DNA of 64,000 bases from Maribacter sp. ACAM166 (lineage in GTDB: Bacteria > Bacteroidota > Bacteroidia > Flavobacteriales > Flavobacteriaceae), in assembly GCF_005771495.1 (NCBI RefSeq), contig NZ_VAUW01000022.1, positions 1-64,000 on the forward strand. Direction: 5' to 3'. The notes beneath the pieces are model-generated. The model worked only from the letters and a program-made list of their open reading frames with translations, was not told where the DNA came from and did no database searches. Positions 1 through 64,000 of this stretch are shown here, in pieces (the stretch's first letter is position 1; each line of letters starts with the position of its first letter). A program made the position numbers and the translations under genes.

Positions 1-62
1 ACCTTTGCTCTAAGGTCAATTGTTTGTAATGTTTCATCAAAACGAATATAAATATTGAGCCT

Positions 63-92
63 AAAACAGATGGGGCTAGCCCCATCTGTTTT
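63..92. terminator. Perfect hairpin, probable terminator of an off-window gene
   Basis: A 13-bp perfect inverted repeat, AAAACAGATGGGG / CCCCATCTGTTTT, encloses a CTAG tetraloop. The flanking A and T runs would let it work as an intrinsic terminator on either strand. No gene is visible between the window edge and this hairpin, so it probably ends a gene to the left. Confidence 0.75.
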
Positions 93-159
93 AAATATTC
101 GTGTTGCACTTATGACTTGAACTTAGAATGTATGATATTACACTATATACTATACATCC

Positions 160-393
160 ATGGCAAATAATATCACAGACTTCTCTTTTGGTCTATGGGC
201 TTGGCAAACGATTTTACTGATTGTTTTAGGCCTATGGATGTACTGTTTAGTGGATGTTCTACGACATAAATTTAAAAATGATTCTAAAACTACGTGGTTT
301 TTGATAGTGTTCTTCCTTCCTTTTTTAGGTGCGTTACGTTACCTTTTTACTGGAAAAAATAGACGAATTAAGTCTGTTAGAAATGTTATATAA
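160..393 (+). CDS. Small two-helix membrane protein, PLDc_N-like
   Basis: This 77-residue protein has two hydrophobic segments (about residues 14-32 and 44-60) joined by a short polar loop, and a basic C-terminus with KNRR. The pattern of an aromatic first helix, a DVLR-type loop, a second helix ending in P-x-LG and then Y-x-x-x-G matches the PLDc_N (phospholipase D nuclease N-terminal) membrane module. In Bacteroidetes this often occurs alone as a tiny inner-membrane protein of unknown role. It stands as a single gene before the helicase gene. The family call rests on pattern memory; the membrane topology is visible directly. Confidence 0.7.
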   Translation: MANNITDFSFGLWAWQTILLIVLGLWMYCLVDVLRHKFKNDSKTTWFLIVFFLPFLGALRYLFTGKNRRIKSVRNVI

Positions 394-515
394 ACTCTAG
401 ACAAGTTAACATTTGACCTAAGAGATTTTGAATGCTAATAGAGTTTCAAAGTGTCAATCTATCAGGTTAAAATCGATAATTGTCTCAGTTATCGTGAATT
501 GTCAACTAATCCGCA

Positions 516-523
516 TAGATTTG
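516..523 (+). promoter_or_regulatory. Putative -7 promoter element of the RNA helicase gene
   Basis: TAGATTTG matches the Bacteroidetes TAnnTTTG -7 consensus and lies 25 bases before the helicase start codon. At the ideal 19-base spacing the upstream triplet is GTG rather than TTG, so only the -7 half is convincing. Confidence 0.45.
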
Positions 524-548
524 CATTTTTAATACAAAAGTCATACTT

Positions 549-1898
549 ATGTCCTTGTTTACCGATTTAAAAATTTCCAAAAACTTGGAGAAGGCCTTGG
601 CTGATTTGGGTTTTGAACAAACAACACCTATTCAGGAGCAAGCCTTTCCAGTCGTGATGAGCGGTAGTGATGTGGTTGGAATCGCTCAAACGGGTACAGG
701 TAAAACTTTTGCGTACTTGTTACCTATCTTAAATACACTATCGTTTTCAAAAGAGATTCATCCGAAAGTGATAATCTTGGTGCCTACGCGTGAGTTGGTG
801 GTACAAGTTGTAGAGGAAGCTGAAAAACTGGCTAAATATGCTTCTATACGAGTATTGGGCGTATATGGAGGTAAGAGTATGCTTCGGCAAAAAGATGCCT
901 TGGCCCTTGGAACCGATATTTTAGTCGCTACACCGGCACGATTGTATGATTTGATTTTAACCAAAGCAGTTCAATTAAAATCCGTAAAAAAGTTGGTCAT
1001 TGATGAGGTCGATGTAATGTTAGACCTTGGTTTTAGATTTCAGTTGGTCAATATCTTCGAACTATTGCCACATAAAAGACAGAACATCATGTTTTCTGCC
1101 ACCATGACAGATGATATCGACGCCTTTATTTCCGACTTTTTTGTGGGAGTGCAGAAAATATCTATTGCGGTCAGTGGTACACCTCTAGATAATATTACTC
1201 AGTTAGGGTATGCAACACCTAATTTCTACACGAAGGTTAATCTGTTGGTGAGCTTATTACAGAAGGAAGAAGAATACCACAAGGTATTGGTTTTTGTATC
1301 TAGCAAGCGAAGTGCAGATTTGTTGTTCAAAGAACTAGCAGAATTTTTTAGTGAAGAAATCTGTATCATACATTCGAATAAAACTCAAAATTATAGGTTG
1401 CGTTCCATCAATCAATTTGATGAAGGCAAGAACCGTATTTTGGTTACTACAGATGTTATGGCACGTGGATTAGACCTTCAGGAAATTTCACATGTCATCA
1501 ACTTTGATTCACCAATTTATCCTGAGAACTATATGCACCGTATCGGTAGAACTGGTAGAGCAGAGAAGGAGGGAACCTCCCTTTTATTATTTACTCCTAC
1601 AGAAGATGAATATAAAGATGCTATTGAAAATTTAATGGGTCAAGGAGTCCAACTAATGCCTTTACCTGCAGATGTAGCAATTGCAACTAAGCTTACTTTT
1701 GATGAGGAACCTAAACATAGGGAGCGTGAGAACCCATTAAATATTAATGAGGATGAGCGTGGAGCTAGCTTTCACGAAAAATCAGATAAAAACAAGAAGG
1801 AGAACCAAGGGGGAGCGTACAAACGTATTATCAAAAAGAAATACTCTAAACCAAAGACCCGTGGCGATAAAAATTTCGGAAAACGAAAAAATAAATAA
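549..1898 (+). CDS. DEAD-box ATP-dependent RNA helicase (DEVD variant)
   Basis: This cytoplasmic RNA helicase would remodel RNA duplexes in ribosome assembly or mRNA turnover. Visible motifs are the Q motif (about residues 22-29), motif I AQTGTGKT (46-53), Ia PTREL (79-83), Ib TPAR (128-131), motif II DEVD (152-155), motif III SAT (183-185) and motif VI HRIGRTGR (about 330). The C-terminal ~65 residues are a lysine/arginine-rich tail, typical of RNA-binding extensions. Motif II reads DEVD instead of DEAD; both acidic residues needed for Mg-ATP are kept. It resembles RhlE-type flavobacterial proteins in length. The ATG at 549 follows a plausible promoter, and the gene appears monocistronic. 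Confidence 0.93.
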   Translation: MSLFTDLKISKNLEKALADLGFEQTTPIQEQAFPVVMSGSDVVGIAQTGTGKTFAYLLPILNTLSFSKEIHPKVIILVPTRELVVQVVEEAEKLAKYASIRVLGVYGGKSMLRQKDALALGTDILVATPARLYDLILTKAVQLKSVKKLVIDEVDVMLDLGFRFQLVNIFELLPHKRQNIMFSATMTDDIDAFISDFFVGVQKISIAVSGTPLDNITQLGYATPNFYTKVNLLVSLLQKEEEYHKVLVFVSSKRSADLLFKELAEFFSEEICIIHSNKTQNYRLRSINQFDEGKNRILVTTDVMARGLDLQEISHVINFDSPIYPENYMHRIGRTGRAEKEGTSLLLFTPTEDEYKDAIENLMGQGVQLMPLPADVAIATKLTFDEEPKHRERENPLNINEDERGASFHEKSDKNKKENQGGAYKRIIKKKYSKPKTRGDKNFGKRKNK

Positions 1899-2410
1899 GC
1901 TTACTTTCTTCACTATTTAGAATCGTATTAACGTATACTAATAAGCTTAACCCATTGTAAATTTTAAAGTACTAATAAATGGATGTCAGTTCAAGTGTAT
2001 CGAGAACCTTAAGGAGATTAAATATATCTTAATAACTATTTGTTCGACAGGCGGTTATTTTTTCTTCATTGTATTTCGAAAAACCACATGTGCAGACACT
2101 GCTATTTAATATAATCCTCTCAACATACATAACGGGGTAATGGTGGTAGTATCTTATTTCACATAATAAACCTTTTAATTACCCTACAGATTTATCTTAT
2201 TTTTCACCATACGCTATTTGGTTAGTCAATGAGAAATACCGATAAACTGCACACCTATTCGGTGTGTTGTTTTGTACCCTAAAACCATTTGTCGATATTT
2301 TTTGATGTTTCATCAATGATTTTTACAGTAACCGAAAATTAAAGCATTTCAGCGGGTCAATAGCCTCGGTTGATAGGCTGAGGGTATCTTTATCTTGTTC
2401 AAGATTAGAT
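1899..2410. other. Gene-free stretch of 0.5 kb
   Basis: I find no convincing gene here. It holds a degenerate copy of a GTCAGTTCGAG-type intergenic repeat (1984-2008) and a possible AATAAC/GGTTATT hairpin followed by a T run at 2031-2062. It also holds a CACACC-TATTC-GGTGTG hairpin followed by TTGTTTT at about 2251-2275, which could be an intrinsic terminator. The hairpins are short and their assignment is tentative. Confidence 0.5.
1984..2008 (+). repeat. Degenerate intergenic GTCAGTTCGAG-type repeat
   Basis: The stretch begins TGTCAGTTCAAG and ends ATCGAGAACC. It resembles a short dispersed sequence common between genes in marine Flavobacteriaceae. Shorter relatives appear at 11201-11217 (GAGCGCAGTCGAAG core) and about 25450-25466 (TGTCAATTCGAGTG). 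The link is from pattern memory and needs a genome-wide count. Confidence 0.35.
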
Positions 2411-2668
2411 ATGAAAGCACTATTCACCTTATTGGTAATCCTTTTTGCCAGCGCAATTGCACTGGCGCAAAATCCACAACAAAATGATAAAGTTGACATT
2501 ATTGAAATGGGTATTGTTATGGTTAGTGGCCTTAGTAATACTAACGATACGAAAACGTTTTCGATTAATACTGAAACCTCAGTAGCACGTTTGTATAAAT
2601 CTAAAAATTCTAGAGTGAATAGAGCATTAGCTTTCATTACCAAAACAAATTACAGTAAGTTGGCATAA
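2411..2668 (+). CDS. Small secreted protein of unknown function
   Basis: This 85-residue protein opens with a clear signal peptide: MKALFTLLVILFASAIALA, with cleavage probably after ALA or AQ. The mature part is about 65 residues, polar, with no cysteines. It has an acidic first half (VDIIEMG) and a basic C-terminus. I do not recognise a domain. A stem-loop follows directly at 2685-2706, and a second tiny membrane ORF lies just beyond. An overlapping minus-strand reading frame lacks any such features and is taken as a shadow. The signal peptide makes the coding call fairly safe; the function is unknown. Confidence 0.7.
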   Translation: MKALFTLLVILFASAIALAQNPQQNDKVDIIEMGIVMVSGLSNTNDTKTFSINTETSVARLYKSKNSRVNRALAFITKTNYSKLA

Positions 2669-2684
2669 TCTTTGCCCTATTAAA

Positions 2685-2706
2685 AAAGGTGCAATGAAGC
2701 ACCTTT
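2685..2706 (+). terminator. Intrinsic terminator after the small secreted protein gene
   Basis: AAAGGTGC / GCACCTTT forms an 8-bp perfect stem with an AATGAA loop, 17 bases after the stop codon. The A run before and the short T run after the stem support a terminator reading. Confidence 0.6.
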
Positions 2707-2718
2707 AAAATTTGAATT

Positions 2719-2838
2719 ATGATGTTAGTTACATTTTTAATATCTGCTCTACTTGTTCTTTCAGCTATTTCTTTTACTTTAAAAAACAAAAAGAAACTTC
2801 GTGCTATTAAAGTGCCTGTAAACAAAAGGGAGTTTTAA
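2719..2838 (+). CDS. Tiny single-span membrane protein (39 aa)
   Basis: The frame from ATG 2719 to TAA 2838 encodes 39 residues: a hydrophobic helix at about positions 3-20, then a strongly basic tail (LKNKKKLR) and a C-terminus ending NKREF. The shape, an N-terminal transmembrane helix with a positively charged cytoplasmic tail, is typical of small membrane proteins that annotation misses. Its stop overlaps the 3' end of the convergent amidohydrolase gene by four bases. There is no RBS, which is normal for Bacteroidetes. The coding call is an inference from composition and topology. Confidence 0.5.
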   Translation: MMLVTFLISALLVLSAISFTLKNKKKLRAIKVPVNKREF

Positions 2839-4424
2839 TTCTTGATGCCAGGCTGTCTAATTTTATAATTATTTTTTGCCTTGGCCTCATCTACTTGACG
2901 CTTTACATCTGCTAAAAGGGCTTTTGCGTCATAAACGATACCATCTTTGATGGTATATTTTACACCACCAACACGAACCACCTCATTCTCTTCGGTAAGC
3001 TTAATTGCTCCAGTACCGTATAATACTTTTAAATTTTGAAGCGGATTTTCTTCTACTACTACGAAGTCTGCCAATTTCCCGATAGTGACAGAACCTAGTT
3101 TGTCATCCATTCCTAAAGCTTCAGCCCCATTCAAGGTTGCTGATTGAATAATTTCTAACGGATGAAAACCTGCCTCACGCATTAATTCGAGTTCTCGTAT
3201 ATACGCAAAACCATATAATTGGAATATAAATCCAGAATCAGACCCTGTGGTTACACGTCCACCTCTATTTTTATATTCATTGATAAAGGTCATCCAAAGT
3301 TTATAGTTGTTTTTCCATTCAACCTCTTGCTCCGTACCCCAATCATGCCAGTAAGAACCATGTGATACTTTACTTGGCTGATAAAACTCCCAAAGGGAAG
3401 GTAGCGTATAATCTTCATGCCACTCTGCACGTCGAGCCCGCTGTAAATCTCTACTTGCTTCATAAATATTAAAGGTAGGGTCCATGGTGAAATCCAGTTC
3501 CAACAATTCGTTCATAACATTATTCCAATGTTCAGAATACGGCTCAGCTGCCTGTGCCCATAATTTTCCGGCATGCTCAAATCGATCCTGTTCGTTTTGG
3601 TAATTATAGTCTAGGGGAAAATCCTGTACCGTACGATCCTCAAATAATGCTTCTGGTAAGCCATACCAATGTTCCATTGAAGTTAAGCCAGCTCGTGCGG
3701 AATGAAGTACATTCCATCGAGCAACACTCATCTGTGCGTGGTGGCAAGCAGAACCAAGACCTAATTTTTTATTCTCGTCAAGAGCGGCTGCCATGATAGT
3801 GGGTTCAGCGCCAAAGAATTTAATACCGTCTGCACCTTTTTTTGCATTGGCACGTACCCATTCACGTGCTTGTTCTGGATTAGAAATAGGAATATCGTTT
3901 AACGGGTTAAAAGATTGACTTGTTTGCCCAAAAGCTGTATACGAGATAATACGAGGGGCAATGATTTCATTTTTTTGACTTTTTTGTTTTAAATCTAGTG
4001 TAATATCGATACCTCTACCGGCAACTTCTCGAACCGTCGTTACACCGTGTGCCATCCATAATTTAAAAACATAATCTGGGTCAGCACCTTGTGCATCACC
4101 ACCAATATGGGTGTGCATGTCGATAAAACCTGGCATCAGGTACATGCCTGTGCAATCTAGTTCCTTTCCTCCTGGTTTTAGTTGTGGTCGTTTAGAGTCA
4201 TCGATTGCTACCCCTGGATAGCCTACTACTTTTATATCTTTAATGATATTGTTTTCAACGACAATGTCAATAGGCCCTTGTGGGGGAGCACCATTTCCAT
4301 TAATGAGCATGACGCCCCTTATAATTAGTTGAGAATGTGGGCCATCGCCTTCAAGTGATTGTGCATTGATGGTGAGCAAGCTGGTTAAAACAATTGCCGT
4401 CGTCAGTACTATTTTTCTTAACAT
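2835..4424 (-). CDS. Secreted metal-dependent amidohydrolase
   Basis: This 529-residue protein has an N-terminal signal peptide (about residues 1-21, ending INAQ) and so is probably periplasmic. The amidohydrolase fold is marked by PGFIDMHTHIGG (the HxH metal pair), a GADGIKFFG segment that could carry a metal-bridging lysine, AACHH and MEHW histidines, and TGSDSGF with the final metal-binding Asp. The closing segment (GSVTIGKLADFVVVEENPL) is the beta-sandwich return typical of imidazolonepropionase/prolidase-like members. The substrate cannot be told from sequence: hydrolysis of an amide, cyclic amide or peptide bond is expected. It is transcribed alone, convergent with the tiny ORF. Confidence 0.88.
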   Translation of the reverse strand: MLRKIVLTTAIVLTSLLTINAQSLEGDGPHSQLIIRGVMLINGNGAPPQGPIDIVVENNIIKDIKVVGYPGVAIDDSKRPQLKPGGKELDCTGMYLMPGFIDMHTHIGGDAQGADPDYVFKLWMAHGVTTVREVAGRGIDITLDLKQKSQKNEIIAPRIISYTAFGQTSQSFNPLNDIPISNPEQAREWVRANAKKGADGIKFFGAEPTIMAAALDENKKLGLGSACHHAQMSVARWNVLHSARAGLTSMEHWYGLPEALFEDRTVQDFPLDYNYQNEQDRFEHAGKLWAQAAEPYSEHWNNVMNELLELDFTMDPTFNIYEASRDLQRARRAEWHEDYTLPSLWEFYQPSKVSHGSYWHDWGTEQEVEWKNNYKLWMTFINEYKNRGGRVTTGSDSGFIFQLYGFAYIRELELMREAGFHPLEIIQSATLNGAEALGMDDKLGSVTIGKLADFVVVEENPLQNLKVLYGTGAIKLTEENEVVRVGGVKYTIKDGIVYDAKALLADVKRQVDEAKAKNNYKIRQPGIKN

Positions 4425-4536
4425 AAAGTGGTTGTTTGAGTTCGTTCCTTAAATATAGATAGATTGCAAGTAATGGTACTAGCCAAGTCTGACATTATTG
4501 TCTTAAAGTGAATTTAAAGTTAAGAACTTCCTTTGG

Positions 4537-5757
4537 TTAAACATCTGGTGATAATTGTTGCTTAATTTCATGAAATTTAATAATGTAGTTGGTTCCTTTT
4601 TTAGAAGAATCCCGTTCAATAGTACCTCTTAATTGACGGGTAAGATTATGGATTAATTTTAATCCTAAGGATTTAGTGTTTTTGTAATTAACGGTTTCTG
4701 GAAAACCTATCCCATTATCACCAATCTCAAGAATATAGCAATTATTATTTTCACTATCCTTGTGTAATATGATATGAATTTCTCCTTCTTCATCGCCTTC
4801 AATTCCATATTTCAAAGCATTGGTTAAAGCTTCATTAATTAATAGGCCTAATGGAATAGCAGTATCTATACCTAATTTTATTTCTGGAATATCAATCTTT
4901 AAATCAACATTGTTATCGATACCTTTTATAGATTGAATTAAGTATGCACTCAAATCTTGTACGTATGATTTATATTCAATATAGCTCATGTCATTACGCT
5001 TATAAAGCATTTCATGAACCATAGCCATTGCAATAACCCTATTTTGTGTTCCTTTCAGTAGACCCTTCATTGGGCCGTTGTTAATATTTCGGGATTGTAA
5101 GCTTAATAAGCTTGATACTGTCTGTAGATTGTTCTTTACTCTGTGGTGTACCTCTTTTAATAAATTTTCTTTTTCAAGAACTTGAAGTGCCATTACTTTT
5201 TTAGAAGTATAGAGCGCATTGTATGTTTTTAATAAACTTTTCCCAAAGGTGTTACCTAAGATTAAAACAGCGAATAAAACCGAAATAAGACTAAATAAAG
5301 GATTTGAACTTTCGGGTATCACATTTTCCGTAACCTTTAACTCAGGAATGGATTGAGTGAATATTATTAATATAAGCAAGATTATTATGTTGAGATACAT
5401 TTTACCATATTTACTACTATTGATAAACCCACCAAAAGCAATAAGTGGAATTATAAATATAAAAGGGCTTTGAATGCCACCACTAAACAACGTCACTAGA
5501 AAAGAGGCAATTAACCCTATTATAGATGAAAAATTGTAAGTAGGTAAAATATTTTTATGAACCTTAAAATACTGAAGGCTGATTATATTCAAAATTCCGA
5601 AGCCAAAAAGGGCAAAGGGTATTACCTCCGTAATACTTAAAAGAAAATAGCAAAATGCTCCAAATAGAATGGAGAAAATACTTGTGGTATAAGTTACCCT
5701 TAAAAAAAGTTTGGTTTTATCCTGTAGACGCTCTTGGTCAATGGTAAATCCGGGCAT
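4537..5757 (-). CDS. Membrane sensor histidine kinase, HisKA_2 type
   Basis: Six hydrophobic helices occupy about residues 20-180, consistent with an integral membrane input domain without a periplasmic sensor. After a short coiled coil comes EVHHRVKNNLQ, the HisKA_2 phosphoacceptor box, where the second His is the likely phosphorylation site. It is followed by an HATPase domain with N-box NEALTNALKYG, G1 DNGIGFP and G2 SLGLKLI. Kinases of this class often pair with an RNA-binding or LytTR regulator encoded elsewhere. No response regulator lies beside it, so it is an orphan here. The start ATG at 5757 precedes the first helix closely. Confidence 0.9.
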   Translation of the reverse strand: MPGFTIDQERLQDKTKLFLRVTYTTSIFSILFGAFCYFLLSITEVIPFALFGFGILNIISLQYFKVHKNILPTYNFSSIIGLIASFLVTLFSGGIQSPFIFIIPLIAFGGFINSSKYGKMYLNIIILLILIIFTQSIPELKVTENVIPESSNPLFSLISVLFAVLILGNTFGKSLLKTYNALYTSKKVMALQVLEKENLLKEVHHRVKNNLQTVSSLLSLQSRNINNGPMKGLLKGTQNRVIAMAMVHEMLYKRNDMSYIEYKSYVQDLSAYLIQSIKGIDNNVDLKIDIPEIKLGIDTAIPLGLLINEALTNALKYGIEGDEEGEIHIILHKDSENNNCYILEIGDNGIGFPETVNYKNTKSLGLKLIHNLTRQLRGTIERDSSKKGTNYIIKFHEIKQQLSPDV

Positions 5758-6057
5758 AGGTGTTGTTTATCTATTGTAAATCTAATTATGTTTTTAGCAT
5801 TATACTAGTTTTTTTCGTTTTACTATATCATATTCAAGTAATCTTTATTATCAACTGCGTTCTTTTTTGGTTTAAGATCGGTCTAAACACCAGTATTGAT
5901 TCCTTTTCTAGATGCTAAACGTTTTCTCTTTCTAAATACCTATTAAAATGGACGAGGCTCCATCTCTACCGCTGGCAGTTTTACCCTATGGGTCGATTGT
6001 TTAGTGTTTACGAATATGTCCCGCCCTAAAATACGTTGACATAAAATCGACTTATTT

Positions 6058-6459
6058 ATGAAAGATTTTAAGATTACGGGAAATAAGCGTACTCTACCTA
6101 ATTGCAATTCGGGCTTTAAATTGGCAGTTGTTTCCCAAATAGAAAAAGGCAATGAAAATGGCGAATAACAATAGATTGACCAATGAAGACCTGATCTATC
6201 ATTACGGTAGGGGGGTACAGTCTTGTTAGGCAGTAGATCAAAAACAACTGCGACAAAGAAATATCACACCATCAATGACAGATAGATATGACTGCTAATA
6301 AAATGCATTAGCAGAACAAATCAAGGGTATATTGAAAGGGGCTTTCTAATTTATAAAAGCAATAACGGGAGGGACTTAAAACAACTCATCGAGGGATTAA
6401 TCGATACATGTAATAACAAAAGACCACATTTAAGTCTAACAATTGAAATACTTAATTGA
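6058..6459 (+). mobile_element. Decayed IS3-family insertion sequence remnant (orfA/orfB fragments)
   Basis: The right part (about 6190-6459), read in two frames, gives a recognisable IS3 OrfB C-terminus. It runs ITPSMTDR, stop codons where YENALAER is expected, then ALAEQIKGILKGAF, a frameshift, and YKSNNGRDLKQLIE and NNKRPHLSL to a stop. The catalytic Asp of the usual HSDRG motif reads Gly (HYGRG), and the catalytic Glu is lost in a double stop. The left part (about 6058-6165) resembles the start of OrfA (FKLAVVSQIEKG) and is joined to orfB by a large internal deletion. I could not define terminal repeats or a target duplication. The element is non-functional. Confidence 0.85.
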
Positions 6460-6470
6460 ATAGACAACAA

Positions 6471-6498
6471 AAACCTGAGAAGCCAGCTTCTCAGGTTT
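6471..6498 (-). terminator. Intrinsic terminator of secA
   Basis: A perfect 12-bp stem, AAACCTGAGAAG / CTTCTCAGGTTT with a four-base loop, lies 59 bases past the secA stop codon. On the minus strand it runs into TTTTTG, giving the U tract of a Rho-independent terminator. Confidence 0.85.
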
Positions 6499-6557
6499 AA
6501 TATCAATTCTTTAAAAAAGATTAACCTACTTTAGGACGACTCAAAAATAATTTTAAG

Positions 6558-9500
6558 TTATTCTTGATTTAAAACCCAAGTTCCACTCTGAATAAGAGGT
6601 TCTGCCTGTTTAAATTTCACAGTTTTACTTTCCCCACTTATTACATTTTTAATGGTCACTCGTTCGTTTCGACCTATTTTAGGTTGTTCCCGTGTAATGG
6701 TTTCGGTAACGGCAGGCCGCTGTCCTTGATTTTGACCTACTGCTCTATTACGCGAGGCTAATTCGTCACTATTAGGAATTTCCTCTTTAGACGTTTGTAA
6801 ATTTATTTTTGAACGTTGTATGTTTTTGTCCTCTTGTATAGCGTTCGTATTCTCTGAGGGTAGTTCTCCTTTAAATAAGAAAGACACCACATCTTTATTC
6901 ACTTTTTCAATCATAGATTTAAAAAGTTCAAAAGCTTCGAACTTATAAATCAATAATGGATCTTTTTGTTCATGAACAGCCAATTGCACCGATTGCTTCA
7001 ATTCATCCATTTTACGTAAATGTGTTTTCCACGAATCATCAATAATGGCCAATGATATATTCTTTTCGAAATCCATTATCAATTGTTTGCCATTAGAGTC
7101 ATAGGCTTCTTGAAGATTGGTGACCACATTTAAACTTTTGATGCCATCTGTAAATGGAACCACAATACGTTCAAAATTATTGGCATTATCTTCATGTACC
7201 TTTTTGATTACAGGAAATGCAGATGAAGCATTGCGTTCCATCTTTTCATTATAATACTCGTATGCTGCCTTATAAATTTTTCCGGTAATTTCCTGAGCTC
7301 CCATGCTTCCAAATTCAGCTTCCTCTACAGGGGATGTTATGGAAAAATATTTGATTAGTTCAAATTCAAAATTTTTATAATCAGTGGCAGCCTTATTGCT
7401 ATCAACGATAACTTCACAGGTGTCATAGACCATATTGGCAATGTCTAGTTTTAAACGTTCACCTTGTATAGCATGACGTCTTCTTTTGTAGACAACTTCA
7501 CGTTGGGCGTTCATAACATCATCATATTCCAATAGACGCTTACGTACACCAAAGTTATTTTCTTCTACTTTTTTCTGGGCACGTTCAATAGATTTTGTCA
7601 TCATACTATGTTGTATGACCTCACCATCTTCTAAGCCCATCTTATCCATCATCTTAGCGACTCTGTCAGAACCAAACAAACGCATAAGGTTATCTTCTAA
7701 AGAAACATAGAACTGAGAGCTTCCTGGGTCTCCTTGTCGTCCAGAACGTCCACGTAATTGTCTATCTACACGTCTAGAATCATGGCGCTCTGTACCAACA
7801 ATGGCAAGACCTCCCGATTTTATGACAGCTTCAGACAATTTAATATCCGTACCACGACCTGCCATGTTTGTAGCAATTGTAACAATGCCAGCATTACCGG
7901 CTTCGGCAACTACATCTGCTTCCTTTTTATGAAGCTTTGCATTCAATACATTATGAGGAACTTTACGTACGCTCAATAATTTAGAAAGTAATTCAGAAAT
8001 TTCAACGGATGTGGTACCAATCAATACAGGTCTACCTGCATGACTTAATTTGGTAACTTCCTCAATAATCGCATTATATTTCTCTCTCTTGGTTTTGTAA
8101 ATCAAATCGTTACGGTCATCTCTTGCAATAGGTCTATTGGTTGGAATTTCCATTACATCCAACTTGTAGATTTCCCAAAACTCTCCAGCTTCAGTAACTG
8201 CGGTACCTGTCATACCAGACAATTTACGATACATTCTAAAGTAATTCTGTAACGTAACCGTGGCAAAAGTTTGCGTCAGTGCCTCAATTTTTACATTTTC
8301 TTTAGCTTCTATCGCTTGGTGTAAACCGTCGGAATACCTTCGACCATCCATAATACGACCAGTCTGTTCATCAACAATCATTACCTTATTTTCCATCACC
8401 ACATATTCCGTATCTTTTTCAAAAAGGGTATAGGCCTTAAGTAATTGGCTCATGGTGTGTATACGTTCACTTTTTATAGTAAAGTCTTTGAAAAGCTGCT
8501 CTTTAAGTTCGGCCTCTTTTTCAATTTCAAGGTTTTGATTTTCGATTTTCGCAATTTCTCCACCGATATCTGGCATTACAAAGAAGTCTCTATTACCTTC
8601 CCCAGAAATATAATCAACGCCTTTATCTGTCAATTCAATCTGGTTGTTCTTTTCATCGATTACAAATAATAGGTCTTCATCTACCTTTGGCATTTCCCTA
8701 TTATTATCTTGCATGTAGAAATTCTCGGTTTTTTGCAGTAGTTGCTTTACACCTTCTTCACTCAAGAACTTAATAAGCGCTTTGTTTTTAGGTAGTCCTC
8801 TAAAAACACGTAATAATAAGAAACCACCTTCTTTAGTATCTCCTTCAGTAATTAATTTTTTAGCTTCTGCCAAAATACCAGTTAAATGCTGACGTTGTTT
8901 TTGTACGATTTCACCAACCTTAGGTTTCAATTCATTAAATTCATGACGATCACCTTCTGGTACCGGCCCAGAGATAATTAAAGGTGTACGTGCATCATCA
9001 ACTAGAACTGAATCCACCTCATCTACGATGGCATAATTCTGTGGGCGCTGTACCAAATCTTTTGGCGTATGTGCCATGTTATCCCTTAGGTAGTCAAAAC
9101 CAAATTCGTTGTTCGTGCCGTAGGTGATATCTGCATTATATGCTGCTCTTCTACCATCAGAATTTGGTCTATGATGATCAATACAATCTACTGAAAGTCC
9201 GTGGAATTCAAAGATTGGTGCCATCCAAGCACTATCCCGTTTTGCTAAATAATCGTTTACTGTTACTAGATGTGTACCATTGCCACTTAAAGCATTCAAG
9301 TATAATGGTAATGTTGCAACAAGGGTTTTACCTTCACCCGTATGCATTTCTGCAATTTTACCTTGGTGTAATGCGATACCTCCAATAAGTTGTACATCAT
9401 AATGTACCATATCCCAAGTAACTTCTTTACCAGCTGCATCCCAAGAATTTTTCCAGATAGCATTAACACCATCTAAGGTGACATAGTCCTTAGTGCCTGA

Positions 9501-9920
9501 CAATGTTCTGTCATATTCGGAAGCGGTAACAGATAGCGTTTCGTTATTTGCGAAACGCTTGGCAGTTTCTTTAACTACGGCAAAAGCTTCGGGTAGTAAT
9601 TCATTTAAGGTTACTTCTGAGATAGCATAAGCCTCTTCCTTCAGTTTATCTATTTCAGTATAGATATCCTCATTTTTATCAATATCTATTGAATTCTTTA
9701 CTTCTTGCTTTAACGTGTTTATTTGGTCAGATTTTTCTTTGTAAGAATCTTGTATGGTTCTTCGGAAATCTATGGTTTTTTGCCTAAGTTCATCATGACT
9801 TAGGCTTTCAATCTGTGATTCAAAAGATTTTATCTGATCAACTAAAGGTTGTAATTCCTTTACATCTTTTTGTGATTTGTCACCAACGAATGCCTTTAGG
9901 ATGGAATTTATGAAACTCAT
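6558..9920 (-). CDS. secA: Preprotein translocase ATPase SecA
   Basis: SecA drives post-translational export of unfolded proteins through SecYEG. The 1120 residues show the DEAD-like motor: Walker A MHTGEGKT (192-199), VDEVD (about 298-302), the NBD2 segment with GRGTDIKL, and [14 protein letters not shown] helical scaffold with [20 protein letters not shown] follows. It is longer than the E. coli protein because of charged insertions near residues 60-100 and 325-440, which are common in Bacteroidetes SecA. The C-terminus lacks the cysteine-rich zinc-binding tail and ends in a basic linker plus a short conserved [10 protein letters not shown] segment. It is monocistronic with its own terminator. 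Confidence 0.98.
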
Positions 9921-10087
9921 ATGTTTTTAACTATTAGAATTGAAAGTCACCTTGTATCTAAAATAATACCCAAGTTAGTTTTCAAAATATTATAGCGTCG
10001 ACAAATATGGCCGACGTTGTGAAATAGCAAAAGGTATTCCAGTCTTTGTTTTTGAGCCGATTTACCTAATAACCTGTCAAAATTACA

Positions 10088-10116
10088 TAAAAAAAAAGCC
10101 TCCGAGGAGACTTTTT
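10088..10116 (-). terminator. Intrinsic terminator of the DUF2795 gene
   Basis: Read on the minus strand, AAAAAGTCTCC-TC-GGAGGCTTTTT forms a stem with one G-T pair and runs into a long T tract. It lies 24 bases past the stop codon of the DUF2795 gene. Confidence 0.8.
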
Positions 10117-10139
10117 AGTAGTTATTATGATATCGAATA

Positions 10140-10364
10140 TTAATATTCGTCCTCGTTCCAGAGGTAGTCTTCTTCCGTTGGATAGTCAGGCCAAATCTCT
10201 TCTATTGATTCATAAATCTCGCCACCTTCTTCTTCCATAGATTGTAAATTCTCTACGACTTCTAACGGGGCTCCAGTTCGGATGGAGTAATCAATTAACT
10301 CATCTTTACTTGCCGGCCAAGGGGCATCACTTAAATACGATGCTAATTCTAATGTCCAATACAT
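10140..10364 (-). CDS. DUF2795 family small acidic protein
   Basis: The 74-residue protein starts MYWTLELASYL and contains WPASKDELIDYSIRTGAP, the helix-rich core of DUF2795. This family is widespread and very conserved in Bacteroidetes, where it is one of the small cytosolic proteins of unknown function. The C-terminus is strongly acidic and tyrosine-rich (IWPDYPTEEDYLWNEDEY). It has its own consensus promoter and terminator, which suggests strong independent expression. The family call is confident; no biochemical role can be assigned. Confidence 0.88.
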   Translation of the reverse strand: MYWTLELASYLSDAPWPASKDELIDYSIRTGAPLEVVENLQSMEEEGGEIYESIEEIWPDYPTEEDYLWNEDEY

Positions 10365-10391
10365 AGCAATTGTTTGATTTTAAAATTTTTG

Positions 10392-10421
10392 CAAAAGTAA
10401 TTTTTAAATTGAGATAGCCAA
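10392..10421 (-). promoter_or_regulatory. Consensus Bacteroidetes promoter of the DUF2795 gene
   Basis: On the minus strand, TTG (10421-10419) is followed by exactly 19 bases and then TACTTTTG (10399-10392). This matches the TTG-N19-TAnnTTTG primary sigma consensus of Bacteroidetes. The predicted transcript starts about 20 bases before the ATG at 10364. Confidence 0.75.
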
Positions 10422-10500
10422 GAAATTATAGCAAAAATTCAATTTTTTATCTAATTATTTTTTGCATTGATTAATTGATAACGAATAAATTAGGCATTTA

Positions 10501-11076
10501 TTAGTCCTTTTTTTCAGGAATCCATTTTATTTCATCTGCCTGTATATCCTTGGACAATTTTCGTGCCAATACAAAGAGATAATCTGAAAGTCTATTTAAG
10601 TAAGAAAGCACAGCCGCATCAAAAGCTTCGTCTTCAAATAATAAAGTTGACAATCGTTCTGCTCTTCTGCAAACGGTTCGTGCAATATGACAATATGACA
10701 CGGTCGTGTGACCACCGGGAAGAATAAAATGAGTCATTTGAGGTAATTGACTATCCATTTCGTCTATAGCAATCTCTAAAAATTGCAGTTCTTCTGACCC
10801 TATCTTAGGAATCTTTAAGCGCTGTTCACCATTTTTCAATACCGCCTTTTGTGGGTCTGTCGCTAAAATTGCTCCAACGGTAAATAGACTTTTCTGAATC
10901 TTTATTAATTGTTGTTTGCTATTTGGGTCAATTTCTTGGTCTCTTATGAGGCCTAACCAAGAGTTTAACTCATCTACCGTACCATAACTTTCAATTCGGC
11001 TATGATACTTTGGGACACGTGTGCCACCGAAAAGCCCCGTGGTACCATCATCTCCTGTCTTCGTGTATATCTTCAT
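10501..11076 (-). CDS. Cob(I)yrinic acid a,c-diamide adenosyltransferase, PduO type
   Basis: This enzyme transfers adenosyl from ATP to cob(I)alamin to make adenosylcobalamin. At 191 residues it has the full PduO-type layout: N-terminal KIYTKTGDDGTTGLFGG for ATP binding, YGTVDELNSWLG, then LPGGHTTVSYCHIARTVCRRAER and LNRLSDYLF in the helical bundle. The product would serve the AdoCbl-dependent regulator predicted in the carotenoid operon at 49 kb and any B12 enzymes elsewhere. The gene is not in a cobalamin synthesis cluster, so it probably acts in salvage. A tiny membrane-protein gene lies upstream on the same strand. Confidence 0.95.
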   Translation of the reverse strand: MKIYTKTGDDGTTGLFGGTRVPKYHSRIESYGTVDELNSWLGLIRDQEIDPNSKQQLIKIQKSLFTVGAILATDPQKAVLKNGEQRLKIPKIGSEELQFLEIAIDEMDSQLPQMTHFILPGGHTTVSYCHIARTVCRRAERLSTLLFEDEAFDAAVLSYLNRLSDYLFVLARKLSKDIQADEIKWIPEKKD

Positions 11077-11200
11077 TTTTTTAATAAACGTTTTTGTGAT
11101 GATGTATTAGTAAGCATACTATTAAAAGATTCGATTTTATTGATATTTAAAATAGATAGCAATCAATTTTAATTTAGTTTTTCACTATCAATCTTTGTGC

Positions 11201-11217
11201 TGAGCGCAGTCGAAGTA
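11201..11217 (+). repeat. Short GAGCGCAGTCGAAG intergenic motif
   Basis: The string TGAGCGCAGTCGAAG lies between two genes. It matches a short dispersed motif I associate with Flavobacteriaceae intergenic regions and is similar to the GTCAGTTCGAG repeat family. The function is unknown. Confidence 0.3.
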
Positions 11218-11230
11218 ATCAACCATCAAC

Positions 11231-11377
11231 CTATTCTTTTTCTCTCTTATCCTTACGTTCATAATCACTCATAAATGTTTTTGATTTTCGCGTTTTAGAT
11301 TTATTCCTGTTCGTAATGGTAACCACCAAATAAAGGGCAAATACGACACCAAGAATTATATAAATAGTATTATTCAT
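11231..11377 (-). CDS. Small membrane-anchored basic protein (48 aa)
   Basis: Read from ATG 11377 to TAG 11231 on the minus strand, this encodes 48 residues. There is one transmembrane helix (about residues 4-22, IYIILGVVFALYLVVTI) followed by a highly charged cytosolic tail (NRNKSKTRKSK, then DYERKDKREKE). The sharp hydrophobic/charged division and uninterrupted frame support a real gene. Similar short proteins occur widely in Flavobacteriia as hypothetical proteins. It sits between the methyltransferase-like gene and the adenosyltransferase gene, all on the minus strand. Confidence 0.6.
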   Translation of the reverse strand: MNNTIYIILGVVFALYLVVTITNRNKSKTRKSKTFMSDYERKDKREKE

Positions 11378-11407
11378 TATACATTGATTTGGCTTAAAAT
11401 TACTGGT

Positions 11408-11902
11408 TTATATCCGAATTTTAAAATGTTCTTTGACCTGTTCTTTTCTGAAGAAAACAACACCACAATAAAATATGTCTACAGTGACACGTACACAGTC
11501 TAGCTCTTTTAGTCGCTCCCAACGTTCTAGGGTGTTCTTGTTCTTATGAATGCCATCTACTACTAACATTGTGATGCTTTTTAGTTTATGAATCTCTAGG
11601 TCACTCGACTGAAGGTCATTTATATTCCCAAAAATCACATCAGAGTTGTTGTTAATCAATGAAACCGTTGGGCAATTTGTTTTGATTTTTTGTGCGATAT
11701 CCTCATTGTTAACGAGTAATCGTACTGTCTTATAATCAAAATAAGAAATGCTTTTGATGAGTACTTTTTCGGTGATAGGTAATCTTAACTTATTTTTTTT
11801 ATAGAGGCATTTTGTCACATAGTCATATACGAATGGTGAGTGCACTCCATGTTGGTTGGTGGCTGAAAAACAAAATTTAATAAAGGATATAAATCGAAAC
11901 AC
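11408..11902 (-). CDS. Shortened SAM-methyltransferase-like protein lacking its core
   Basis: Both ends match a flavobacterial class I methyltransferase family of about 235 residues. The N-terminus carries TNQHGVHSPFVYDYVTKC, and the C-terminus carries the strand-helix pattern VDGIHKNKNTLERWERLK, IFYCGVVFFRKEQ and a final EHFKIRI. The middle, where the family carries its glycine-rich SAM-binding loop, is absent: the protein is only 164 residues and has no GxGxG-like motif. It may be an internally deleted relic kept as a non-catalytic protein, or a distinct short subfamily. The start at 11902 follows normal family spacing. Confidence 0.6.
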   Translation of the reverse strand: MFRFISFIKFCFSATNQHGVHSPFVYDYVTKCLYKKNKLRLPITEKVLIKSISYFDYKTVRLLVNNEDIAQKIKTNCPTVSLINNNSDVIFGNINDLQSSDLEIHKLKSITMLVVDGIHKNKNTLERWERLKELDCVRVTVDIFYCGVVFFRKEQVKEHFKIRI

Positions 11903-12283
11903 TAGTTACTTATTCGTTTTCTTTCAAAAGTAAGAATTGTGATGCAACTTAAAATTGAAACATGATATATAATGTGATGCTGGAGTTGATTATTAAGGAT
12001 AAAATTAGTAATCTTAAATATTAAAGAGTGCTTTAACTCTATACCTATACAAGTTTAGGTTAGTTTGTTTTGGCAGTCAATATCAACGCTTTACTTGCCT
12101 TTGTATTTTTTTATAATCTAGTAATTTCTGTTTTTCCTTTAGTTAGAGATTGTTTTAGTGATGTTTGTTTGAATCGACTCAATCGTTGTGTTTTTTAGGA
12201 CTAAAAAAGCATCAGTGCTTGTACCTTGGGCATGATCAAAAAAAAATAAAAAGGGGAGCAGTTGCTACGATTGTTGATGTCAT

Positions 12284-12326
12284 AACATAGGTTTATAACG
12301 CTTAAGTAGCGGGAGAAACCTATGTT
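12284..12326. repeat. Nested inverted repeat of unknown role
   Basis: AACATAGGTTT (12284-12294) and AAACCTATGTT (12316-12326) form a perfect 11-bp outer stem. Inside the 21-base loop, CGCT and AGCG form a second short stem around TAAGT. Neither strand continues into a T tract, so it does not look like a simple terminator. It could be a structured RNA, a protein-binding palindrome or a mobile-element relic. Confidence 0.5.
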
Positions 12327-12390
12327 GTTTGTCATGTATGGATGAGCGGTATTTCACCTTAGTTAGAAGTTAGAATTGGCCCACCTATAA

Positions 12391-12420
12391 TTTATCAGAA
12401 GTATTGTACTTACTGATAAA
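12391..12420 (-). terminator. Hairpin downstream of the uup gene
   Basis: TTTATCAG-AAGTA and TACTT-A-CTGATAAA pair into a 13-bp stem with one bulged base and a three-base loop, 24 bases after the uup stop. There is no strong U tract on the minus strand, so the terminator reading is tentative. Confidence 0.45.
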
Positions 12421-12444
12421 TGCGTATTTGGTTTTTATAAAATC

Positions 12445-14316
12445 CTAGCTTTCCATAAGTGCCGATAACTCGAACCAACGTTCTGTCTTACCCTCGATTG
12501 TTCTATTTACTTCTTTTAATTCAATGGATAGTGCGTTGATATCATCACCGGATAAGGAGCCATCGGTAAACTTACCTTGAAGTACGACTTTCTGTTTTTC
12601 CAATTTTTGGATTTCTCGTTCCAGTTTCTTGAATTCTTGCTGTTCTGCGTATGATACTTTAGGAGTATTATCAGGTTCCTTCCAATTCGTTTTTGTCGAG
12701 GTTTGAATCTCTTTTTGTTCCCTTTTTTCTAGAATTTGGCTGTCTTCATAGGCTCTAAAATCTGAATAGTTCCCAGGAAAATCCTCAACAACCGCATCGC
12801 CTCTAAATACAAATAAGTGATCTACAATTTTATCCATAAAGTAACGATCGTGAGAAACAACCAAAAGACACCCTTGAAAATCCATCAAGAAACTTTCTAA
12901 TACATTGAGCGTTACAATATCCAAATCATTGGTAGGCTCATCTAATATTAAAAAATTAGGATTTTGAATTAGTATGGTACATAAATAAAGACGCTTACGT
13001 TCACCACCACTCAGTTTATCTACGAAATCGTATTGCTTTTTTCTATCGAAAAGAAAGCGTTCTAGAAGTTGTTGTGCCGATATCTGTTTACCTTTCATCA
13101 AAGGAATGTAGTCCCCGAATTCACGAATGACATCAATAACTTTTTGGCCTTCTTTTATTTTGATTCCCTTTTGTGTATAATAGCCGAATTTAATAGTATC
13201 GCCTACGACTACTTTACCACCATCTGGTTCATCTTGGCCGGAAAGAATATTTAGAAAAGTCGATTTCCCTGTTCCATTTTTACCTATAATACCAATACGT
13301 TCCCCTTTTTGGAAAACGTATTCAAACTTATCTAGAATAGGTTTACCTGGATAGGATTTTGATATTTTGTGGAGCTCTAGAATTTTACTCCCTACACGCT
13401 CCATATTAAGTTCTAATTGAACTTGATGGTCATTTCTTCGCTGACTTGCCTTTTCTTTAATAGTAGTGAAATCATCTATTCTAGACTTAGATTTGGTTGT
13501 ACGGGCCTTAGGTTGCCTTCTCATCCAATCCAATTCCTTTTTAAAAAGTAATTCTGTTTTATGTTGCTCTACGGATTCTTGTTCGATACGGGCTTCCCTT
13601 TTCTCTAAATAGTAAGAGTAATTTCCTTTATAAGGATATAGTTTACCGTTCTCTAGTTCTATAATTTCATTACAAACACGTTCAAGAAAATAACGATCAT
13701 GCGTGACCATAAAAAGGGTCATGTTTTCTTTTGCAAAAAATTCTTCTAACCACTCGATCATTTCTAAATCTAAGTGGTTGGTAGGCTCATCCAACACCAA
13801 TAAATCAGGCTTATTAATCAGTGCATTGGCCAAAGCCAAACGCTTTTTTTGTCCACCAGAAAGTTTATCCACTTTGGCGTGTAAATCATCAAGTTTTAGC
13901 TTTGATAAAATCTGCTTGTATTGAGTTTCAAAATCCCAAGCCTCAAAACGATCCATAGCATCAAATGCTTTCTGATATGCATCAGCGTCTTCCGGGTTTA
14001 GCAACGCTTTTTCATAATTTAAAAGTACCTGTAAGACTTCATTATCAGAGGCGAAAATCGTTTCTTCGACCGTTAAATTAGGGTCCATTACTGGTTCTTG
14101 CGCCAAAAAGGAAACACGTGTAGATTTACGGTAGTTCACTTGTCCGGTATCCGGAGTATCAGCGCCCGAAAGAATATTAAGGATGGACGTTTTTCCGGTA
14201 CCGTTTTTAGCGATCAAGGCAATTTTTTGGTTTTTGTTGATCCCAAAAGAGAGGTTTTCAAAAAGCACCAATTCGCCATAGGATTTAGAAATATTTTCAA
14301 CGGTAAGTAGATTCAT
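12445..14316 (-). CDS. uup: ABC-F family ATPase, Uup-like
   Basis: This soluble protein has two ABC ATPase domains and no membrane segment. Domain 1 has Walker A AKNGTGKTS (about residues 36-44), signature LSGGQKKRLALA and LVLDEPTNHLD. A linker with charged helices (about 240-310) follows, then domain 2 with GKNGTGKST, LSGGERKRLYL and LILDEPTNDLD. The C-terminal ~70 residues form a coiled coil (EFKKLEREIQKLEKQK), which marks the Uup branch. Uup acts on ribosomes or branched DNA and influences transposon precise excision. The 623-residue length is normal. The gene lies 17 bases after the DUF4105 gene on the same strand and is probably co-transcribed. Confidence 0.93.
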   Translation of the reverse strand: MNLLTVENISKSYGELVLFENLSFGINKNQKIALIAKNGTGKTSILNILSGADTPDTGQVNYRKSTRVSFLAQEPVMDPNLTVEETIFASDNEVLQVLLNYEKALLNPEDADAYQKAFDAMDRFEAWDFETQYKQILSKLKLDDLHAKVDKLSGGQKKRLALANALINKPDLLVLDEPTNHLDLEMIEWLEEFFAKENMTLFMVTHDRYFLERVCNEIIELENGKLYPYKGNYSYYLEKREARIEQESVEQHKTELLFKKELDWMRRQPKARTTKSKSRIDDFTTIKEKASQRRNDHQVQLELNMERVGSKILELHKISKSYPGKPILDKFEYVFQKGERIGIIGKNGTGKSTFLNILSGQDEPDGGKVVVGDTIKFGYYTQKGIKIKEGQKVIDVIREFGDYIPLMKGKQISAQQLLERFLFDRKKQYDFVDKLSGGERKRLYLCTILIQNPNFLILDEPTNDLDIVTLNVLESFLMDFQGCLLVVSHDRYFMDKIVDHLFVFRGDAVVEDFPGNYSDFRAYEDSQILEKREQKEIQTSTKTNWKEPDNTPKVSYAEQQEFKKLEREIQKLEKQKVVLQGKFTDGSLSGDDINALSIELKEVNRTIEGKTERWFELSALMES

Positions 14317-14333
14317 GTAAGGTATCTTGATTT

Positions 14334-15518
14334 TTATTTTTTACGTTGATTCACATTTTTAAAATGATACAACAGAAATAGGTAACGTACTGCTAAAGCA
14401 AGTATGATGAATATCAACAGTATAGAAAATACTTGAATTTTTAATATCCAAAGCAAACAGGTAATGAATAATAAAACGAGAAGCAGCGCCAAATAAATGC
14501 TTATCCATTTTGGCATTTCTCTTTTCATAAGTAGAAATCCAATAAATGCATTTGGAGCAAAAGCCCATAAGGCATTATAATTCAATTTCGTGGCCAAGTG
14601 GTCTGTACCAATCCAAAGGAATATGATTAAAATTCCTGATAAGCCTGTGAGCATAAATAACGAAAAATCTAGACATTTGGTTCGTCGTTTGTTTTTATAA
14701 TCTGCTAAGGTAATCCAAATGACAAGAGTCAAAAGAAGACCAAGCCAAAAGGCGGGTGTCAAAATAAAAAGTGAATTATCGTCTTGTTCTGGAATATCCA
14801 ATAAAACAGATTCTTGTTTAACTATTTGTTTGTCATTTAGGGTTGTATGCTGCATTTGTTGGTACACATAAATAGGTAAAAACAAATGCTCATAAGGTGT
14901 AGCCTTTCGGTCAATTACTGAGCCCAGTGCTAAGTCAATTCCGAAATTAGACCAAGTGTTAGGGTTTAGTTTCAAACGGATTAACTCCCGAAACGTAGAT
15001 CGATTTTCTAGGTAATCGTAATCGAATTTAAATGTACTCCCTAAAGTCTTTTCAAAGACCATAGGTATTCTGGTAGCACAATTATCAAATAAGAAATCGT
15101 ATTTATATCTTTTATTTTCTGGCAGCAAGTTGTGCTCCAAAAAAGCGACAATTTTAGTGCGCTGTTCTACGTCTAAATCTAATACTTGTTCTCTAATCCA
15201 TCGTTTATCCTTTTGATATGACTTATCGAAGTATTTAAATGGCATCCTAGAAATGGTGTAAGCCAATTTACCACGAACGAAATTGAGGTAGAAGTTAGGG
15301 TCTTCAAAATCATACGTTCCATACCCATACACTTCATCAATTCCCAAAGTAGGGTCTTGTAATCTAATCGCACTATGTCCAAATTTGGCAGCTAAATCTT
15401 CACCAGTTCCAACAGTCAATACGCTTATTTTCGATAATGGAGATAGTTCCGCACCTTGGGAATGACCCAAAATCGCAGCTAGGAATAGTAATAAAGAAAA
15501 AATGATTTTTTTGAACAT
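14334..15518 (-). CDS. DUF4105 (Lnb-type) membrane-anchored periplasmic protein
   Basis: I place the start at the ATG at 15518, because it gives a clean signal peptide (MFKKIIFSLLLFLAAILGHSQ). The upstream in-frame ATG at 15545 would add nine polar residues. The N-terminal half has the DUF4105/Lnb periplasmic domain, with FGHSAIRLQDP, YGYGTYDF, and NFVRGKLAY followed by DNCATRIP. The conserved His and Cys suggest a papain-like (NlpC/P60-related) hydrolase fold. The C-terminal ~140 residues contain about five hydrophobic helices, so the domain is tethered to the inner membrane. The substrate is unknown; cell-envelope processing is the likely setting. Confidence 0.82.
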   Translation of the reverse strand: MFKKIIFSLLLFLAAILGHSQGAELSPLSKISVLTVGTGEDLAAKFGHSAIRLQDPTLGIDEVYGYGTYDFEDPNFYLNFVRGKLAYTISRMPFKYFDKSYQKDKRWIREQVLDLDVEQRTKIVAFLEHNLLPENKRYKYDFLFDNCATRIPMVFEKTLGSTFKFDYDYLENRSTFRELIRLKLNPNTWSNFGIDLALGSVIDRKATPYEHLFLPIYVYQQMQHTTLNDKQIVKQESVLLDIPEQDDNSLFILTPAFWLGLLLTLVIWITLADYKNKRRTKCLDFSLFMLTGLSGILIIFLWIGTDHLATKLNYNALWAFAPNAFIGFLLMKREMPKWISIYLALLLVLLFITCLLWILKIQVFSILLIFIILALAVRYLFLLYHFKNVNQRKK

Positions 15519-15763
15519 ACTTTTGCGTACTGAAAGCAGCTGCAAAGATGCGAATAATAACAGATTTAATCCTAAAAGGTTCTATAATTTCCCGGTAGTG
15601 TAAGAAGTTATCAACTTCTCCATTTCAAAACTAATTTTACTTTCTTGGTTTAGAACAAAGAACCAATAGAATTATGTTATTTTTATGGCCGATAAAGTAT
15701 GGGAAAATTCTATTTTTCTATACTTTATTCGTAAACATTTGTTTCAGCCAAAGTGAGAATGCC

Positions 15764-16501
15764 ATGAAAAAACATATCCCTAATTTTATTACTTTATTGA
15801 ATGTATTCTGTGGCTGTGTAGCTACTGTTTTTGCAGTTTTGAACCGATTGGAAATCGCTGCACTATTTGTTGCGCTAGGTATTTTCTTTGATTTCTTTGA
15901 CGGATTGGCGGCTAGGGTTCTAGATGTAAAGAGTGAATTGGGACTGCAATTAGACTCTTTGGCAGATATGATAACTAGTGGCTTAGTACCAGGAATCGTA
16001 ATGTTTCAATTATTAGCCATGTCACAAACGGACGGATGGGGAGACGGATCTCACTTTTTTATGAATTCGGGTGAGTTTAAGTTGATGCACCTAGTACCAT
16101 TTATTGGATTTATCATCACCATGGCATCCGGTTATCGATTGGCAAAATTTAATTTAGATGAAAATCAAACATCATCCTTTATTGGTTTGCCAACTCCTGC
16201 CAATGCGTTATTGATACTTTCGTTACCGCTTATATTATTGTATCAGAATAATGATTTTTTAAATAGTATCATTCTCAACCAATGGTTTTTAATTGGGTTA
16301 ACCCTTTTAAGTGCTTATGTACTAAATTGTAGTTTGCCATTGTTCGCTTTGAAGTTTAAGAACACAAGCTTTAAGGATAATGCCATGCGTTATATTTTTT
16401 TAATCATTAGCGTAGTGCTCCTTGTAACTATGCAATATTTAGCTATTCCTTTGATAATTCTTTTTTATGTAGTAAGTTCTTTTGTAGAGGAGAGACTGTA
16501 A
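15764..16501 (+). CDS. pssA: CDP-diacylglycerol-serine O-phosphatidyltransferase
   Basis: This enzyme makes phosphatidylserine from CDP-diacylglycerol and serine, the route to phosphatidylethanolamine. The CDP-alcohol phosphatidyltransferase signature DG-x2-AR-x8-G-x3-D-x3-D is complete in DGLAARVLDVKSELGLQLD followed by SLADM. Several transmembrane helices cover the protein. I chose ATG 15764, which begins MKKHIPNFITLLNVFCG as in the family. An upstream in-frame ATG at 15674 would add 30 residues resembling a second hydrophobic leader and is less likely. The DinB-like gene follows after eight bases. Confidence 0.93.
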   Translation: MKKHIPNFITLLNVFCGCVATVFAVLNRLEIAALFVALGIFFDFFDGLAARVLDVKSELGLQLDSLADMITSGLVPGIVMFQLLAMSQTDGWGDGSHFFMNSGEFKLMHLVPFIGFIITMASGYRLAKFNLDENQTSSFIGLPTPANALLILSLPLILLYQNNDFLNSIILNQWFLIGLTLLSAYVLNCSLPLFALKFKNTSFKDNAMRYIFLIISVVLLVTMQYLAIPLIILFYVVSSFVEERL

Positions 16502-16509
16502 TGTTTTAA

Positions 16510-17037
16510 ATGAATATGATTATGGAAGATGAGAATTTAGAATTTTGGTTAAGTGGAACATTACCGAATATACTCGATGCTTTACAACCAGCAGCCCATG
16601 CGTTGTTGCAATCTGAGCGGGAATTAAAAAAGTATACCGCTGATTTTCCTAAAGAATTATTGTGGGCAAAAGCGAGTGGTCGTGCTTCTGTGGGTTTTCA
16701 CATGAATCATTTAACGGGAGTTTTAGACCGACTGTTGACCTATGCAAAGGGTGAATCACTATCTGAAGAACAGTTTAAATTCTTGAAACAAGAAGGCTCT
16801 TTTAATTTAGCAACGGATGTTGAAGACTTACAAGCGCTTTTTTCTTCAAAGGTTGCCGAAACTTTACGTTATTTTGAGACGCTACCAGAAGATAGTTTAG
16901 CAAATAAAAGAACAGTGGGTAGAAAAAAACTACCGACGACAGTATTAGGTTTGTTATTTCATGCAGCAGAACATAGTCAGCGCCATATTGGGCAGTTATT
17001 GGTTACCGTAAGCGTCTTAAAATCGAATGCTATATAA
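16510..17037 (+). CDS. DinB-like four-helix protein
   Basis: The 175-residue protein has the DinB/YfiT-type layout: a helical bundle with a metal-site histidine in VGFHMNHLTGVLDRL and paired histidines in HAAEHSQRHIGQLL near the C-terminus. Such proteins include thiol-dependent transferases and many of unknown activity. The start is ambiguous, with in-frame ATGs at 16510, 16516 and 16522. It lies eight bases after pssA and 30 before an FAD oxidoreductase, so it is probably in the same operon. The substrate is unknown. Confidence 0.85.
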   Translation: MNMIMEDENLEFWLSGTLPNILDALQPAAHALLQSERELKKYTADFPKELLWAKASGRASVGFHMNHLTGVLDRLLTYAKGESLSEEQFKFLKQEGSFNLATDVEDLQALFSSKVAETLRYFETLPEDSLANKRTVGRKKLPTTVLGLLFHAAEHSQRHIGQLLVTVSVLKSNAI

Positions 17038-17067
17038 GCAGATTGTAATCAGAATTAAATACGAATA

Positions 17068-18126
17068 ATGAACAAATCGGTTCTTATAGTTGGCGCGGGT
17101 TTAACCGGACTTTTAACCGCATACCGACTGCAACAACTTGGTTATACTGTTACACTAGTAGAAGCACGAGACAGAATTGGTGGTAGAATTCATACATTGC
17201 AATCGGGTAGTGCTAAAGTTGAAATGGGAGCGACTTGGTTCAATGAAACCCATCATCAGTTATTGAAGCTTATAACTGAATTTGAGATTCCTTATTTTGA
17301 GCAATTTCTAACCGGTATTTCTTATTTTCAAACCTTTTCGAATGTTCCGCCTCAAGAAATAAAGGTGCCGAATGACAGCCCTAGTTACAGATTCAAAAAT
17401 GGAACGATTGATTTATTACAGGCAATTTATAATAAGTTGAAACCAAATACAGTCCGTTTAAACGAGCCTGTTTTAGAAATTGACTTTCAAAATGATAAGG
17501 TGCAAGTAACTACAACTGTACAAAATCTAGAAGCGGATTTTGTAATTACTACGTTGCCACCTGCAGTATTGATAAATCAAATTAAATTCTCACCTGAATT
17601 AGCCAGCGATATTAGTTCATTAGCCGAACAAACACATACATGGATGCAAGACTCCATAAAAATAGCTTTTACGTATAAAAATCCATTTTGGAGAGAACAA
17701 GGTAAATCAGGAACTATCTTTAGTAATGTAGGTCCGCTGACCGAGTTTTATGATCAATCTAATTTAGAGGAGCAATCGTACGCTCTTGTTGGTTTTGCTT
17801 CTGGCAGTTGCGCTAGAGTATCAAAAGAACAGCGTATCGAAAAAATAGAAGCACAATTGAAAATGGTATTCGGCGAACAAGCGTTGGACTATGAATCGTA
17901 TCATGAAACCTTGTGGTTTCAAGAAGAATTTACCAAATCTGCCCATCAAGCAGATAATTTGTTTCCGCACCAAAACGGCGGGCACCCATTATACCAAAAT
18001 TCATTATTCGAAAATCGATTGTTTATTTCAGGGTCAGAAACTTCAACCCACCATTCGGGGTATATGGAAGGAGCAGTTTTTGCGGTTGAAACTGCTTTGA
18101 AATTGATTAAATTAGTTAAAACTTAG
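17068..18126 (+). CDS. FAD-dependent amine oxidase-like oxidoreductase
   Basis: The N-terminus carries a dinucleotide-binding motif (VGAGLTGLLTAYRL) followed by VEARDRIGGRIHT, the GG-motif of the flavin monoamine oxidase/protoporphyrinogen oxidase/phytoene desaturase superfamily. The C-terminus has the FAD-contacting segment ETSTHHSGYMEGAV. At 352 residues it is short for a monoamine oxidase (about 430 or more), with a compact substrate domain. No signal peptide is present, so it is cytosolic. The substrate is open: a polyamine, an amino compound or a lipid-derived molecule. The position after pssA and the DinB-like gene does not settle it. Confidence 0.85.
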   Translation: MNKSVLIVGAGLTGLLTAYRLQQLGYTVTLVEARDRIGGRIHTLQSGSAKVEMGATWFNETHHQLLKLITEFEIPYFEQFLTGISYFQTFSNVPPQEIKVPNDSPSYRFKNGTIDLLQAIYNKLKPNTVRLNEPVLEIDFQNDKVQVTTTVQNLEADFVITTLPPAVLINQIKFSPELASDISSLAEQTHTWMQDSIKIAFTYKNPFWREQGKSGTIFSNVGPLTEFYDQSNLEEQSYALVGFASGSCARVSKEQRIEKIEAQLKMVFGEQALDYESYHETLWFQEEFTKSAHQADNLFPHQNGGHPLYQNSLFENRLFISGSETSTHHSGYMEGAVFAVETALKLIKLVKT

Positions 18127-18149
18127 TTAGCTCATACAATTATTTGAAT

Positions 18150-19543
18150 ATGAAAATAAGTTTGGATTCAATATTTCTTAGGATATTCTTAATAACAATT
18201 TTTGTCATATCACCAATATTATTGAGTGCGCAGAAGATTGAAGGGTATGTGTTTTCTAATATAAGTAAATTACCATTAGAAGAAGTTGCTGTATTTCTGT
18301 CTGAGACATCTAACGGTACCGTTACGGATAGCAAAGGATTTTTTATTCTCACTTTGGATAAAAAACTAAAACCGAATGATTCACTTGTATTTCAATATTT
18401 AGGATTTATAAAAAAAAGCTTTCCGTTGAGGATTTTTTAAAGGACAGTTCTAAAGTGTACATGAAAGAAGCTACTGAAGAATTGAGTGAAGTTGTAGTGA
18501 AATCAGACCTTAAGCTTAATAATAAATTAAGACCTATAGAGCTAACATCTATGAAGATTCCATTGTATGCATTTGGTTTGTCGATGACAAAAACTGAAAA
18601 TATATTATATGTTATTGGAGGCAATGAATCATATGAACAAAAGAATTTGCAGGGACGACTGGGAGATGATCCAACTTTGTTAGACCCCACGGCAAAAATT
18701 GCTGATTTAATTGAAAAAGCTTCTTCGAATTTAAATTGGGAGCATTATAGCGGAAAATCCTTTTCATATAGTTTTGACACAGATTTTTGGAGAGAGGAAA
18801 AATTTGATTTGAAGGAAAGGGCTTACCATAACACTGTAGAATTCGATGATAAAATATTTGTTCTAGGAGGAAAAAGAGTGACCAAGAACATGCAAAGAGA
18901 ATATCTTGAGAATGATATTGAATTGATAAGCTTAAGCGAGCAGAATACAACAGTAGATAAAACCAACCCACACCAGGCAATAAATTTTGGTTCTCTTATT
19001 TTTGAAAATAATTTGGTTGTTTTTGGCGGGTCAACCAAAATTGATTTTAATGGTCAAAAGGTATTGACGGATAAAGTTCACCTTTATAATTTTTCAACTG
19101 GTTTTTGGTATGAATTAGAACCGTTGAGTAAAGCCAAAGAAACTAACGGAGTTCTTATAGGCGAAAATATTTATATGATTGGAGGTTCAAGTAAAAGAGC
19201 GTTGAGCGAAATTGAAGTTTATAATATACCTAAAGGTACGTCTAGAACCGAAGCAATTCTTTTTGAGGGCATGAATAGACCTGGTTTAACGGTTGAAGAA
19301 AATATCATTTATGTTTTAGATAAGGGCAAATTATTGACCTACGATAGTAAAGAAAAATTATTGAATGAATACCTTGTTGATGATTCTACTGAAAACCCGA
19401 AAATAGTGGTACGTAATGAATATCTTTACGCCTTTGGAGGATTCTATATGAAAAATTTCTCAAAAGTTCCTTCTGATAAAGTATATAAGTTAAACCTAAG
19501 GGAATTACCTATTACTAAAGTGAACAGAACTCAAAGTTTCTAA
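18150..19543 (+). pseudogene. Secreted CarboxypepD_reg plus kelch beta-propeller protein, split by a frameshift
   Basis: The first frame (ATG 18150 to stop 18440) gives a signal peptide ending LLSAQ and a CarboxypepD_reg-like domain (EGYVFSNISKLPLEEVAVFL, DSKGFFIL, FQYLGFIKK). The second frame continues directly through LSVEDFLKDSSKVYMKEATEELSEVVVKS-type sequence. It then forms kelch-like repeats (ILYVIGGNES, FVLGGKR, LVVFGGS, IYMIGGSS, YAFGGF) to 19543. The join lies in an A8 run at 18410-18417 and needs a -1 shift. The slip site reads ATA AAA AAA AGC, so programmed slippage, phase variation, a real mutation and a homopolymer sequencing error are all possible. The intact product would be a periplasmic or surface propeller of about 460 residues. 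Confidence 0.8.
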
Positions 19544-19565
19544 AAATATAGCGATAATAAATAGT

Positions 19566-20510
19566 ATGTCAATTACCTTATTATCCTCTCCATTACAAGG
19601 CTTCACCGATTTTAGGTTCCGCAATGCATTTCATCATTATTTTGGAGGAATCGATACCTTTTATGCGCCTTACATTCGGTTGAATGGGAAGATGATTATA
19701 AAAAATTCGTACCAGAAAGATTTACAACCCGAGAACAATACTACGTTAGAAGTAATACCTCAGGTGATGACCAATGATGCTGATGAATTCTTGTTCGTGG
19801 TGAAGTATATTCAAAGTTTGGGATACACAGAACTGAATTGGAATTTAGGTTGCCCATACCCCATGGTAACAAAACAAGGTATGGGTAGCGGACTCATTTG
19901 TAATCCGGAGAAAATAGACCATATTTTAAAACGTGCTCATGAAGAAACTAATGTGACTGTTTCCATGAAAATGAGATTGGGGTACGAAAACGCAGAAGAG
20001 ATTTTAGATGTATTTCCTATTTTGGATAGGTATCCGTTAAAAAATGTTGCCATTCATGCACGTATAGGAAAACAGTTGTATAAAGGTGGTGTAGATTTAG
20101 AAGCCTTTCAGCGTTGTGTTGAAAATACCAAACATAAATTATATTATAACGGGGATATTACTTCGGTAACCAAGTATAGGGAAATGAAGGAACGTTTCCC
20201 AAGCATTGACCATTTTATGATTGGTAGGGGGTTGATTGCCGATCCATTTTTACCGAGCATGATTAAAAACAATACTACGGAATATCCAAAAGAAAGATGG
20301 AAGATTTTTTCTGAATTCCATGATACCATATACAAGCAATACGATGAAGCCTTGTCTGGTCCCACGCCTATAAAAATGAAAATGCAGGGATTTTGGGAAT
20401 ATTTTTCGCAGTCTTTCTCCAATCCGCAGAAAGCGTTTAAAAAAATCAAGAAAGCAAATAATCCAAGAGCATATCAACAAGCGGTACGTGAAATCTTGAA
20501 TGCTAAATAA
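19566..20510 (+). CDS. tRNA-dihydrouridine synthase family protein
   Basis: Dus enzymes reduce uridine to dihydrouridine in tRNA using FMN and NADPH. The TIM barrel begins ITLLSSPLQGFTDFRFRNAF, with NWNLGCPYPMV carrying the catalytic Cys. VSMKMRLGYE, AIHARIGKQLYKG and YYNGDIT then HFMIGRGLIADPFL mark the FMN phosphate site. The length of 314 residues is usual. It differs from DusA/B enough that I do not assign a subfamily; it looks DusC-like. It begins 22 bases after the kelch gene and may share its transcript. Confidence 0.9.
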   Translation: MSITLLSSPLQGFTDFRFRNAFHHYFGGIDTFYAPYIRLNGKMIIKNSYQKDLQPENNTTLEVIPQVMTNDADEFLFVVKYIQSLGYTELNWNLGCPYPMVTKQGMGSGLICNPEKIDHILKRAHEETNVTVSMKMRLGYENAEEILDVFPILDRYPLKNVAIHARIGKQLYKGGVDLEAFQRCVENTKHKLYYNGDITSVTKYREMKERFPSIDHFMIGRGLIADPFLPSMIKNNTTEYPKERWKIFSEFHDTIYKQYDEALSGPTPIKMKMQGFWEYFSQSFSNPQKAFKKIKKANNPRAYQQAVREILNAK

Positions 20511-20526
20511 TCAATACAGGTTCCGT

Positions 20527-20534
20527 TACCTTTG
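20527..20534 (+). promoter_or_regulatory. Putative -7 promoter element for the radical SAM gene
   Basis: TACCTTTG matches TAnnTTTG and lies 23 bases before the GTG start at 20558. No TTG sits at the ideal 19-base distance, so the site is supported only by its -7 half. It helps justify the GTG start. Confidence 0.4.
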
Positions 20535-20557
20535 TACCCTCCTTCTAAAACCAGTTT

Positions 20558-22738
20558 GTGAAAGACCTTTTATTGATTATACCTCCTTTTACGCAATTAA
20601 ATACTCCTTATCCGGCTACGGCATATATAAAGGGGTTTTTAAATACCAAGGATATTTCAGCGTTTCAATCCGATTTAGGGATTGAGGTTATTTTGGCCTT
20701 GTTCAATAAAGATACATTTCAGAAGATTTTTGAAATGGCTAATGAAGAAAATGTAATTGTTTCTGAAAATTGCCAACGAATTTATGCGCTTCGAAATGAC
20801 TACTTGAAGACCTTAGATGCGGTAATTCTATTTTTGCAAGGTAAGAACGACACCCTTGCACGACAGTTATGTACCGATAATTTTCTGCCACGTGCATCCC
20901 GTTTTCAACAATTAGATGATTTGGAATGGGCTTTTGGAAATATGGGTATGCAGGATAAGGCGAAGCATTTGGCTACGTTGTATTTAGAGGATTTGTCTGA
21001 TTTTCTAGTGGAATGTATCGACCCTAATTTTGGATTTAGTCGATATGCGGAACGATTGGGGCGTAGTGCCAATTCCTTTGATGAATTATATGACCATCTC
21101 AAAGATGAACCAACGTTTATTGATGATTTAACTCTAGAATTATTAGCGGAATTACTAGAAAATATCAATCCTAAGCTGGTTTGTTTTTCAGTGCCTTTTC
21201 CTGGAAATTTATATAGTGCTTTTCGTTGTGCCCAATTTATTAAAACAAAATATCCAGCCATTAAAATTGCCATGGGTGGCGGTTTTCCAAATACAGAATT
21301 ACGAAGCATTACAGATGTACGTGTTTTTGAATTCTTTGATTTTATTTCATTGGATGATGGCGAATTGCCAATTGAGCTGGTTTATAATCACGTAGTGAAT
21401 AAAGGAAAGGAACTAAAACGGACTTTTATTCTCGAAGGCGACTGCGTCAAATATAAAAATGATAGCTCAAGACCAGATTATAAACAACAAGATGTAGGTA
21501 CACCAGATTATTCAGATTTGTTTTTGGATAGCTATATCTCGGTCATAGAAATTGCTAACCCGATGCACAGCCTTTGGAGTGATGGCCGTTGGAATAAACT
21601 TACCATGGCTCATGGTTGCTATTGGGGTAAATGTACCTTTTGCGACATTTCATTAGATTATATAAAAATTTATCAACCCGTTGCGGCAAGTCTGTTGGTG
21701 GATCGTATTGAAGCATTGATTGCTCAAACAGGAGAATCCGGGTTTCATTTTGTAGATGAAGCTGCGCCACCTTCGCTAATGAAGGCTTTAGCGTTGGAAA
21801 TTTTGAAACGAAAATTAACCATTACGTGGTGGGCCAATATCCGCTTTGAAAAGAACTTTACACAAGACCTTTGCTTTTTGTTGAAAGCATCGGGTTGCAT
21901 TGCGATTTCAGGTGGATTAGAAGTGGCTTCTGATCGGTTATTAAAACTAATTGATAAAGGTGTTACGGTAGAGCAAGTTGCCCAGGTAACCCGAAATTTA
22001 ACCGAAGCAAATATTATGGTCCATTCCTATTTAATGTATGGCTATCCTACCCAGACCGTTCAAGAAACGGTAGATAGCTTGGAAATGGTGCGGCAGTTAT
22101 TTGAACTCGGCATCATTCAATCTGGCTTTTGGCATCAATTTGCATTGACTGCTCATAGTCCGGTAGGTTTAAATCCAGAGGAATATGGAGTTGTTCCAGC
22201 TATGAAGACCATCACTTTTGCTAACAACGATATTGACTTTGCAGATATAACGGGAATTAATCATAGTAAATTTAGTTTTGGTTTAAAAAAATCACTCTTT
22301 AACTTTATGCACGGTATCGGGTTTGATATGACCTTGCAAGAGTGGTTTGATTTTAAGATTCCTTCGACGACCATCGCTGCTGATTATATTTATACTTGTT
22401 TACAGCAAGATTTAAAATTAAATACAAAGACATCAGCAAAAATTGTATGGTTAGGCGCTATGCCAGTAGTTAATGAACGAATCAAAAAGAAAAAGGGAAC
22501 TACTTGGGAACAATTAGAACTGGGTTTCCATTCAACATCTGATATGTATAAATTAACCGTTGAAAAGGATAAAGGGCGATGGCTGGTAAGCACATTGAAC
22601 AAAATGAAACCTGAACATAAAATGATGACTTTTGGTCACTTGAAATCTGATTTTGAATTACAATTTGAGGATTTTGAACTTTTCTGGTATTCCAAACCCA
22701 TACGTGGGTTGAGAGAGCATGGGCTTTTGATTTTATAA
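20558..22738 (+). CDS. B12-binding-domain radical SAM protein with CX4CX2C cluster motif
   Basis: The start is GTG 20558, giving KDLLLIIPPFTQLNTPYPA, the classic opening of a B12-binding Rossmann domain in BchE-like radical SAM enzymes. That domain ends with AIKIAMGGGFPNTELR (about residue 245). The radical SAM barrel carries AHGCYWGKCTFCDIS, a CX4CX2C cluster rather than the usual CX3CX2C. HFVDEAAPPSLM and GGLEVASDRLL follow, as in cobalamin-dependent members. No DxHxxG is visible, so cobalamin may bind base-off without a His ligand, or not at all. The reaction and substrate are unknown. At 726 residues it is long, with a C-terminal ~170-residue tail of unknown fold. Confidence 0.85.
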   Translation: MKDLLLIIPPFTQLNTPYPATAYIKGFLNTKDISAFQSDLGIEVILALFNKDTFQKIFEMANEENVIVSENCQRIYALRNDYLKTLDAVILFLQGKNDTLARQLCTDNFLPRASRFQQLDDLEWAFGNMGMQDKAKHLATLYLEDLSDFLVECIDPNFGFSRYAERLGRSANSFDELYDHLKDEPTFIDDLTLELLAELLENINPKLVCFSVPFPGNLYSAFRCAQFIKTKYPAIKIAMGGGFPNTELRSITDVRVFEFFDFISLDDGELPIELVYNHVVNKGKELKRTFILEGDCVKYKNDSSRPDYKQQDVGTPDYSDLFLDSYISVIEIANPMHSLWSDGRWNKLTMAHGCYWGKCTFCDISLDYIKIYQPVAASLLVDRIEALIAQTGESGFHFVDEAAPPSLMKALALEILKRKLTITWWANIRFEKNFTQDLCFLLKASGCIAISGGLEVASDRLLKLIDKGVTVEQVAQVTRNLTEANIMVHSYLMYGYPTQTVQETVDSLEMVRQLFELGIIQSGFWHQFALTAHSPVGLNPEEYGVVPAMKTITFANNDIDFADITGINHSKFSFGLKKSLFNFMHGIGFDMTLQEWFDFKIPSTTIAADYIYTCLQQDLKLNTKTSAKIVWLGAMPVVNERIKKKKGTTWEQLELGFHSTSDMYKLTVEKDKGRWLVSTLNKMKPEHKMMTFGHLKSDFELQFEDFELFWYSKPIRGLREHGLLIL

Positions 22739-22750
22739 TTTAATGTTGAT

Positions 22751-23266
22751 ATGAGAATTGAAAATTCTAATACAGAAGATATAGACGAAATATTTAGGTT
22801 GTACAGTATAGCGTCTGACTATCAGAAAAGTAAAAAAACTGTTGTGGTGTGGCCTAAATTTGACCGTGCGATGGTATTTACCGAAATTGCAGAGAATAGG
22901 CAGTTCAAGCTACTTATTGATAACAAAATTGCCTGCGTTTGGGCCATCACCTTTTCCGATGAACAAATATGGGAGGAACGAAATACCCATGCTGCCATAT
23001 ATATTCATCGTATTGCCACAAACCCAAATTTTAGAGGACATAATTTTGTAGGTACAATTGTACATTGGGCCCAGGATTTTGCAAGGGCACATCAAAAACA
23101 ATATATTCGTTTAGACACTATTGGTTATAATAAAAGACTAATCCAGCATTATACCAATGCCGGATTTGATTTTCTAGGCATGTTTGAATTACCGAATGTA
23201 GATGCTCTACCACCGCATTATAAAGAAGGTCCTGCTTGTTTGTTTGAAATTGATTTGAATAGATAA
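22751..23266 (+). CDS. GNAT family N-acetyltransferase
   Basis: The 171-residue protein has the GNAT order: an N-terminal helix pair, a central sheet with IYIHRIATNPNFRGHNFVGTIV (motif A, acetyl-CoA pyrophosphate loop in a loosened form), then IRLDTIGYNKRLIQHYTNAGF (motif B). It would transfer acetyl from acetyl-CoA to an amine; the substrate is not evident. The stop codon overlaps the ATG of the next gene (TAATG at 23264-23268), which indicates translational coupling with the GyrI-like gene. Confidence 0.88.
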   Translation: MRIENSNTEDIDEIFRLYSIASDYQKSKKTVVVWPKFDRAMVFTEIAENRQFKLLIDNKIACVWAITFSDEQIWEERNTHAAIYIHRIATNPNFRGHNFVGTIVHWAQDFARAHQKQYIRLDTIGYNKRLIQHYTNAGFDFLGMFELPNVDALPPHYKEGPACLFEIDLNR

Positions 23267-23749
23267 TGAATGTTACCCCTAGAATCATTAGACTAGAACC
23301 TAAAAGCCTAATTGGTATTTCGCAGGGAATGAGCTTGGTCAATACTATTACATTTGAGCTTTGGAAGGGTTATAGGGAACGAGGTAACGAAATCACAAAT
23401 ACAGTATTTTGAAGATTTTTTTTCCTTACAAGAGTATCTTAAAAAATATTTTAAGAATTTCAATCCTACAGCAGAATTCGTTAAGTGGGCTTGGGTTGAG
23501 GTTGATGCAATTGATAGTATTCCTAATAATATGGAGCGTTTTACTCTAGCCGAAGGGGTCCATGCGGTTTTTGACTATAAAGGCTCCGGTTCAGCCCACG
23601 ATATTTTTCAATATATTTATGGAGAATGGATTTCCAATTCCAAATATCAGTTGGACGACCGTCCACATTTTGAAGTTTTGGGAGCCATGTACAAAAATAA
23701 TGATCTGACCTCTGAAGAGGAGATTTGGATTCCGATTAAAAATAAATGA
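23266..23749 (+). pseudogene. GyrI-like / AraC effector-binding domain protein, frameshifted
   Basis: The first frame, from the ATG at 23266, gives IRLEPKSLIGISQGMSLVN and FELWKGYRERGNEITNTV, the opening half of a stand-alone GyrI-like small-molecule binding domain. It then stops at a TGA after TTT. The next frame (+1) carries the rest of the domain: YFKNFNPTAEFVKWAWVEV, ERFTLAEGVHAVFDYKG, IYGEWISNSKYQLDDRPHFE and EEIWIPIKNK. Removing one T from the TTTT at 23410-23413 restores one continuous protein of about 160 residues. The sequence TTT TGA A could in principle allow +1 slippage as at prfB, but no upstream Shine-Dalgarno-like stimulator is seen. An indel mutation or sequencing error is likelier. 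Confidence 0.82.
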
Positions 23750-25029
23750 AAGCACCCGAAAAAGCACCCTGGTATTATCTATTTCTATTAATTCTAGCAG
23801 GGGAAAGCGTTTTTATTCTACCTTTTGTTTTACCACGTGTTTTTAGACCTACGGTCTTAAAAGTATTTGAGTTGGATAATGTGGATCTAGGCCTATGCTT
23901 TTCAGTATATGGTTTTGTGGCACTGGTTTCTTATCTTTTTGGAGGACCTTTGGCAGATAAATACCCACCTAGAAAACTAATAGCCATAGCGCTTTGGATG
24001 ACGGCTTTAGGAGGTTTTGTCTTTGCTACTTTTCCAGCGTACTCAACACTTCAGATACTTTATGGTTTTTGGGGTTTTACCACCATATTTTTGTTCTGGT
24101 CCCCCATGATAAAAGCTACACGCGTTTGGGGTGGTGAGAAAGCACAAGGTAAAGCATTCGGCTTATTAGATGGAGGTAGAGGCTTGGTTGGCGCTCTTTT
24201 TGGTACTATGGGCGTTTTAGTATTTTCCTTTTTTCTGACTGAAAATTTAGAAATTGCCACGCTGCAAGAAAGTAGATTTGCCTTTCGGTATGTGATTTTA
24301 ACTTCGGCGGTAATCGTAGCTGTGGTAGGTGTATTTGTTTGGATGTTCATGAAATTACCAGAACACCAAGAAAAAGAAATTTTTGTAGAGAAAATTACCA
24401 TTTCCCAAATAGGTGAGGTGGTTCGGTTACCTTCAGTTGCACTGTTGATGGTAATTATTCTTTGTGCGTATGTTGGCTATAAAATTACCGACGTTTTTTC
24501 TCTTTATGCCCAAGATGTCATGTTATTTGATCAGGTTGGCTCGGCGCAGGTTGGTACTTTTTTGTTATTTGTACGACCCGTTGTGGGGATTTTAATAGGG
24601 GTGTTAGCAGACCGTTCTAAACCTAGCTTATGGCTGTTTATTAGTTTTATCATCGCTTTTTTTGGTGCTGTGATTTTTGCCACAGGATTGGTGGCCAATA
24701 CCTCGCATTTCGTTTTCCTTCTTTCAATATTGGTCGTGGCGATCGGAGTTTATGCAGCGCGTGCACTCTATTTTGCCGTAATGCAGAGCGGAAAGATACC
24801 TTTAGTTTTAACGGGAACAGCTGTGGGGTTAATATCTCTAATAGGGTATACTCCCGATATATTTGCAGGTCCGGCTATGGGGTATTTATTGGATGCATCT
24901 CCGGGGCTGGAAGGACACCAGCATGTGTTTTGGATGCTGGCATTCTTTTCATTTATTGGAGGTCTAGCCGCATTTAGATATTTTCAGCTTTATGGTAAAC
25001 GAAAAAATGAACATGCCGAAAAATCTTAA
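23746..25029 (+). CDS. Major facilitator superfamily transporter
   Basis: Twelve hydrophobic helices fill 427 residues. The loop between helices 2 and 3 reads GGPLADKYPPRKL, the MFS motif A (G-x3-D-x2-R/K), and a second copy appears as GVLADRSKPS after helix 8. The ATG overlaps the preceding gene's TGA by four bases (ATGA), so it is translationally coupled to the GyrI-like frame. Resemblance to nitrate/sugar-phosphate type antiporters is weak and I do not name a substrate. The 3' end overlaps the start of the DUF4345 gene. Confidence 0.9.
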   Translation: MKAPEKAPWYYLFLLILAGESVFILPFVLPRVFRPTVLKVFELDNVDLGLCFSVYGFVALVSYLFGGPLADKYPPRKLIAIALWMTALGGFVFATFPAYSTLQILYGFWGFTTIFLFWSPMIKATRVWGGEKAQGKAFGLLDGGRGLVGALFGTMGVLVFSFFLTENLEIATLQESRFAFRYVILTSAVIVAVVGVFVWMFMKLPEHQEKEIFVEKITISQIGEVVRLPSVALLMVIILCAYVGYKITDVFSLYAQDVMLFDQVGSAQVGTFLLFVRPVVGILIGVLADRSKPSLWLFISFIIAFFGAVIFATGLVANTSHFVFLLSILVVAIGVYAARALYFAVMQSGKIPLVLTGTAVGLISLIGYTPDIFAGPAMGYLLDASPGLEGHQHVFWMLAFFSFIGGLAAFRYFQLYGKRKNEHAEKS

Positions 25030-25383
25030 TCTTTTACTTTCCGGTATAATAGTCATCATAGCAGGTTTGGTTATGGAGGGCATCCTTCTGTTTTGATGCC
25101 CATGATTCTAGATTTTAATGTAGCGTCGTTGGAGTTGAAGAATATGTTGCGTGCCGTTATGGGTATTTATTTGGGAATTGGAGTGTTTTGGCTTATAGGA
25201 GCCTACAAATCAAAATTTTGGTATGGTGCTACCCTTTGTAATGTATTGTTTATGGGAGGTGTTTCCTTAGGAAGAATTGTAAGTACGGTTTTCGACGGAG
25301 TATCTGTACTGTTAACTCCTGCCTTGCTATTAGAACTCTTGTTCTTTGGATGGGGGTTATACAACCTTAATAAATACGAATGA
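25007..25383 (+). pseudogene. DUF4345 membrane protein, frameshifted near its N-terminus
   Basis: The frame from ATG 25007 (or 25013) reads NLNLLLSGIIVIIAGLV, the first helix of DUF4345. At about 25068-25072 the family segment VYGGHPSVLMPMILDF is found one base out of frame, and the remaining three helices run on in that frame to 25383 (LRAVMGIYLGIGVFW, GGVSLGRIVSTVFDG, LELLFFGWGLYNL). Adding one T restores the full ~125-residue protein. The start overlaps the MFS gene, suggesting an operon. As it stands the product would be truncated unless translation begins at TTG 25093. Confidence 0.8.
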
Positions 25384-25764
25384 TTTATTTTGGATGGAGA
25401 TTATATAATTTTAATTTGTTGTACATTTTAATTAGATAGTCTAAAACAGGTGTCAATTCGAGTGTAGAATTTTTCAAATATTTCAATGGAAAATGCGGTA
25501 CACTTCTGCAATGCTCATCATAAATATTGAGAACTTTTTAAGGCCTAAACTGATTCTCGATATATTTTGGCTACATTATTTTTCTAAAAAACACTCAAAT
25601 TCACACTCGTTTTGGTTAACCCGTTGTTTTTATTAAACTACATACAAGAAGTGAATTGTATGCGTAAAATGGTATTCCTAATATTAGATAATAGGTATGG
25701 TTTTTTAGGAGCTCTAATCATCATTTAATTAGTTGTATTCTTACTATTTAAAATAAGTTGATTC
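25384..25764. other. Gene-free stretch
   Basis: The stretch is AT-rich with no coding signal. It contains a TGTCAATTCGAGTG motif at about 25450-25466, related to the dispersed repeat at 1984, and a loosely complementary ACTCAAATTCACACTCG string at about 25590-25606. I see no clear promoter for the decayed arsC-like gene that follows. Confidence 0.4.
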
Positions 25765-26439
25765 ATGTACAAGGAAATAAAGAGTTAGATAAAAGAATTC
25801 AGAACCTACGTACCAACCAATGAGCGTCGGTTGATTTTACAGGGCATCATTGATTATATGCAAGGAAAAAAGAATGATGATGAGCCCATTAATTTAAATT
25901 TTGTCTGTACGCACAATTCCCGCAGAAGTCATCTCTCTCAGATTTGGTCACAGGTAATGGCTACCTCTTTTCAGATCTCTAATGTAACTTGTTATTCTGG
26001 TGGAACTGAAGCGACTGCACTTTTTCCGAAAGTTCTAGAAACGCCGGAAGATAGCGGGTTAAAGAGTGCTAAGATTTCGAAAGGAAACAAGACTGTTTAT
26101 GCCATTAAATATGGCGGAAATGCACACCCGATAATTGGCTTTTCAAAAACTTATGATAATGAATTTAATCCGTCAGCTAGTTTTGCTGCAATTATGACCT
26201 ACAGTGATGCATATGAAAATTGTCCTTTTATTCCTGGCACTGAAAAAAGGCTTCTTTTCACCTTTGATGACCCCAAAGCCTTTGATGGTACCACGCTACA
26301 AATAGAAAAACATAAAGAACGTAGTCTAGAAATAGCTGAGCAGTTGTATTCTCTAAAATTAATTAGTGAAGTTGTTTCAGGAATACTTTGGCGAATATTT
26401 TTGGCACATTTATTTTGGTGTTGTTTGGTTGTGGGTTAG
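25765..26439 (+). pseudogene. Arsenate reductase / LMW-phosphatase-like protein with early in-frame stop
   Basis: From ATG 25765 the frame reads MYKEIKS, then TAG at 25786-25788, then IKEFRTYVPTNERRLILQGI and onward. The phosphatase loop FVCTHNSRRSHLSQIW has the CX5R signature, and SGGTEATAF-like SGGTEATALF and FDDPKAFDGT match the thioredoxin-type protein-tyrosine-phosphatase/arsenate reductase family often found in arsenic clusters. Family members have Tyr where the TAG lies. Translation could restart at TTG 25831 and lose only the first helix. The last ~20 residues read out of frame into an aquaporin fragment, so the C-terminus is also abnormal. It is probably decaying. Confidence 0.72.
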
Positions 26440-26498
26440 TAGTGGCCTCAGTCCTCTTTGGCATATTTAAAAGCTTGTTAGAGGATGCATTACTATGA
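26385..26498 (+). pseudogene. Aquaporin (MIP family) N-terminal fragment
   Basis: In the frame starting ACT 26385 the translation is TLANIFGTFILVLFGCGLVVASVLFG and a few more residues to a stop at 26496. The AEFxGTFxLVLFGCG pattern is the first transmembrane helix of MIP channels. No start codon, NPA boxes or later helices are present, so this is a stub fused out of frame to the arsC-like gene. Aquaglyceroporins often sit beside arsenate reductases, where they let arsenite leave the cell, which supports a former arsenic cluster. Confidence 0.6.
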
Positions 26499-26695
26499 GG
26501 ATTTAGAGTAGCTAGAGCCATTTTCGTAACACAAAATTATTGTCCAATTTCACAATATTCAATCGTCATATAAGTATAACATCAAATTTTAGAAATCATT
26601 TTTAGACATCCATCATATGCAGAGGCTCAATTTTCTCTAGAACAATTGAAAGAATGGATAGATGATAGTATAACAGGTCAAAAGAAATTATAATT

Positions 26696-26715
26696 TCAAA
26701 CCTATTCGGTTTTGA
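26696..26715 (-). terminator. Possible weak terminator of the lptB operon
   Basis: TCAAACC-TATTC-GGTTTTGA forms a seven-pair stem with one bulged T, 26 bases past the lptB stop. The minus strand continues AT-rich but without a clean T tract. Between 26499 and this hairpin I see no gene. Confidence 0.35.
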
Positions 26716-26740
26716 AGGTAAAACCTTTAATTCAGAACTT

Positions 26741-27481
26741 CTAAAAATCCAATTTCTTCTTACGTAGTTCAAAGTTTTGGCCTAAATAGACCTTACGCAC
26801 CATTTCATCAGCCGCCAAATCTTCTGGAACACCAGATTTTAAGATACCACCTTCGAACATCAAATAAGAGCGCTCTGTAATAGCAAGCGTTTCCTGAACG
26901 TTATGGTCGGTAATAAGGATGCCTATGTTTTTATCCTTTAATTGCGCCACAATGCGCTGTATATCCTCTACGGCCACAGGGTCAACTCCTGCAAATGGTT
27001 CATCCAACAAAATAAATTTTGGGTCTGTCGCCAATGCACGTGCAATTTCAGTTCTTCTACGTTCCCCACCAGAGAGTAAGTCTCCTCGGCTTTTACGAAT
27101 ATGGCCTAGACCAAATTCTTCAATGAGCGACTCCATTTTCATGTGCTGTTCTTTTTTACTCAGTTTGGTCAACTGAAGTACGCTCAATATATTTTTTTCA
27201 ATACTTAGTTTTCTAAAAACAGATGCTTCTTGCGCTAAATAACCAATACCGTTCTGTGCACGTTTGTACATAGGGTATTTAGTGATTTCCATATCATCTA
27301 ACCAAATACGGCCTCCGTTGGGTTTAATAAGCCCTACAATCATATAGAATGAAGTTGTTTTACCGGCACCGTTTGGTCCCAATAGGCCAACGATTTCCCC
27401 TTGATTGACCTCTAGGGAAATCCCTTTAACCACCCTACGACCTCTGTAGGATTTCATGATATTTTCGGCGCGTAACTTCAT
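26741..27481 (-). CDS. lptB: LPS export ABC transporter ATP-binding protein
   Basis: LptB powers extraction of lipopolysaccharide from the inner membrane with LptFGC. The 246 residues show Walker A GPNGAGKT (35-42), Q-loop [17 protein letters not shown], signature [16 protein letters not shown], Walker [14 protein letters not shown] and the switch ITDHNV. The [14 protein letters not shown] and [11 protein letters not shown] wording is specific to LptB rather than generic ABC ATPases. The minus-strand order kdsD-tatC-CMD-lptB is tight, so it is probably one transcript linking LPS inner-core precursor synthesis and export. Confidence 0.96.
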
Positions 27482-27532
27482 ATTTTCAAATCTATACGAT
27501 ATTGATTGGTTAGAAAATAAATTAGGGTTTAT

Positions 27533-27883
27533 TTAACCTTGCTGGTTTTCTAATGCTTCCCAATACTCATAAGCTTTTCTTAAATGGGGGACGACAATAG
27601 TACCACCCACCAAGGTAGCAATACCTAAAGTTTCCATAACCTCTTCTTTCGAAGCACCAACTTTGTGTGAACTTTCTAAATGATATTTTACACAGTCATC
27701 ACAACGAAGTACGGCAGAAGCCACAAGACCTAGCAATTCTTTGGTTTTTACGTCTAAAGCTCCAGGAGCAAAAGCATTGGTGTCTAAATTAAAAATTCGC
27801 TTAATGATTTTATTATTGTCTCCCAACAGCTTTTCGTTCATTTTAGAACGGTAGGCATTAAATTCTTCAATTTGATTTGACAT
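27533..27883 (-). CDS. Carboxymuconolactone decarboxylase family (AhpD-like) protein
   Basis: The 116-residue all-helical protein carries LRCDDCVKYHLESSHKVGAS, a CxxC followed by a conserved His, as in AhpD-like thiol proteins of the CMD family. This points to a small redox or peroxidase-coupled activity rather than true decarboxylation. It is encoded between tatC (two bases away) and lptB. The reason for this linkage is unclear, but the arrangement is common in Flavobacteriia. Confidence 0.9.
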   Translation of the reverse strand: MSNQIEEFNAYRSKMNEKLLGDNNKIIKRIFNLDTNAFAPGALDVKTKELLGLVASAVLRCDDCVKYHLESSHKVGASKEEVMETLGIATLVGGTIVVPHLRKAYEYWEALENQQG

Positions 27884-27885
27884 CG

Positions 27886-28725
27886 CTATTTCTTTTTCCT
27901 TTTTTCTTCTTTCCTTTTTTCTTTTCTAAGTACCATCTTAGAAATATAGATACTAACTTGATACAATATTAATACAGGGACTGCTACAATGATTTGACTC
28001 GCAACATCTGGCGGTGTAATAACTGCAGATAGTATTAAAACAAGTACAAGTGCAATCTTTCTATATTTCTTCATGATTTCTGGGGTTACCAGTCCCACTT
28101 TTGTCAAAAAGAAAATTATAATCGGCAGTTCGAATAATATACCGCAGGCAATTACCGATGCCCTTACGGTAGAAATATACGAGGCCAAATCAAATTCATT
28201 GGTCACCTCTGCACTTACTTGATAGGTGCCTAAAAAGTTGATGGACAATGGGGCAACGACATAATAGCCGAACAAAACGCCCATAAAGAATAATAAGGAA
28301 GCGATTAAAATAAAACCTCTTGAGCTGTTACGTTCTTTTTCATAAAGTCCAGGACTGATAAATTTCCATAATTCATACAATACATAAGGAAACCCCATGA
28401 TGAAACCTGCCCAAATGGAAGTCCAAATGTGTGCAGAAAATTGTCCAGACATTAACCTACTCTGTATGGTAAATGGTAATTTATCTGCGCAAAAGGCAGA
28501 ATCAAAACCGAAATATGTGGCAATGTCACAAAATAGCTTGTAGGTTGGAAAATCCATTTTCTTAGGGCCGAATATGACTGTGTCAAAAATGAAATCTTTC
28601 ATTAAAAAAGCCACAGATCCTATAATGACTATTGCCAATGTAGATCGTATTAAATGCCATCTTAATTCTTCTAAATGGTCGAGAAATGACATCTCGTTGT
28701 GGGGCGTTGTAGTTTTGGAACCCAT
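27886..28725 (-). CDS. tatC: Twin-arginine translocase subunit TatC
   Basis: TatC is the receptor for twin-arginine signal peptides in the inner membrane. The protein starts with the conserved MSFLDHLEELRWHLIRS segment. It has six hydrophobic helices, including FGYYVVAPLSINFL and LPIIIFFLTKVGLVTPEIMKKYRK, and ends in a lysine-rich tail (residues ~265-279). The 279-residue length is normal for Bacteroidetes, which have an extra periplasmic loop between helices 1 and 2. No tatA/B is nearby. Its start overlaps the kdsD stop by one base. Confidence 0.96.
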   Translation of the reverse strand: MGSKTTTPHNEMSFLDHLEELRWHLIRSTLAIVIIGSVAFLMKDFIFDTVIFGPKKMDFPTYKLFCDIATYFGFDSAFCADKLPFTIQSRLMSGQFSAHIWTSIWAGFIMGFPYVLYELWKFISPGLYEKERNSSRGFILIASLLFFMGVLFGYYVVAPLSINFLGTYQVSAEVTNEFDLASYISTVRASVIACGILFELPIIIFFLTKVGLVTPEIMKKYRKIALVLVLILSAVITPPDVASQIIVAVPVLILYQVSIYISKMVLRKEKRKEEKRKKK

Positions 28726-29759
28726 TATAAAATACCTTCGTTTATTAAATTATGTAAATGAATAACACCAACATACGTGTCATTGTCCATGGCAAGTAAT
28801 TGTGAAATACCTTTTTGTTGCATATACTCCAAAGCCTTTATAGCTAAAGTATCGGCGGAAATTGTTTTTGGGTTGGTCGACATGATGTCTTCCGCTGTTA
28901 GCCCTTTAATATTGTCGTGCTTATTTAGCATACGTCTTAGGTCGCCATCGGTTATAATACCAATGATTTTTTTATCATCAAGAACGGCAGTAACACCCAG
29001 CATTTTTTCAGAAATTTCTACGATAACTTTTTTAACCTCTGCATCTTTTTGTACTTGGGGAACTTGATTTTTACCGACTAGGTCTGAAACCCTTAAATAT
29101 AGTCTTTTGCCTAGTGAACCACCAGGATGATATTTTGCAAAATCTGTACTACTAAATCCTTTTATCTCTAAAAGGACAATGGCAAGAGCGTCTCCGATTA
29201 CCAATTGCGCGGTCGTACTAGTGGTTGGTGCTAATCCATTTGGGCATGCTTCTCGTTCCACAAAAGTGTTCAAAATAAAATCTGCTTGTTTTGCTAAAAA
29301 AGAGTCAATATTACCAGTCATGGCAATTAATTTATTGGACCCTCTTTTTATTAATGGAACCAACATTTTTATTTCTGGTGTATTGCCACTGTTTGAAATG
29401 CAAATTACCACATCATTCTCTTGAATAGTTCCCAAATCTCCATGAATTGCATCGCCTGCGTGCATGAAAATTGCAGGGGTACCTGTAGAATTCAAGGTGG
29501 CCACAATTTTTGTAGCGATAATGGCGCTTTTACCAATTCCTGAAATAATGACACGGCCTTTAGATTCAATAATACAATTTATAACATGCGCAAAGTCAGC
29601 TGTTAAAAGTGTAGAGAGATGTGCTATGGCATCACGCTCAGTTTCAATGGTTTTTTTAGCCAAGTCAATAATGGTGTGCGTCGCTGTCAATCTATTATTC
29701 AAATTATGAATTGTATTCCTAAAAGAATGTGTTACCTTTAAGATTACGAAATTAAACAA
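28725..29759 (-). CDS. kdsD: D-arabinose 5-phosphate isomerase (SIS plus two CBS domains)
   Basis: KdsD converts ribulose 5-phosphate to arabinose 5-phosphate, the first step to Kdo for LPS. The SIS domain shows GRVIISGIGKSAIIATK, HGDLGTIQ, CISNSGNTPEI and EREACPNGLAPTTSTT. Two CBS repeats follow, with GIITDGDLRRML and GVIHLHNLINEGIL at the end. No ATG or GTG fits in the usual place: the frame opens with TTG at 29759, and TTG 29702 or 29690 would give a family-length N-terminus, so the start is uncertain. It is divergent from recQ across about 105 bases. Confidence 0.93.
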   Translation of the reverse strand: MFNFVILKVTHSFRNTIHNLNNRLTATHTIIDLAKKTIETERDAIAHLSTLLTADFAHVINCIIESKGRVIISGIGKSAIIATKIVATLNSTGTPAIFMHAGDAIHGDLGTIQENDVVICISNSGNTPEIKMLVPLIKRGSNKLIAMTGNIDSFLAKQADFILNTFVEREACPNGLAPTTSTTAQLVIGDALAIVLLEIKGFSSTDFAKYHPGGSLGKRLYLRVSDLVGKNQVPQVQKDAEVKKVIVEISEKMLGVTAVLDDKKIIGIITDGDLRRMLNKHDNIKGLTAEDIMSTNPKTISADTLAIKALEYMQQKGISQLLAMDNDTYVGVIHLHNLINEGIL

Positions 29760-29864
29760 ACTTAATTTTATATGCTGATTATCGCATAAGAATTTAGCAC
29801 AGCTAAGTCTAGTTGATAATAATTTTGTTCACTTATGAGTTTTAATATAAGTAGCCTTCCTTAA

Positions 29865-32084
29865 ATGTTAAATGTGACACACAGTAAAGAATTTGATAAT
29901 ACCGACTTACATGCATCGTTAAAAAAGTTTTTCGGATTTTCTCAGTTTAAAGGACTTCAAGAAGAAGTAATCAGAAATGTTTTACAACGTAATAATACTT
30001 TTGTGATTATGCCCACTGGTGGTGGTAAATCACTTTGCTATCAATTACCTGCTCTAATGCAAGAGGGTACGGCAATTATAGTTTCTCCTTTAATTGCTTT
30101 GATGAAAAATCAGGTAGATGCCATTCGTGGTATTTCTTCTGAAAATGGAATTGCACATGTATTAAACTCCTCTTTGAATAAAGGAGAAATTAAGCAGGTA
30201 AAACAAGATATAACCGATGGAATAACCAAATTGTTATATGTTGCCCCAGAGTCATTGACCAAAGAGGAAAACGTTGAATTTTTGCGATCTGTGACTGTTT
30301 CTTTTGTTGCGGTTGATGAAGCGCATTGTATTTCTGAATGGGGACACGATTTTAGACCAGAGTACCGTAATCTTAAATCAATTGTGGAACGATTGGCCGA
30401 TAATATTCCAATTATAGGCCTTACTGCAACTGCTACACCGAAAGTACAAGAAGATATTATAAAGAATTTAGGGATTGGTGGAGCTAAATTATTCAAGGCT
30501 TCTTTTAATAGACCTAATCTTTTCTATGAGGTACGCACCAAGACCGAGAATATAGGAGCTGATATAATTAGGTTTGTAAAGCAAAACTCTGGTAAATCGG
30601 GTATTATTTATTGCCTAAGCCGTAAAAAGGTCGAAGAATTAGCACAGATGTTACAAGTGAACGGTATTAGTGCAGTTCCTTACCATGCAGGTTTTGATGC
30701 GAAAACGAGGTCTAAATATCAAGATATGTTCTTGATGGAAGATGTTGATGTTGTTGTTGCGACCATAGCCTTTGGAATGGGAATAGATAAGCCAGATGTT
30801 CGTTTTGTCATTCACCACGATATCCCTAAGAGTATTGAGAGTTACTATCAGGAAACTGGTCGAGCTGGTCGAGATGGGGGAGAAGGGCATTGTTTAGCAT
30901 ATTATTCTTATAAGGATATTGAAAAGCTAGAGAAGTTTATGTCCGGTAAACCGGTTGCCGAGCAAGAAATTGGTAACGCATTATTGCAAGAGGTTGTGGC
31001 TTATGCTGAAACGTCTATGTCTAGACGTAAGTTTATGCTACATTACTTTGGGGAGGAATTTGATGATGTTACTGGTGAAGGTGCCGAAATGGACGATAAT
31101 ACTAAAAACCCGAAGGAAAAGGAAGAAGCACAGGATAATGTTTTGAAATTGCTTAAAGTTGTACAAGGCACTAGCGAAAAGTTCAAATCAAAAGAAATCG
31201 TAAATACCATAATAGGTAAAACCAATGCCATTATATCATCGCATAAGACCGATCAAAAAGACTTCTTTGGTGTAGGTTCTGATAAGGATAAGAGTTACTG
31301 GATGGCCCTAGTGCGTCAAACCTTGGTGGCCGGGTTTATGCGAAAGGAAATAGAGCAATATGGAGTTTTGCATCTTACGGAAAATGGAAAAGACTTTTTA
31401 AAGAAGCCTACTTCATTTATGATGACGAAAGACCATGTCTACAATGCTGAAAATGATAATGCTATAGTGGGTGCTGCAAAAGTGGGTGGCATTGCAGATG
31501 AGCGTCTTTTAAAACAATTAAAGAATTTAAGAAAGGCGCAGGCCAAAAAATCAGGAGTACCGCCATTTGTAGTTTTTCAAGACCCTTCTTTAGAAGATAT
31601 GGCTTTGAAATATCCTATATCTCATGAAGAATTATTAACTATACATGGTGTAGGTGAAGGGAAAGCAAAAAAATACGGTAAACCATTTATTGCATTTATT
31701 AACACCTATGTTACGGAGAATGAAGTTATTCGACCCGTTGATTTGGTGGTGAAAAGTACGGGTGTAAATTCTGCTTTAAAGCTTTATATAATTCAGAATG
31801 TAGACAGAAAGCTACCCTTATCTGATATTGCTTCCTCCAAAGGATTACAGATTCCAGAATTACTTAAAGAAATGGAACAAATAGTTTTCAGTGGCACTAA
31901 ATTAAACCTAAACTATTGGATTGACGAAATTTTGGATGATGACCAACAAGAGGAAATTCATGATTACTTTTTAGAAGCTGATACCGATGACCTTGAAGAG
32001 GCTATGACTGAGTTCGATGGTGAATATGAAGAGGAGGAACTGCGTTTATACCGATTAAAATTTATAAGCGAGGTAGCCAACTAG
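29865..32084 (+). CDS. recQ: ATP-dependent DNA helicase RecQ
   Basis: RecQ unwinds 3'-overhang and branched DNA in recombination repair. Motifs are MPTGGGKSLCYQLPAL (Walker A, about residues 49-65), VDEAHCISEWGHDFRPEY (motif II and the aromatic-rich loop), LTATATP, and ETGRAGRDGGEGHCL. An RQC region follows, although its zinc-binding cysteines are not evident. An HRDC domain (about residues 530-620) begins LLKQLKNLRKAQAK. A C-terminal extension with an acidic region (ILDDDQQEEI onward) completes 739 residues, as in other Flavobacteriia. The ATG at 29865 is well placed opposite kdsD. Confidence 0.96.
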   Translation: MLNVTHSKEFDNTDLHASLKKFFGFSQFKGLQEEVIRNVLQRNNTFVIMPTGGGKSLCYQLPALMQEGTAIIVSPLIALMKNQVDAIRGISSENGIAHVLNSSLNKGEIKQVKQDITDGITKLLYVAPESLTKEENVEFLRSVTVSFVAVDEAHCISEWGHDFRPEYRNLKSIVERLADNIPIIGLTATATPKVQEDIIKNLGIGGAKLFKASFNRPNLFYEVRTKTENIGADIIRFVKQNSGKSGIIYCLSRKKVEELAQMLQVNGISAVPYHAGFDAKTRSKYQDMFLMEDVDVVVATIAFGMGIDKPDVRFVIHHDIPKSIESYYQETGRAGRDGGEGHCLAYYSYKDIEKLEKFMSGKPVAEQEIGNALLQEVVAYAETSMSRRKFMLHYFGEEFDDVTGEGAEMDDNTKNPKEKEEAQDNVLKLLKVVQGTSEKFKSKEIVNTIIGKTNAIISSHKTDQKDFFGVGSDKDKSYWMALVRQTLVAGFMRKEIEQYGVLHLTENGKDFLKKPTSFMMTKDHVYNAENDNAIVGAAKVGGIADERLLKQLKNLRKAQAKKSGVPPFVVFQDPSLEDMALKYPISHEELLTIHGVGEGKAKKYGKPFIAFINTYVTENEVIRPVDLVVKSTGVNSALKLYIIQNVDRKLPLSDIASSKGLQIPELLKEMEQIVFSGTKLNLNYWIDEILDDDQQEEIHDYFLEADTDDLEEAMTEFDGEYEEEELRLYRLKFISEVAN

Positions 32085-32662
32085 TCTATTCAAAAACCAT
32101 ATTGTTTTGCGGGGTTTTTAAAAAGTGCTCACTTCATTCTTTGTCTATTTAGATGGACGTCTTTAAGACTATATCAAATATAAATGGTTTTTAGAAGTGG
32201 GCAAAACACATCTCAAATGGAAAAGTGATTTCCAATTATGTATTTCAAGGTATTATAGTCTCCCCCCTGGGAAAGAATTCGGGTTTTAATGTTTTTCTAC
32301 CCGGAGAAAGCACCAGTATAATTTGCACTTCCTATTTTAAAGTATTGTTTTCACTTAGAACGGTAGTCATAGGATAATTGCGATTATCTGCATAATTAAC
32401 GTTCTTAAATTACACAGGCTATACTTAATTTACTGTGTAAAGATTAATGACCACATTTTATTTGCAGACATAAGATTTATTTTTGTTAAAAATTTTTCAA
32501 GTTTTTTTGAACACTTTGGGTGCACTCACGAAAAATAAATGTTTTGATGCTATTTAATTTTGCTGCTAAGGTTGTAAAAACTAATTATATAATGTTTAAC
32601 ATTTTATACAAATAATTAAACAAAAATTAAGATTCTTTTGATGAGTAAGCAACTACATTTAC
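32085..32662. other. Gene-free stretch before the fasciclin gene
   Basis: This 578-base AT-rich stretch shows no ORF with coding character. There are short inverted strings (CGGGT at about 32280 with ACCCG at about 32300) but no strong hairpin. The last 200 bases probably hold the promoter and leader of the fasciclin gene, but I do not see a clean TTG-N19-TAnnTTTG match. Confidence 0.4.
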
Positions 32663-33196
32663 ATGAATCTAAAAAAAATAACTATGAAAATTTTAAAAAT
32701 TACAACAGTAAGTGCACTTTTATTATTTGTTGCAACTTCTTTTGCGCAATCTGAAACCATTGTAGGTGTTGCTGCGGGTAACGAAAATTTTACTACCCTA
32801 GTAACTGCAATTAAAGCGGCTGATTTGGTAGGAACACTAAACAGTGAAGGTCCATTCACGGTTTTCGCACCGGTGAATAGTGCTTTTGACGCTTTGCCTG
32901 ACGGTACTGTGGAAAATTTATTGAAACCTGAAAGTAAAGGTGCATTGACAGGGTTATTGACTTATCATGTAGTGGCTGGAAAGTATAAGGCTGGCGATGT
33001 GATTAAGGCAATAAAAGCAAATAAAGGGTCATTTGCAGTGAAAACTGTTCAGGGAGGAACAATTACATTATCCTTATCGGTTGATAAAGTTATGTTGAAA
33101 GATGAGAAAGGAAATATGGCTACTGTAGTAATAGCAGACGTTGCCGCTAGTAATGGTGTTATACATGCTATTGATACGGTTGTTATGCCTAAATAA
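32663..33196 (+). CDS. Secreted fasciclin (FAS1) domain protein
   Basis: A signal peptide (about MKILKITTVSALLLFVATSFAQ, starting at the second ATG, 32684) precedes a single FAS1 domain. The domain has FTTLVTAIKAADLVGTL, GPFTVFAPVNSAFDALP (the H1 box), LLTYHVVAGKY and ASNGVIHAIDTVVMP (the H2 box). FAS1 domains mediate adhesion or matrix contact at the cell surface. The ATG at 32663 would add seven residues (MNLKKIT); either start is possible. A strong terminator follows at once, so the gene is monocistronic and probably well expressed. Confidence 0.93.
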   Translation: MNLKKITMKILKITTVSALLLFVATSFAQSETIVGVAAGNENFTTLVTAIKAADLVGTLNSEGPFTVFAPVNSAFDALPDGTVENLLKPESKGALTGLLTYHVVAGKYKAGDVIKAIKANKGSFAVKTVQGGTITLSLSVDKVMLKDEKGNMATVVIADVAASNGVIHAIDTVVMPK

Positions 33197-33211
33197 AATA
33201 ATTCCACAATT

Positions 33212-33248
33212 AAAAATCCCGTTCTAATGTATGAACGGGATTTTTTTT
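33212..33248 (+). terminator. Strong intrinsic terminator after the fasciclin gene
   Basis: AAAAATCCCGTTC pairs with GAACGGGATTTTT around an eight-base loop and is followed by a run of eight T. The flanking A run could also serve the opposite gene, whose stop is at 33268. Confidence 0.88.
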
Positions 33249-33267
33249 GCTTAATTATTTGTTTACA

Positions 33268-34581
33268 TCATGGTTTAGAAGTGCCATCTGTATATGATTT
33301 ATCTCTTCGTAGCTGGCGTTGAATTTTTCTAATGGCAGACTCAATAGATTTCTCAGGTTCAATAATGTTATACGCTCCCCAGAAATTGGGGTCGGCAAAA
33401 CCGATAGCTTCATCGCTTAAGATTATTGAGGTTTTAATTCTATTTTTTGACCTAGGTATAACATTATCAATATTAGGTTCCCAATTTGTTATTGCCATTT
33501 CGCAACTCATACTATAGACTGAATTGAACAAACGCTTATCCCAATCAATTTTAAATTCTAAAAGTACATTGCTATAGCCATAATACCATTTGCCATTTTT
33601 CTCACGATAATCAACTCGATATGAAACTTCGGTGGGCCAAACCTCTGCATTTCTTGGTTTTCTGCGTACGAACATTTGTGCAGCCAATCTTCTATCTGTT
33701 ATATTCAGGGAATAAATAGCACTGGTCAAAATTTTATTCTCCGCATCTATATATAATTTACCTGTATAAAGTGGATTAACAATTTCCGGTTTTTGGCTAA
33801 AGTTAATAACATAGATTAATTGGTTATTTACCCGTGTTGAAGAATCAAACGAAAAATTATAGTATGTTAAAGTTTCTGGTGTGAAAATATAATCTGGATA
33901 TTTAACCATATCTACAAATAACGTATTGAAAGGACCTCCTTGTAATTTTAAGGCTACCGTATCTAATTTACTATAATCGGTACTTTTTCTAGCTTTATAT
34001 AGTTCTAATGCATCCTTTTTATTAGATGAATATGGAGCTTTGTAAATATTGACTACTGCTTCAGATAGGCTAACGTTTGCTCTTCTCTTTTTAATAGTTT
34101 CCCGATAAAAGGCCGTCATAACCGTATTTTCATTTAGATAATTCTCTCCTCTTTTGTCCAAAGTTTCGATTACCAGAGCTTTAGCATCATTAGGTGCATC
34201 TATTCTTGCTTCTGAAAGTGCCATGACAAATTCGTCCATCAAAATTTTATTTTTCTCTTTTTTTAATTGAGCAATTTCGATACGCCTTGTTTTATATCCT
34301 AAGAAAGCAATAGTGAGACTACCGTTGATATTTACTTTTGGTACCTTTAATGCGAATTCACCTTCTGAGTTGGTGATGGTGCTAACATTGGTTCCGTCGA
34401 TGCTCAAGGTGGCAAATACTAATGGTTTGTTGTTGCTCGAATCGAGAATCTCACCAGAGTACTCTGTGAAATTAGAAGTTTGTGCCAAAACCAAATTACC
34501 TCCAGTACCGAAAAAAAGAAATGTAATTAATAAGATGCTGTAACTATATCGTCTTAATATGATAGATTGTTCCTTTTTCAT
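33268..34581 (-). CDS. Secreted CarboxypepD_reg-like domain protein
   Basis: The 437-residue protein has a signal peptide (about residues 14-34, ending LVLAQ). A CarboxypepD_reg-like beta-sandwich follows at about 38-115 (GEILDSSNNKPLVFATLSI, NSEGEFALKVP, FLGYKTRRIEI), the domain found at the N-termini of SusC-like receptors. The remainder (about 130-437) is rich in beta strands with a YRETIKKRR segment. It resembles flavobacterial proteins of unknown function that carry this domain without a TonB plug or barrel. It is probably periplasmic or outer-membrane attached. No partner gene is visible. Confidence 0.8.
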   Translation of the reverse strand: MKKEQSIILRRYSYSILLITFLFFGTGGNLVLAQTSNFTEYSGEILDSSNNKPLVFATLSIDGTNVSTITNSEGEFALKVPKVNINGSLTIAFLGYKTRRIEIAQLKKEKNKILMDEFVMALSEARIDAPNDAKALVIETLDKRGENYLNENTVMTAFYRETIKKRRANVSLSEAVVNIYKAPYSSNKKDALELYKARKSTDYSKLDTVALKLQGGPFNTLFVDMVKYPDYIFTPETLTYYNFSFDSSTRVNNQLIYVINFSQKPEIVNPLYTGKLYIDAENKILTSAIYSLNITDRRLAAQMFVRRKPRNAEVWPTEVSYRVDYREKNGKWYYGYSNVLLEFKIDWDKRLFNSVYSMSCEMAITNWEPNIDNVIPRSKNRIKTSIILSDEAIGFADPNFWGAYNIIEPEKSIESAIRKIQRQLRRDKSYTDGTSKP

Positions 34582-34701
34582 AACCCTTCTTTTCTTATTA
34601 AGATAATGTTTTTCAGTATATTACGGTATGATTTTAACTGTTTATTGTGCTACTCTACCTTTTTAGTAGTAGAATATGTTATAACGATTAACACCTATTG
34701 A

Positions 34702-35445
34702 TTAGTTGTTACTATCGAATGTTTTGGAAGAAGAATCAACTAGTCTATTGATTTCTTTCAACTCATCTTCCGTAAGATTCCTCCATTTTCCAACAGGCAC
34801 ATCTAGTAGAACATTCATAATTCTTATGCGCTTTAATTTTTTTACTCTATAGTTCAAATACTCACACATGCGTCTAATTTGTCGGTTTAGGCCTTGTGTT
34901 AGTAGGATACGGAATTGATATGTGCTTACTTCAAAAACTTCACATTCTCGGGTAACCGTATCTAAAATGGGGATTCCTTTTCGCATACGGTTAAGGAATT
35001 CTATTGTAATCGGTTTGTCGACCGTTACAAGATATTCCTTCTCATGATTGTTTCGAGCCCTTAAAATTTTATTCACGATGTCGCCATCATCGGTGAGGAA
35101 AATTAATCCTTCACTAGGTTTGTCTAACCTGCCGATTGGGAAAATGCGTTTGGGATAGTTAATGAAATCAATGATATTGTCTTTTTCAACACCGGTATCG
35201 GTTGTGCAGACAATACCTACAGGTTTATTGAATGCTAAATACACTGATTTTCCTTTCGGACCCTTAATCAATTCACCATCAACTTTCACAATATCGTCTG
35301 AAGATATTTTAGTGCCCATCTCTGGTACTTCACCATTTATAGTAACTCTACCTTGGTCAATAAGTTTATCTGCTGCTCTACGAGAACAATAACCTGCTTC
35401 ACTTAGGTATTTGTTAATTCTTGTTTTATTGCTATTGTCTTGCAT
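34702..35445 (-). CDS. rluF: 23S rRNA pseudouridine synthase, RluF-like
   Basis: An N-terminal S4 RNA-binding domain ([20 protein letters not shown], residues 10-30) precedes the RsuA/RluB-type catalytic domain. [10 protein letters not shown] holds the catalytic Asp at about residue 108, and the motif [12 protein letters not shown] followed by [13 protein letters not shown] is typical of RluF, which modifies U2604 of 23S rRNA. The length of 247 residues fits the group, including a short basic/serine tail. It lies 23 bases after the serine hydrolase gene on the same strand. Confidence 0.9.
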
Positions 35446-35468
35446 GATTTGTTTAATTGTTGCCGGTA

Positions 35469-36596
35469 TTATTTCCGTTTTAATTCCTGTTGATAGATTT
35501 CACGTCCCAATTGTGCTAAGAAAGGTATACCGATCTCATCATATTCATAAACATCATCATTGAATATTCCGTCCTTATTAACTAAAATAGTAGCAGTCAA
35601 TAGAAAGTCAATATCATTTTTAGTGTCTTTGATATAGGCACAATCGGTTAATGTCCCATATGCAAAGCCTACCTTATTATATATTTCGATATGAACAGGT
35701 ATATCTTTTTTTGTGTCTCCGTATAGAAAAAACTTACAGTACCCATCATAATACGTTTTTGAATCGTAGCCTACTTTTTGCGGAACGGTATGCATGGTGG
35801 TTAGTAAATGTTGACGTTGATTATCACTAATATCAAAACGTTCCCATAGTTCAAAATTTTGCGGAAAAATCACTCTTTTAAGTAGTGTATGTTGTGACGA
35901 AATCGGATAATAATTTTTTAAGCTAAAATCAAAAGGGTCTTTTATTAGAACGTCATCTTTAAAATAACCAGTACCTTTTTTAATTTGGTTAAGTTTTAAC
36001 TCAATAGGTGGGGTGTTTATAGTTGGAGTGGTGATACCTGTCGTAGAGTCATTTAAATATAGGATTAGTGGCTTGGTCTTAAAACTATCTAAGTGAGACC
36101 CTAATCGATGCGCAATGCGAACGGGGGCAATTCCTTTGTTTTTTAATGTCGCATTAATGACATCTTGCCCTAAAAGTTCAACCAGCCTATTATTTGCCAA
36201 GTTATCACTTATGGCAAAAATTTCAGATAAATCTCTGGCGACGGTACTTTCGATAGTGTCACCTTCGATATAATAATTGGTCTGCAATGATAGGGTGTCT
36301 GTTTGGTTAAGCCGTTCAAGGGCCAACACTGCTGTGGGGAATTTCACCGTACTTGCCGGGTAAAAATACATACTATCATTTACTTGAAAATCGTAATCGG
36401 TAAAGATTATGGTGTCGTTTTTTCTATCGATTTGAGTATATCGAATTTGAACCTGATAGCGATCAACACTATCCATAACCTTCTTGATTTTTGAATTATC
36501 AGAAGATAAGACCATCTCTAATGGGTTTAAATCTGGTTGGTGCTGTGAACACGATAGTAGAAATACACCATAAAAAAAGAGAATGATTTGTTTCAT
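35469..36596 (-). CDS. Lipoprotein serine hydrolase, class A beta-lactamase-like
   Basis: A lipobox (FLLSC, Cys 16) marks a lipoprotein anchored in a periplasm-facing membrane. [15 protein letters not shown] gives the SxxK nucleophile (Ser-Thr-Val-Lys), and [10 protein letters not shown] gives the SDN element, both characteristic of class A beta-lactamases and related DD-peptidases. A KTG-like third motif is less clear: [14 protein letters not shown] occupies its place. The protein is 375 residues, longer than a classical beta-lactamase (about 290), with insertions. It more likely acts on peptidoglycan or a peptide substrate, but a lactamase role is possible. Confidence 0.85.
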
Positions 36597-36611
36597 GACA
36601 ATTTGTTTTGA

Positions 36612-36851
36612 TTAGGAAACAAATACTTCACCACGATGTGGTTTAAGTATATCCCTAAGAGAAATCATTTCTTTTTCTTCTACCACCATAAAAGCTATGC
36701 TGAACATATCATTGATTTCTTTAAAACCAGTAATGTTCAATGCAGTGTTCTCCGTGGAGATGAACTCTTTTAAATGTTTCTCGTGATGTTCGGCTGTTTT
36801 AAGTGAATCGGGACCTCTAAAATCCCAAATTAATTTTATTTTTCTGTTCAA
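36612..36851 (-). CDS. Small conserved protein of unknown function (79 aa)
   Basis: The protein opens KIKLIWDFRGPDSLKTAEHHEKHLKEF, continues with a hydrophobic strand (FSIAFMVVEE) and ends in LKPHRGEVFVS. The layout suggests a small alpha/beta fold with conserved His residues. I recognise it as a protein common in Flavobacteriia without a known role. It lies 15 bases upstream of the serine hydrolase gene on the same strand and is probably co-transcribed. Confidence 0.75.
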   Translation of the reverse strand: MNRKIKLIWDFRGPDSLKTAEHHEKHLKEFISTENTALNITGFKEINDMFSIAFMVVEEKEMISLRDILKPHRGEVFVS

Positions 36852-37059
36852 GGAATGTGAATTGTTAAGTTAAACGAATACATAGGCAAATTTACCTAAA
36901 ATTCATCAGTTCGTATTCTATTTAGTGACAGATTACCATGGTGTAAAAGTTGGCTTTCGATTGAAAATAAGGCATTTATTTTCTAGTGTAGCCCCTAAAA
37001 TTGTGTTAAGTAAATCAATAAGCATTTGCACACGAGAGGGTAATTGCTATTTTTGCTCG

Positions 37060-37959
37060 ATGTTTTCTAATAAACCAAAAATTCTAATCGATAAAGTATC
37101 CCCTGTTTTAGTGCTAGGTGTGCTTTCTTTAGTCGTATTTTCTTGTTCGAACCTATTCAAAAAGGAGGTGCAGAAGAATCCTATCGCTAGGGTCGGTAAT
37201 GCTTTTTTATATCAAAAAGATTTAGCTCCACTTATTACGGAAAACATGAGTAAAGGGGATAGTGCTTCTTTTGCATCCAACTATATTAATAATTGGGCTT
37301 CTAAGCAACTGTTGCTTTCCAAAGCAAAAATTAACCTATCTGAAGATAAGTTGGCTCAATACAATGCTTTAGTAGATGATTATCGTACCGATTTATATAC
37401 ACGTGCCTACAAAGAAGCCTTGGTGTCTCAAGCTAGCGATTCGGTGATTACTACTGCTCAGTTAAAAGCTTTTTACGAACAAGGGAAAGAAAATTTCAAA
37501 CTTAAAGAAAGAATAGCAAGAATTCGATTTGTTGCCTTGCCCAAAGGATTTTTGGACAAAGATGAGGTTAGTAAGCGTTTGAAAAGTTTCAAGGTAGCGG
37601 ATGTGCGTTATTTAGATTCCATAGGTGTGCAATTCAACAAGCTTAATTTTAACGATTCTATTTGGGTACGTTACACCAGAATTTTCGAAGAAATACCACC
37701 GATCACAATTGAAAATGCCGATAAGTACTTAAAAAACTCACAATTTTTTGAATTGGAGGATTCAATCGGGGTATATTTGGGCAAAATACAAGAAACAAAG
37801 GATATCAACGATATAGCACCTTTGTCATTTATAAGGCCTACCATAGAACAAGTTTTATTAAGCCGCAGAAAAATGGACTACCTGCGTAAATTAGAAACTG
37901 AATTATTAGATGAAGCAATCAAGGATAAAGAATTTGAAGTTTTCGAAAGTAAAAAATAG
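37060..37959 (+). CDS. Lipoprotein PPIase/SurA-family folding factor
   Basis: I place the start at ATG 37060, which gives a lipoprotein signal (LSLVVFSC). The longer in-frame start at 36925 would put 45 odd residues before it. The protein has a helical SurA/PrsA-type N-domain (VGNAFLYQKDLAPLI, SYINNWASKQLLLSKAK) and a reduced C-terminal region where a parvulin domain would be. It lacks the GG-W/FGYHI parvulin signature, so it is likely a chaperone-like relative without isomerase activity. It stops one base before the surA-like gene start, so the two form an operon in outer-membrane protein biogenesis. Confidence 0.82.
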   Translation: MFSNKPKILIDKVSPVLVLGVLSLVVFSCSNLFKKEVQKNPIARVGNAFLYQKDLAPLITENMSKGDSASFASNYINNWASKQLLLSKAKINLSEDKLAQYNALVDDYRTDLYTRAYKEALVSQASDSVITTAQLKAFYEQGKENFKLKERIARIRFVALPKGFLDKDEVSKRLKSFKVADVRYLDSIGVQFNKLNFNDSIWVRYTRIFEEIPPITIENADKYLKNSQFFELEDSIGVYLGKIQETKDINDIAPLSFIRPTIEQVLLSRRKMDYLRKLETELLDEAIKDKEFEVFESKK

Positions 37960-37960
37960 T

Positions 37961-39391
37961 ATGTATATCGGTTTGGTTATACTGTTTTCCAGTGTTGTAA
38001 CAGCACAGGATTCCATTCCTATTGTTCCCGATAATCAAGTAGAGCCAATAGAAGCTGTTGCGGACGCAACAGGAGTGAAAAAAGATTCTTCGAATAATTT
38101 TAAGCGAATCAAATTAGATGGTATTGCTGCAGTTGTAGGCGATTATGTGATTTTAGATTCCGATATCGCAAAAACATTAATCGATCTTAAGAGTCAAGGT
38201 GCCTCTGCAGATGATATTAGTCATTGTGGACTTTTAGGTAAATTGATGGAGGATAGGTTATATGCTAATCAGGCTGTTCAGGATAGTATTTTAGTTTCAG
38301 ATGATGAAGTTAACGCTACAGGTGATCGCCAATTGCAGTCTTTGGTACAGCAAATAGGCTCCATGGACAAGGTCTTGAAATATTACAAGAAGGAGGATGA
38401 GTCTAGTTTTAGGGAAGAACTTTATAAGATTAATAAATTGCGTATGTTATCGGAACGTATGCAACAAGATATTATAAAAGAGATTGAGATTACTCCAGAA
38501 GAAGTTCGTCAATTTTTTAATAAAATACCTGAAGATGAGCGGCCTGTTTTTGGTGCAGAATTAGAAATTGCACAAATAACCAAAGAGCCAAAGCCATCGG
38601 AAGAAGAGAAGCAAAAGGTTGTTGATAAACTAAATCGAATAAAAGCTGATATTGAAGATAATGATGCTAGCTTTAGTGTGAAGGCAATTCTATATTCACA
38701 AGATCCTGGTTCAAAATCAAAAGGAGGTTTTTATAGTATTACCAAAGACACCGGATTTGATAAGAAGTTTAAGGATGTAGCTTTTAGTCTAAAGGAGGGT
38801 GAGGTGTCAGAGCCATTTGAAACTACTTTTGGTTACCATATTATTTTTATAGAGAAAATAAGAGGACAAGAATTGGATTTGCGGCATATATTAGTTCAGC
38901 CAGAAATCTCTCAAGATGTTCTTGATGCAGCAAAGTCTGAATTAGACAGTATTCGTGAAAAATTAATTAATAAGGAATTTACGTTTGCTGAAGCAGCCCT
39001 AAATTTTTCAGATGAAAAGGAAACCAAGTTTGACGGTGGACTATTAAGAAACCCTCAAGATTTTAGCTCACGTTTCGAATTAACGAAAATGGATCCTACC
39101 TTATACAATCAAGTTCAGAGTTTAAAAGATAATGAAATCACCTATCCTGTTTTAGAGCAAGACCCTCGCGGTGGTGCGCCTAAATATAAAATTCTAAAGA
39201 TTACCAATAGATACGATGAGCATGTAGCAGACTTTTCAAAGGATTATACTAAGATTCAAGAATTGGCACTTACCGAAAAAAAATATAATGCCATCAAAAA
39301 ATGGATGGAAGAGCATATTGAGGAAACCTATATAAGTGTAAACGATGAAAACAAGGATTGTGAATTCGCTAACAACTGGATAAAGGAATAA
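37961..39391 (+). CDS. surA: Periplasmic peptidyl-prolyl isomerase, SurA-like
   Basis: The start ATG 37961 gives a signal peptide (MYIGLVILFSSVVTAQ). A SurA N-domain follows (KLDGIAAVVGDYVILDSDIAKTL, LMEDRLYANQA). Two parvulin-type regions come after it: one around ELEIAQITKEP to FETTFGYHIIFIEKIRG, including KGGFY, and a second starting DLRHILVQPEIS with FDGGLL. SurA escorts outer-membrane proteins across the periplasm. An upstream ATG at 37910 lies inside the previous gene and is less likely. The MoxR gene follows after four bases. Confidence 0.9.
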   Translation: MYIGLVILFSSVVTAQDSIPIVPDNQVEPIEAVADATGVKKDSSNNFKRIKLDGIAAVVGDYVILDSDIAKTLIDLKSQGASADDISHCGLLGKLMEDRLYANQAVQDSILVSDDEVNATGDRQLQSLVQQIGSMDKVLKYYKKEDESSFREELYKINKLRMLSERMQQDIIKEIEITPEEVRQFFNKIPEDERPVFGAELEIAQITKEPKPSEEEKQKVVDKLNRIKADIEDNDASFSVKAILYSQDPGSKSKGGFYSITKDTGFDKKFKDVAFSLKEGEVSEPFETTFGYHIIFIEKIRGQELDLRHILVQPEISQDVLDAAKSELDSIREKLINKEFTFAEAALNFSDEKETKFDGGLLRNPQDFSSRFELTKMDPTLYNQVQSLKDNEITYPVLEQDPRGGAPKYKILKITNRYDEHVADFSKDYTKIQELALTEKKYNAIKKWMEEHIEETYISVNDENKDCEFANNWIKE

Positions 39392-39395
39392 AAAT

Positions 39396-40349
39396 ATGTC
39401 AGACGTTGCCGCTATAGAACGCCTAGTTGAAAAACATGTTGCGCTTAAAAAGGAAATAGCTAAGATTATTGTAGGTCAAGAAGACGTAATTGAACAAATA
39501 CTCCTTTCGATATACACAGGCGGTCATTCTTTATTAATAGGTGTGCCGGGCTTAGCAAAAACTTTAATGGTAAATACCATTGCACAAGCATTAGGTCTTG
39601 ATTTTAAGCGAATACAATTTACTCCAGATTTAATGCCGAGTGATATTCTTGGAAGCGAGGTTCTCGATCAAAACAGAAATTTTAAGTTTATTAAAGGTCC
39701 AATATTTTCGAATATTGTTTTGGCTGATGAAATCAATAGAACACCTCCTAAAACCCAAGCGGCATTATTAGAGGCAATGCAAGAACGAGCGGTTACCATT
39801 GCTGGGCATCAACATAAGCTTGAATTACCATATTTTGTTTTGGCTACTCAGAATCCAATTGAACAAGAGGGTACCTATCCTTTGCCAGAAGCCCAATTAG
39901 ACCGTTTTATGTTTGCAATTGAATTGAAATATCCTTCAATTGCTGAAGAAATTCAAGTTGTAAAAAATACAACTGCTGATAAAAAGCAAGTCGTAAGTCC
40001 ACTTTTTAACGCTCAAGAAATTATTGAGATTCAAAATTTGGTTCGTAGAATTCCTGTAGCGGATAATGTTGTCGAGTATGCCGTTAAATTAGTGAACAGT
40101 ACCAGACCAAATTTAGATTCTGCTTCAGCGTATGTGAAACAGTATTTAGATTGGGGTGCTGGCCCAAGGGCATCTCAAAATTTAATATTGGGAGCTAAGG
40201 CAAATGCTGCTGTTAACGGTAAGTTTTCCCCCGATATTGAAGATGTTCATGTCGTAGTCAAAGGAATTCTTCGTCATAGAATCATAAAAAATTATAAAGC
40301 AGAAGCGGAGGGTATCACCGAGGAAGATATAATTGATAATCTACTCTAG
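39396..40349 (+). CDS. MoxR-family AAA+ ATPase
   Basis: Walker A is GVPGLAKT (residues 49-56), Walker B IVLADEINRTPP, sensor 1 FVLATQNPIEQEGTYPLPEAQLDRF and the arginine-containing C-terminal helix ILRHRIIKNY. MoxR ATPases chaperone assembly of complexes, often with VWA-domain partners, but no VWA or DUF58 gene is nearby. Instead it sits four bases after the surA-like gene, which suggests an envelope-protein maturation role here. The 317-residue length is normal. Confidence 0.94.
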   Translation: MSDVAAIERLVEKHVALKKEIAKIIVGQEDVIEQILLSIYTGGHSLLIGVPGLAKTLMVNTIAQALGLDFKRIQFTPDLMPSDILGSEVLDQNRNFKFIKGPIFSNIVLADEINRTPPKTQAALLEAMQERAVTIAGHQHKLELPYFVLATQNPIEQEGTYPLPEAQLDRFMFAIELKYPSIAEEIQVVKNTTADKKQVVSPLFNAQEIIEIQNLVRRIPVADNVVEYAVKLVNSTRPNLDSASAYVKQYLDWGAGPRASQNLILGAKANAAVNGKFSPDIEDVHVVVKGILRHRIIKNYKAEAEGITEEDIIDNLL

Positions 40350-40534
40350 TTCAGCGCTTTATACACTAGTATTAATATTGTTTATCATAGAAATAAAACA
40401 ATCTTTCCGTTAGGATTCGATTCATATTTTCACTTCATTTATTAAAAAGCGATTAATCATACTTGTTTAATTTAAATTGCATTATAGATTTTCTTAAATT
40501 TACCCAATTGCGTTAACTTAAAATAACATAAAGA

Positions 40535-42808
40535 ATGGCATTTGATATTGATATGATTAAAGGGGTTTACGCCAATATGGCGGAACGTGTTGACAAAGCG
40601 AGAAGCATTGTCGGAAAACCACTAACCCTATCTGAGAAAATTTTATACTCACATCTATGGGATGGTACGCCAACTAAAACGTTTACTAGAGGTAAAGATT
40701 ATGTTGATTTTGCCCCAGATCGTATCGCTTGTCAAGATGCAACGGCACAAATGGCCTTAATGCAATTTATGCAAGCAGGTAAGCCAAAAGTGGCTGTGCC
40801 AACAACAGTTCACTGCGATCACTTGATTCAAGCAAAAAGTGGTGCTGAGGCAGATTTGAAATCAGCTAACTCAACTAGTGCTGAAGTTTTTGATTTTTTA
40901 GAATCAGTTTCCAATAAATACGGAATTGGTTTTTGGAAGCCAGGTGCAGGTATTATTCACCAAGTTGTATTAGAGAATTATGCATTTCCAGGAGGTATGA
41001 TGATTGGTACAGATTCTCACACCGTTAATGCAGGTGGATTAGGAATGGTCGCTATTGGTGTTGGTGGTGCTGATGCTGTTGATGTTATGGCAGGTATGGC
41101 TTGGGAATTAAAATTTCCAAAATTAATAGGAGTAAAGTTGGTCGGTAAAATTTCTGGTTGGACGGCTCCAAAGGATATTATTCTTAAAGTAGCTGAAATC
41201 TTAACCGTTAAAGGTGGTACAGGCGCTATAGTTGAATATTTTGGACCAGGTGCCATTGCCCTTTCTTGTACTGGTAAAGGTACTATTTGTAACATGGGTG
41301 CTGAAATTGGTGCAACAACATCAACTTTTGGTTATGACGAGTCAATGGAGCGTTATTTAAGAGCTACGGATCGTTCAGATGTTGCAGATGCTGCTAATAA
41401 TGTAAAGGAATACTTAACTGCTGATAAAGAGGTTTACGAAAATCCAGAAAAATATTTCGATGAAGTTATTGAGATTGATCTTTCAGAATTAGGCCCCTTA
41501 CTAAACGGACCGTTTACTCCAGATTTATCTACTAAAGTAGGTAAGGATATGACAGAGAAGGCAACGAGCCATGATTGGCCTTTACAGGTTGAGTGGGGTC
41601 TTATTGGTTCTTGTACCAACTCTTCTTATGAAGATTTATCAAGAGCATCATCCATAGCGCAACAAGCATTGGATAAAGGTTTGAAAATGAAATCGGAATT
41701 AGGGATTAACCCTGGTTCTGAACAAGTGCGTTATACAGCTGCTCGTGATGGTATTCTTGGCATATTCGAGAAATTGGACGCTAAGATATTTACCAATGCC
41801 TGCGGACCTTGTATAGGGCAATGGGCGCGTTATAGTGATCCTAAAAATGCACCAAAGAACAGTATTGTTCATTCATTTAATAGAAACTTTGCGAAACGTG
41901 CAGATGGTAACCCTAATACACACGCTTTTGTTGCCTCTCCAGAAATTACTGCCGCAATTGCTATAGCAGGTAGATTAGATTTTAATCCAATTACAGATAC
42001 GCTAATCAATGAAGATGGTCAGGAAGTTAAATTTGATGAGCCAACAGGCTGGGAATTGCCTCCAAAAGGTTTTGCAGTAGAGGATGCAGGGTATCTTGCA
42101 CCTGGTGAGAACGGTTCTTCCGTAGAGGTCAAAGTGGCAACTGATTCTGAGCGTCTTCAATTATTGGAGCCATTTCAGCCTATAAAGGATGAGGAATTAA
42201 AATCAGTTAAATTATTGATTAAAGCATTTGGTAAGTGTACTACAGACCATATTTCTATGGCTGGCCCTTGGTTACGTTATAGAGGCCATTTAGATAATAT
42301 TTCAAATAACTGTTTGATTGGAGCTGTTAATGCATATAACAAGAAAACAAATTTTGTTAAGAACCAATTAACTGGTGAGTATGACGGTGTTCCTGATACC
42401 CAAAGAGCTTATAAAGCTAAGGGCATTAAAACAATTGTAGTAGGAGATCATAACTATGGTGAAGGTTCTTCTAGAGAGCATGCGGCAATGGAGCCACGTC
42501 ACTTAGGTGTCGCAGCCGTATTGGTGAAATCTTTTGCACGTATTCATGAGACAAACCTTAAGAAGCAAGGCATGTTGGGCTTGACATTTGCAAATGAGAA
42601 TGATTACGATTTAATTCAAGAGAACGATACGTTTAATTTCGTTGATATTGAAAAGTTTTCTCCAGATGTTCCATTGACAATAGAAATACTACATGATGAC
42701 GGAAGTATTGATACCATTAAAGCAAACCATACGTACAATGCCGCTCAAATTGGATGGTATAGAGAAGGTTCTGCACTTAATGTAATCAAAAGAGAAAACG
42801 TTGCTTAA
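40535..42808 (+). CDS. acn: Aconitate hydratase
   Basis: Aconitase interconverts citrate and isocitrate in the TCA cycle. The 757 residues match the mitochondrial-type enzyme. The [4Fe-4S] ligands are in [13 protein letters not shown] and [10 protein letters not shown], and conserved substrate loops appear in [18 protein letters not shown] and [10 protein letters not shown] near the C-terminus. The swivel domain is in-frame at about 560-757. A strong terminator ends the transcript. The 185-base gap upstream contains TAAATTTA, a loose -7 match. The 2-oxoglutarate from hydroxyproline breakdown enters this same cycle. Confidence 0.97.
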
Positions 42809-42832
42809 AACAGTAGTTTAAAATAAGTGAAT

Positions 42833-42862
42833 AAAACTCCTGATACTATTCAGGAGTTTTTT
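42833..42862 (+). terminator. Intrinsic terminator of the aconitase gene
   Basis: AAAACTCCTGA and TCAGGAGTTTT form an 11-bp stem with a six-base loop and a T tract, 25 bases past the stop codon. Confidence 0.85.
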
Positions 42863-42869
42863 AGTTTTG
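42862..42869 (+). promoter_or_regulatory. Putative -7 promoter element for the thioredoxin-like/crtA pair
   Basis: TAGTTTTG matches TAnnTTTG, 16 bases before the start codon at 42886 and inside the terminator tail. The triplet at the ideal -33 position is CTG, one base off TTG. The site would allow transcription of the downstream pair independent of aconitase. Confidence 0.4.
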
Positions 42870-42885
42870 AGCAGATTTAATTTCA

Positions 42886-43440
42886 ATGAAAAGACAAACG
42901 GTTTTTACCTTACTGATTATTGCTTTTGTACTTTCATTTTTTGTTACACCATTAGGTGATTACAGTAAAATTATACTGAATAGGCTCTTTGCCACTTCAC
43001 CAACAATAATTAAACCTGAAAAAAGGGGTCATATCACAGATTATGATTGGAAACTAAAAGATAACGATTGGAAATATTTCAATTTTCAGGAAGCAAAAGG
43101 AAAGGTGGTATTTATAACCTTTTGGACTTCTTGGCACATGCCCTCACAAGCGCAATTAAAGGATATTCAACACCTGTATGAAGCTTATGGTGACAACATG
43201 AAGCTATATATAATAACCAATGAAGAAAGGGCTCCTGTGGAGCTTTTCATGGCAGAGGAAGGATATTCTTTTCCTGTTACCTACCAAATAATTGGAGAAC
43301 CAAGTCCTTTGACATTGTTAAAGTCACCAGGTTCTTATGTTTTGGACAAAAAAGGTTTTATAGTTGTGCACCAAAATGCAATTGCCGATTGGGATAATGG
43401 GAAAGTGGACAAACTACTAAGTGAATTGATATCCGAATAA
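42886..43440 (+). CDS. Membrane-anchored thioredoxin-like protein without CxxC
   Basis: One N-terminal hydrophobic helix (about residues 5-22) anchors a TlpA-like thioredoxin fold, recognised by GKVVFITFWTSWHMPSQAQLKDIQHLYEAY and the later GSYVLDKKGFIVVHQ. The active-site Cys-x-x-Cys of the family (WCGPC) reads WHMPS, so both cysteines are lost. No other cysteine occurs nearby to replace them. It therefore cannot act as a normal disulphide reductase; a binding or scaffold role is more likely. It lies four bases before the crtA-like gene and is probably co-transcribed with it. Confidence 0.82.
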   Translation: MKRQTVFTLLIIAFVLSFFVTPLGDYSKIILNRLFATSPTIIKPEKRGHITDYDWKLKDNDWKYFNFQEAKGKVVFITFWTSWHMPSQAQLKDIQHLYEAYGDNMKLYIITNEERAPVELFMAEEGYSFPVTYQIIGEPSPLTLLKSPGSYVLDKKGFIVVHQNAIADWDNGKVDKLLSELISE

Positions 43441-43444
43441 TCAG

Positions 43445-44143
43445 ATGTCTCAAGTTACAACCATAACTTTCTTCAGATATAACACTTTTCTTAGTAAAAT
43501 TTGGGCTTTTGGAATGATGCAATTTGCACATAAGCCATTGAAAAAAGTAAGAGGTCTTCAAGAGTATAAACTTATGGGAAGCGGTAAGGATGGTTTCAAT
43601 CCTTTTGCAGATTGGTCAGTTTATGTTTTACTGCAAATTTGGGAGAATGAGGAAGTAGCAAATAGCTTTTTTGACACATCTCAATTGATTGAAAGATACC
43701 TCAAAAAGTCAGAAAAGCGTTATACGCTATTCTTAAAGAACACCAAATCAAGAGGGTATTGGTCTGGTAAAAACCCCTTCATAGAAAGTAAAACTATTAG
43801 TACCGATAATCCTTTTGTAGCGGTTATAACCAGAGCAACGATAAAAATTCGATTTTTACATAAATTTTGGAAGTATGTTCCGACTTCTCAAAGGCCATTA
43901 GCGCATAATAACGGATTGATTTATACAAAAGGAATTGGTGAGGTTCCTTTCTTGCAAATGGCTACTTTTAGTATTTGGAAGGACAAGGATTCTCTGATGC
44001 AATTTGCGTATGGTAGTAAGGAGCATTCAAGGGCTATAGCTAAAACAAAAGAATTGAAATGGTATAGTGAGGAACTATTTTCTCGGTTCCAACCTTATAA
44101 ATCTATAGGAAGTTGGAATGGTATTGATTATTTGCCATTTTAA
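43445..44143 (+). CDS. crtA: Spheroidene monooxygenase (CrtA)-like protein
   Basis: The 232-residue soluble protein opens TITFFRYNTFLSKIWAFGMMQFA and contains GLQEYKLMGSGKDGFNPFADWSVYVLLQIW. It also contains FVAVITRATIKIRFLHKFWKYVP and FLQMATFSIWKDKDSLMQFAY. These blocks define the CrtA family, which hydroxylates and ketolates the C-2 position of acyclic carotenoid ends. The convergent neighbour is the carotenoid operon, with only two bases between the stops. The likely role is oxygenation of the open end of a monocyclic carotenoid; the exact product is inferred. Confidence 0.85.
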   Translation: MSQVTTITFFRYNTFLSKIWAFGMMQFAHKPLKKVRGLQEYKLMGSGKDGFNPFADWSVYVLLQIWENEEVANSFFDTSQLIERYLKKSEKRYTLFLKNTKSRGYWSGKNPFIESKTISTDNPFVAVITRATIKIRFLHKFWKYVPTSQRPLAHNNGLIYTKGIGEVPFLQMATFSIWKDKDSLMQFAYGSKEHSRAIAKTKELKWYSEELFSRFQPYKSIGSWNGIDYLPF

Positions 44144-44145
44144 GA

Positions 44146-46700
<2,555 letters not shown>

Positions 46701-46701
<1 letters not shown>

Positions 46702-47540
46702 TATACTAATTTCATTTTATATTTCACATAAGACCTCGCCAAGAGGCCGAATTTTTGATAGTTTGGTACACGTATCCGAGCATTTTTTATTTCTAAGGAT
46801 GGTGTATTCTGTAACTTTTTCAGCAATTTATAATAATATTTATAAGCAGTGTATACACCGAATTTAGCCTCATTTGGTAAGCCGATAATACCTTTATATC
46901 CCAATTTGAAATCTGCCTTTATTTCCTCTACAATTCTTTTTTTAGAAGTTTCATCCAATTCTTTTAAATTGGTGTTCGGAAAATAGGATCTATTCAATTC
47001 TTCAAAATCAGCTTTTACATCACGCAAGAAATTTACTTTTTGAAAAGCAGAACCCAAGGCCATTGCCGATTCTTTTAAATGATCGTAAGCTTCAACATCG
47101 CCCTTAACAAAGACCTTTAAACACATTAAGCCTACCACATCTGCAGATCCATAAATGTATTCCTTGTATTCGGTATCGGTACGGTAAATATTTTTAACTA
47201 AATCCATTCGCATACTTTTCATAAACGAATTTACAAGATGCTTAGGAATGTCATAAGTATGAAAAGTATGTTGAAAAGAATTTAAGATAGGATTTAGGCT
47301 AATTCTATCTTTCAGGGCAGCCTCTAGTTCCTGTTCAAATTTATCAAAAAGCACTTGTTTTTCATAATCATGAAATGTGTCTACAATTTCATCCGCAAAG
47401 CGAACAAAACCATAAATATTGTAAATATGGCCTCGTATAGATGAATGTAGCATCTTTGTGGCTAGGGCAAACGATGTGCTATATCGTTCGGTAACGATTT
47501 TACTACATTCGTACGATACTTGATCAAAAGTTCCTTTCAT
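46701..47540 (-). CDS. crtB: Phytoene synthase
   Basis: CrtB joins two geranylgeranyl diphosphates to phytoene. The 279 residues include STSFALATKML, the first Asp-rich box in VRFADEIVDTFHD and the second in NFLRDVKADFEELNRSYFP. A C-terminal helix ends in RSYVKYKMKLV. The gene lies eight bases after crtI and one base overlaps crtZ, fixing it inside the operon. Length and motifs are standard for flavobacterial CrtB. Confidence 0.96.
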
Positions 47541-47548
47541 GTGCTAAA

Positions 47549-49006
47549 CTAATTATCTTTTGTAATTAATTCTGACACTAATTTACCGGAGATTAATGCA
47601 GGTGGAACTCCGGGTCCAGGTACAGTCAGTTGTCCTGTAAAATATAAAAACTTTACTTTTTTACTTCTTAAATTAGGCCTTAAAAATGCAGTTTGTGTTA
47701 GTGTGTTTGCCATTCCATATGCATTTCCTTTATACGAGTTATAGCGCTCAATAAAATCATTAACACAGAAAGTTTCCTTGAATATAATATTATTTCTAAT
47801 CTTATGACCTGTTCTTTTTTCAAATCTATTCAAAATCAAGTCAAAATATTTCATCCTAAGTTCTTCGGTATCCTCAAGACCAGGTGCTATAGGAACTAAG
47901 AAAAAACCTGTCTCACAGCCTTGTGGTGCCATACTAGCATCTGTTAAAGATGGGAAGTTTGCATAGAATAAAGGTTTAGACGGCCATTTAGGGTCATCGT
48001 AGATTTCTTTTGCGTGTAATTCAAAATCTGTATCGAAGAAGAGATTATGATGTTCTATGTTTTTTAATTTGGTGTCGAACCCTATATAAAATAACAAAGA
48101 GGATGGGGCGAATACTTTTTTCTCCCAATAGTTCGCTTTATACTGTCTCTGATTCTTATCTAACAAACTTTCTGAATGTTGATAATCGGCTCCACTCAAT
48201 ACAACATCTGCTGTAAAGGTTTCTCCTCCAGCTGAAATTCCTACAGCTTTACCATCTTCCACTAAAATTTTGTCTACAGGTTTTGAGGTTGTAAAGGTCA
48301 CGCCCAGTTCTAAAGCTAGACTATGCATCGCTTTTATAACTTCGAACATACCTCCCTTTGGATGCCATGTACCTAATCCGAAATCAGCAAAATTCATAAA
48401 ACTATAGAATGATGGAGTGTTGCTGGGCTTAGCACCAAGAAACAAAACAGGGAATTCTAACGTAGATATTAGCTTTGGATTTTTAAAACGCTTACGAACT
48501 TGAGAACTAATAGTTTTAAAAAACCGGTCTACTTTGAGAATCGTTTCTTTCGTCACCAATTCTAATGGAGAAAGACCTGGTCGTAAAACAATCTTATTAA
48601 TGGCAATGTCATAATTTTCTTGTGCTTCGCCAATAAATTTTTTAAGTTCATTCGAACTACCTGGTTCAATACGTTCAAATTCTGCACAAATTTTATCCAT
48701 AGAATCACCAATAGTGATAATATCGTCAGAAAAGAAAATTTTATAGGCAGGGTCTAGTTTGTCAAGTTGATAATAATCTGATGTTTTTTTATTGAAATCG
48801 GCAAAAAATTTGTCAAATATATCTGGCATCCAATACCAGCTTGGTCCCATATCAAAAGTAAAACCGTCTTTCACAAATTGTGACGCCCGACCACCGATGG
48901 TGTCATTTTTTTCATAAATAGAAACGTTCCACCCATCTTTTGCCAAGTAACAGGCTGCTGACAATGATGCGAAACCAGAACCAATAACGATACAATTTTT
49001 TCCCAT
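47549..49006 (-). CDS. crtI: Phytoene desaturase
   Basis: CrtI introduces four double bonds to turn phytoene into lycopene. The FAD-binding start is VIGSGFASLSAACYLAKDGW followed by YEKNDTIGGRASQF. The conserved FDMGPSWYWMPDIFDKFF and the C-terminal YFTGQLTVPGPGVPPALISGK match bacterial CrtI. The 485-residue length is normal. It is the first structural gene, 14 bases after the regulator gene, so both are likely read from the regulator's promoter. Confidence 0.95.
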   Translation of the reverse strand: MGKNCIVIGSGFASLSAACYLAKDGWNVSIYEKNDTIGGRASQFVKDGFTFDMGPSWYWMPDIFDKFFADFNKKTSDYYQLDKLDPAYKIFFSDDIITIGDSMDKICAEFERIEPGSSNELKKFIGEAQENYDIAINKIVLRPGLSPLELVTKETILKVDRFFKTISSQVRKRFKNPKLISTLEFPVLFLGAKPSNTPSFYSFMNFADFGLGTWHPKGGMFEVIKAMHSLALELGVTFTTSKPVDKILVEDGKAVGISAGGETFTADVVLSGADYQHSESLLDKNQRQYKANYWEKKVFAPSSLLFYIGFDTKLKNIEHHNLFFDTDFELHAKEIYDDPKWPSKPLFYANFPSLTDASMAPQGCETGFFLVPIAPGLEDTEELRMKYFDLILNRFEKRTGHKIRNNIIFKETFCVNDFIERYNSYKGNAYGMANTLTQTAFLRPNLRSKKVKFLYFTGQLTVPGPGVPPALISGKLVSELITKDN

Positions 49007-49020
49007 GAATATTATTAGAC

Positions 49021-49920
49021 TTATAAATTACTTACTAAACTATCTATAGACGAAAATGTTCTACAGAACGTTGGTTTAGTCTCTTGATTTATGAAATGAG
49101 TTTGCCTTCCTAACAACCATAAATTTGGATTATTATATTCAGAAACTAGTTTAGTAAAATCTTCTAAGTACTTATCTATACGGTCTTTTTCTGGGAAAAC
49201 AGTTAAATAGGATATGAAATAAATATCGTCAAAGTATTTAAGAATATCTTCCAGATTTTCCATAGGTATAGTTGGCCCAAGATAAATACACTTATATCCT
49301 TTAAGTATTATTTCATAGTTAAGATACAAAAGCCCAATATCATGTATTTCGTTTTCTGGTAAAAATGCCACGAAAACTTTATCTTTTTTTGTTGGATTTA
49401 GGTGTTGTAATTTTTCAGTGTTTATAAGTATTTTTTGTTTTATTAAACTACTTATAAAGTGCTCATGTGCAGGACTAATGGTGTCTGTTTGCCATAATAG
49501 GCCTACTTCATTCAACAACGGCACAAAAGTTTCCTTGAAAATTTCTCTGAATGAATTTTCACTTAAAAGTGCATTGTAGGTGTTAAAAAACATCGTTTGG
49601 TCAAAATTTACCATAGCCAGTTTAAATGCATTTATAGCATGGCTTTTATGACTATGTTTCGCTACAATTTCTCTAACAACATAGGGTATATCGCTATCTG
49701 AAATTTTTGCAATCTTAGATATTTTTTGCCCATTGTTATAAAGTAATGTTACATTAAGTAGTTTTTGTAAACTTAAAAGACTGTAACTTCTTATGTTGGT
49801 ATCTGTACGTTCTGGACTAAGAAGATTGTATCTTTTTTCCCAAATCCGTATAGTATGCGCTTTAATACCAGATAGGTTTTCTAAATCCCTAATACTAAAT
49901 TGCTTTTTTACATTGTTCAT
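49021..49920 (-). CDS. MerR-family regulator with B12-binding (CarH-like) sensor domain
   Basis: The start at ATG 49920 gives FSIRDLENLSGIKAHTIRIWEKRY, a MerR winged-helix domain; the TTG at 49944 is less likely. A helical domain carries W143-x9-E153-H154, exactly the W-x9-EH signature of CarH-type photoreceptors. A Rossmann domain follows with E191-I-H193-D-I-G196, an ExHxxG version of the DxHxxG cobalamin lower-ligand motif. The residue after W143 is Gln, where Thermus CarH (from memory) has the His that caps cobalt after illumination. It should repress the crt operon in the dark with adenosylcobalamin bound and release it in light. The gene heads the operon. Confidence 0.85.
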   Translation of the reverse strand: MNNVKKQFSIRDLENLSGIKAHTIRIWEKRYNLLSPERTDTNIRSYSLLSLQKLLNVTLLYNNGQKISKIAKISDSDIPYVVREIVAKHSHKSHAINAFKLAMVNFDQTMFFNTYNALLSENSFREIFKETFVPLLNEVGLLWQTDTISPAHEHFISSLIKQKILINTEKLQHLNPTKKDKVFVAFLPENEIHDIGLLYLNYEIILKGYKCIYLGPTIPMENLEDILKYFDDIYFISYLTVFPEKDRIDKYLEDFTKLVSEYNNPNLWLLGRQTHFINQETKPTFCRTFSSIDSLVSNL

Positions 49921-49941
49921 GTTTTTCAAAAAAGGATTAAA

Positions 49942-49963
49942 CAAATCTACAATTTATAGATTT
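49942..49963 (-). promoter_or_regulatory. Promoter -7 element with overlapping palindrome, putative operator of the crt operon
   Basis: On the minus strand TAGATTTG (49949-49942) fits TAnnTTTG, 22 bases before the regulator ATG. It overlaps the perfect inverted repeat AAATCTA-N7-TAGATTT (49943-49963). A dimeric regulator bound there would block RNA polymerase, so this is the best candidate site for autoregulation. The triplet at the -33 position is TAG rather than TTG. Confidence 0.55.
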
Positions 49964-50000
49964 ATGTACTACTAGATAGAAGTTAAAATTATCAAAATAA

Positions 50001-50029
50001 AAAAGGTTAGATGTAAAATCTAACCTTTT
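50001..50029 (-). terminator. Intrinsic terminator of the tRNA-Leu gene
   Basis: AAAAGGTTAGAT and ATCTAACCTTTT form a perfect 12-bp stem with a five-base loop, directly after the tRNA 3' end on the minus strand. The minus strand continues with TTTTTTATTTT. Confidence 0.9.
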
Positions 50030-50030
50030 G

Positions 50031-50114
50031 TGCCCACGACTAGACTCGAACTAGCACGTCCTTACGAACACTACCCCCTCAAGGTAGCATGTCTACCAAT
50101 TTCACCACGTGGGC
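50031..50114 (-). tRNA. tRNA-Leu (GAG anticodon)
   Basis: On the minus strand the acceptor GCCCACG (50114-50108) pairs with CGTGGGC before discriminator A. The anticodon arm reads CTACC-TTGAGGG-GGTAG, giving anticodon GAG. A long variable arm (TGTTCGTAAGGACG) marks a class II leucine tRNA, and GTTCGAGTC forms the T loop. CCA is not encoded. It stands alone between the crt regulator and the AraC gene. Confidence 0.95.
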
Positions 50115-50202
50115 CATTGTATTATGATAGAAGCGCAAATATAGAAACCTATCTTTCATTTTAAAATTTATTGGTGATAATAAATACATGAAAGGTGTAT
50201 TT

Positions 50203-51048
50203 CTATATCAAATGGTATTGCTGGTATTGCGTTGGAGTGATTCCTTTAATCTTTTTAAATTTTTTATTGAAGTTCGAAATGGAATTAAACCCAGATAAAT
50301 CGGAAACTAGATTAATATTTAACTCTTTTTTAGTGCTGAGTAATTGGCAAGCATGTGCTACTCTTAGTTCAATCAAGAATTGAAAAAATGTTTTATTGGT
50401 ACGTTGTTTAAAGAATCGGCAAAAGGCATTCGGCGTCATAAAAGCCATTTTAGAAACCTCTTCTAACGCAATAGGATGTTGGAAATTTTTAAATACGAAA
50501 TCAAAAATGACCTGTAATCGTTCTCCTTCAGTTGAGGATAAGGTCTTTGAATAAATAAATTTACTCAAAGGTTCCATTTCAACCTTGCCCAAATGGTCTA
50601 GTAATCCTAAAAAAGAAACAAATCGCTCCAACTTTTCTTGGAGAGATAACTTTAAGATAGTTTTGCTGATTTCATGTCTCTGGGATAAAACCTTAAATCC
50701 CGAATTTGAGTTATAGAAAAAGTGCTTTAGCTCTTTGAAATAGGGCAAATTAAAAAAATCGGTTCCGAATGTGCTTTTAGTAAAGAAAACGGTAACCATA
50801 TGAGCATCGAATTCGCCAGGTATGCTTTTGAAAATATGCGGAAGATTACTCCCTATAACATAAGTATCTCCTTCTGAAAACTGATGAATACTATTTCCTA
50901 CCAATAATTTTCCTGTACCATTTACGATATGGCTTATTTGAATTTCTTCGTGTTGGTGTAGTCGGTTGTAAAAGATAGGTTCCTTATCAATTTGAACAAT
51001 TAAATGTTCATCTACAGGTTTGGGTATCTTAAAAGGATATACTTTCAT
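50203..51048 (-). CDS. AraC-family transcriptional regulator
   Basis: The N-terminal half is a cupin-like ligand domain (YNRLHQHEEIQISHIVNGTGKLLVG, then GDTYVIGSNLPHIF). The C-terminal ~100 residues hold two helix-turn-helix motifs: EEVSKMAFMTPNAFCRFFKQRTNKTFFQFL and NLVSDLSGFNSISNFNKKFKKIKG. It is transcribed away from the hydroxyproline operon, with 132 bases between start codons, so it is the likely local regulator, sensing hydroxyproline or an intermediate. The ligand is an inference from position. Confidence 0.92.
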   Translation of the reverse strand: MKVYPFKIPKPVDEHLIVQIDKEPIFYNRLHQHEEIQISHIVNGTGKLLVGNSIHQFSEGDTYVIGSNLPHIFKSIPGEFDAHMVTVFFTKSTFGTDFFNLPYFKELKHFFYNSNSGFKVLSQRHEISKTILKLSLQEKLERFVSFLGLLDHLGKVEMEPLSKFIYSKTLSSTEGERLQVIFDFVFKNFQHPIALEEVSKMAFMTPNAFCRFFKQRTNKTFFQFLIELRVAHACQLLSTKKELNINLVSDLSGFNSISNFNKKFKKIKGITPTQYQQYHLI

Positions 51049-51149
51049 TTACATCTAAGTTATCATATTTTTTGTCTAAAATTAAATAATAGGGTAAAAT
51101 AGTACCAAGTTTGGCTAATATGATGATACTGATTCTAAGGTTGTACTAG

Positions 51150-51157
51150 TATTTTTG
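51150..51157 (+). promoter_or_regulatory. Putative -7 promoter element of the hydroxyproline operon
   Basis: TATTTTTG fits TAnnTTTG, 23 bases before the ATG at 51181. No TTG lies at the ideal spacing, as expected for an activator-dependent promoter, which suits the divergent AraC regulator. Confidence 0.45.
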
Positions 51158-51180
51158 TGTATCACTAAAAATTAAGTAAG

Positions 51181-52098
51181 ATGAGTATATCATGGAAAGG
51201 TGTTATGCCTGCAGTTACCACAAAATTTACCAACAAAGACGAATTGGATCTAGATATGTTTTCAGTCAATATCAAAGCCCAGTTAGATGCTGGTGTTAGC
51301 GGTATTATCTTAGGTGGAACTTTAGGAGAGGCCAGCACGCTCACCTATGAGGAGAAAAAAATATTAATGAAGGAGACCGTAAAGCTTGTTAAGGGTGAGG
51401 TGCCGGTAATTATAAATATAGCGGAACAAACAACTAAGGGAGCTATACACGCTGCAGAAGTGGCTGAAGAATGTGGCGCAACTGGGTTAATGATGTTACC
51501 ACCAATGCGCTATAAAGCAAATGACCATGAGACGGTTACGTACTTTAAGGAAACCGCCAATAGTACAGACCTACCAATAATGATTTATAATAATCCTATT
51601 GATTATGGTATTCTGGTGACGTTAGACATGTTCGATGAATTATTGTCGTGCGATAATATTCAAGCGGTTAAAGAGTCTACAAGAGATATTTCAAACATCA
51701 CACGTATGAAATCAAGATTCGGAAATCGTTTAAAGGTTTTGACAGGTGTTGATACCTTAGGATTAGAAAGTGTTTTGATGGGTGCCGATGGATGGGTTGC
51801 AGGTTTGGTATGTGCTTTTCCAGCAGAAACTTGTGCTATTTTTGAATTAGCCAAAGCAGGAAGAATTGATGAGGCTTTGGAAATTTACAGATGGTTTTTA
51901 CCTTTATTAGAATTAGATATTAGTCCGCAATTAGTACAAAACATAAAAATGGCAGAAGTAGCAACAGGTATTGGTACCGAGATTGTTCGAGCCCCAAGGT
52001 TACCTTTAATCGGTGCCGAACGTAAACGAGTTGAAGCTGTTATTAAAGCAGGTATGGCATCAAGACCAACACTGCCTTCTTACAAAGGAATTAACTAA
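51181..52098 (+). CDS. DapA-family lyase, probable 1-pyrroline-4-hydroxy-2-carboxylate deaminase
   Basis: The TIM-barrel class I aldolase fold shows GTLGEASTLTYEEKK (substrate carboxylate loop), LPIMIYNNPIDYGI (catalytic Tyr) and QAVKESTRDIS with the Schiff-base Lys. In hydroxyproline pathways a DapA-family member deaminates and dehydrates 1-pyrroline-4-hydroxy-2-carboxylate to 2-oxoglutarate semialdehyde. The neighbours (semialdehyde dehydrogenase, hydroxyproline epimerase, D-amino acid oxidase-like) support that over dihydrodipicolinate synthase. The 305-residue length is typical. It is the first gene of the operon. Confidence 0.88.
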   Translation: MSISWKGVMPAVTTKFTNKDELDLDMFSVNIKAQLDAGVSGIILGGTLGEASTLTYEEKKILMKETVKLVKGEVPVIINIAEQTTKGAIHAAEVAEECGATGLMMLPPMRYKANDHETVTYFKETANSTDLPIMIYNNPIDYGILVTLDMFDELLSCDNIQAVKESTRDISNITRMKSRFGNRLKVLTGVDTLGLESVLMGADGWVAGLVCAFPAETCAIFELAKAGRIDEALEIYRWFLPLLELDISPQLVQNIKMAEVATGIGTEIVRAPRLPLIGAERKRVEAVIKAGMASRPTLPSYKGIN

Positions 52099-52213
52099 AT
52101 AAGTATAGTATTATAGTTCAATTTAATGACGTTAAAATTGAACTGTACTAAAAGAATTGAATGTTGGTATTACTCCTTTCTTTATTTTTGAGTAATGCCG
52201 TAAATAACTGAAT

Positions 52214-53788
52214 ATGATAAGTGGAACAAATGCGATAGGTAATACGTTGTCAAAAAAAGGAAATCATACGTATAAAACATTCAATCCGAAAGAAAACAAG
52301 GATACGGAATGGACATTTTTTGAGGCTACATCGGCTGAAATAGATGAAGCCGTTGATTTGGCAACAGAAGCATATAAGGAGTATAAAGACTTTTCTGGAA
52401 GTAAGAAAGCCAAGTTTTTGAACGCTATAGCTGATGAAATTGAGGCTTTGGGAGATGAATTGATACATACCTATTGTAAAGAATCTGGTTTACCAGAAGG
52501 TAGAGCTCGCGGAGAACGTGGTCGTACAATGGGTCAACTGCGGTCATTTGCAACATTGTTACAAGATGGCTCATGGGTAGAAGCGGTAATTGAAAAGGGT
52601 CAGCCTAACAGAGCGCCAATGCCAAAATCTGATATTCGAAAAATGTTGTTTCCATTAGGTCCCGTGGTGGTTTTTGGAGCGAGTAATTTTCCATTAGCAT
52701 TTTCAACTGCTGGTGGTGATACGGCAAGTGCTTTAGCAGCTGGTTGTCCAGTAATCGTTAAAAGCCATCCGATGCATGCAGGAACAGGAGAATTGGTTGC
52801 TTCTGCCATTATAAAAGCTGCCGAAAAAACAGGAATGCCTAATGGTGTTTTTTCTAATTTGAATAGTAGTGGTATAGCCGTTGGGCAGCAATTGGTGAAA
52901 CATCCAAAGGTTAAAGCTGTTGGTTTTACAGGAAGTTTAAAAGGAGGTATGGCGCTTTATAAGTTGGCTAACGAACGTGATGAGCCAATACCGGTGTTTG
53001 CAGAAATGGGTAGTATAAACCCTGTTGTTATTCTTCCGTCTGCACTTGAAAATGATAGTGATGTTTGGGCAACTAAATATGCATCATCTATAACTATGGG
53101 TGCAGGTCAATTTTGTACAAACCCTGGTTTGGTTTTGGGTTTAAAAGGTGACAATTTAGATTCGTTCATTTCTACCTTATCAGAAGAAATTCTAAAATTG
53201 GAACCAACGTGTATGTTGCATCCAACTATTCATGCTAAATATCAAGAGGGTAAAAAAGAATTATCCGAGCAAAATGGTGTAACCATTGTGGCGGATTATG
53301 ATAAACCTACCGATAAGAATATTGGAAGTCAGACAATACTAAAAGTAAAAGGGAGTGATTTTTTATCAAATACAAAACTTCATACTGAAGTTTTTGGACC
53401 ATTTTCTGTAGTGGTTAGTTGTGATGATGCTTCTCAATTAGAAAAGATATTAAATCAATTAGATGGGCAATTGACAGGAACTATTTTAGGGTCTGAAGAC
53501 GAACTTAAAACCTACGAAGAGATTGTAGACGGACTTCAAAATAGGGTAGGACGAATTTTGTTTAATGGCATGCCAACAGGTGTTGAGGTTTGTTCTTCTA
53601 TGGTGCATGGCGGGCCTTTTCCAGCCTCTACTGATGCCCGATTTACCTCAGTAGGTACTTCAGCTATAAAAAGATGGGTGCGTCCGGTTTCTTTTCAAGA
53701 CTGGCCGAATAGATTTCTTCCACAGGCCTTGCAAGATGAAAATCCGTTAGGCATAGTGCGCTTGGAAGAGGGGAGTTATATCAAATAA
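52214..53788 (+). CDS. 2-oxoglutarate semialdehyde dehydrogenase (NADP+)
   Basis: The 524-residue aldehyde dehydrogenase has VVFGASNFPLAFSTAGGDTASALAAGCPVIVK (nucleotide site), FTGSLKGGMAL, AEMGSINPVV with the general-base Glu and GAGQFCTNPGLV with the catalytic Cys. This is the long ALDH type used as 2-oxoglutarate semialdehyde dehydrogenase in hydroxyproline and sugar-acid catabolism. It delivers 2-oxoglutarate to the TCA cycle. It begins 115 bases after the deaminase gene. The assignment depends on context; the ALDH family itself is certain. Confidence 0.9.
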   Translation: MISGTNAIGNTLSKKGNHTYKTFNPKENKDTEWTFFEATSAEIDEAVDLATEAYKEYKDFSGSKKAKFLNAIADEIEALGDELIHTYCKESGLPEGRARGERGRTMGQLRSFATLLQDGSWVEAVIEKGQPNRAPMPKSDIRKMLFPLGPVVVFGASNFPLAFSTAGGDTASALAAGCPVIVKSHPMHAGTGELVASAIIKAAEKTGMPNGVFSNLNSSGIAVGQQLVKHPKVKAVGFTGSLKGGMALYKLANERDEPIPVFAEMGSINPVVILPSALENDSDVWATKYASSITMGAGQFCTNPGLVLGLKGDNLDSFISTLSEEILKLEPTCMLHPTIHAKYQEGKKELSEQNGVTIVADYDKPTDKNIGSQTILKVKGSDFLSNTKLHTEVFGPFSVVVSCDDASQLEKILNQLDGQLTGTILGSEDELKTYEEIVDGLQNRVGRILFNGMPTGVEVCSSMVHGGPFPASTDARFTSVGTSAIKRWVRPVSFQDWPNRFLPQALQDENPLGIVRLEEGSYIK

Positions 53789-53793
53789 ATTAG

Positions 53794-55536
53794 ATGTTTA
53801 TGAGAAGCTTGGAATGTGTTTACAGAGATGCTTTAACGACTATTTTTTTTTCGTTTGTAATTTTTACTTCGTTTTGCCAAGCTCAAGAAAGTGAACAGTG
53901 GTTGTCTAAAATAATTGCAGATGTAGAAGGGTATCATTCTTATGATAGAACCGTATATCCATTAGGTGCTTATCAAGAATCGTTAGAAAAGAAAGATGCT
54001 GAATTCGCAAAAAATCAGTTGAATCGATTAAATGATTTAGACAAGGCATATTTTTCGGAAACTGATTTGATTTCTTCTGAGCTTTTAAGGTTTCAACTTC
54101 AAAATCAAGTGGATGAGTTTCGGTACGAAATGTACTTAAACCCGATACAGGCGGATCAGGGTTTTCATTTAAACCTTAATTACAGGATTAAACCAATTTT
54201 GACGTTCGCGGATGCTGAGAGGTATTTGAAAATGCTCAATGCAATTCCTACTTATGTCGATGAGCATCTTGTATTGTTAAAAAAGGGATTGGAGAAAGGG
54301 GTATCACAGCCTAAAGTTATTTTCAAAGGATATGAATCAACCTACGATACCCATATTGTTGCAGACTACTCGCAAAGTAGTTTTTATGGGCCTATTCTGA
54401 ATTTACCTGCGGTAATGAGCAAAATGCAACAAGATTCGACTATCGTTGCTGCACAGCAAATCATTATGAGTAAGGTTGTACCAGCATTCAAGAAAATTAA
54501 AATCTTTTTTGAGACCGAATATATTCCAGCTACACGAACTACTATTGGTGTATCAGAAACTCCTAATGGTAGAGAATTTTATCAGAATAGAATCAACTAC
54601 TACACAACTACAGATAAATATACGGCAGATGATATTCATAAAATTGGCTTGTCGGAAGTTGCTCGTATCAAGTCTGAAATGGAAGCTATTATTGATGAGG
54701 TTGATTTTAAAGGAAGCTTTTCTGATTTCCTGAGTTTTTTGAGAACCGACCCTCAATTTTATGTCAAAACAGGTGATGAGCTTTTAATGCACGCAAGAGA
54801 TATTGCGAAACGCATAGATGCAGAATTACCAAAGTATTTTAAGACCTTACCAAGACGACCATACGGTGTTATAAAGGTTCCCGATGCCATTGCTCCGAAA
54901 TATACTGGTGGCAGGTATTCGGGTCCTTCATCAGAAACCCAACCGGGATTTTATTTGGTGAATACCTATAAATTGGATAGTAGGCCTTTGTACACTTTGC
55001 CATCACTTACCGCTCATGAAGCAGTGCCTGGACACCATTTACAGGGCAGTTTGAATATGGAGTTAGGTGACAGTATTCCGCAGTTTAGAAAAGATATGTA
55101 TTTATCAGCCTATGGAGAGGGTTGGGCATTGTATACCGAGTTTTTAGGTAATGAATTAGGTATTTACCGAACGCCATATGAAGAGTTTGGTAAGTTGACC
55201 TATGAAATGTGGCGGGCATGTAGATTAGTGGTAGATACTGGTATTCATGCCAAGGGATGGAGTAGAAATGCTGTTGTCGATTATATGATGAATAATACGG
55301 CACTATCAGAACACGAGATTTATACCGAAACTGATCGTTATATCGCTTGGCCCGGTCAAGCGATATCGTACAAAATGGGAGAATTGAAAATTAGGGAGTT
55401 GCGTATAAAAGCTCAAGAGGCTTTAAACGATAAATTTAGTATTCGAGATTTTCATGAAGTTATATTGGAACAGGGTACGGTAACCCTACCCATATTGGAA
55501 CGCAGGGTAAATGCCTATATTAATCATGCTAAATAG
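53794..55536 (+). CDS. Secreted DUF885 metallopeptidase-like protein
   Basis: A signal peptide (about residues 12-31, ending SFCQAQ) sends this 580-residue protein to the periplasm or beyond. DUF885 proteins resemble M2/M3-type metallopeptidases. LPSLTAHEAVPGHHLQG contains an HExxxxHH-like zinc-site motif, and AYGEGWALYTEFLGNE contains a distal conserved Glu. It sits five bases after the dehydrogenase gene in the hydroxyproline operon. A sensible role is trimming hydroxyproline-containing peptides before uptake. The zinc-site reading is from motif shape. Confidence 0.85.
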   Translation: MFMRSLECVYRDALTTIFFSFVIFTSFCQAQESEQWLSKIIADVEGYHSYDRTVYPLGAYQESLEKKDAEFAKNQLNRLNDLDKAYFSETDLISSELLRFQLQNQVDEFRYEMYLNPIQADQGFHLNLNYRIKPILTFADAERYLKMLNAIPTYVDEHLVLLKKGLEKGVSQPKVIFKGYESTYDTHIVADYSQSSFYGPILNLPAVMSKMQQDSTIVAAQQIIMSKVVPAFKKIKIFFETEYIPATRTTIGVSETPNGREFYQNRINYYTTTDKYTADDIHKIGLSEVARIKSEMEAIIDEVDFKGSFSDFLSFLRTDPQFYVKTGDELLMHARDIAKRIDAELPKYFKTLPRRPYGVIKVPDAIAPKYTGGRYSGPSSETQPGFYLVNTYKLDSRPLYTLPSLTAHEAVPGHHLQGSLNMELGDSIPQFRKDMYLSAYGEGWALYTEFLGNELGIYRTPYEEFGKLTYEMWRACRLVVDTGIHAKGWSRNAVVDYMMNNTALSEHEIYTETDRYIAWPGQAISYKMGELKIRELRIKAQEALNDKFSIRDFHEVILEQGTVTLPILERRVNAYINHAK

Positions 55537-55544
55537 TATTTTTT

Positions 55545-56552
55545 ATGGCTAGTAATACATTTGTTTGTATTGATGCCCATACGTGTGGCAATCCCGTAAG
55601 GGTCATTAAACAAGGCGGTCCTGATTTAATAGGAGCGACCATGAGCGAGAAGCGACAACATTTCTTAAAAGAATACGATTGGATACGTAAAGGATTGATG
55701 TTTGAGCCTCGTGGGCATGATATGATGAGTGGTGGCATATTCTATCCACCAAGTAATTCTGATAATGATTTTGGTATTTTATTTATAGAAACCAGTGGTT
55801 GTCTACCGATGTGTGGGCACGGAACAATTGGTGCAATTACAATTGGTATTGAAGAGGGATTGATTGTTCCGAAATTTCCAGGTGAAGTACGGATGGAAAC
55901 ACCTGCAGGCTTGGTGAAAATCACCTACCAGCAAACCGGTAGTAAAGTTGACTGGGTGAAATTAACGAATGTAAAGTCATATTTAACGGCAACCGATTTG
56001 ACCATAGTGTCATCAGATTTAGGTGAATTGACTTTTGATGTTTCCTATGGAGGAAATTTTTATGCTATAGTAGATCCTCAAGATAATTTTTCAGGAATAC
56101 AAGATTTTTCTGCTAGTAAATTGATTCAATTCAGTCAAGAAATTAGGGAGAAAATCAATGAGAAATTTCCAGATGTATTTATCCATCCAGAAGATTCATC
56201 TATTAGAAATGTAAGTCATATGTTATGGACAGGTAAAACAATATCTGATACTGCAACAGCAAGAAATGCTGTGTTTTATGGCGATAAGGCAATTGATCGG
56301 TCACCATGTGGTACAGGTACCTCAGCGCGAATGGCACAATGGCACGCAAAGGGAAAGTTGAATTTAGGGGAAGATTTTATACATGAGAGTTTTATAGGTT
56401 CTCAATTTATAGGTCGTGTTGAAGCGGAAACTACGTTGGCAGGCAAACCAGCTATCATTCCGAGTATTAAAGGATGGGCGAAAATTTACGGTCAAAATAC
56501 GATAACGATTGATGATGATGATCCTTATGCTTATGGCTTTCAAGTAATTTAA
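55545..56552 (+). CDS. 4-hydroxyproline 2-epimerase (proline racemase family)
   Basis: This enzyme converts trans-4-hydroxy-L-proline to cis-4-hydroxy-D-proline. Both catalytic cysteines are present, in GCLPMCGHGTIGA and IDRSPCGTGTSARMAQ, and DAHTCGNPVRV opens the protein. Two cysteines point to an epimerase or racemase rather than the Cys/Thr dehydratase branch. The length of 335 residues is normal. Together with the downstream oxidase and upstream deaminase it fixes the pathway. Proline racemase is the main alternative, but the operon context favours hydroxyproline. Confidence 0.93.
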   Translation: MASNTFVCIDAHTCGNPVRVIKQGGPDLIGATMSEKRQHFLKEYDWIRKGLMFEPRGHDMMSGGIFYPPSNSDNDFGILFIETSGCLPMCGHGTIGAITIGIEEGLIVPKFPGEVRMETPAGLVKITYQQTGSKVDWVKLTNVKSYLTATDLTIVSSDLGELTFDVSYGGNFYAIVDPQDNFSGIQDFSASKLIQFSQEIREKINEKFPDVFIHPEDSSIRNVSHMLWTGKTISDTATARNAVFYGDKAIDRSPCGTGTSARMAQWHAKGKLNLGEDFIHESFIGSQFIGRVEAETTLAGKPAIIPSIKGWAKIYGQNTITIDDDDPYAYGFQVI

Positions 56553-56563
56553 ATAATTAACCA

Positions 56564-57754
56564 ATGAAAAAATATAGTTTATATTATGTTTTGCTGTTAA
56601 TAGCAGTTGTAAGCTGTCAAGAAAAAAAAGTAAACCCTGAAAAACCTGTTCCCCTATTAGATAAAGTTTCGACCCAATACGAGCATTTATATCGTAATGC
56701 CATAAAATATGTGGACTCTGATACGCCTATGCCTAGAACCATTGTTGACGGCAAGTTACATAGGGTTGGCAGGTATGATTGGACTAGCGGATTTCACCCA
56801 GGATCCATGTGGAATTTGTACGGACTAACAAAAAATGAGGAATGGAGGGATAGAGCCCTATACTACACCAAACTTTTGGATACTTTACAATATTGGGAAG
56901 GTACCCAGGACCTTGGTTTTATGATTGGGGATAGTTATGGCAATGCGTTAAAGTATATGGATAATAAGGCTTATGAGAAAGTTATGGTTCAAGCTGCTAA
57001 ATCGCTTTCCTCTCGATTTAAACCAAAGGCAGGAATCATACAGTCATGGGAATCTAACGACCGTTGGCAGTGCCCTGTAATTATTGATAATATGATGAAC
57101 TTAGAAATGTTATTCGAGGCAACTAAAATTTCTGGAGATTCTACTTTTTACACTATTGCCGTTACGCATGCAGATATGACGATGGACAATCATTATAGAA
57201 AAGATTTTAGCTCATACCATGTGTTAGACTATGATACCGAAACAGGAGAAGTTTTAAAGCGGAATACCGCACAGGGGTATAAAGATGAGTCAGCGTGGGC
57301 TAGGGGGCAAGCTTGGGGTTTGTATGGTTATATCGTGATGTTTAGAGAAACTAGGGATTTGAAATATTTGAATCAAGCAAAAAATATAGCAGGGTTCATT
57401 ATGAACCACACAAATCTACCTGAAAATAAAGTACCATATTGGGATTTTAATGCACCTGTTACAAAACTAACACCACGTGACGCATCTGCAGCGGCAATAA
57501 CGGCATCGGCACTTTATGAACTCAGTACTTTTGTTGACGGTGATTTGAATTCAGTATATAAAAATGAGGCAAATACAATAGTCGAAACGTTGAGTAAGGA
57601 GCCTTATTTGGCTGAATTAGGAACGAACGAAGGGTTTCTTTTAAAACATTCTACAGGTCATCTTCCTAAAGATTCTGAAATAGATGTACCCTTAAACTAT
57701 GCAGATTATTACTTTTTAGAAGCCTTAATTCGTAAACGTGATATGATTAAGTAA
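56564..57754 (+). CDS. Lipoprotein unsaturated glucuronyl hydrolase (GH88-like)
   Basis: A lipobox (VVSCQ) anchors the protein. The (alpha/alpha)6 barrel of GH88 is indicated by YDWTSGFHPGSMWNLYGL, QDLGFMIGDSYGNAL, IIDNMMNLEMLFEATK (with the catalytic-type Asp), DESAWARGQAWGLYGYIV and DASAAAITASALYEL. GH88 enzymes remove the unsaturated uronic acid left by polysaccharide lyases on glycosaminoglycan or plant/algal fragments. Its place inside a hydroxyproline operon, 11 bases after the epimerase gene, is unusual. It implies a substrate that combines uronate sugars and hydroxyproline. The 396-residue length is typical. Confidence 0.88.
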   Translation: MKKYSLYYVLLLIAVVSCQEKKVNPEKPVPLLDKVSTQYEHLYRNAIKYVDSDTPMPRTIVDGKLHRVGRYDWTSGFHPGSMWNLYGLTKNEEWRDRALYYTKLLDTLQYWEGTQDLGFMIGDSYGNALKYMDNKAYEKVMVQAAKSLSSRFKPKAGIIQSWESNDRWQCPVIIDNMMNLEMLFEATKISGDSTFYTIAVTHADMTMDNHYRKDFSSYHVLDYDTETGEVLKRNTAQGYKDESAWARGQAWGLYGYIVMFRETRDLKYLNQAKNIAGFIMNHTNLPENKVPYWDFNAPVTKLTPRDASAAAITASALYELSTFVDGDLNSVYKNEANTIVETLSKEPYLAELGTNEGFLLKHSTGHLPKDSEIDVPLNYADYYFLEALIRKRDMIK

Positions 57755-57762
57755 AAATTAGA

Positions 57763-59013
57763 ATGGCGAAAAATATTATAATTATTGGTGGTGGTTTTGT
57801 AGGGTTGTGTTCTGCTTATTATTTAAATAAGGCTGGTCATCAAGTCACCGTTATTGATAAAGGGGATATTACCTCTGGAGCTTCATTTGTGAATGCAGGG
57901 TATATAACTCCTAGTCATATTATACCATTAGCTTCACCAGGTATGATTGCTCAAGGTATAAAAATGATGTTTAATTCCGCTAGCCCGTTTTATATCAAAC
58001 CAAGACTGGATATCGATTTTCTTAAATGGTCATGGTATTTCCATAAATCATCGACCAAAGCCAAAGTGGAGAAAGCAATACCGGTTATTAAAGAGATTAA
58101 TCTAATCAGTAGGGACCTTTTTTTAGATATTAAAAACTCGGGTGATCTTGGAGATTTTCAACTTGAACGTAAAGGACTTCTGATGATGTATAAAACAGAA
58201 GCCAGTTACCTGCATGAGAAGCATGTCGCTGAGCGGGTTAGTTTTCTTGGTCTTGAAGTTTCAGATTTGAATAAAGAAGAATTGAGAAAGTTGGAACCGA
58301 ATATAAACATAGAGGCCGAAGGTGCTATTCACTATGAATGTGATGGTCATACGACGCCAACGGAAATTATGCCCAAGATGTTGAATTATCTTAAAAGCAA
58401 GGGTGTTGGTATACGAACCAATGAAGAAGTAGTTGATATTACAACCAATAGTGACAAAATTAGGCAGGTAGTTACCGATTCCAATTCCTATGAGCCAGAC
58501 GAGGTAGTTTTGGCTGCGGGTTCTTGGAGTGGGGAACTCTCTAAAAAATTAAACTTAAAACTATCGCTTCAAGGAGGTAAAGGCTATAGGATTAATGTAG
58601 AACGTGAAACAGGAATTTCAATTCCTGCAATATTAATGGAAGCAAAAATGGCAGTTACTCCCATGAAAGGTTTTACCAGGTTTGCGGGTACAATGGAGTT
58701 TTCAGGAAACAATGATATTGTTAGAAAAGAACGGGTTTTGGCTATAGCCAATGGAGCCAAATTGTTTTATCCAGAATTGGAAATTAACAATAAAGAGATT
58801 GATAGTGCTAAAACCGGTCTACGACCAGTGTCACCAGATGGTCTGCCATATATAGGTAGGTCTAGAAGCATTAAGAATCTTACAATTGCCACAGGTCACG
58901 CCATGATGGGGTGGAGTCTAGGTCCTGCAACCGGAAAGTTGGTTTCTGAGGTTTTAGATGGTAAAAAGACGTGTATGGATATTAGTGTATTTTCTCCTGA
59001 AAGAATTTTTTAA
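57763..59013 (+). CDS. D-amino acid dehydrogenase-like FAD oxidoreductase, probable D-hydroxyproline oxidase
   Basis: The N-terminal IIGGGFVGLCSAYYLNKAGHQVTVIDKG is the FAD motif of the DadA/DAO family. Further family blocks are FVNAGYITPSHIIPLASPG, KTGLRPVSPDGLPYIGR and TGHAMMGWSLGPATGKLVSE. In this operon it would oxidise cis-4-hydroxy-D-proline to 1-pyrroline-4-hydroxy-2-carboxylate. At 416 residues it matches single-subunit DadA-like enzymes, passing electrons to the quinone pool. It is the last gene of the operon, eight bases after the GH88 gene. Confidence 0.9.
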   Translation: MAKNIIIIGGGFVGLCSAYYLNKAGHQVTVIDKGDITSGASFVNAGYITPSHIIPLASPGMIAQGIKMMFNSASPFYIKPRLDIDFLKWSWYFHKSSTKAKVEKAIPVIKEINLISRDLFLDIKNSGDLGDFQLERKGLLMMYKTEASYLHEKHVAERVSFLGLEVSDLNKEELRKLEPNINIEAEGAIHYECDGHTTPTEIMPKMLNYLKSKGVGIRTNEEVVDITTNSDKIRQVVTDSNSYEPDEVVLAAGSWSGELSKKLNLKLSLQGGKGYRINVERETGISIPAILMEAKMAVTPMKGFTRFAGTMEFSGNNDIVRKERVLAIANGAKLFYPELEINNKEIDSAKTGLRPVSPDGLPYIGRSRSIKNLTIATGHAMMGWSLGPATGKLVSEVLDGKKTCMDISVFSPERIF

Positions 59014-59099
59014 AGTTCTAGATTTAAATTTATAGTTATTAGATTGCCACTCATCTACATCTATTGCACGCAACTAACGTAATTTTAAATACTTATTCT

Positions 59100-59501
59100 A
59101 TGGTTATTTTATTAATTGAAGATGATTTAATCGAAGTAATGAAGTTGAAACGTACTGTTTCAAAACTGAATTTAAAGCATACTATAATTGAAGCAAAAAA
59201 TGGAGAAGAAGCTTTAGTTTATTTAAATTCAAGTCAAAATCTACCAGACATTATATTGTTAGATTTGAATATGCCTAGAATGAATGGAATCGAATTTTTA
59301 ACTATTTTAAAGAAAGATGAGTTTTTACAGTATCTACCAACTATTATTTTAACCACTTCAGAAAATAGGACCGATTTATTAAAATGTTATCAAACAGGTA
59401 TTGCAGGTTATGTGATAAAACCCTTGAAATATGAAGATTACGAATATAAATTAAAAGCGGTTTTGGAGTATTGGAATGTGAATCAACTGGTTAAAGGCTA
59501 A
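59100..59501 (+). CDS. Single-domain response regulator
   Basis: The receiver domain alone makes up this protein, starting at ATG 59100 (MVILLIEDDLIEVMKLKR). The acidic pair is in IEDD and the phosphoacceptor Asp in DIILLDLNMPRMNG. The conserved Thr/Ser region is TIILTTSENRTDLL, and the Lys is in GYVIKPLKY. There is no output domain, so it works as a phosphate sink or a protein-binding switch, as CheY and Rcp1-type regulators do. It lies 74 bases before the H-NOX gene and probably belongs to the same signalling unit. Confidence 0.9.
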   Translation: MVILLIEDDLIEVMKLKRTVSKLNLKHTIIEAKNGEEALVYLNSSQNLPDIILLDLNMPRMNGIEFLTILKKDEFLQYLPTIILTTSENRTDLLKCYQTGIAGYVIKPLKYEDYEYKLKAVLEYWNVNQLVKG

Positions 59502-59541
59502 AAAAAAGCCCATTTTACAACATTTTTAGTAATAAAATTCC

Positions 59542-59573
59542 TACATTTGATATATTATAATGTTTAATATATC
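59542..59573 (+). promoter_or_regulatory. Promoter element and inverted repeat upstream of the H-NOX gene
   Basis: TACATTTG (59542-59549) fits TAnnTTTG. It runs directly into the perfect inverted repeat GATATATTA-N7-TAATATATC (59549-59573), which ends two bases before the start codon at 59576. It may be an operator or a leader hairpin that controls translation. Confidence 0.5.
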
Positions 59574-59575
59574 AA

Positions 59576-60118
59576 ATGAAGGGTATTGTATTTACGGAGT
59601 TTTTGGAAATGGTGGAGACCAAATTTGGTCTCGAAACTGTTGACAATATTATTGAAAAATCTAATTTACCCTCTCAAGGAATCTATACATCGGTCGCTAC
59701 TTATGAGTTTAATGAAATGGTTGCACTGATAACACAGCTCAGTGAAGAAGTGGATTTACCAGCTGGCGATTTAAAGTATGCCTTCGGACTTTATTTGTTT
59801 TCAAGTTTACGCAATGCACATCCCGAAGTAATACAGTGTTATAAAACTCCTATTAGCTTATTGTGTTCTATTGAAGATCATATACATGTTCATGTGAAAA
59901 AATTGTATCCAGATGCCGAGCTGCCTACTTTTAAAATACTTGATAAAACCGATACTTCCTTAACAATGATATATTCATCCTCAAGAGGACTATACCGAAT
60001 GGCTCATGGTCTTATTGAAAAGGTTTTTGAGCACTTTAATGGAAAGGCCGATATTACCTATGAACTTTTCAAGGAAGACGGTACAGAAGTGAAATTTGAT
60101 ATCGTTCAAAATGGATAA
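59576..60118 (+). CDS. H-NOX haem nitric oxide/oxygen sensor
   Basis: The 180-residue stand-alone H-NOX domain keeps the proximal haem ligand region IEDHIHVHVKKLYPDAELPTF-type sequence, with His104 as likely ligand. It also keeps the haem-propionate motif Y133-x-S-x-R137 in MIYSSSRGLYRMAHGLI. A distal-pocket Tyr needed for O2 binding is not obvious, so it should favour NO. H-NOX proteins usually inhibit a partner histidine kinase when NO binds. The next gene, which overlaps by eight bases, is such a kinase. Length and motifs are standard. Confidence 0.95.
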   Translation: MKGIVFTEFLEMVETKFGLETVDNIIEKSNLPSQGIYTSVATYEFNEMVALITQLSEEVDLPAGDLKYAFGLYLFSSLRNAHPEVIQCYKTPISLLCSIEDHIHVHVKKLYPDAELPTFKILDKTDTSLTMIYSSSRGLYRMAHGLIEKVFEHFNGKADITYELFKEDGTEVKFDIVQNG

Positions 60119-62477
60119 TAAAGAAGTTATTCTTCTGAAAAAATCCCTCTTAAGAGAGAAAAAGGCACGTCATCAAGCTGAGAGAATTTTAGAAGACAAA
60201 TCAAAGGAGCTCTATGACGTAAACCATCATTTAGAGGAAACTAATGGAAAGCTAGAAAAACTCCTGATTGAAAAGACATCAGAATTGGCTGGGGTATTTA
60301 TAAACATTGTAGATTCTTACATTGTAATGGATCTTGATTTTAATGTTATTAATATGAATAGCTCTGCAAAAGAGTTTTTAGGGTTTGATCATACTATTAA
60401 AAAGGTAAATCTTTCTCATTTTGTTCACCCCGATTTTTTTCTATACACCCAAAAATCGATGCGTTCACTAATGGAAGTTGGAACCCTCCAAAATTATCAA
60501 GCTAAAATTATTTTAAATGGTACTACTGAAAAATGGGTTCAAATAAATAGTAGTCTTATTTATGGAAAAAATGGGAAGCCAATAGCAGCCCAAGGTATAA
60601 TTAGAGATATTACTCAGGAGACGGAAGTGAAAAGACTGCTTTCTGAACAGAAAAAGCAATTAGATATTATTGTAGAGAATTCTCCATTAGGTATTGTTCT
60701 CTCCTTAGATGGCATCATAGTTAAGGCCAACGCTGCAATTGTAGATATGCTTGGGCATACCGAAAATGAACTTAAAAACAGTTCGCTTAAAGCCATTTCA
60801 GAACCAGAGAATCCTAACGACGAAAATTGTCTAATGGATCAGATGTATAATGGTGAAGTAGATAAATTTACGACCATATTGAAGTTCACTAAAAAGAACG
60901 GTTCAAAGATTTTGGTGAAGACTATGATGACTGCAATTACAGATAGTGTAGGCAAAAAAGATTATCAAATAGCAGTAATCGAGGATATATCCAAAGAGTT
61001 GGAAGCAGATAGAAAATTAAAATCATCTGAAAATAGGTTGTCGACATTAATATCTAATATGCAGACCGGTGTGCTGTTGGAGAATGAATACGGTAAAATA
61101 GCATGGACAAATCAAATGTTCTGTAACCTTTTTAATAGAACAGCAACTCCAGAAGCGTATATAGGTGAAGATTGTAGTGCCTCTGAAGAAGAATTTAAAA
61201 CATATTTTAAGAAACCAGAAAACTTCGTAAAACGAATAGAAGAAGTACTTGCAAAAAGAAAAACGGTATTATCAGATGAACTTGAAATGATCGATGGTAG
61301 AATTCTGGAACGAGATTTTATCCCTATAGATAATGATGGAACCTATAAAGGGCACTTATGGGTATACCATGATGTTACCATAAGTAAGAATTATAGAAAG
61401 AATTTGGAGGTCCAGAGAGAAAAGTATAGTAGCATAATAGCGAATATGAACCTTGGTTTAATAGAAGTAGACAATGATGAAGTCATACAAATGGTGAACC
61501 ATCGTTTTTGTGAAATGAGTGGATACAATGAAGAGGAGCTATTGGGTAAAATAGCTTCTGATATCCTCCTATTTAAGCGTAGTCAAGTAAATCAAGAGAA
61601 AATCAAAAAAAGATTAAAAGTGGAATCTACTTCTTATGAAGTAGAACTATTAGACAAAGATAAAAACATAAAACATTGGCTCATTAGTGAGGCTCCAAGA
61701 TCTAATGATTCGGGATCGGTAATTGGAGCTATAGGGATACATTTAGATATAACCGACCAAAAACATCTTGAACTACAAAAAGAAAAGTTAATGACTGAGT
61801 TGGAGGACAGTAATCAAGGTCTACAAGACTATGCACATATTGTTTCTCATGACCTCAAGTCTCCATTACGCAGCATTAGCGCACTCGCCACTTGGTTAAA
61901 TGAAGATTACAAAGATGTTTTAGATGAAGGAGGAAAGCAGAATTTGGAGCTGTTGCAGGAAAAAGTGGCTTCAATGGATAAATTGATAAATGGTATATTA
62001 GAATACTCAACAGCGAATAGTTCTGAGCTAGATAATTCTAATGTAGATCTCAATAAAGTAGTTGCAGAAATTGGTGAAATAATTTATATACCAGGGCATG
62101 TGAAATTGATAGTGCCTCAAAATCTACCGACTATTATTGCAGATAGAACAAAGATGCATCAACTGTTTCAAAATATTATTAGCAATGCCGTGGTACATAT
62201 AAAAAATAAAGAAGGGGTCGTTGAAGTACGTTATAAAGAAGAAGTTGATTTTTGGTGCTTTACGATAATTGACAATGGTGTAGGTATCCCTGAAAAATAT
62301 CATAAAAAGATTTTCGATATATTTCAATCTATTGGGCAGAATGAGGAATCATCGGGTATTGGTCTTTCTATAGTCAAAAAAATTGTTGATCGTTACGGTG
62401 GTCGGGTATGGATAGATAGTGTAGTTGGAGAAGGAACACAGTTCCATTTTACGATTACTAAAAATAAATGCTGCTAA
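60111..62477 (+). CDS. Soluble multi-PAS histidine kinase (H-NOX partner)
   Basis: ATG 60111 is the likely start. A coiled coil (residues 1-55) precedes four PAS-like domains at about 58-175, 185-305, 308-430 and 436-565. The HisKA box DYAHIVSHDLKSPLRS, with the phosphoacceptor at about His580, comes next. The HATPase has NIISNAVVHI, DNGVGIP and SSGIGLSIVKKIV. There is no membrane helix or receiver domain, so it is a cytosolic kinase dependent on partner sensors. It overlaps the H-NOX gene and precedes a FIST-domain gene by nine bases. The upstream single-domain regulator is its probable target. Confidence 0.92.
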   Translation: MDNKEVILLKKSLLREKKARHQAERILEDKSKELYDVNHHLEETNGKLEKLLIEKTSELAGVFINIVDSYIVMDLDFNVINMNSSAKEFLGFDHTIKKVNLSHFVHPDFFLYTQKSMRSLMEVGTLQNYQAKIILNGTTEKWVQINSSLIYGKNGKPIAAQGIIRDITQETEVKRLLSEQKKQLDIIVENSPLGIVLSLDGIIVKANAAIVDMLGHTENELKNSSLKAISEPENPNDENCLMDQMYNGEVDKFTTILKFTKKNGSKILVKTMMTAITDSVGKKDYQIAVIEDISKELEADRKLKSSENRLSTLISNMQTGVLLENEYGKIAWTNQMFCNLFNRTATPEAYIGEDCSASEEEFKTYFKKPENFVKRIEEVLAKRKTVLSDELEMIDGRILERDFIPIDNDGTYKGHLWVYHDVTISKNYRKNLEVQREKYSSIIANMNLGLIEVDNDEVIQMVNHRFCEMSGYNEEELLGKIASDILLFKRSQVNQEKIKKRLKVESTSYEVELLDKDKNIKHWLISEAPRSNDSGSVIGAIGIHLDITDQKHLELQKEKLMTELEDSNQGLQDYAHIVSHDLKSPLRSISALATWLNEDYKDVLDEGGKQNLELLQEKVASMDKLINGILEYSTANSSELDNSNVDLNKVVAEIGEIIYIPGHVKLIVPQNLPTIIADRTKMHQLFQNIISNAVVHIKNKEGVVEVRYKEEVDFWCFTIIDNGVGIPEKYHKKIFDIFQSIGQNEESSGIGLSIVKKIVDRYGGRVWIDSVVGEGTQFHFTITKNKCC

Positions 62478-62486
62478 AACTAACCA

Positions 62487-63617
62487 ATGAAAATAGTGCA
62501 GGCAATTAAAAAACCGAATGAACCCTTTATTTTTCAGGACACGTTAATTCAACTTAACAATCCATTGGTATTGGTATTCGGAAATCGTTATATGTTGGAA
62601 AGTGAGTATATCTATAATGAGGTTAGGGAATTATTTCCTACTGGCCAGATTGTTTTTGGTACGACCTCTGGTGAGATTATTAACGACACGGTTTTGGAGG
62701 GTACTGCTGTTTTAACCGCTATTGAATTTGAAAAAAGCTCAATTCTAGTAAAAAGGAGTAATGTTGAGGATTATCAGAATGATGATCAAAAGCTAGGGGA
62801 GGAATTAATGGCAGCATTTCCAAAAGAGAATTTAAATCATGTATTTGTAATTTCAGAAGGAAGTTCTGTTAATGGTAGTGCATTGATTAGTGGTTTGGAA
62901 AAGATATCAACAACGATAGGTTTGTCGGGCGGTCTATGTGGTGATGGTGATCGTTTTGAGCGAACCTTAGCTTCCTATAATGAAAACCCTAAAGAGGGTG
63001 AAATTATAGCGATTGGTTTTTATGGCGAAACGTTAGAAATATCGAGTTCTAATTACGGAGGATGGACACCCTTTGGTCCTGAAAGAAGTATAACTAAATC
63101 AATGGGTAATGTTTTGTATGAACTTGATGGTAAACCGGCTTTAGATCTTTATAAGACCTATTTAGGGGAGAAAGCTAAAGAGCTCCCAAAGTCAGCTTTG
63201 TTGTATCCATTAAGTATAAGGACACACCACGATACAGAGCCGTTAGTGCGTACTATATTAACTATTAATAATGATGAAAATACCATGACTTTTGCTGGAG
63301 ATGTTCCTGAAGGGGCAAAGGTTCAATTAATGATGTCTTCGGTAGATGATATTGTTAACGGCGCCTACAGAGCCGCACAACTGGCTATGAAAGGAAGAGA
63401 GAAAACACCTGAGCTTGCACTTTTAATAAGTTGTATCGGACGCAAATTAGTCATGGACCAAAGAACGGAAGAAGAGATAGAGGAAGTCCTATCAGTAGTG
63501 GGGAACAATACTGTAATTAGCGGTTTTTACTCTTACGGCGAAATGGCTCCATTTACCGGGCAATATTCCTGTAAACTACATAATCAAACAATGACCTTAA
63601 CCTTACTTAGCGAATAA
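62487..63617 (+). CDS. FIST-domain protein (NosP-like candidate NO sensor)
   Basis: The 376-residue protein shows FIST_N features (LVLVFGNRYMLE, FPTGQIVFGTTSGEI, GLSGGLCGDGDRFERTL) and FIST_C (VLYELDGKPALDLYKTYLG, FAGDVPEGAKVQLM, LLISCIGRKLVMDQRTEEEI). FIST proteins include NosP, a haem-based nitric oxide sensor that also regulates kinases. Its place right after an H-NOX/kinase pair makes an NO role attractive, but a haem ligand cannot be proven from sequence. Ligands could instead be amino acids. Its TAA overlaps the ATG of the next gene. Confidence 0.88.
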   Translation: MKIVQAIKKPNEPFIFQDTLIQLNNPLVLVFGNRYMLESEYIYNEVRELFPTGQIVFGTTSGEIINDTVLEGTAVLTAIEFEKSSILVKRSNVEDYQNDDQKLGEELMAAFPKENLNHVFVISEGSSVNGSALISGLEKISTTIGLSGGLCGDGDRFERTLASYNENPKEGEIIAIGFYGETLEISSSNYGGWTPFGPERSITKSMGNVLYELDGKPALDLYKTYLGEKAKELPKSALLYPLSIRTHHDTEPLVRTILTINNDENTMTFAGDVPEGAKVQLMMSSVDDIVNGAYRAAQLAMKGREKTPELALLISCIGRKLVMDQRTEEEIEEVLSVVGNNTVISGFYSYGEMAPFTGQYSCKLHNQTMTLTLLSE

Positions 63618-64000
63618 TGCATTCATTGTTAATTAGACAACTTAGAAAAAACCTAACAAAGCGCCTTGCATCACATCCAGAAATGGAAGCTTTTTTGAAG
63701 GCCATAGACATGTCATATCATGATTATGATGAAAGGTTGTCGATGCTATATAGGGCTACAACGATGAGCTCTGATGAGCTCTTTGAAGCCAATAAGAAGT
63801 TGGAGAAAGAGGCTGTTCAGCAAAAGAATATTTTAAGTTCCTTAGATAATGCCATTCGTAGTCTTACTGAGAATTTGAATGACAAAGAATTGTTTGGGCT
63901 AAATGTAAAAGATGAATTCAATACAGAATATTTGGCTAAATACATAAGTAATTTAGCAGATCAGGTAGCTGAAATGACTTCAGAGAAAGATAAACTTCTT
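63617..64000 (+). CDS. N-terminal part of a coiled-coil, probable histidine kinase (cut by window edge)
   Basis: The frame opens at ATG 63617 (overlapping the FIST stop as TAATG) and stays open for 128 codons to the window edge. It starts HSLLIRQLRKNLTKRL and contains helical segments with LYRATTMSSDELFEANKKLEKE. That HSLLxRQL plus SSxELxEANxxL wording is what I expect at the N-terminus of PAS/HisKA kinases and diguanylate cyclases that follow FIST genes. No catalytic domain is included in the window, so the kinase call is a context-based guess. Confidence 0.7.
   Translation, partial: MHSLLIRQLRKNLTKRLASHPEMEAFLKAIDMSYHDYDERLSMLYRATTMSSDELFEANKKLEKEAVQQKNILSSLDNAIRSLTENLNDKELFGLNVKDEFNTEYLAKYISNLADQVAEMTSEKDKLL

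Follow-up and report, generated by a model that had tools for sequence, protein, structure and literature searches.

Nitric oxide (NO) is signaled through histidine kinases by two kinds of sensor, H-NOX proteins and FIST-domain proteins of the NosP type, and some bacteria retain both kinds. One recipient of phosphate in such pathways is LuxU, an HPt protein. Stand-alone H-NOX proteins act on kinases in the HnoX-HnoK-HnoB systems of Shewanella and Vibrio and in the HqsK-LuxU system of V. parahaemolyticus, in which the H-NOX kinase phosphorylates LuxU (PMC8738867; PMC8846402), and the outputs described for these Shewanella and Vibrio systems are c-di-GMP enzymes or quorum sensing. The NosP-NahK/NosK systems of Pseudomonas, Legionella, and Burkholderia are described as a lone FIST protein beside a kinase. 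In the account of B. pseudomallei NosK, the kinase carries about 130 N-terminal residues with no recognized sensor domain, and NO-dependent control of the kinase next to the FIST protein has been shown (PMC12570481). Both kinds of sensor are reported together in the V. cholerae H-NOX and NosP network and in L. pneumophila, which has Hnox1, Hnox2, and NosP (PMC8738867; PMC11237717); the three L. pneumophila sensors are described as lying in separate operons (PMC11237717). A 2022 review places FIST among the neighbors of 'group 1' H-NOX genes, and its section on that group names no taxa in connection with FIST and mentions no kinase pairing, HPt protein, LytTR regulator, or box (PMC8738867). The first-pass annotation of the DNA analyzed here had supposed that a flavobacterial H-NOX/NosP pair might be undescribed. 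The proximity of FIST to H-NOX was already on record in that review, and the part of the supposition that stands concerns the combined operon: a search of open-access literature (titles and the openings of abstracts) found, among the matches listed, no H-NOX/FIST/HPt/LytTR operon in Flavobacteriaceae.

The window (the whole stretch of 64,000 nucleotides of Maribacter sp. ACAM166 that was analyzed) ends inside a seven-gene signaling operon, and the remainder of the operon was read from the contig (69,360 bases). Its genes encode, in order, a receiver (REC), an H-NOX protein, a histidine kinase (HK1), a FIST protein, a second kinase (HK2), an HPt-like protein, and a LytTR regulator:

59046..59064, + strand: predicted LytTR-type box, single and degenerate (13.5 bits, matrix from relatives)
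59100..59501, + strand: REC, single-domain receiver with phospho-Asp D55 (PF00072, 74.1 bits)
59576..60118, + strand: H-NOX haem protein (PF07700, 135.7 bits)
60111..62477, + strand: HK1, histidine kinase with four PAS_9 stretches, HisKA, and HATPase_c (Pfam domains)
62487..63617, + strand: FIST-FIST_C protein, NosP-like (PF08495, 140.7 bits; PF10442, 125.9 bits)
63617..64681, of which 63617..64000 in the window, + strand: HK2 kinase (ORF and kinase core)
64678-64998 of the contig, past the window end: HPt-like protein of 106 residues (HPt fold of the predicted model)
65000-65710 of the contig, past the window end: REC-LytTR regulator (REC 66.5 bits, LytTR 72.6 bits)

The H-NOX, HK1, and FIST genes form a tight unit, as the annotation had stated, with an 8-base overlap (60111-60118, ATG start) followed by a 9-base gap. 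The receiver-only regulator that it had placed ahead of H-NOX (59100-59501) and the further kinase gene after FIST (from 63617) are both present.

The H-NOX protein scores 135.7 bits where the PF07700 cut-off is 25.5, and its nearest solved chains are 6bde (6bde_A, 1.1e-60) and 6bdd, the latter entry being described as the H-NOX of Kordia algicida. His104, which we take to be the proximal haem His, is kept in 105 of 107 operon H-NOX proteins, and the presumably haem-associated YxSxR motif is retained at Tyr133 and Ser135 in 106/107 each and at Arg137 in 100/107. A tally of the residue five positions beyond the motif Arg, which we assume to be the site of the distal-pocket Tyr, took in 114 loci, nine of which lack the motif; among the 105 motif-bearing loci, this residue is Phe in 65, Leu in 33, Glu in 4, Met in 2, Asp in 1, and Tyr in none. 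The lack of Tyr at this position predicts an H-NOX of the NO type and not of the O2-binding type, and the window H-NOX is accordingly classed, from its sequence, as a predicted NO sensor.

In the predicted relay, the phosphate acceptors are invariant in the copies compared: the phospho-Asp in 102/102 operon RECs, His56 in 95/95 HPt copies, and the Asp of the LytTR regulator in 92/92. This invariance suggests that the operon encodes a split His-Asp-His-Asp phosphorelay. The 106-residue protein has no Pfam family match. Its predicted model is a helical bundle (pLDDT 93.6) with the HPt fold, and HPt domains are its top fold matches (best 3myf, TM 0.75, Foldseek E 0.012, with no Foldseek match at E ≤ 0.001).

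The seven-gene H-NOX/FIST signaling operon is common in marine flavobacteria. Among 299 Flavobacteriaceae genomes searched, H-NOX was found in 105 (108 loci over the cut-off) and FIST in 87, with H-NOX present in 68 of the 87 genomes that have FIST compared with 37 of the 212 that do not. A FIST gene lies within 3.2 kb of H-NOX and on the same strand in 58/105 H-NOX genomes, downstream in 57 and upstream in one. Distances between the two gene starts are mostly near 1.8, 2.2, 2.6, and 3.0 kb, steps that in our reading fit one to four PAS domains in the intervening kinase. When gene order was counted in 107 of the 108 loci (L124, which has no H-NOX ORF, was dropped), REC-HNOX-HK-FIST-HK2-HPt-LytTR accounted for 52 and REC-HNOX-HK-HPt-LytTR for 37; FIST-HK2 without HPt and/or LytTR was seen in 4, and other arrangements, contig ends included, in 14. 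Because the core of REC, H-NOX, HK, HPt, and LytTR also occurs without FIST-HK2, the latter looks like an optional second input.

The order extends beyond this set. H-NOX is present in 27 of 395 genomes of a phylum-wide sample; 20 of these H-NOX genomes were new to the search, with FIST in 14 and behind the H-NOX kinase in seven, and one of the seven loci belongs to another family (L226). When named genomes were scanned with a FIST alignment, at least 559 candidates encoded relatives, and the full operon is present in 68 of the best 80, a biased sample selected by FIST similarity, with hosts in Maribacter, Zobellia, Cellulophaga, Arenibacter, Flagellimonas, Aquimarina, Flavobacterium, and others. 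A gene order peculiar to this strain, which would have told against the annotation, is thus contradicted by its recurrence across the Flavobacteriaceae.

Presence of FIST is patchy, with 18 changes on a tree of REC, H-NOX, HPt, and LytTR (95 loci that have all four), where 500 shuffles gave a mean of 29.3 and a minimum of 22 changes. Patchiness would suit a FIST gene that came to lie beside H-NOX by chance or passively, a view that is hardly credible given the same-strand adjacency in 58/105 genomes and start distances that fall in steps; we reject it. In Mantel comparisons with core distances, HK2 and HK1 each gave 0.84 and FIST gave 0.47, with a permutation maximum of 0.24. We infer an ancient presence of FIST followed by repeated loss, and in places FIST may instead have been gained by transfer.

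The first-pass annotation had both sensors flank, and act on, a single kinase. HK1 is predicted to be cytoplasmic, its most hydrophobic stretch (198-216) falling at a PAS domain. HK2, of 354 residues, has a 130-residue N-terminal module (HK2N) without a Pfam match ahead of its kinase core. The H-box is present in 109/112 HK1 and 63/63 HK2 proteins, and simple patterns matched the N box in 89 HK1 and 51 HK2 proteins. Joint action of H-NOX and FIST on the intervening HK1 would agree with the tight gene order and the conserved adjacency. However, FIST is tied to the HK2N kinase: the 127 H-NOX loci compared include 60 with both FIST and an HK2N kinase downstream, 4 with FIST but not the kinase, 1 with the kinase but not FIST, and 62 with neither, a class in which L035, with FIST upstream of H-NOX, was counted. 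The four FIST-only loci comprise two with a kinase of another N-terminus, one with a truncated kinase, and one broken locus. The same linkage is found away from H-NOX, where an HK2N kinase follows 15 of 20 FIST loci (L245-L264), as a hybrid fused to REC in 13 and without REC in two; among the five without an HK2N kinase after FIST, one is at a contig end and three of the remaining hold divergent FISTs. An Azospirillum plasmid likewise has a FIST gene followed by a kinase with the HK2N module (36.5 bits). HK1, in turn, is present in the five-gene form that lacks FIST (37/107 loci). H-NOX and FIST therefore probably do not share one kinase, and we consider their joint action on HK1 quite unlikely.

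Although HK2 carries the N-terminal module of FIST-paired kinases, its catalytic part sides with HK1. A midpoint-rooted tree built from 201 kinase cores places 63/63 operon HK2 and 113/119 HK1 proteins in one clade (support 0.885), whereas the kinases of free-standing FIST loci mostly form their own (13/16, support 0.999), two of the 16 grouping with HK2; the HK2 clade as such is poorly supported (0.41). Within the window's own genome, the HK2 core is nearest to HK1 (178.7 bits, 39% identity), the next kinase of 43 other matches scoring 113.6 bits, and nothing else there matches the HK2N module at E ≤ 1. We read HK2 as a probable chimera of the N-terminal module of FIST-paired kinases and an HK1-type catalytic core. 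Covariation between HK1 and HK2 shows no within-genome excess in the phosphotransfer helices (z −1.1) and an excess in the ATPase part (z 4.7).

With a kinase assigned to each sensor, the operon could instead house two parallel pathways, H-NOX-HK1-REC and FIST-HK2-HPt-LytTR, with separate outputs, and REC does adjoin H-NOX just as HPt adjoins HK2. Yet HPt and LytTR are retained in the 37/107 loci without FIST-HK2, and HK2 has no REC of its own, unlike most of its free-standing relatives. These two facts point to a shared REC and make separate pathways unlikely; the H-NOX and FIST branches probably feed one common relay.

The FIST protein combines FIST and FIST_C domains in one single chain (predicted model pLDDT 91.6) and is a putative sensor of NO or haem. 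It scores 67.3 bits against the NCBIfam NosP equivalog NF041558, and two further operon FISTs score 57.3 and 62.0 bits; all three fall under the cut-off of 450, and we rejected the designation of certified NosP. One His is conserved in 137/139 FISTs in operons, in 24/24 rows from loci without a called H-NOX (these include L144 twice and four operon loci, L167, L186, L194, and L217, that are odd or at contig ends), and in 7/7 distant FISTs; the Azospirillum row of this alignment is disregarded because it held a different protein, a regulator of about the same length. Being common to distant FISTs, this His is no marker of a haem class. A sequence search for solved FIST relatives gave a single chance match, to uridylate kinase (E 0.09). 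In a fold search with the FIST model, FBXO22 and 'Toblerone'-fold enzymes lead, and no haem protein is found among 50 of 567 matches.

Such results leave room for a two-signal scheme, in which H-NOX would sense NO and FIST another cue (haem or a metabolite) while both feed the same relay. The low NosP score (67 bits against 450) speaks for it, as do the FIST-HK2N pairs that exist away from H-NOX and the suggestion that V. cholerae CdpA may detect haem through its FIST domains (PMC8846402). Against it stands the NO dependence shown elsewhere for a FIST protein beside a kinase without a recognized sensor domain (PMC12570481), a layout that recurs here in FIST and HK2. We regard two different signals as a serious possibility that falls somewhat short of probable.

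A candidate LytTR box in relatives was found by word counts ahead of REC and ahead of a DUF6923/T9SS gene. The word CCATTCGTC lies upstream of REC in 53/108 loci and upstream of the DUF6923/T9SS gene in 14/40, with block shuffles near 0. It is one base away from CCGTTCGTC, the box given for AlgR, a LytTR regulator that controls alginate genes (PMC4064291). With up to five mismatches to the seed, 114 occurrences were found ahead of REC in 82/108 loci, 113 of them on the operon strand; the 26/108 loci without a box at this threshold are explained in part by the ORF caller, whose use of the earliest start codon clips upstream regions. Thirty loci hold at least two same-strand copies, spaced by 21 bases in 28 of 31 gaps and by 22 in three, and the direct-repeat form of the box is ACCATTCRTCKACASTWAA, 21 bases apart. 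A matrix trained on REC promoters gave 300 matches in 1.75 Mb of fetched loci compared with 16 in shuffles. These lie before REC (150), DUF6923 (38), STAS (13), REC-GT2 (8), and other or unclassified genes (48), and 43 have no gene start within 400 bases.

The exact word CCATTCGTCKACAC has 80 matches in the 299 genomes (reversed control 5) and occurs in 45/105 H-NOX genomes versus 5/194 others. Sixty-six of the 80 are within 40 kb of H-NOX, and 66/66 are on its strand: 40 within 1.1 kb upstream, 11 at 5-8 kb downstream, which is in the range of the DUF6923 promoters noted above, and 15 at 10-31 kb downstream, nearly all in sequence outside the loci fetched earlier. In 20 fetched regions, mostly picked for holding a box, 40 of 43 boxes are intergenic in sequence that is 87% coding, and 29/43 are followed by an ORF start at a distance of 64-105 bases. 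Genes behind boxes, each in at least one region, encode a flippase (Polysacc_synt_3), GT1, REC-GT2, a CAP lipoprotein, and STAS, and further such genes encode DUF6923 with a T9SS tail and an OEP outer-membrane protein. In one genome (G172), the H-NOX operon (L068) has no LytTR gene and the box is found at a separate REC-LytTR-DUF6923 cluster (L338). Among five box genomes without H-NOX, a LytTR ortholog is present in three (252-314 bits) and absent in two; it is present in 2 of 30 boxless control genomes, and other LytTR proteins score at most 179 bits. The LytTR regulator would presumably bind the predicted box, and in relatives the relay may switch on outer-coat genes.

What the relay controls in the window's own species is less certain. 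The window box starts 54 bases before the REC ATG, whereas the best boxes of 12 Maribacter relatives score 16.8-32.6 bits and start 73-94 bases before the start codon, with a second copy of more than 10 bits 21 bases away in 8/12. The exact word CCATTCGTCKACAC is absent in all three sampled genomes of the window's genus. A looser box word has four matches in the own genome (reversed control 1), the window box among them; two of the other three score below 10 bits, and the third, at 25.0 bits, lies about 300 bases before a gene for a secreted ice-binding-like protein. The GT1 glycosyltransferase that is a target in a same-genus genome has no match in the own genome at 1e-20, in a search run without a positive control. 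Given a single degenerate box and no GT1 match, matrix output is supported for relatives and not for this strain.

Our preferred reading, which we hold with moderate confidence, is that the operon encodes a whole two-input phosphorelay, LytTR box and matrix output included. H-NOX, the predicted NO sensor, would control HK1, and the FIST protein would control HK2; both kinases would pass phosphate to the single-domain REC, from which it would travel by way of HPt to the LytTR regulator. The regulator would bind the direct repeats ACCATTCRTCKACASTWAA ahead of its own operon and, in relatives, would also bind before a polysaccharide-assembly cluster (flippase, GT1, REC-GT2), with the CAP lipoprotein and the T9SS-secreted DUF6923 protein as further targets, such that NO would tune the extracellular matrix via transcription. 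This reading builds on gene order, domains, acceptor residues, the shared kinase core, the FIST-HK2N linkage, and box distribution, all read from the DNA, and on the modeled HPt fold. From them we infer NO binding by either sensor, the sign of control, the phosphotransfer path, box binding, and matrix output. Several findings weigh against this reading. On the sensor side, these are the low NosP score of FIST, a conserved His that marks no haem class, the missing HK1-HK2 covariation in the phosphotransfer helices, and the looser fit of FIST than of HK2 to the core genes. On the box side, they are the degenerate window copy, the lack of the exact word in the genus, the unmatched GT1 target, a scoring matrix trained on REC promoters, matches ahead of unclassified genes or far from any gene start, the loci without a box, and the two box genomes without H-NOX that lack the LytTR ortholog. 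A broader and more tentative idea, to which we lean less than to its converse, is that the relay is an open 'socket' into which the chimeric HK2 plugs a new sensor, that other inputs may be added likewise, and that the LytTR box, not c-di-GMP, controls the surface matrix. Candidates for such inputs are the different HK2 N-terminus in two loci and, in Flavobacterium-type loci, an additional third kinase whose N-terminus is GAF or membrane-like.

As in the Shewanella and Vibrio systems, a stand-alone H-NOX would here act on a kinase, but REC, HPt, and LytTR are individual proteins encoded alongside the sensor, with an inserted FIST-kinase pair. A lone FIST protein beside its kinase likewise recalls NosP-NahK/NosK, and the N-terminal layout described for NosK is that of HK2. 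Unlike in those systems, the NosP score is below the cut-off, the core of HK2 belongs with those of H-NOX kinases, and the output regulator is LytTR in place of HD-GYP or GGDEF/EAL proteins. If our reading is correct, Flavobacteriaceae have a route from NO to matrix genes with no c-di-GMP enzyme in the operon. In contrast to the separate operons of L. pneumophila, one operon of marine bacteria here unites both predicted sensors and their kinases with a single complete relay, a DNA-binding output, and a candidate box; since all of the parts are in one operon and many hosts are named culture strains, redundancy, range extension, and signal integration become testable. The arrangement also resembles the Bacillus Spo0 phosphorelay (KinA-E to Spo0F to Spo0B to Spo0A) in its several kinases, single-domain receiver, phosphotransferase, and DNA-binding regulator, although here the regulator is of an unrelated class, the parts lie in one operon, and the sensors are separate proteins. 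Finally, Pseudomonas AlgR is a LytTR regulator with the box CCGTTCGTC (PMC4064291), whereas the candidate box here is CCATTCGTC, in direct repeats 21 bases apart.

The sensor of the operon and the kinase module read as docking it seem to change together. In two operons (L039 and L071), the FIST genes score low against PF08495, at 72–74 bits, and it is in these same two operons that the N-terminus of HK2, the kinase encoded after FIST, differs.

A third kinase separates HK2 from HPt in the Flavobacterium-type operons L178, L186, L203, L230 and L231. Its N-terminus is hydrophobic and membrane-like in L186 and L230, and in L203 the third kinase carries a GAF domain.

The copy of the operon at L056 (genome G049) is decaying, with its H-NOX gene interrupted by a stop codon and only a partial match to FIST, and the layout at L035 (G253) is different, with FIST upstream of H-NOX and followed by a hybrid kinase of 1156 aa. 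Divergent FIST genes are clustered in arrays of two to four at L262, L263 and in other genomes that lack H-NOX. Where free-standing FIST is followed by a hybrid kinase, a run of similarly sized genes comes next at L247–L249, L254, L256, L257 and L259; at L256, this run encodes a DUF2851 protein, PspC, a TrkA-type channel and an alanine symporter.

Two sets of genes flanking the operon, and one gene elsewhere in the same genome, are as follows.

Window 55545–59013, three genes before the operon: a proline racemase-family protein, a 396-aa protein with no Pfam match, and a DAO oxidoreductase.
L002:8310–10519 (contig C42), strand opposite to the operon and facing its end: a receiver gene and a kinase with a Cache domain.
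C92:2490 region (L349), gene behind a predicted box: a secreted ice-binding-like protein, PF11999.

Several Maribacter loci have genes upstream of the operon that match these upstream three in size, compared by length alone. Fifteen Maribacter loci (L145–L157, L159 and L224) were compared for the facing Cache-domain kinase and receiver gene, and 12 of them have both, matched by label and size.

LytTR is absent from operons in Euzebyella and its kin (L068 in genome G172, L161, L165, L171 and L172). At a site in G172 other than that of the LytTR-less operon lies a box-bearing REC-LytTR-DUF6923 cluster (L338). In the ACAM166 genome, the predicted box at L349 is strong (25.0 bits) and is situated ∼300 bases 5′ of the PF11999 protein gene.
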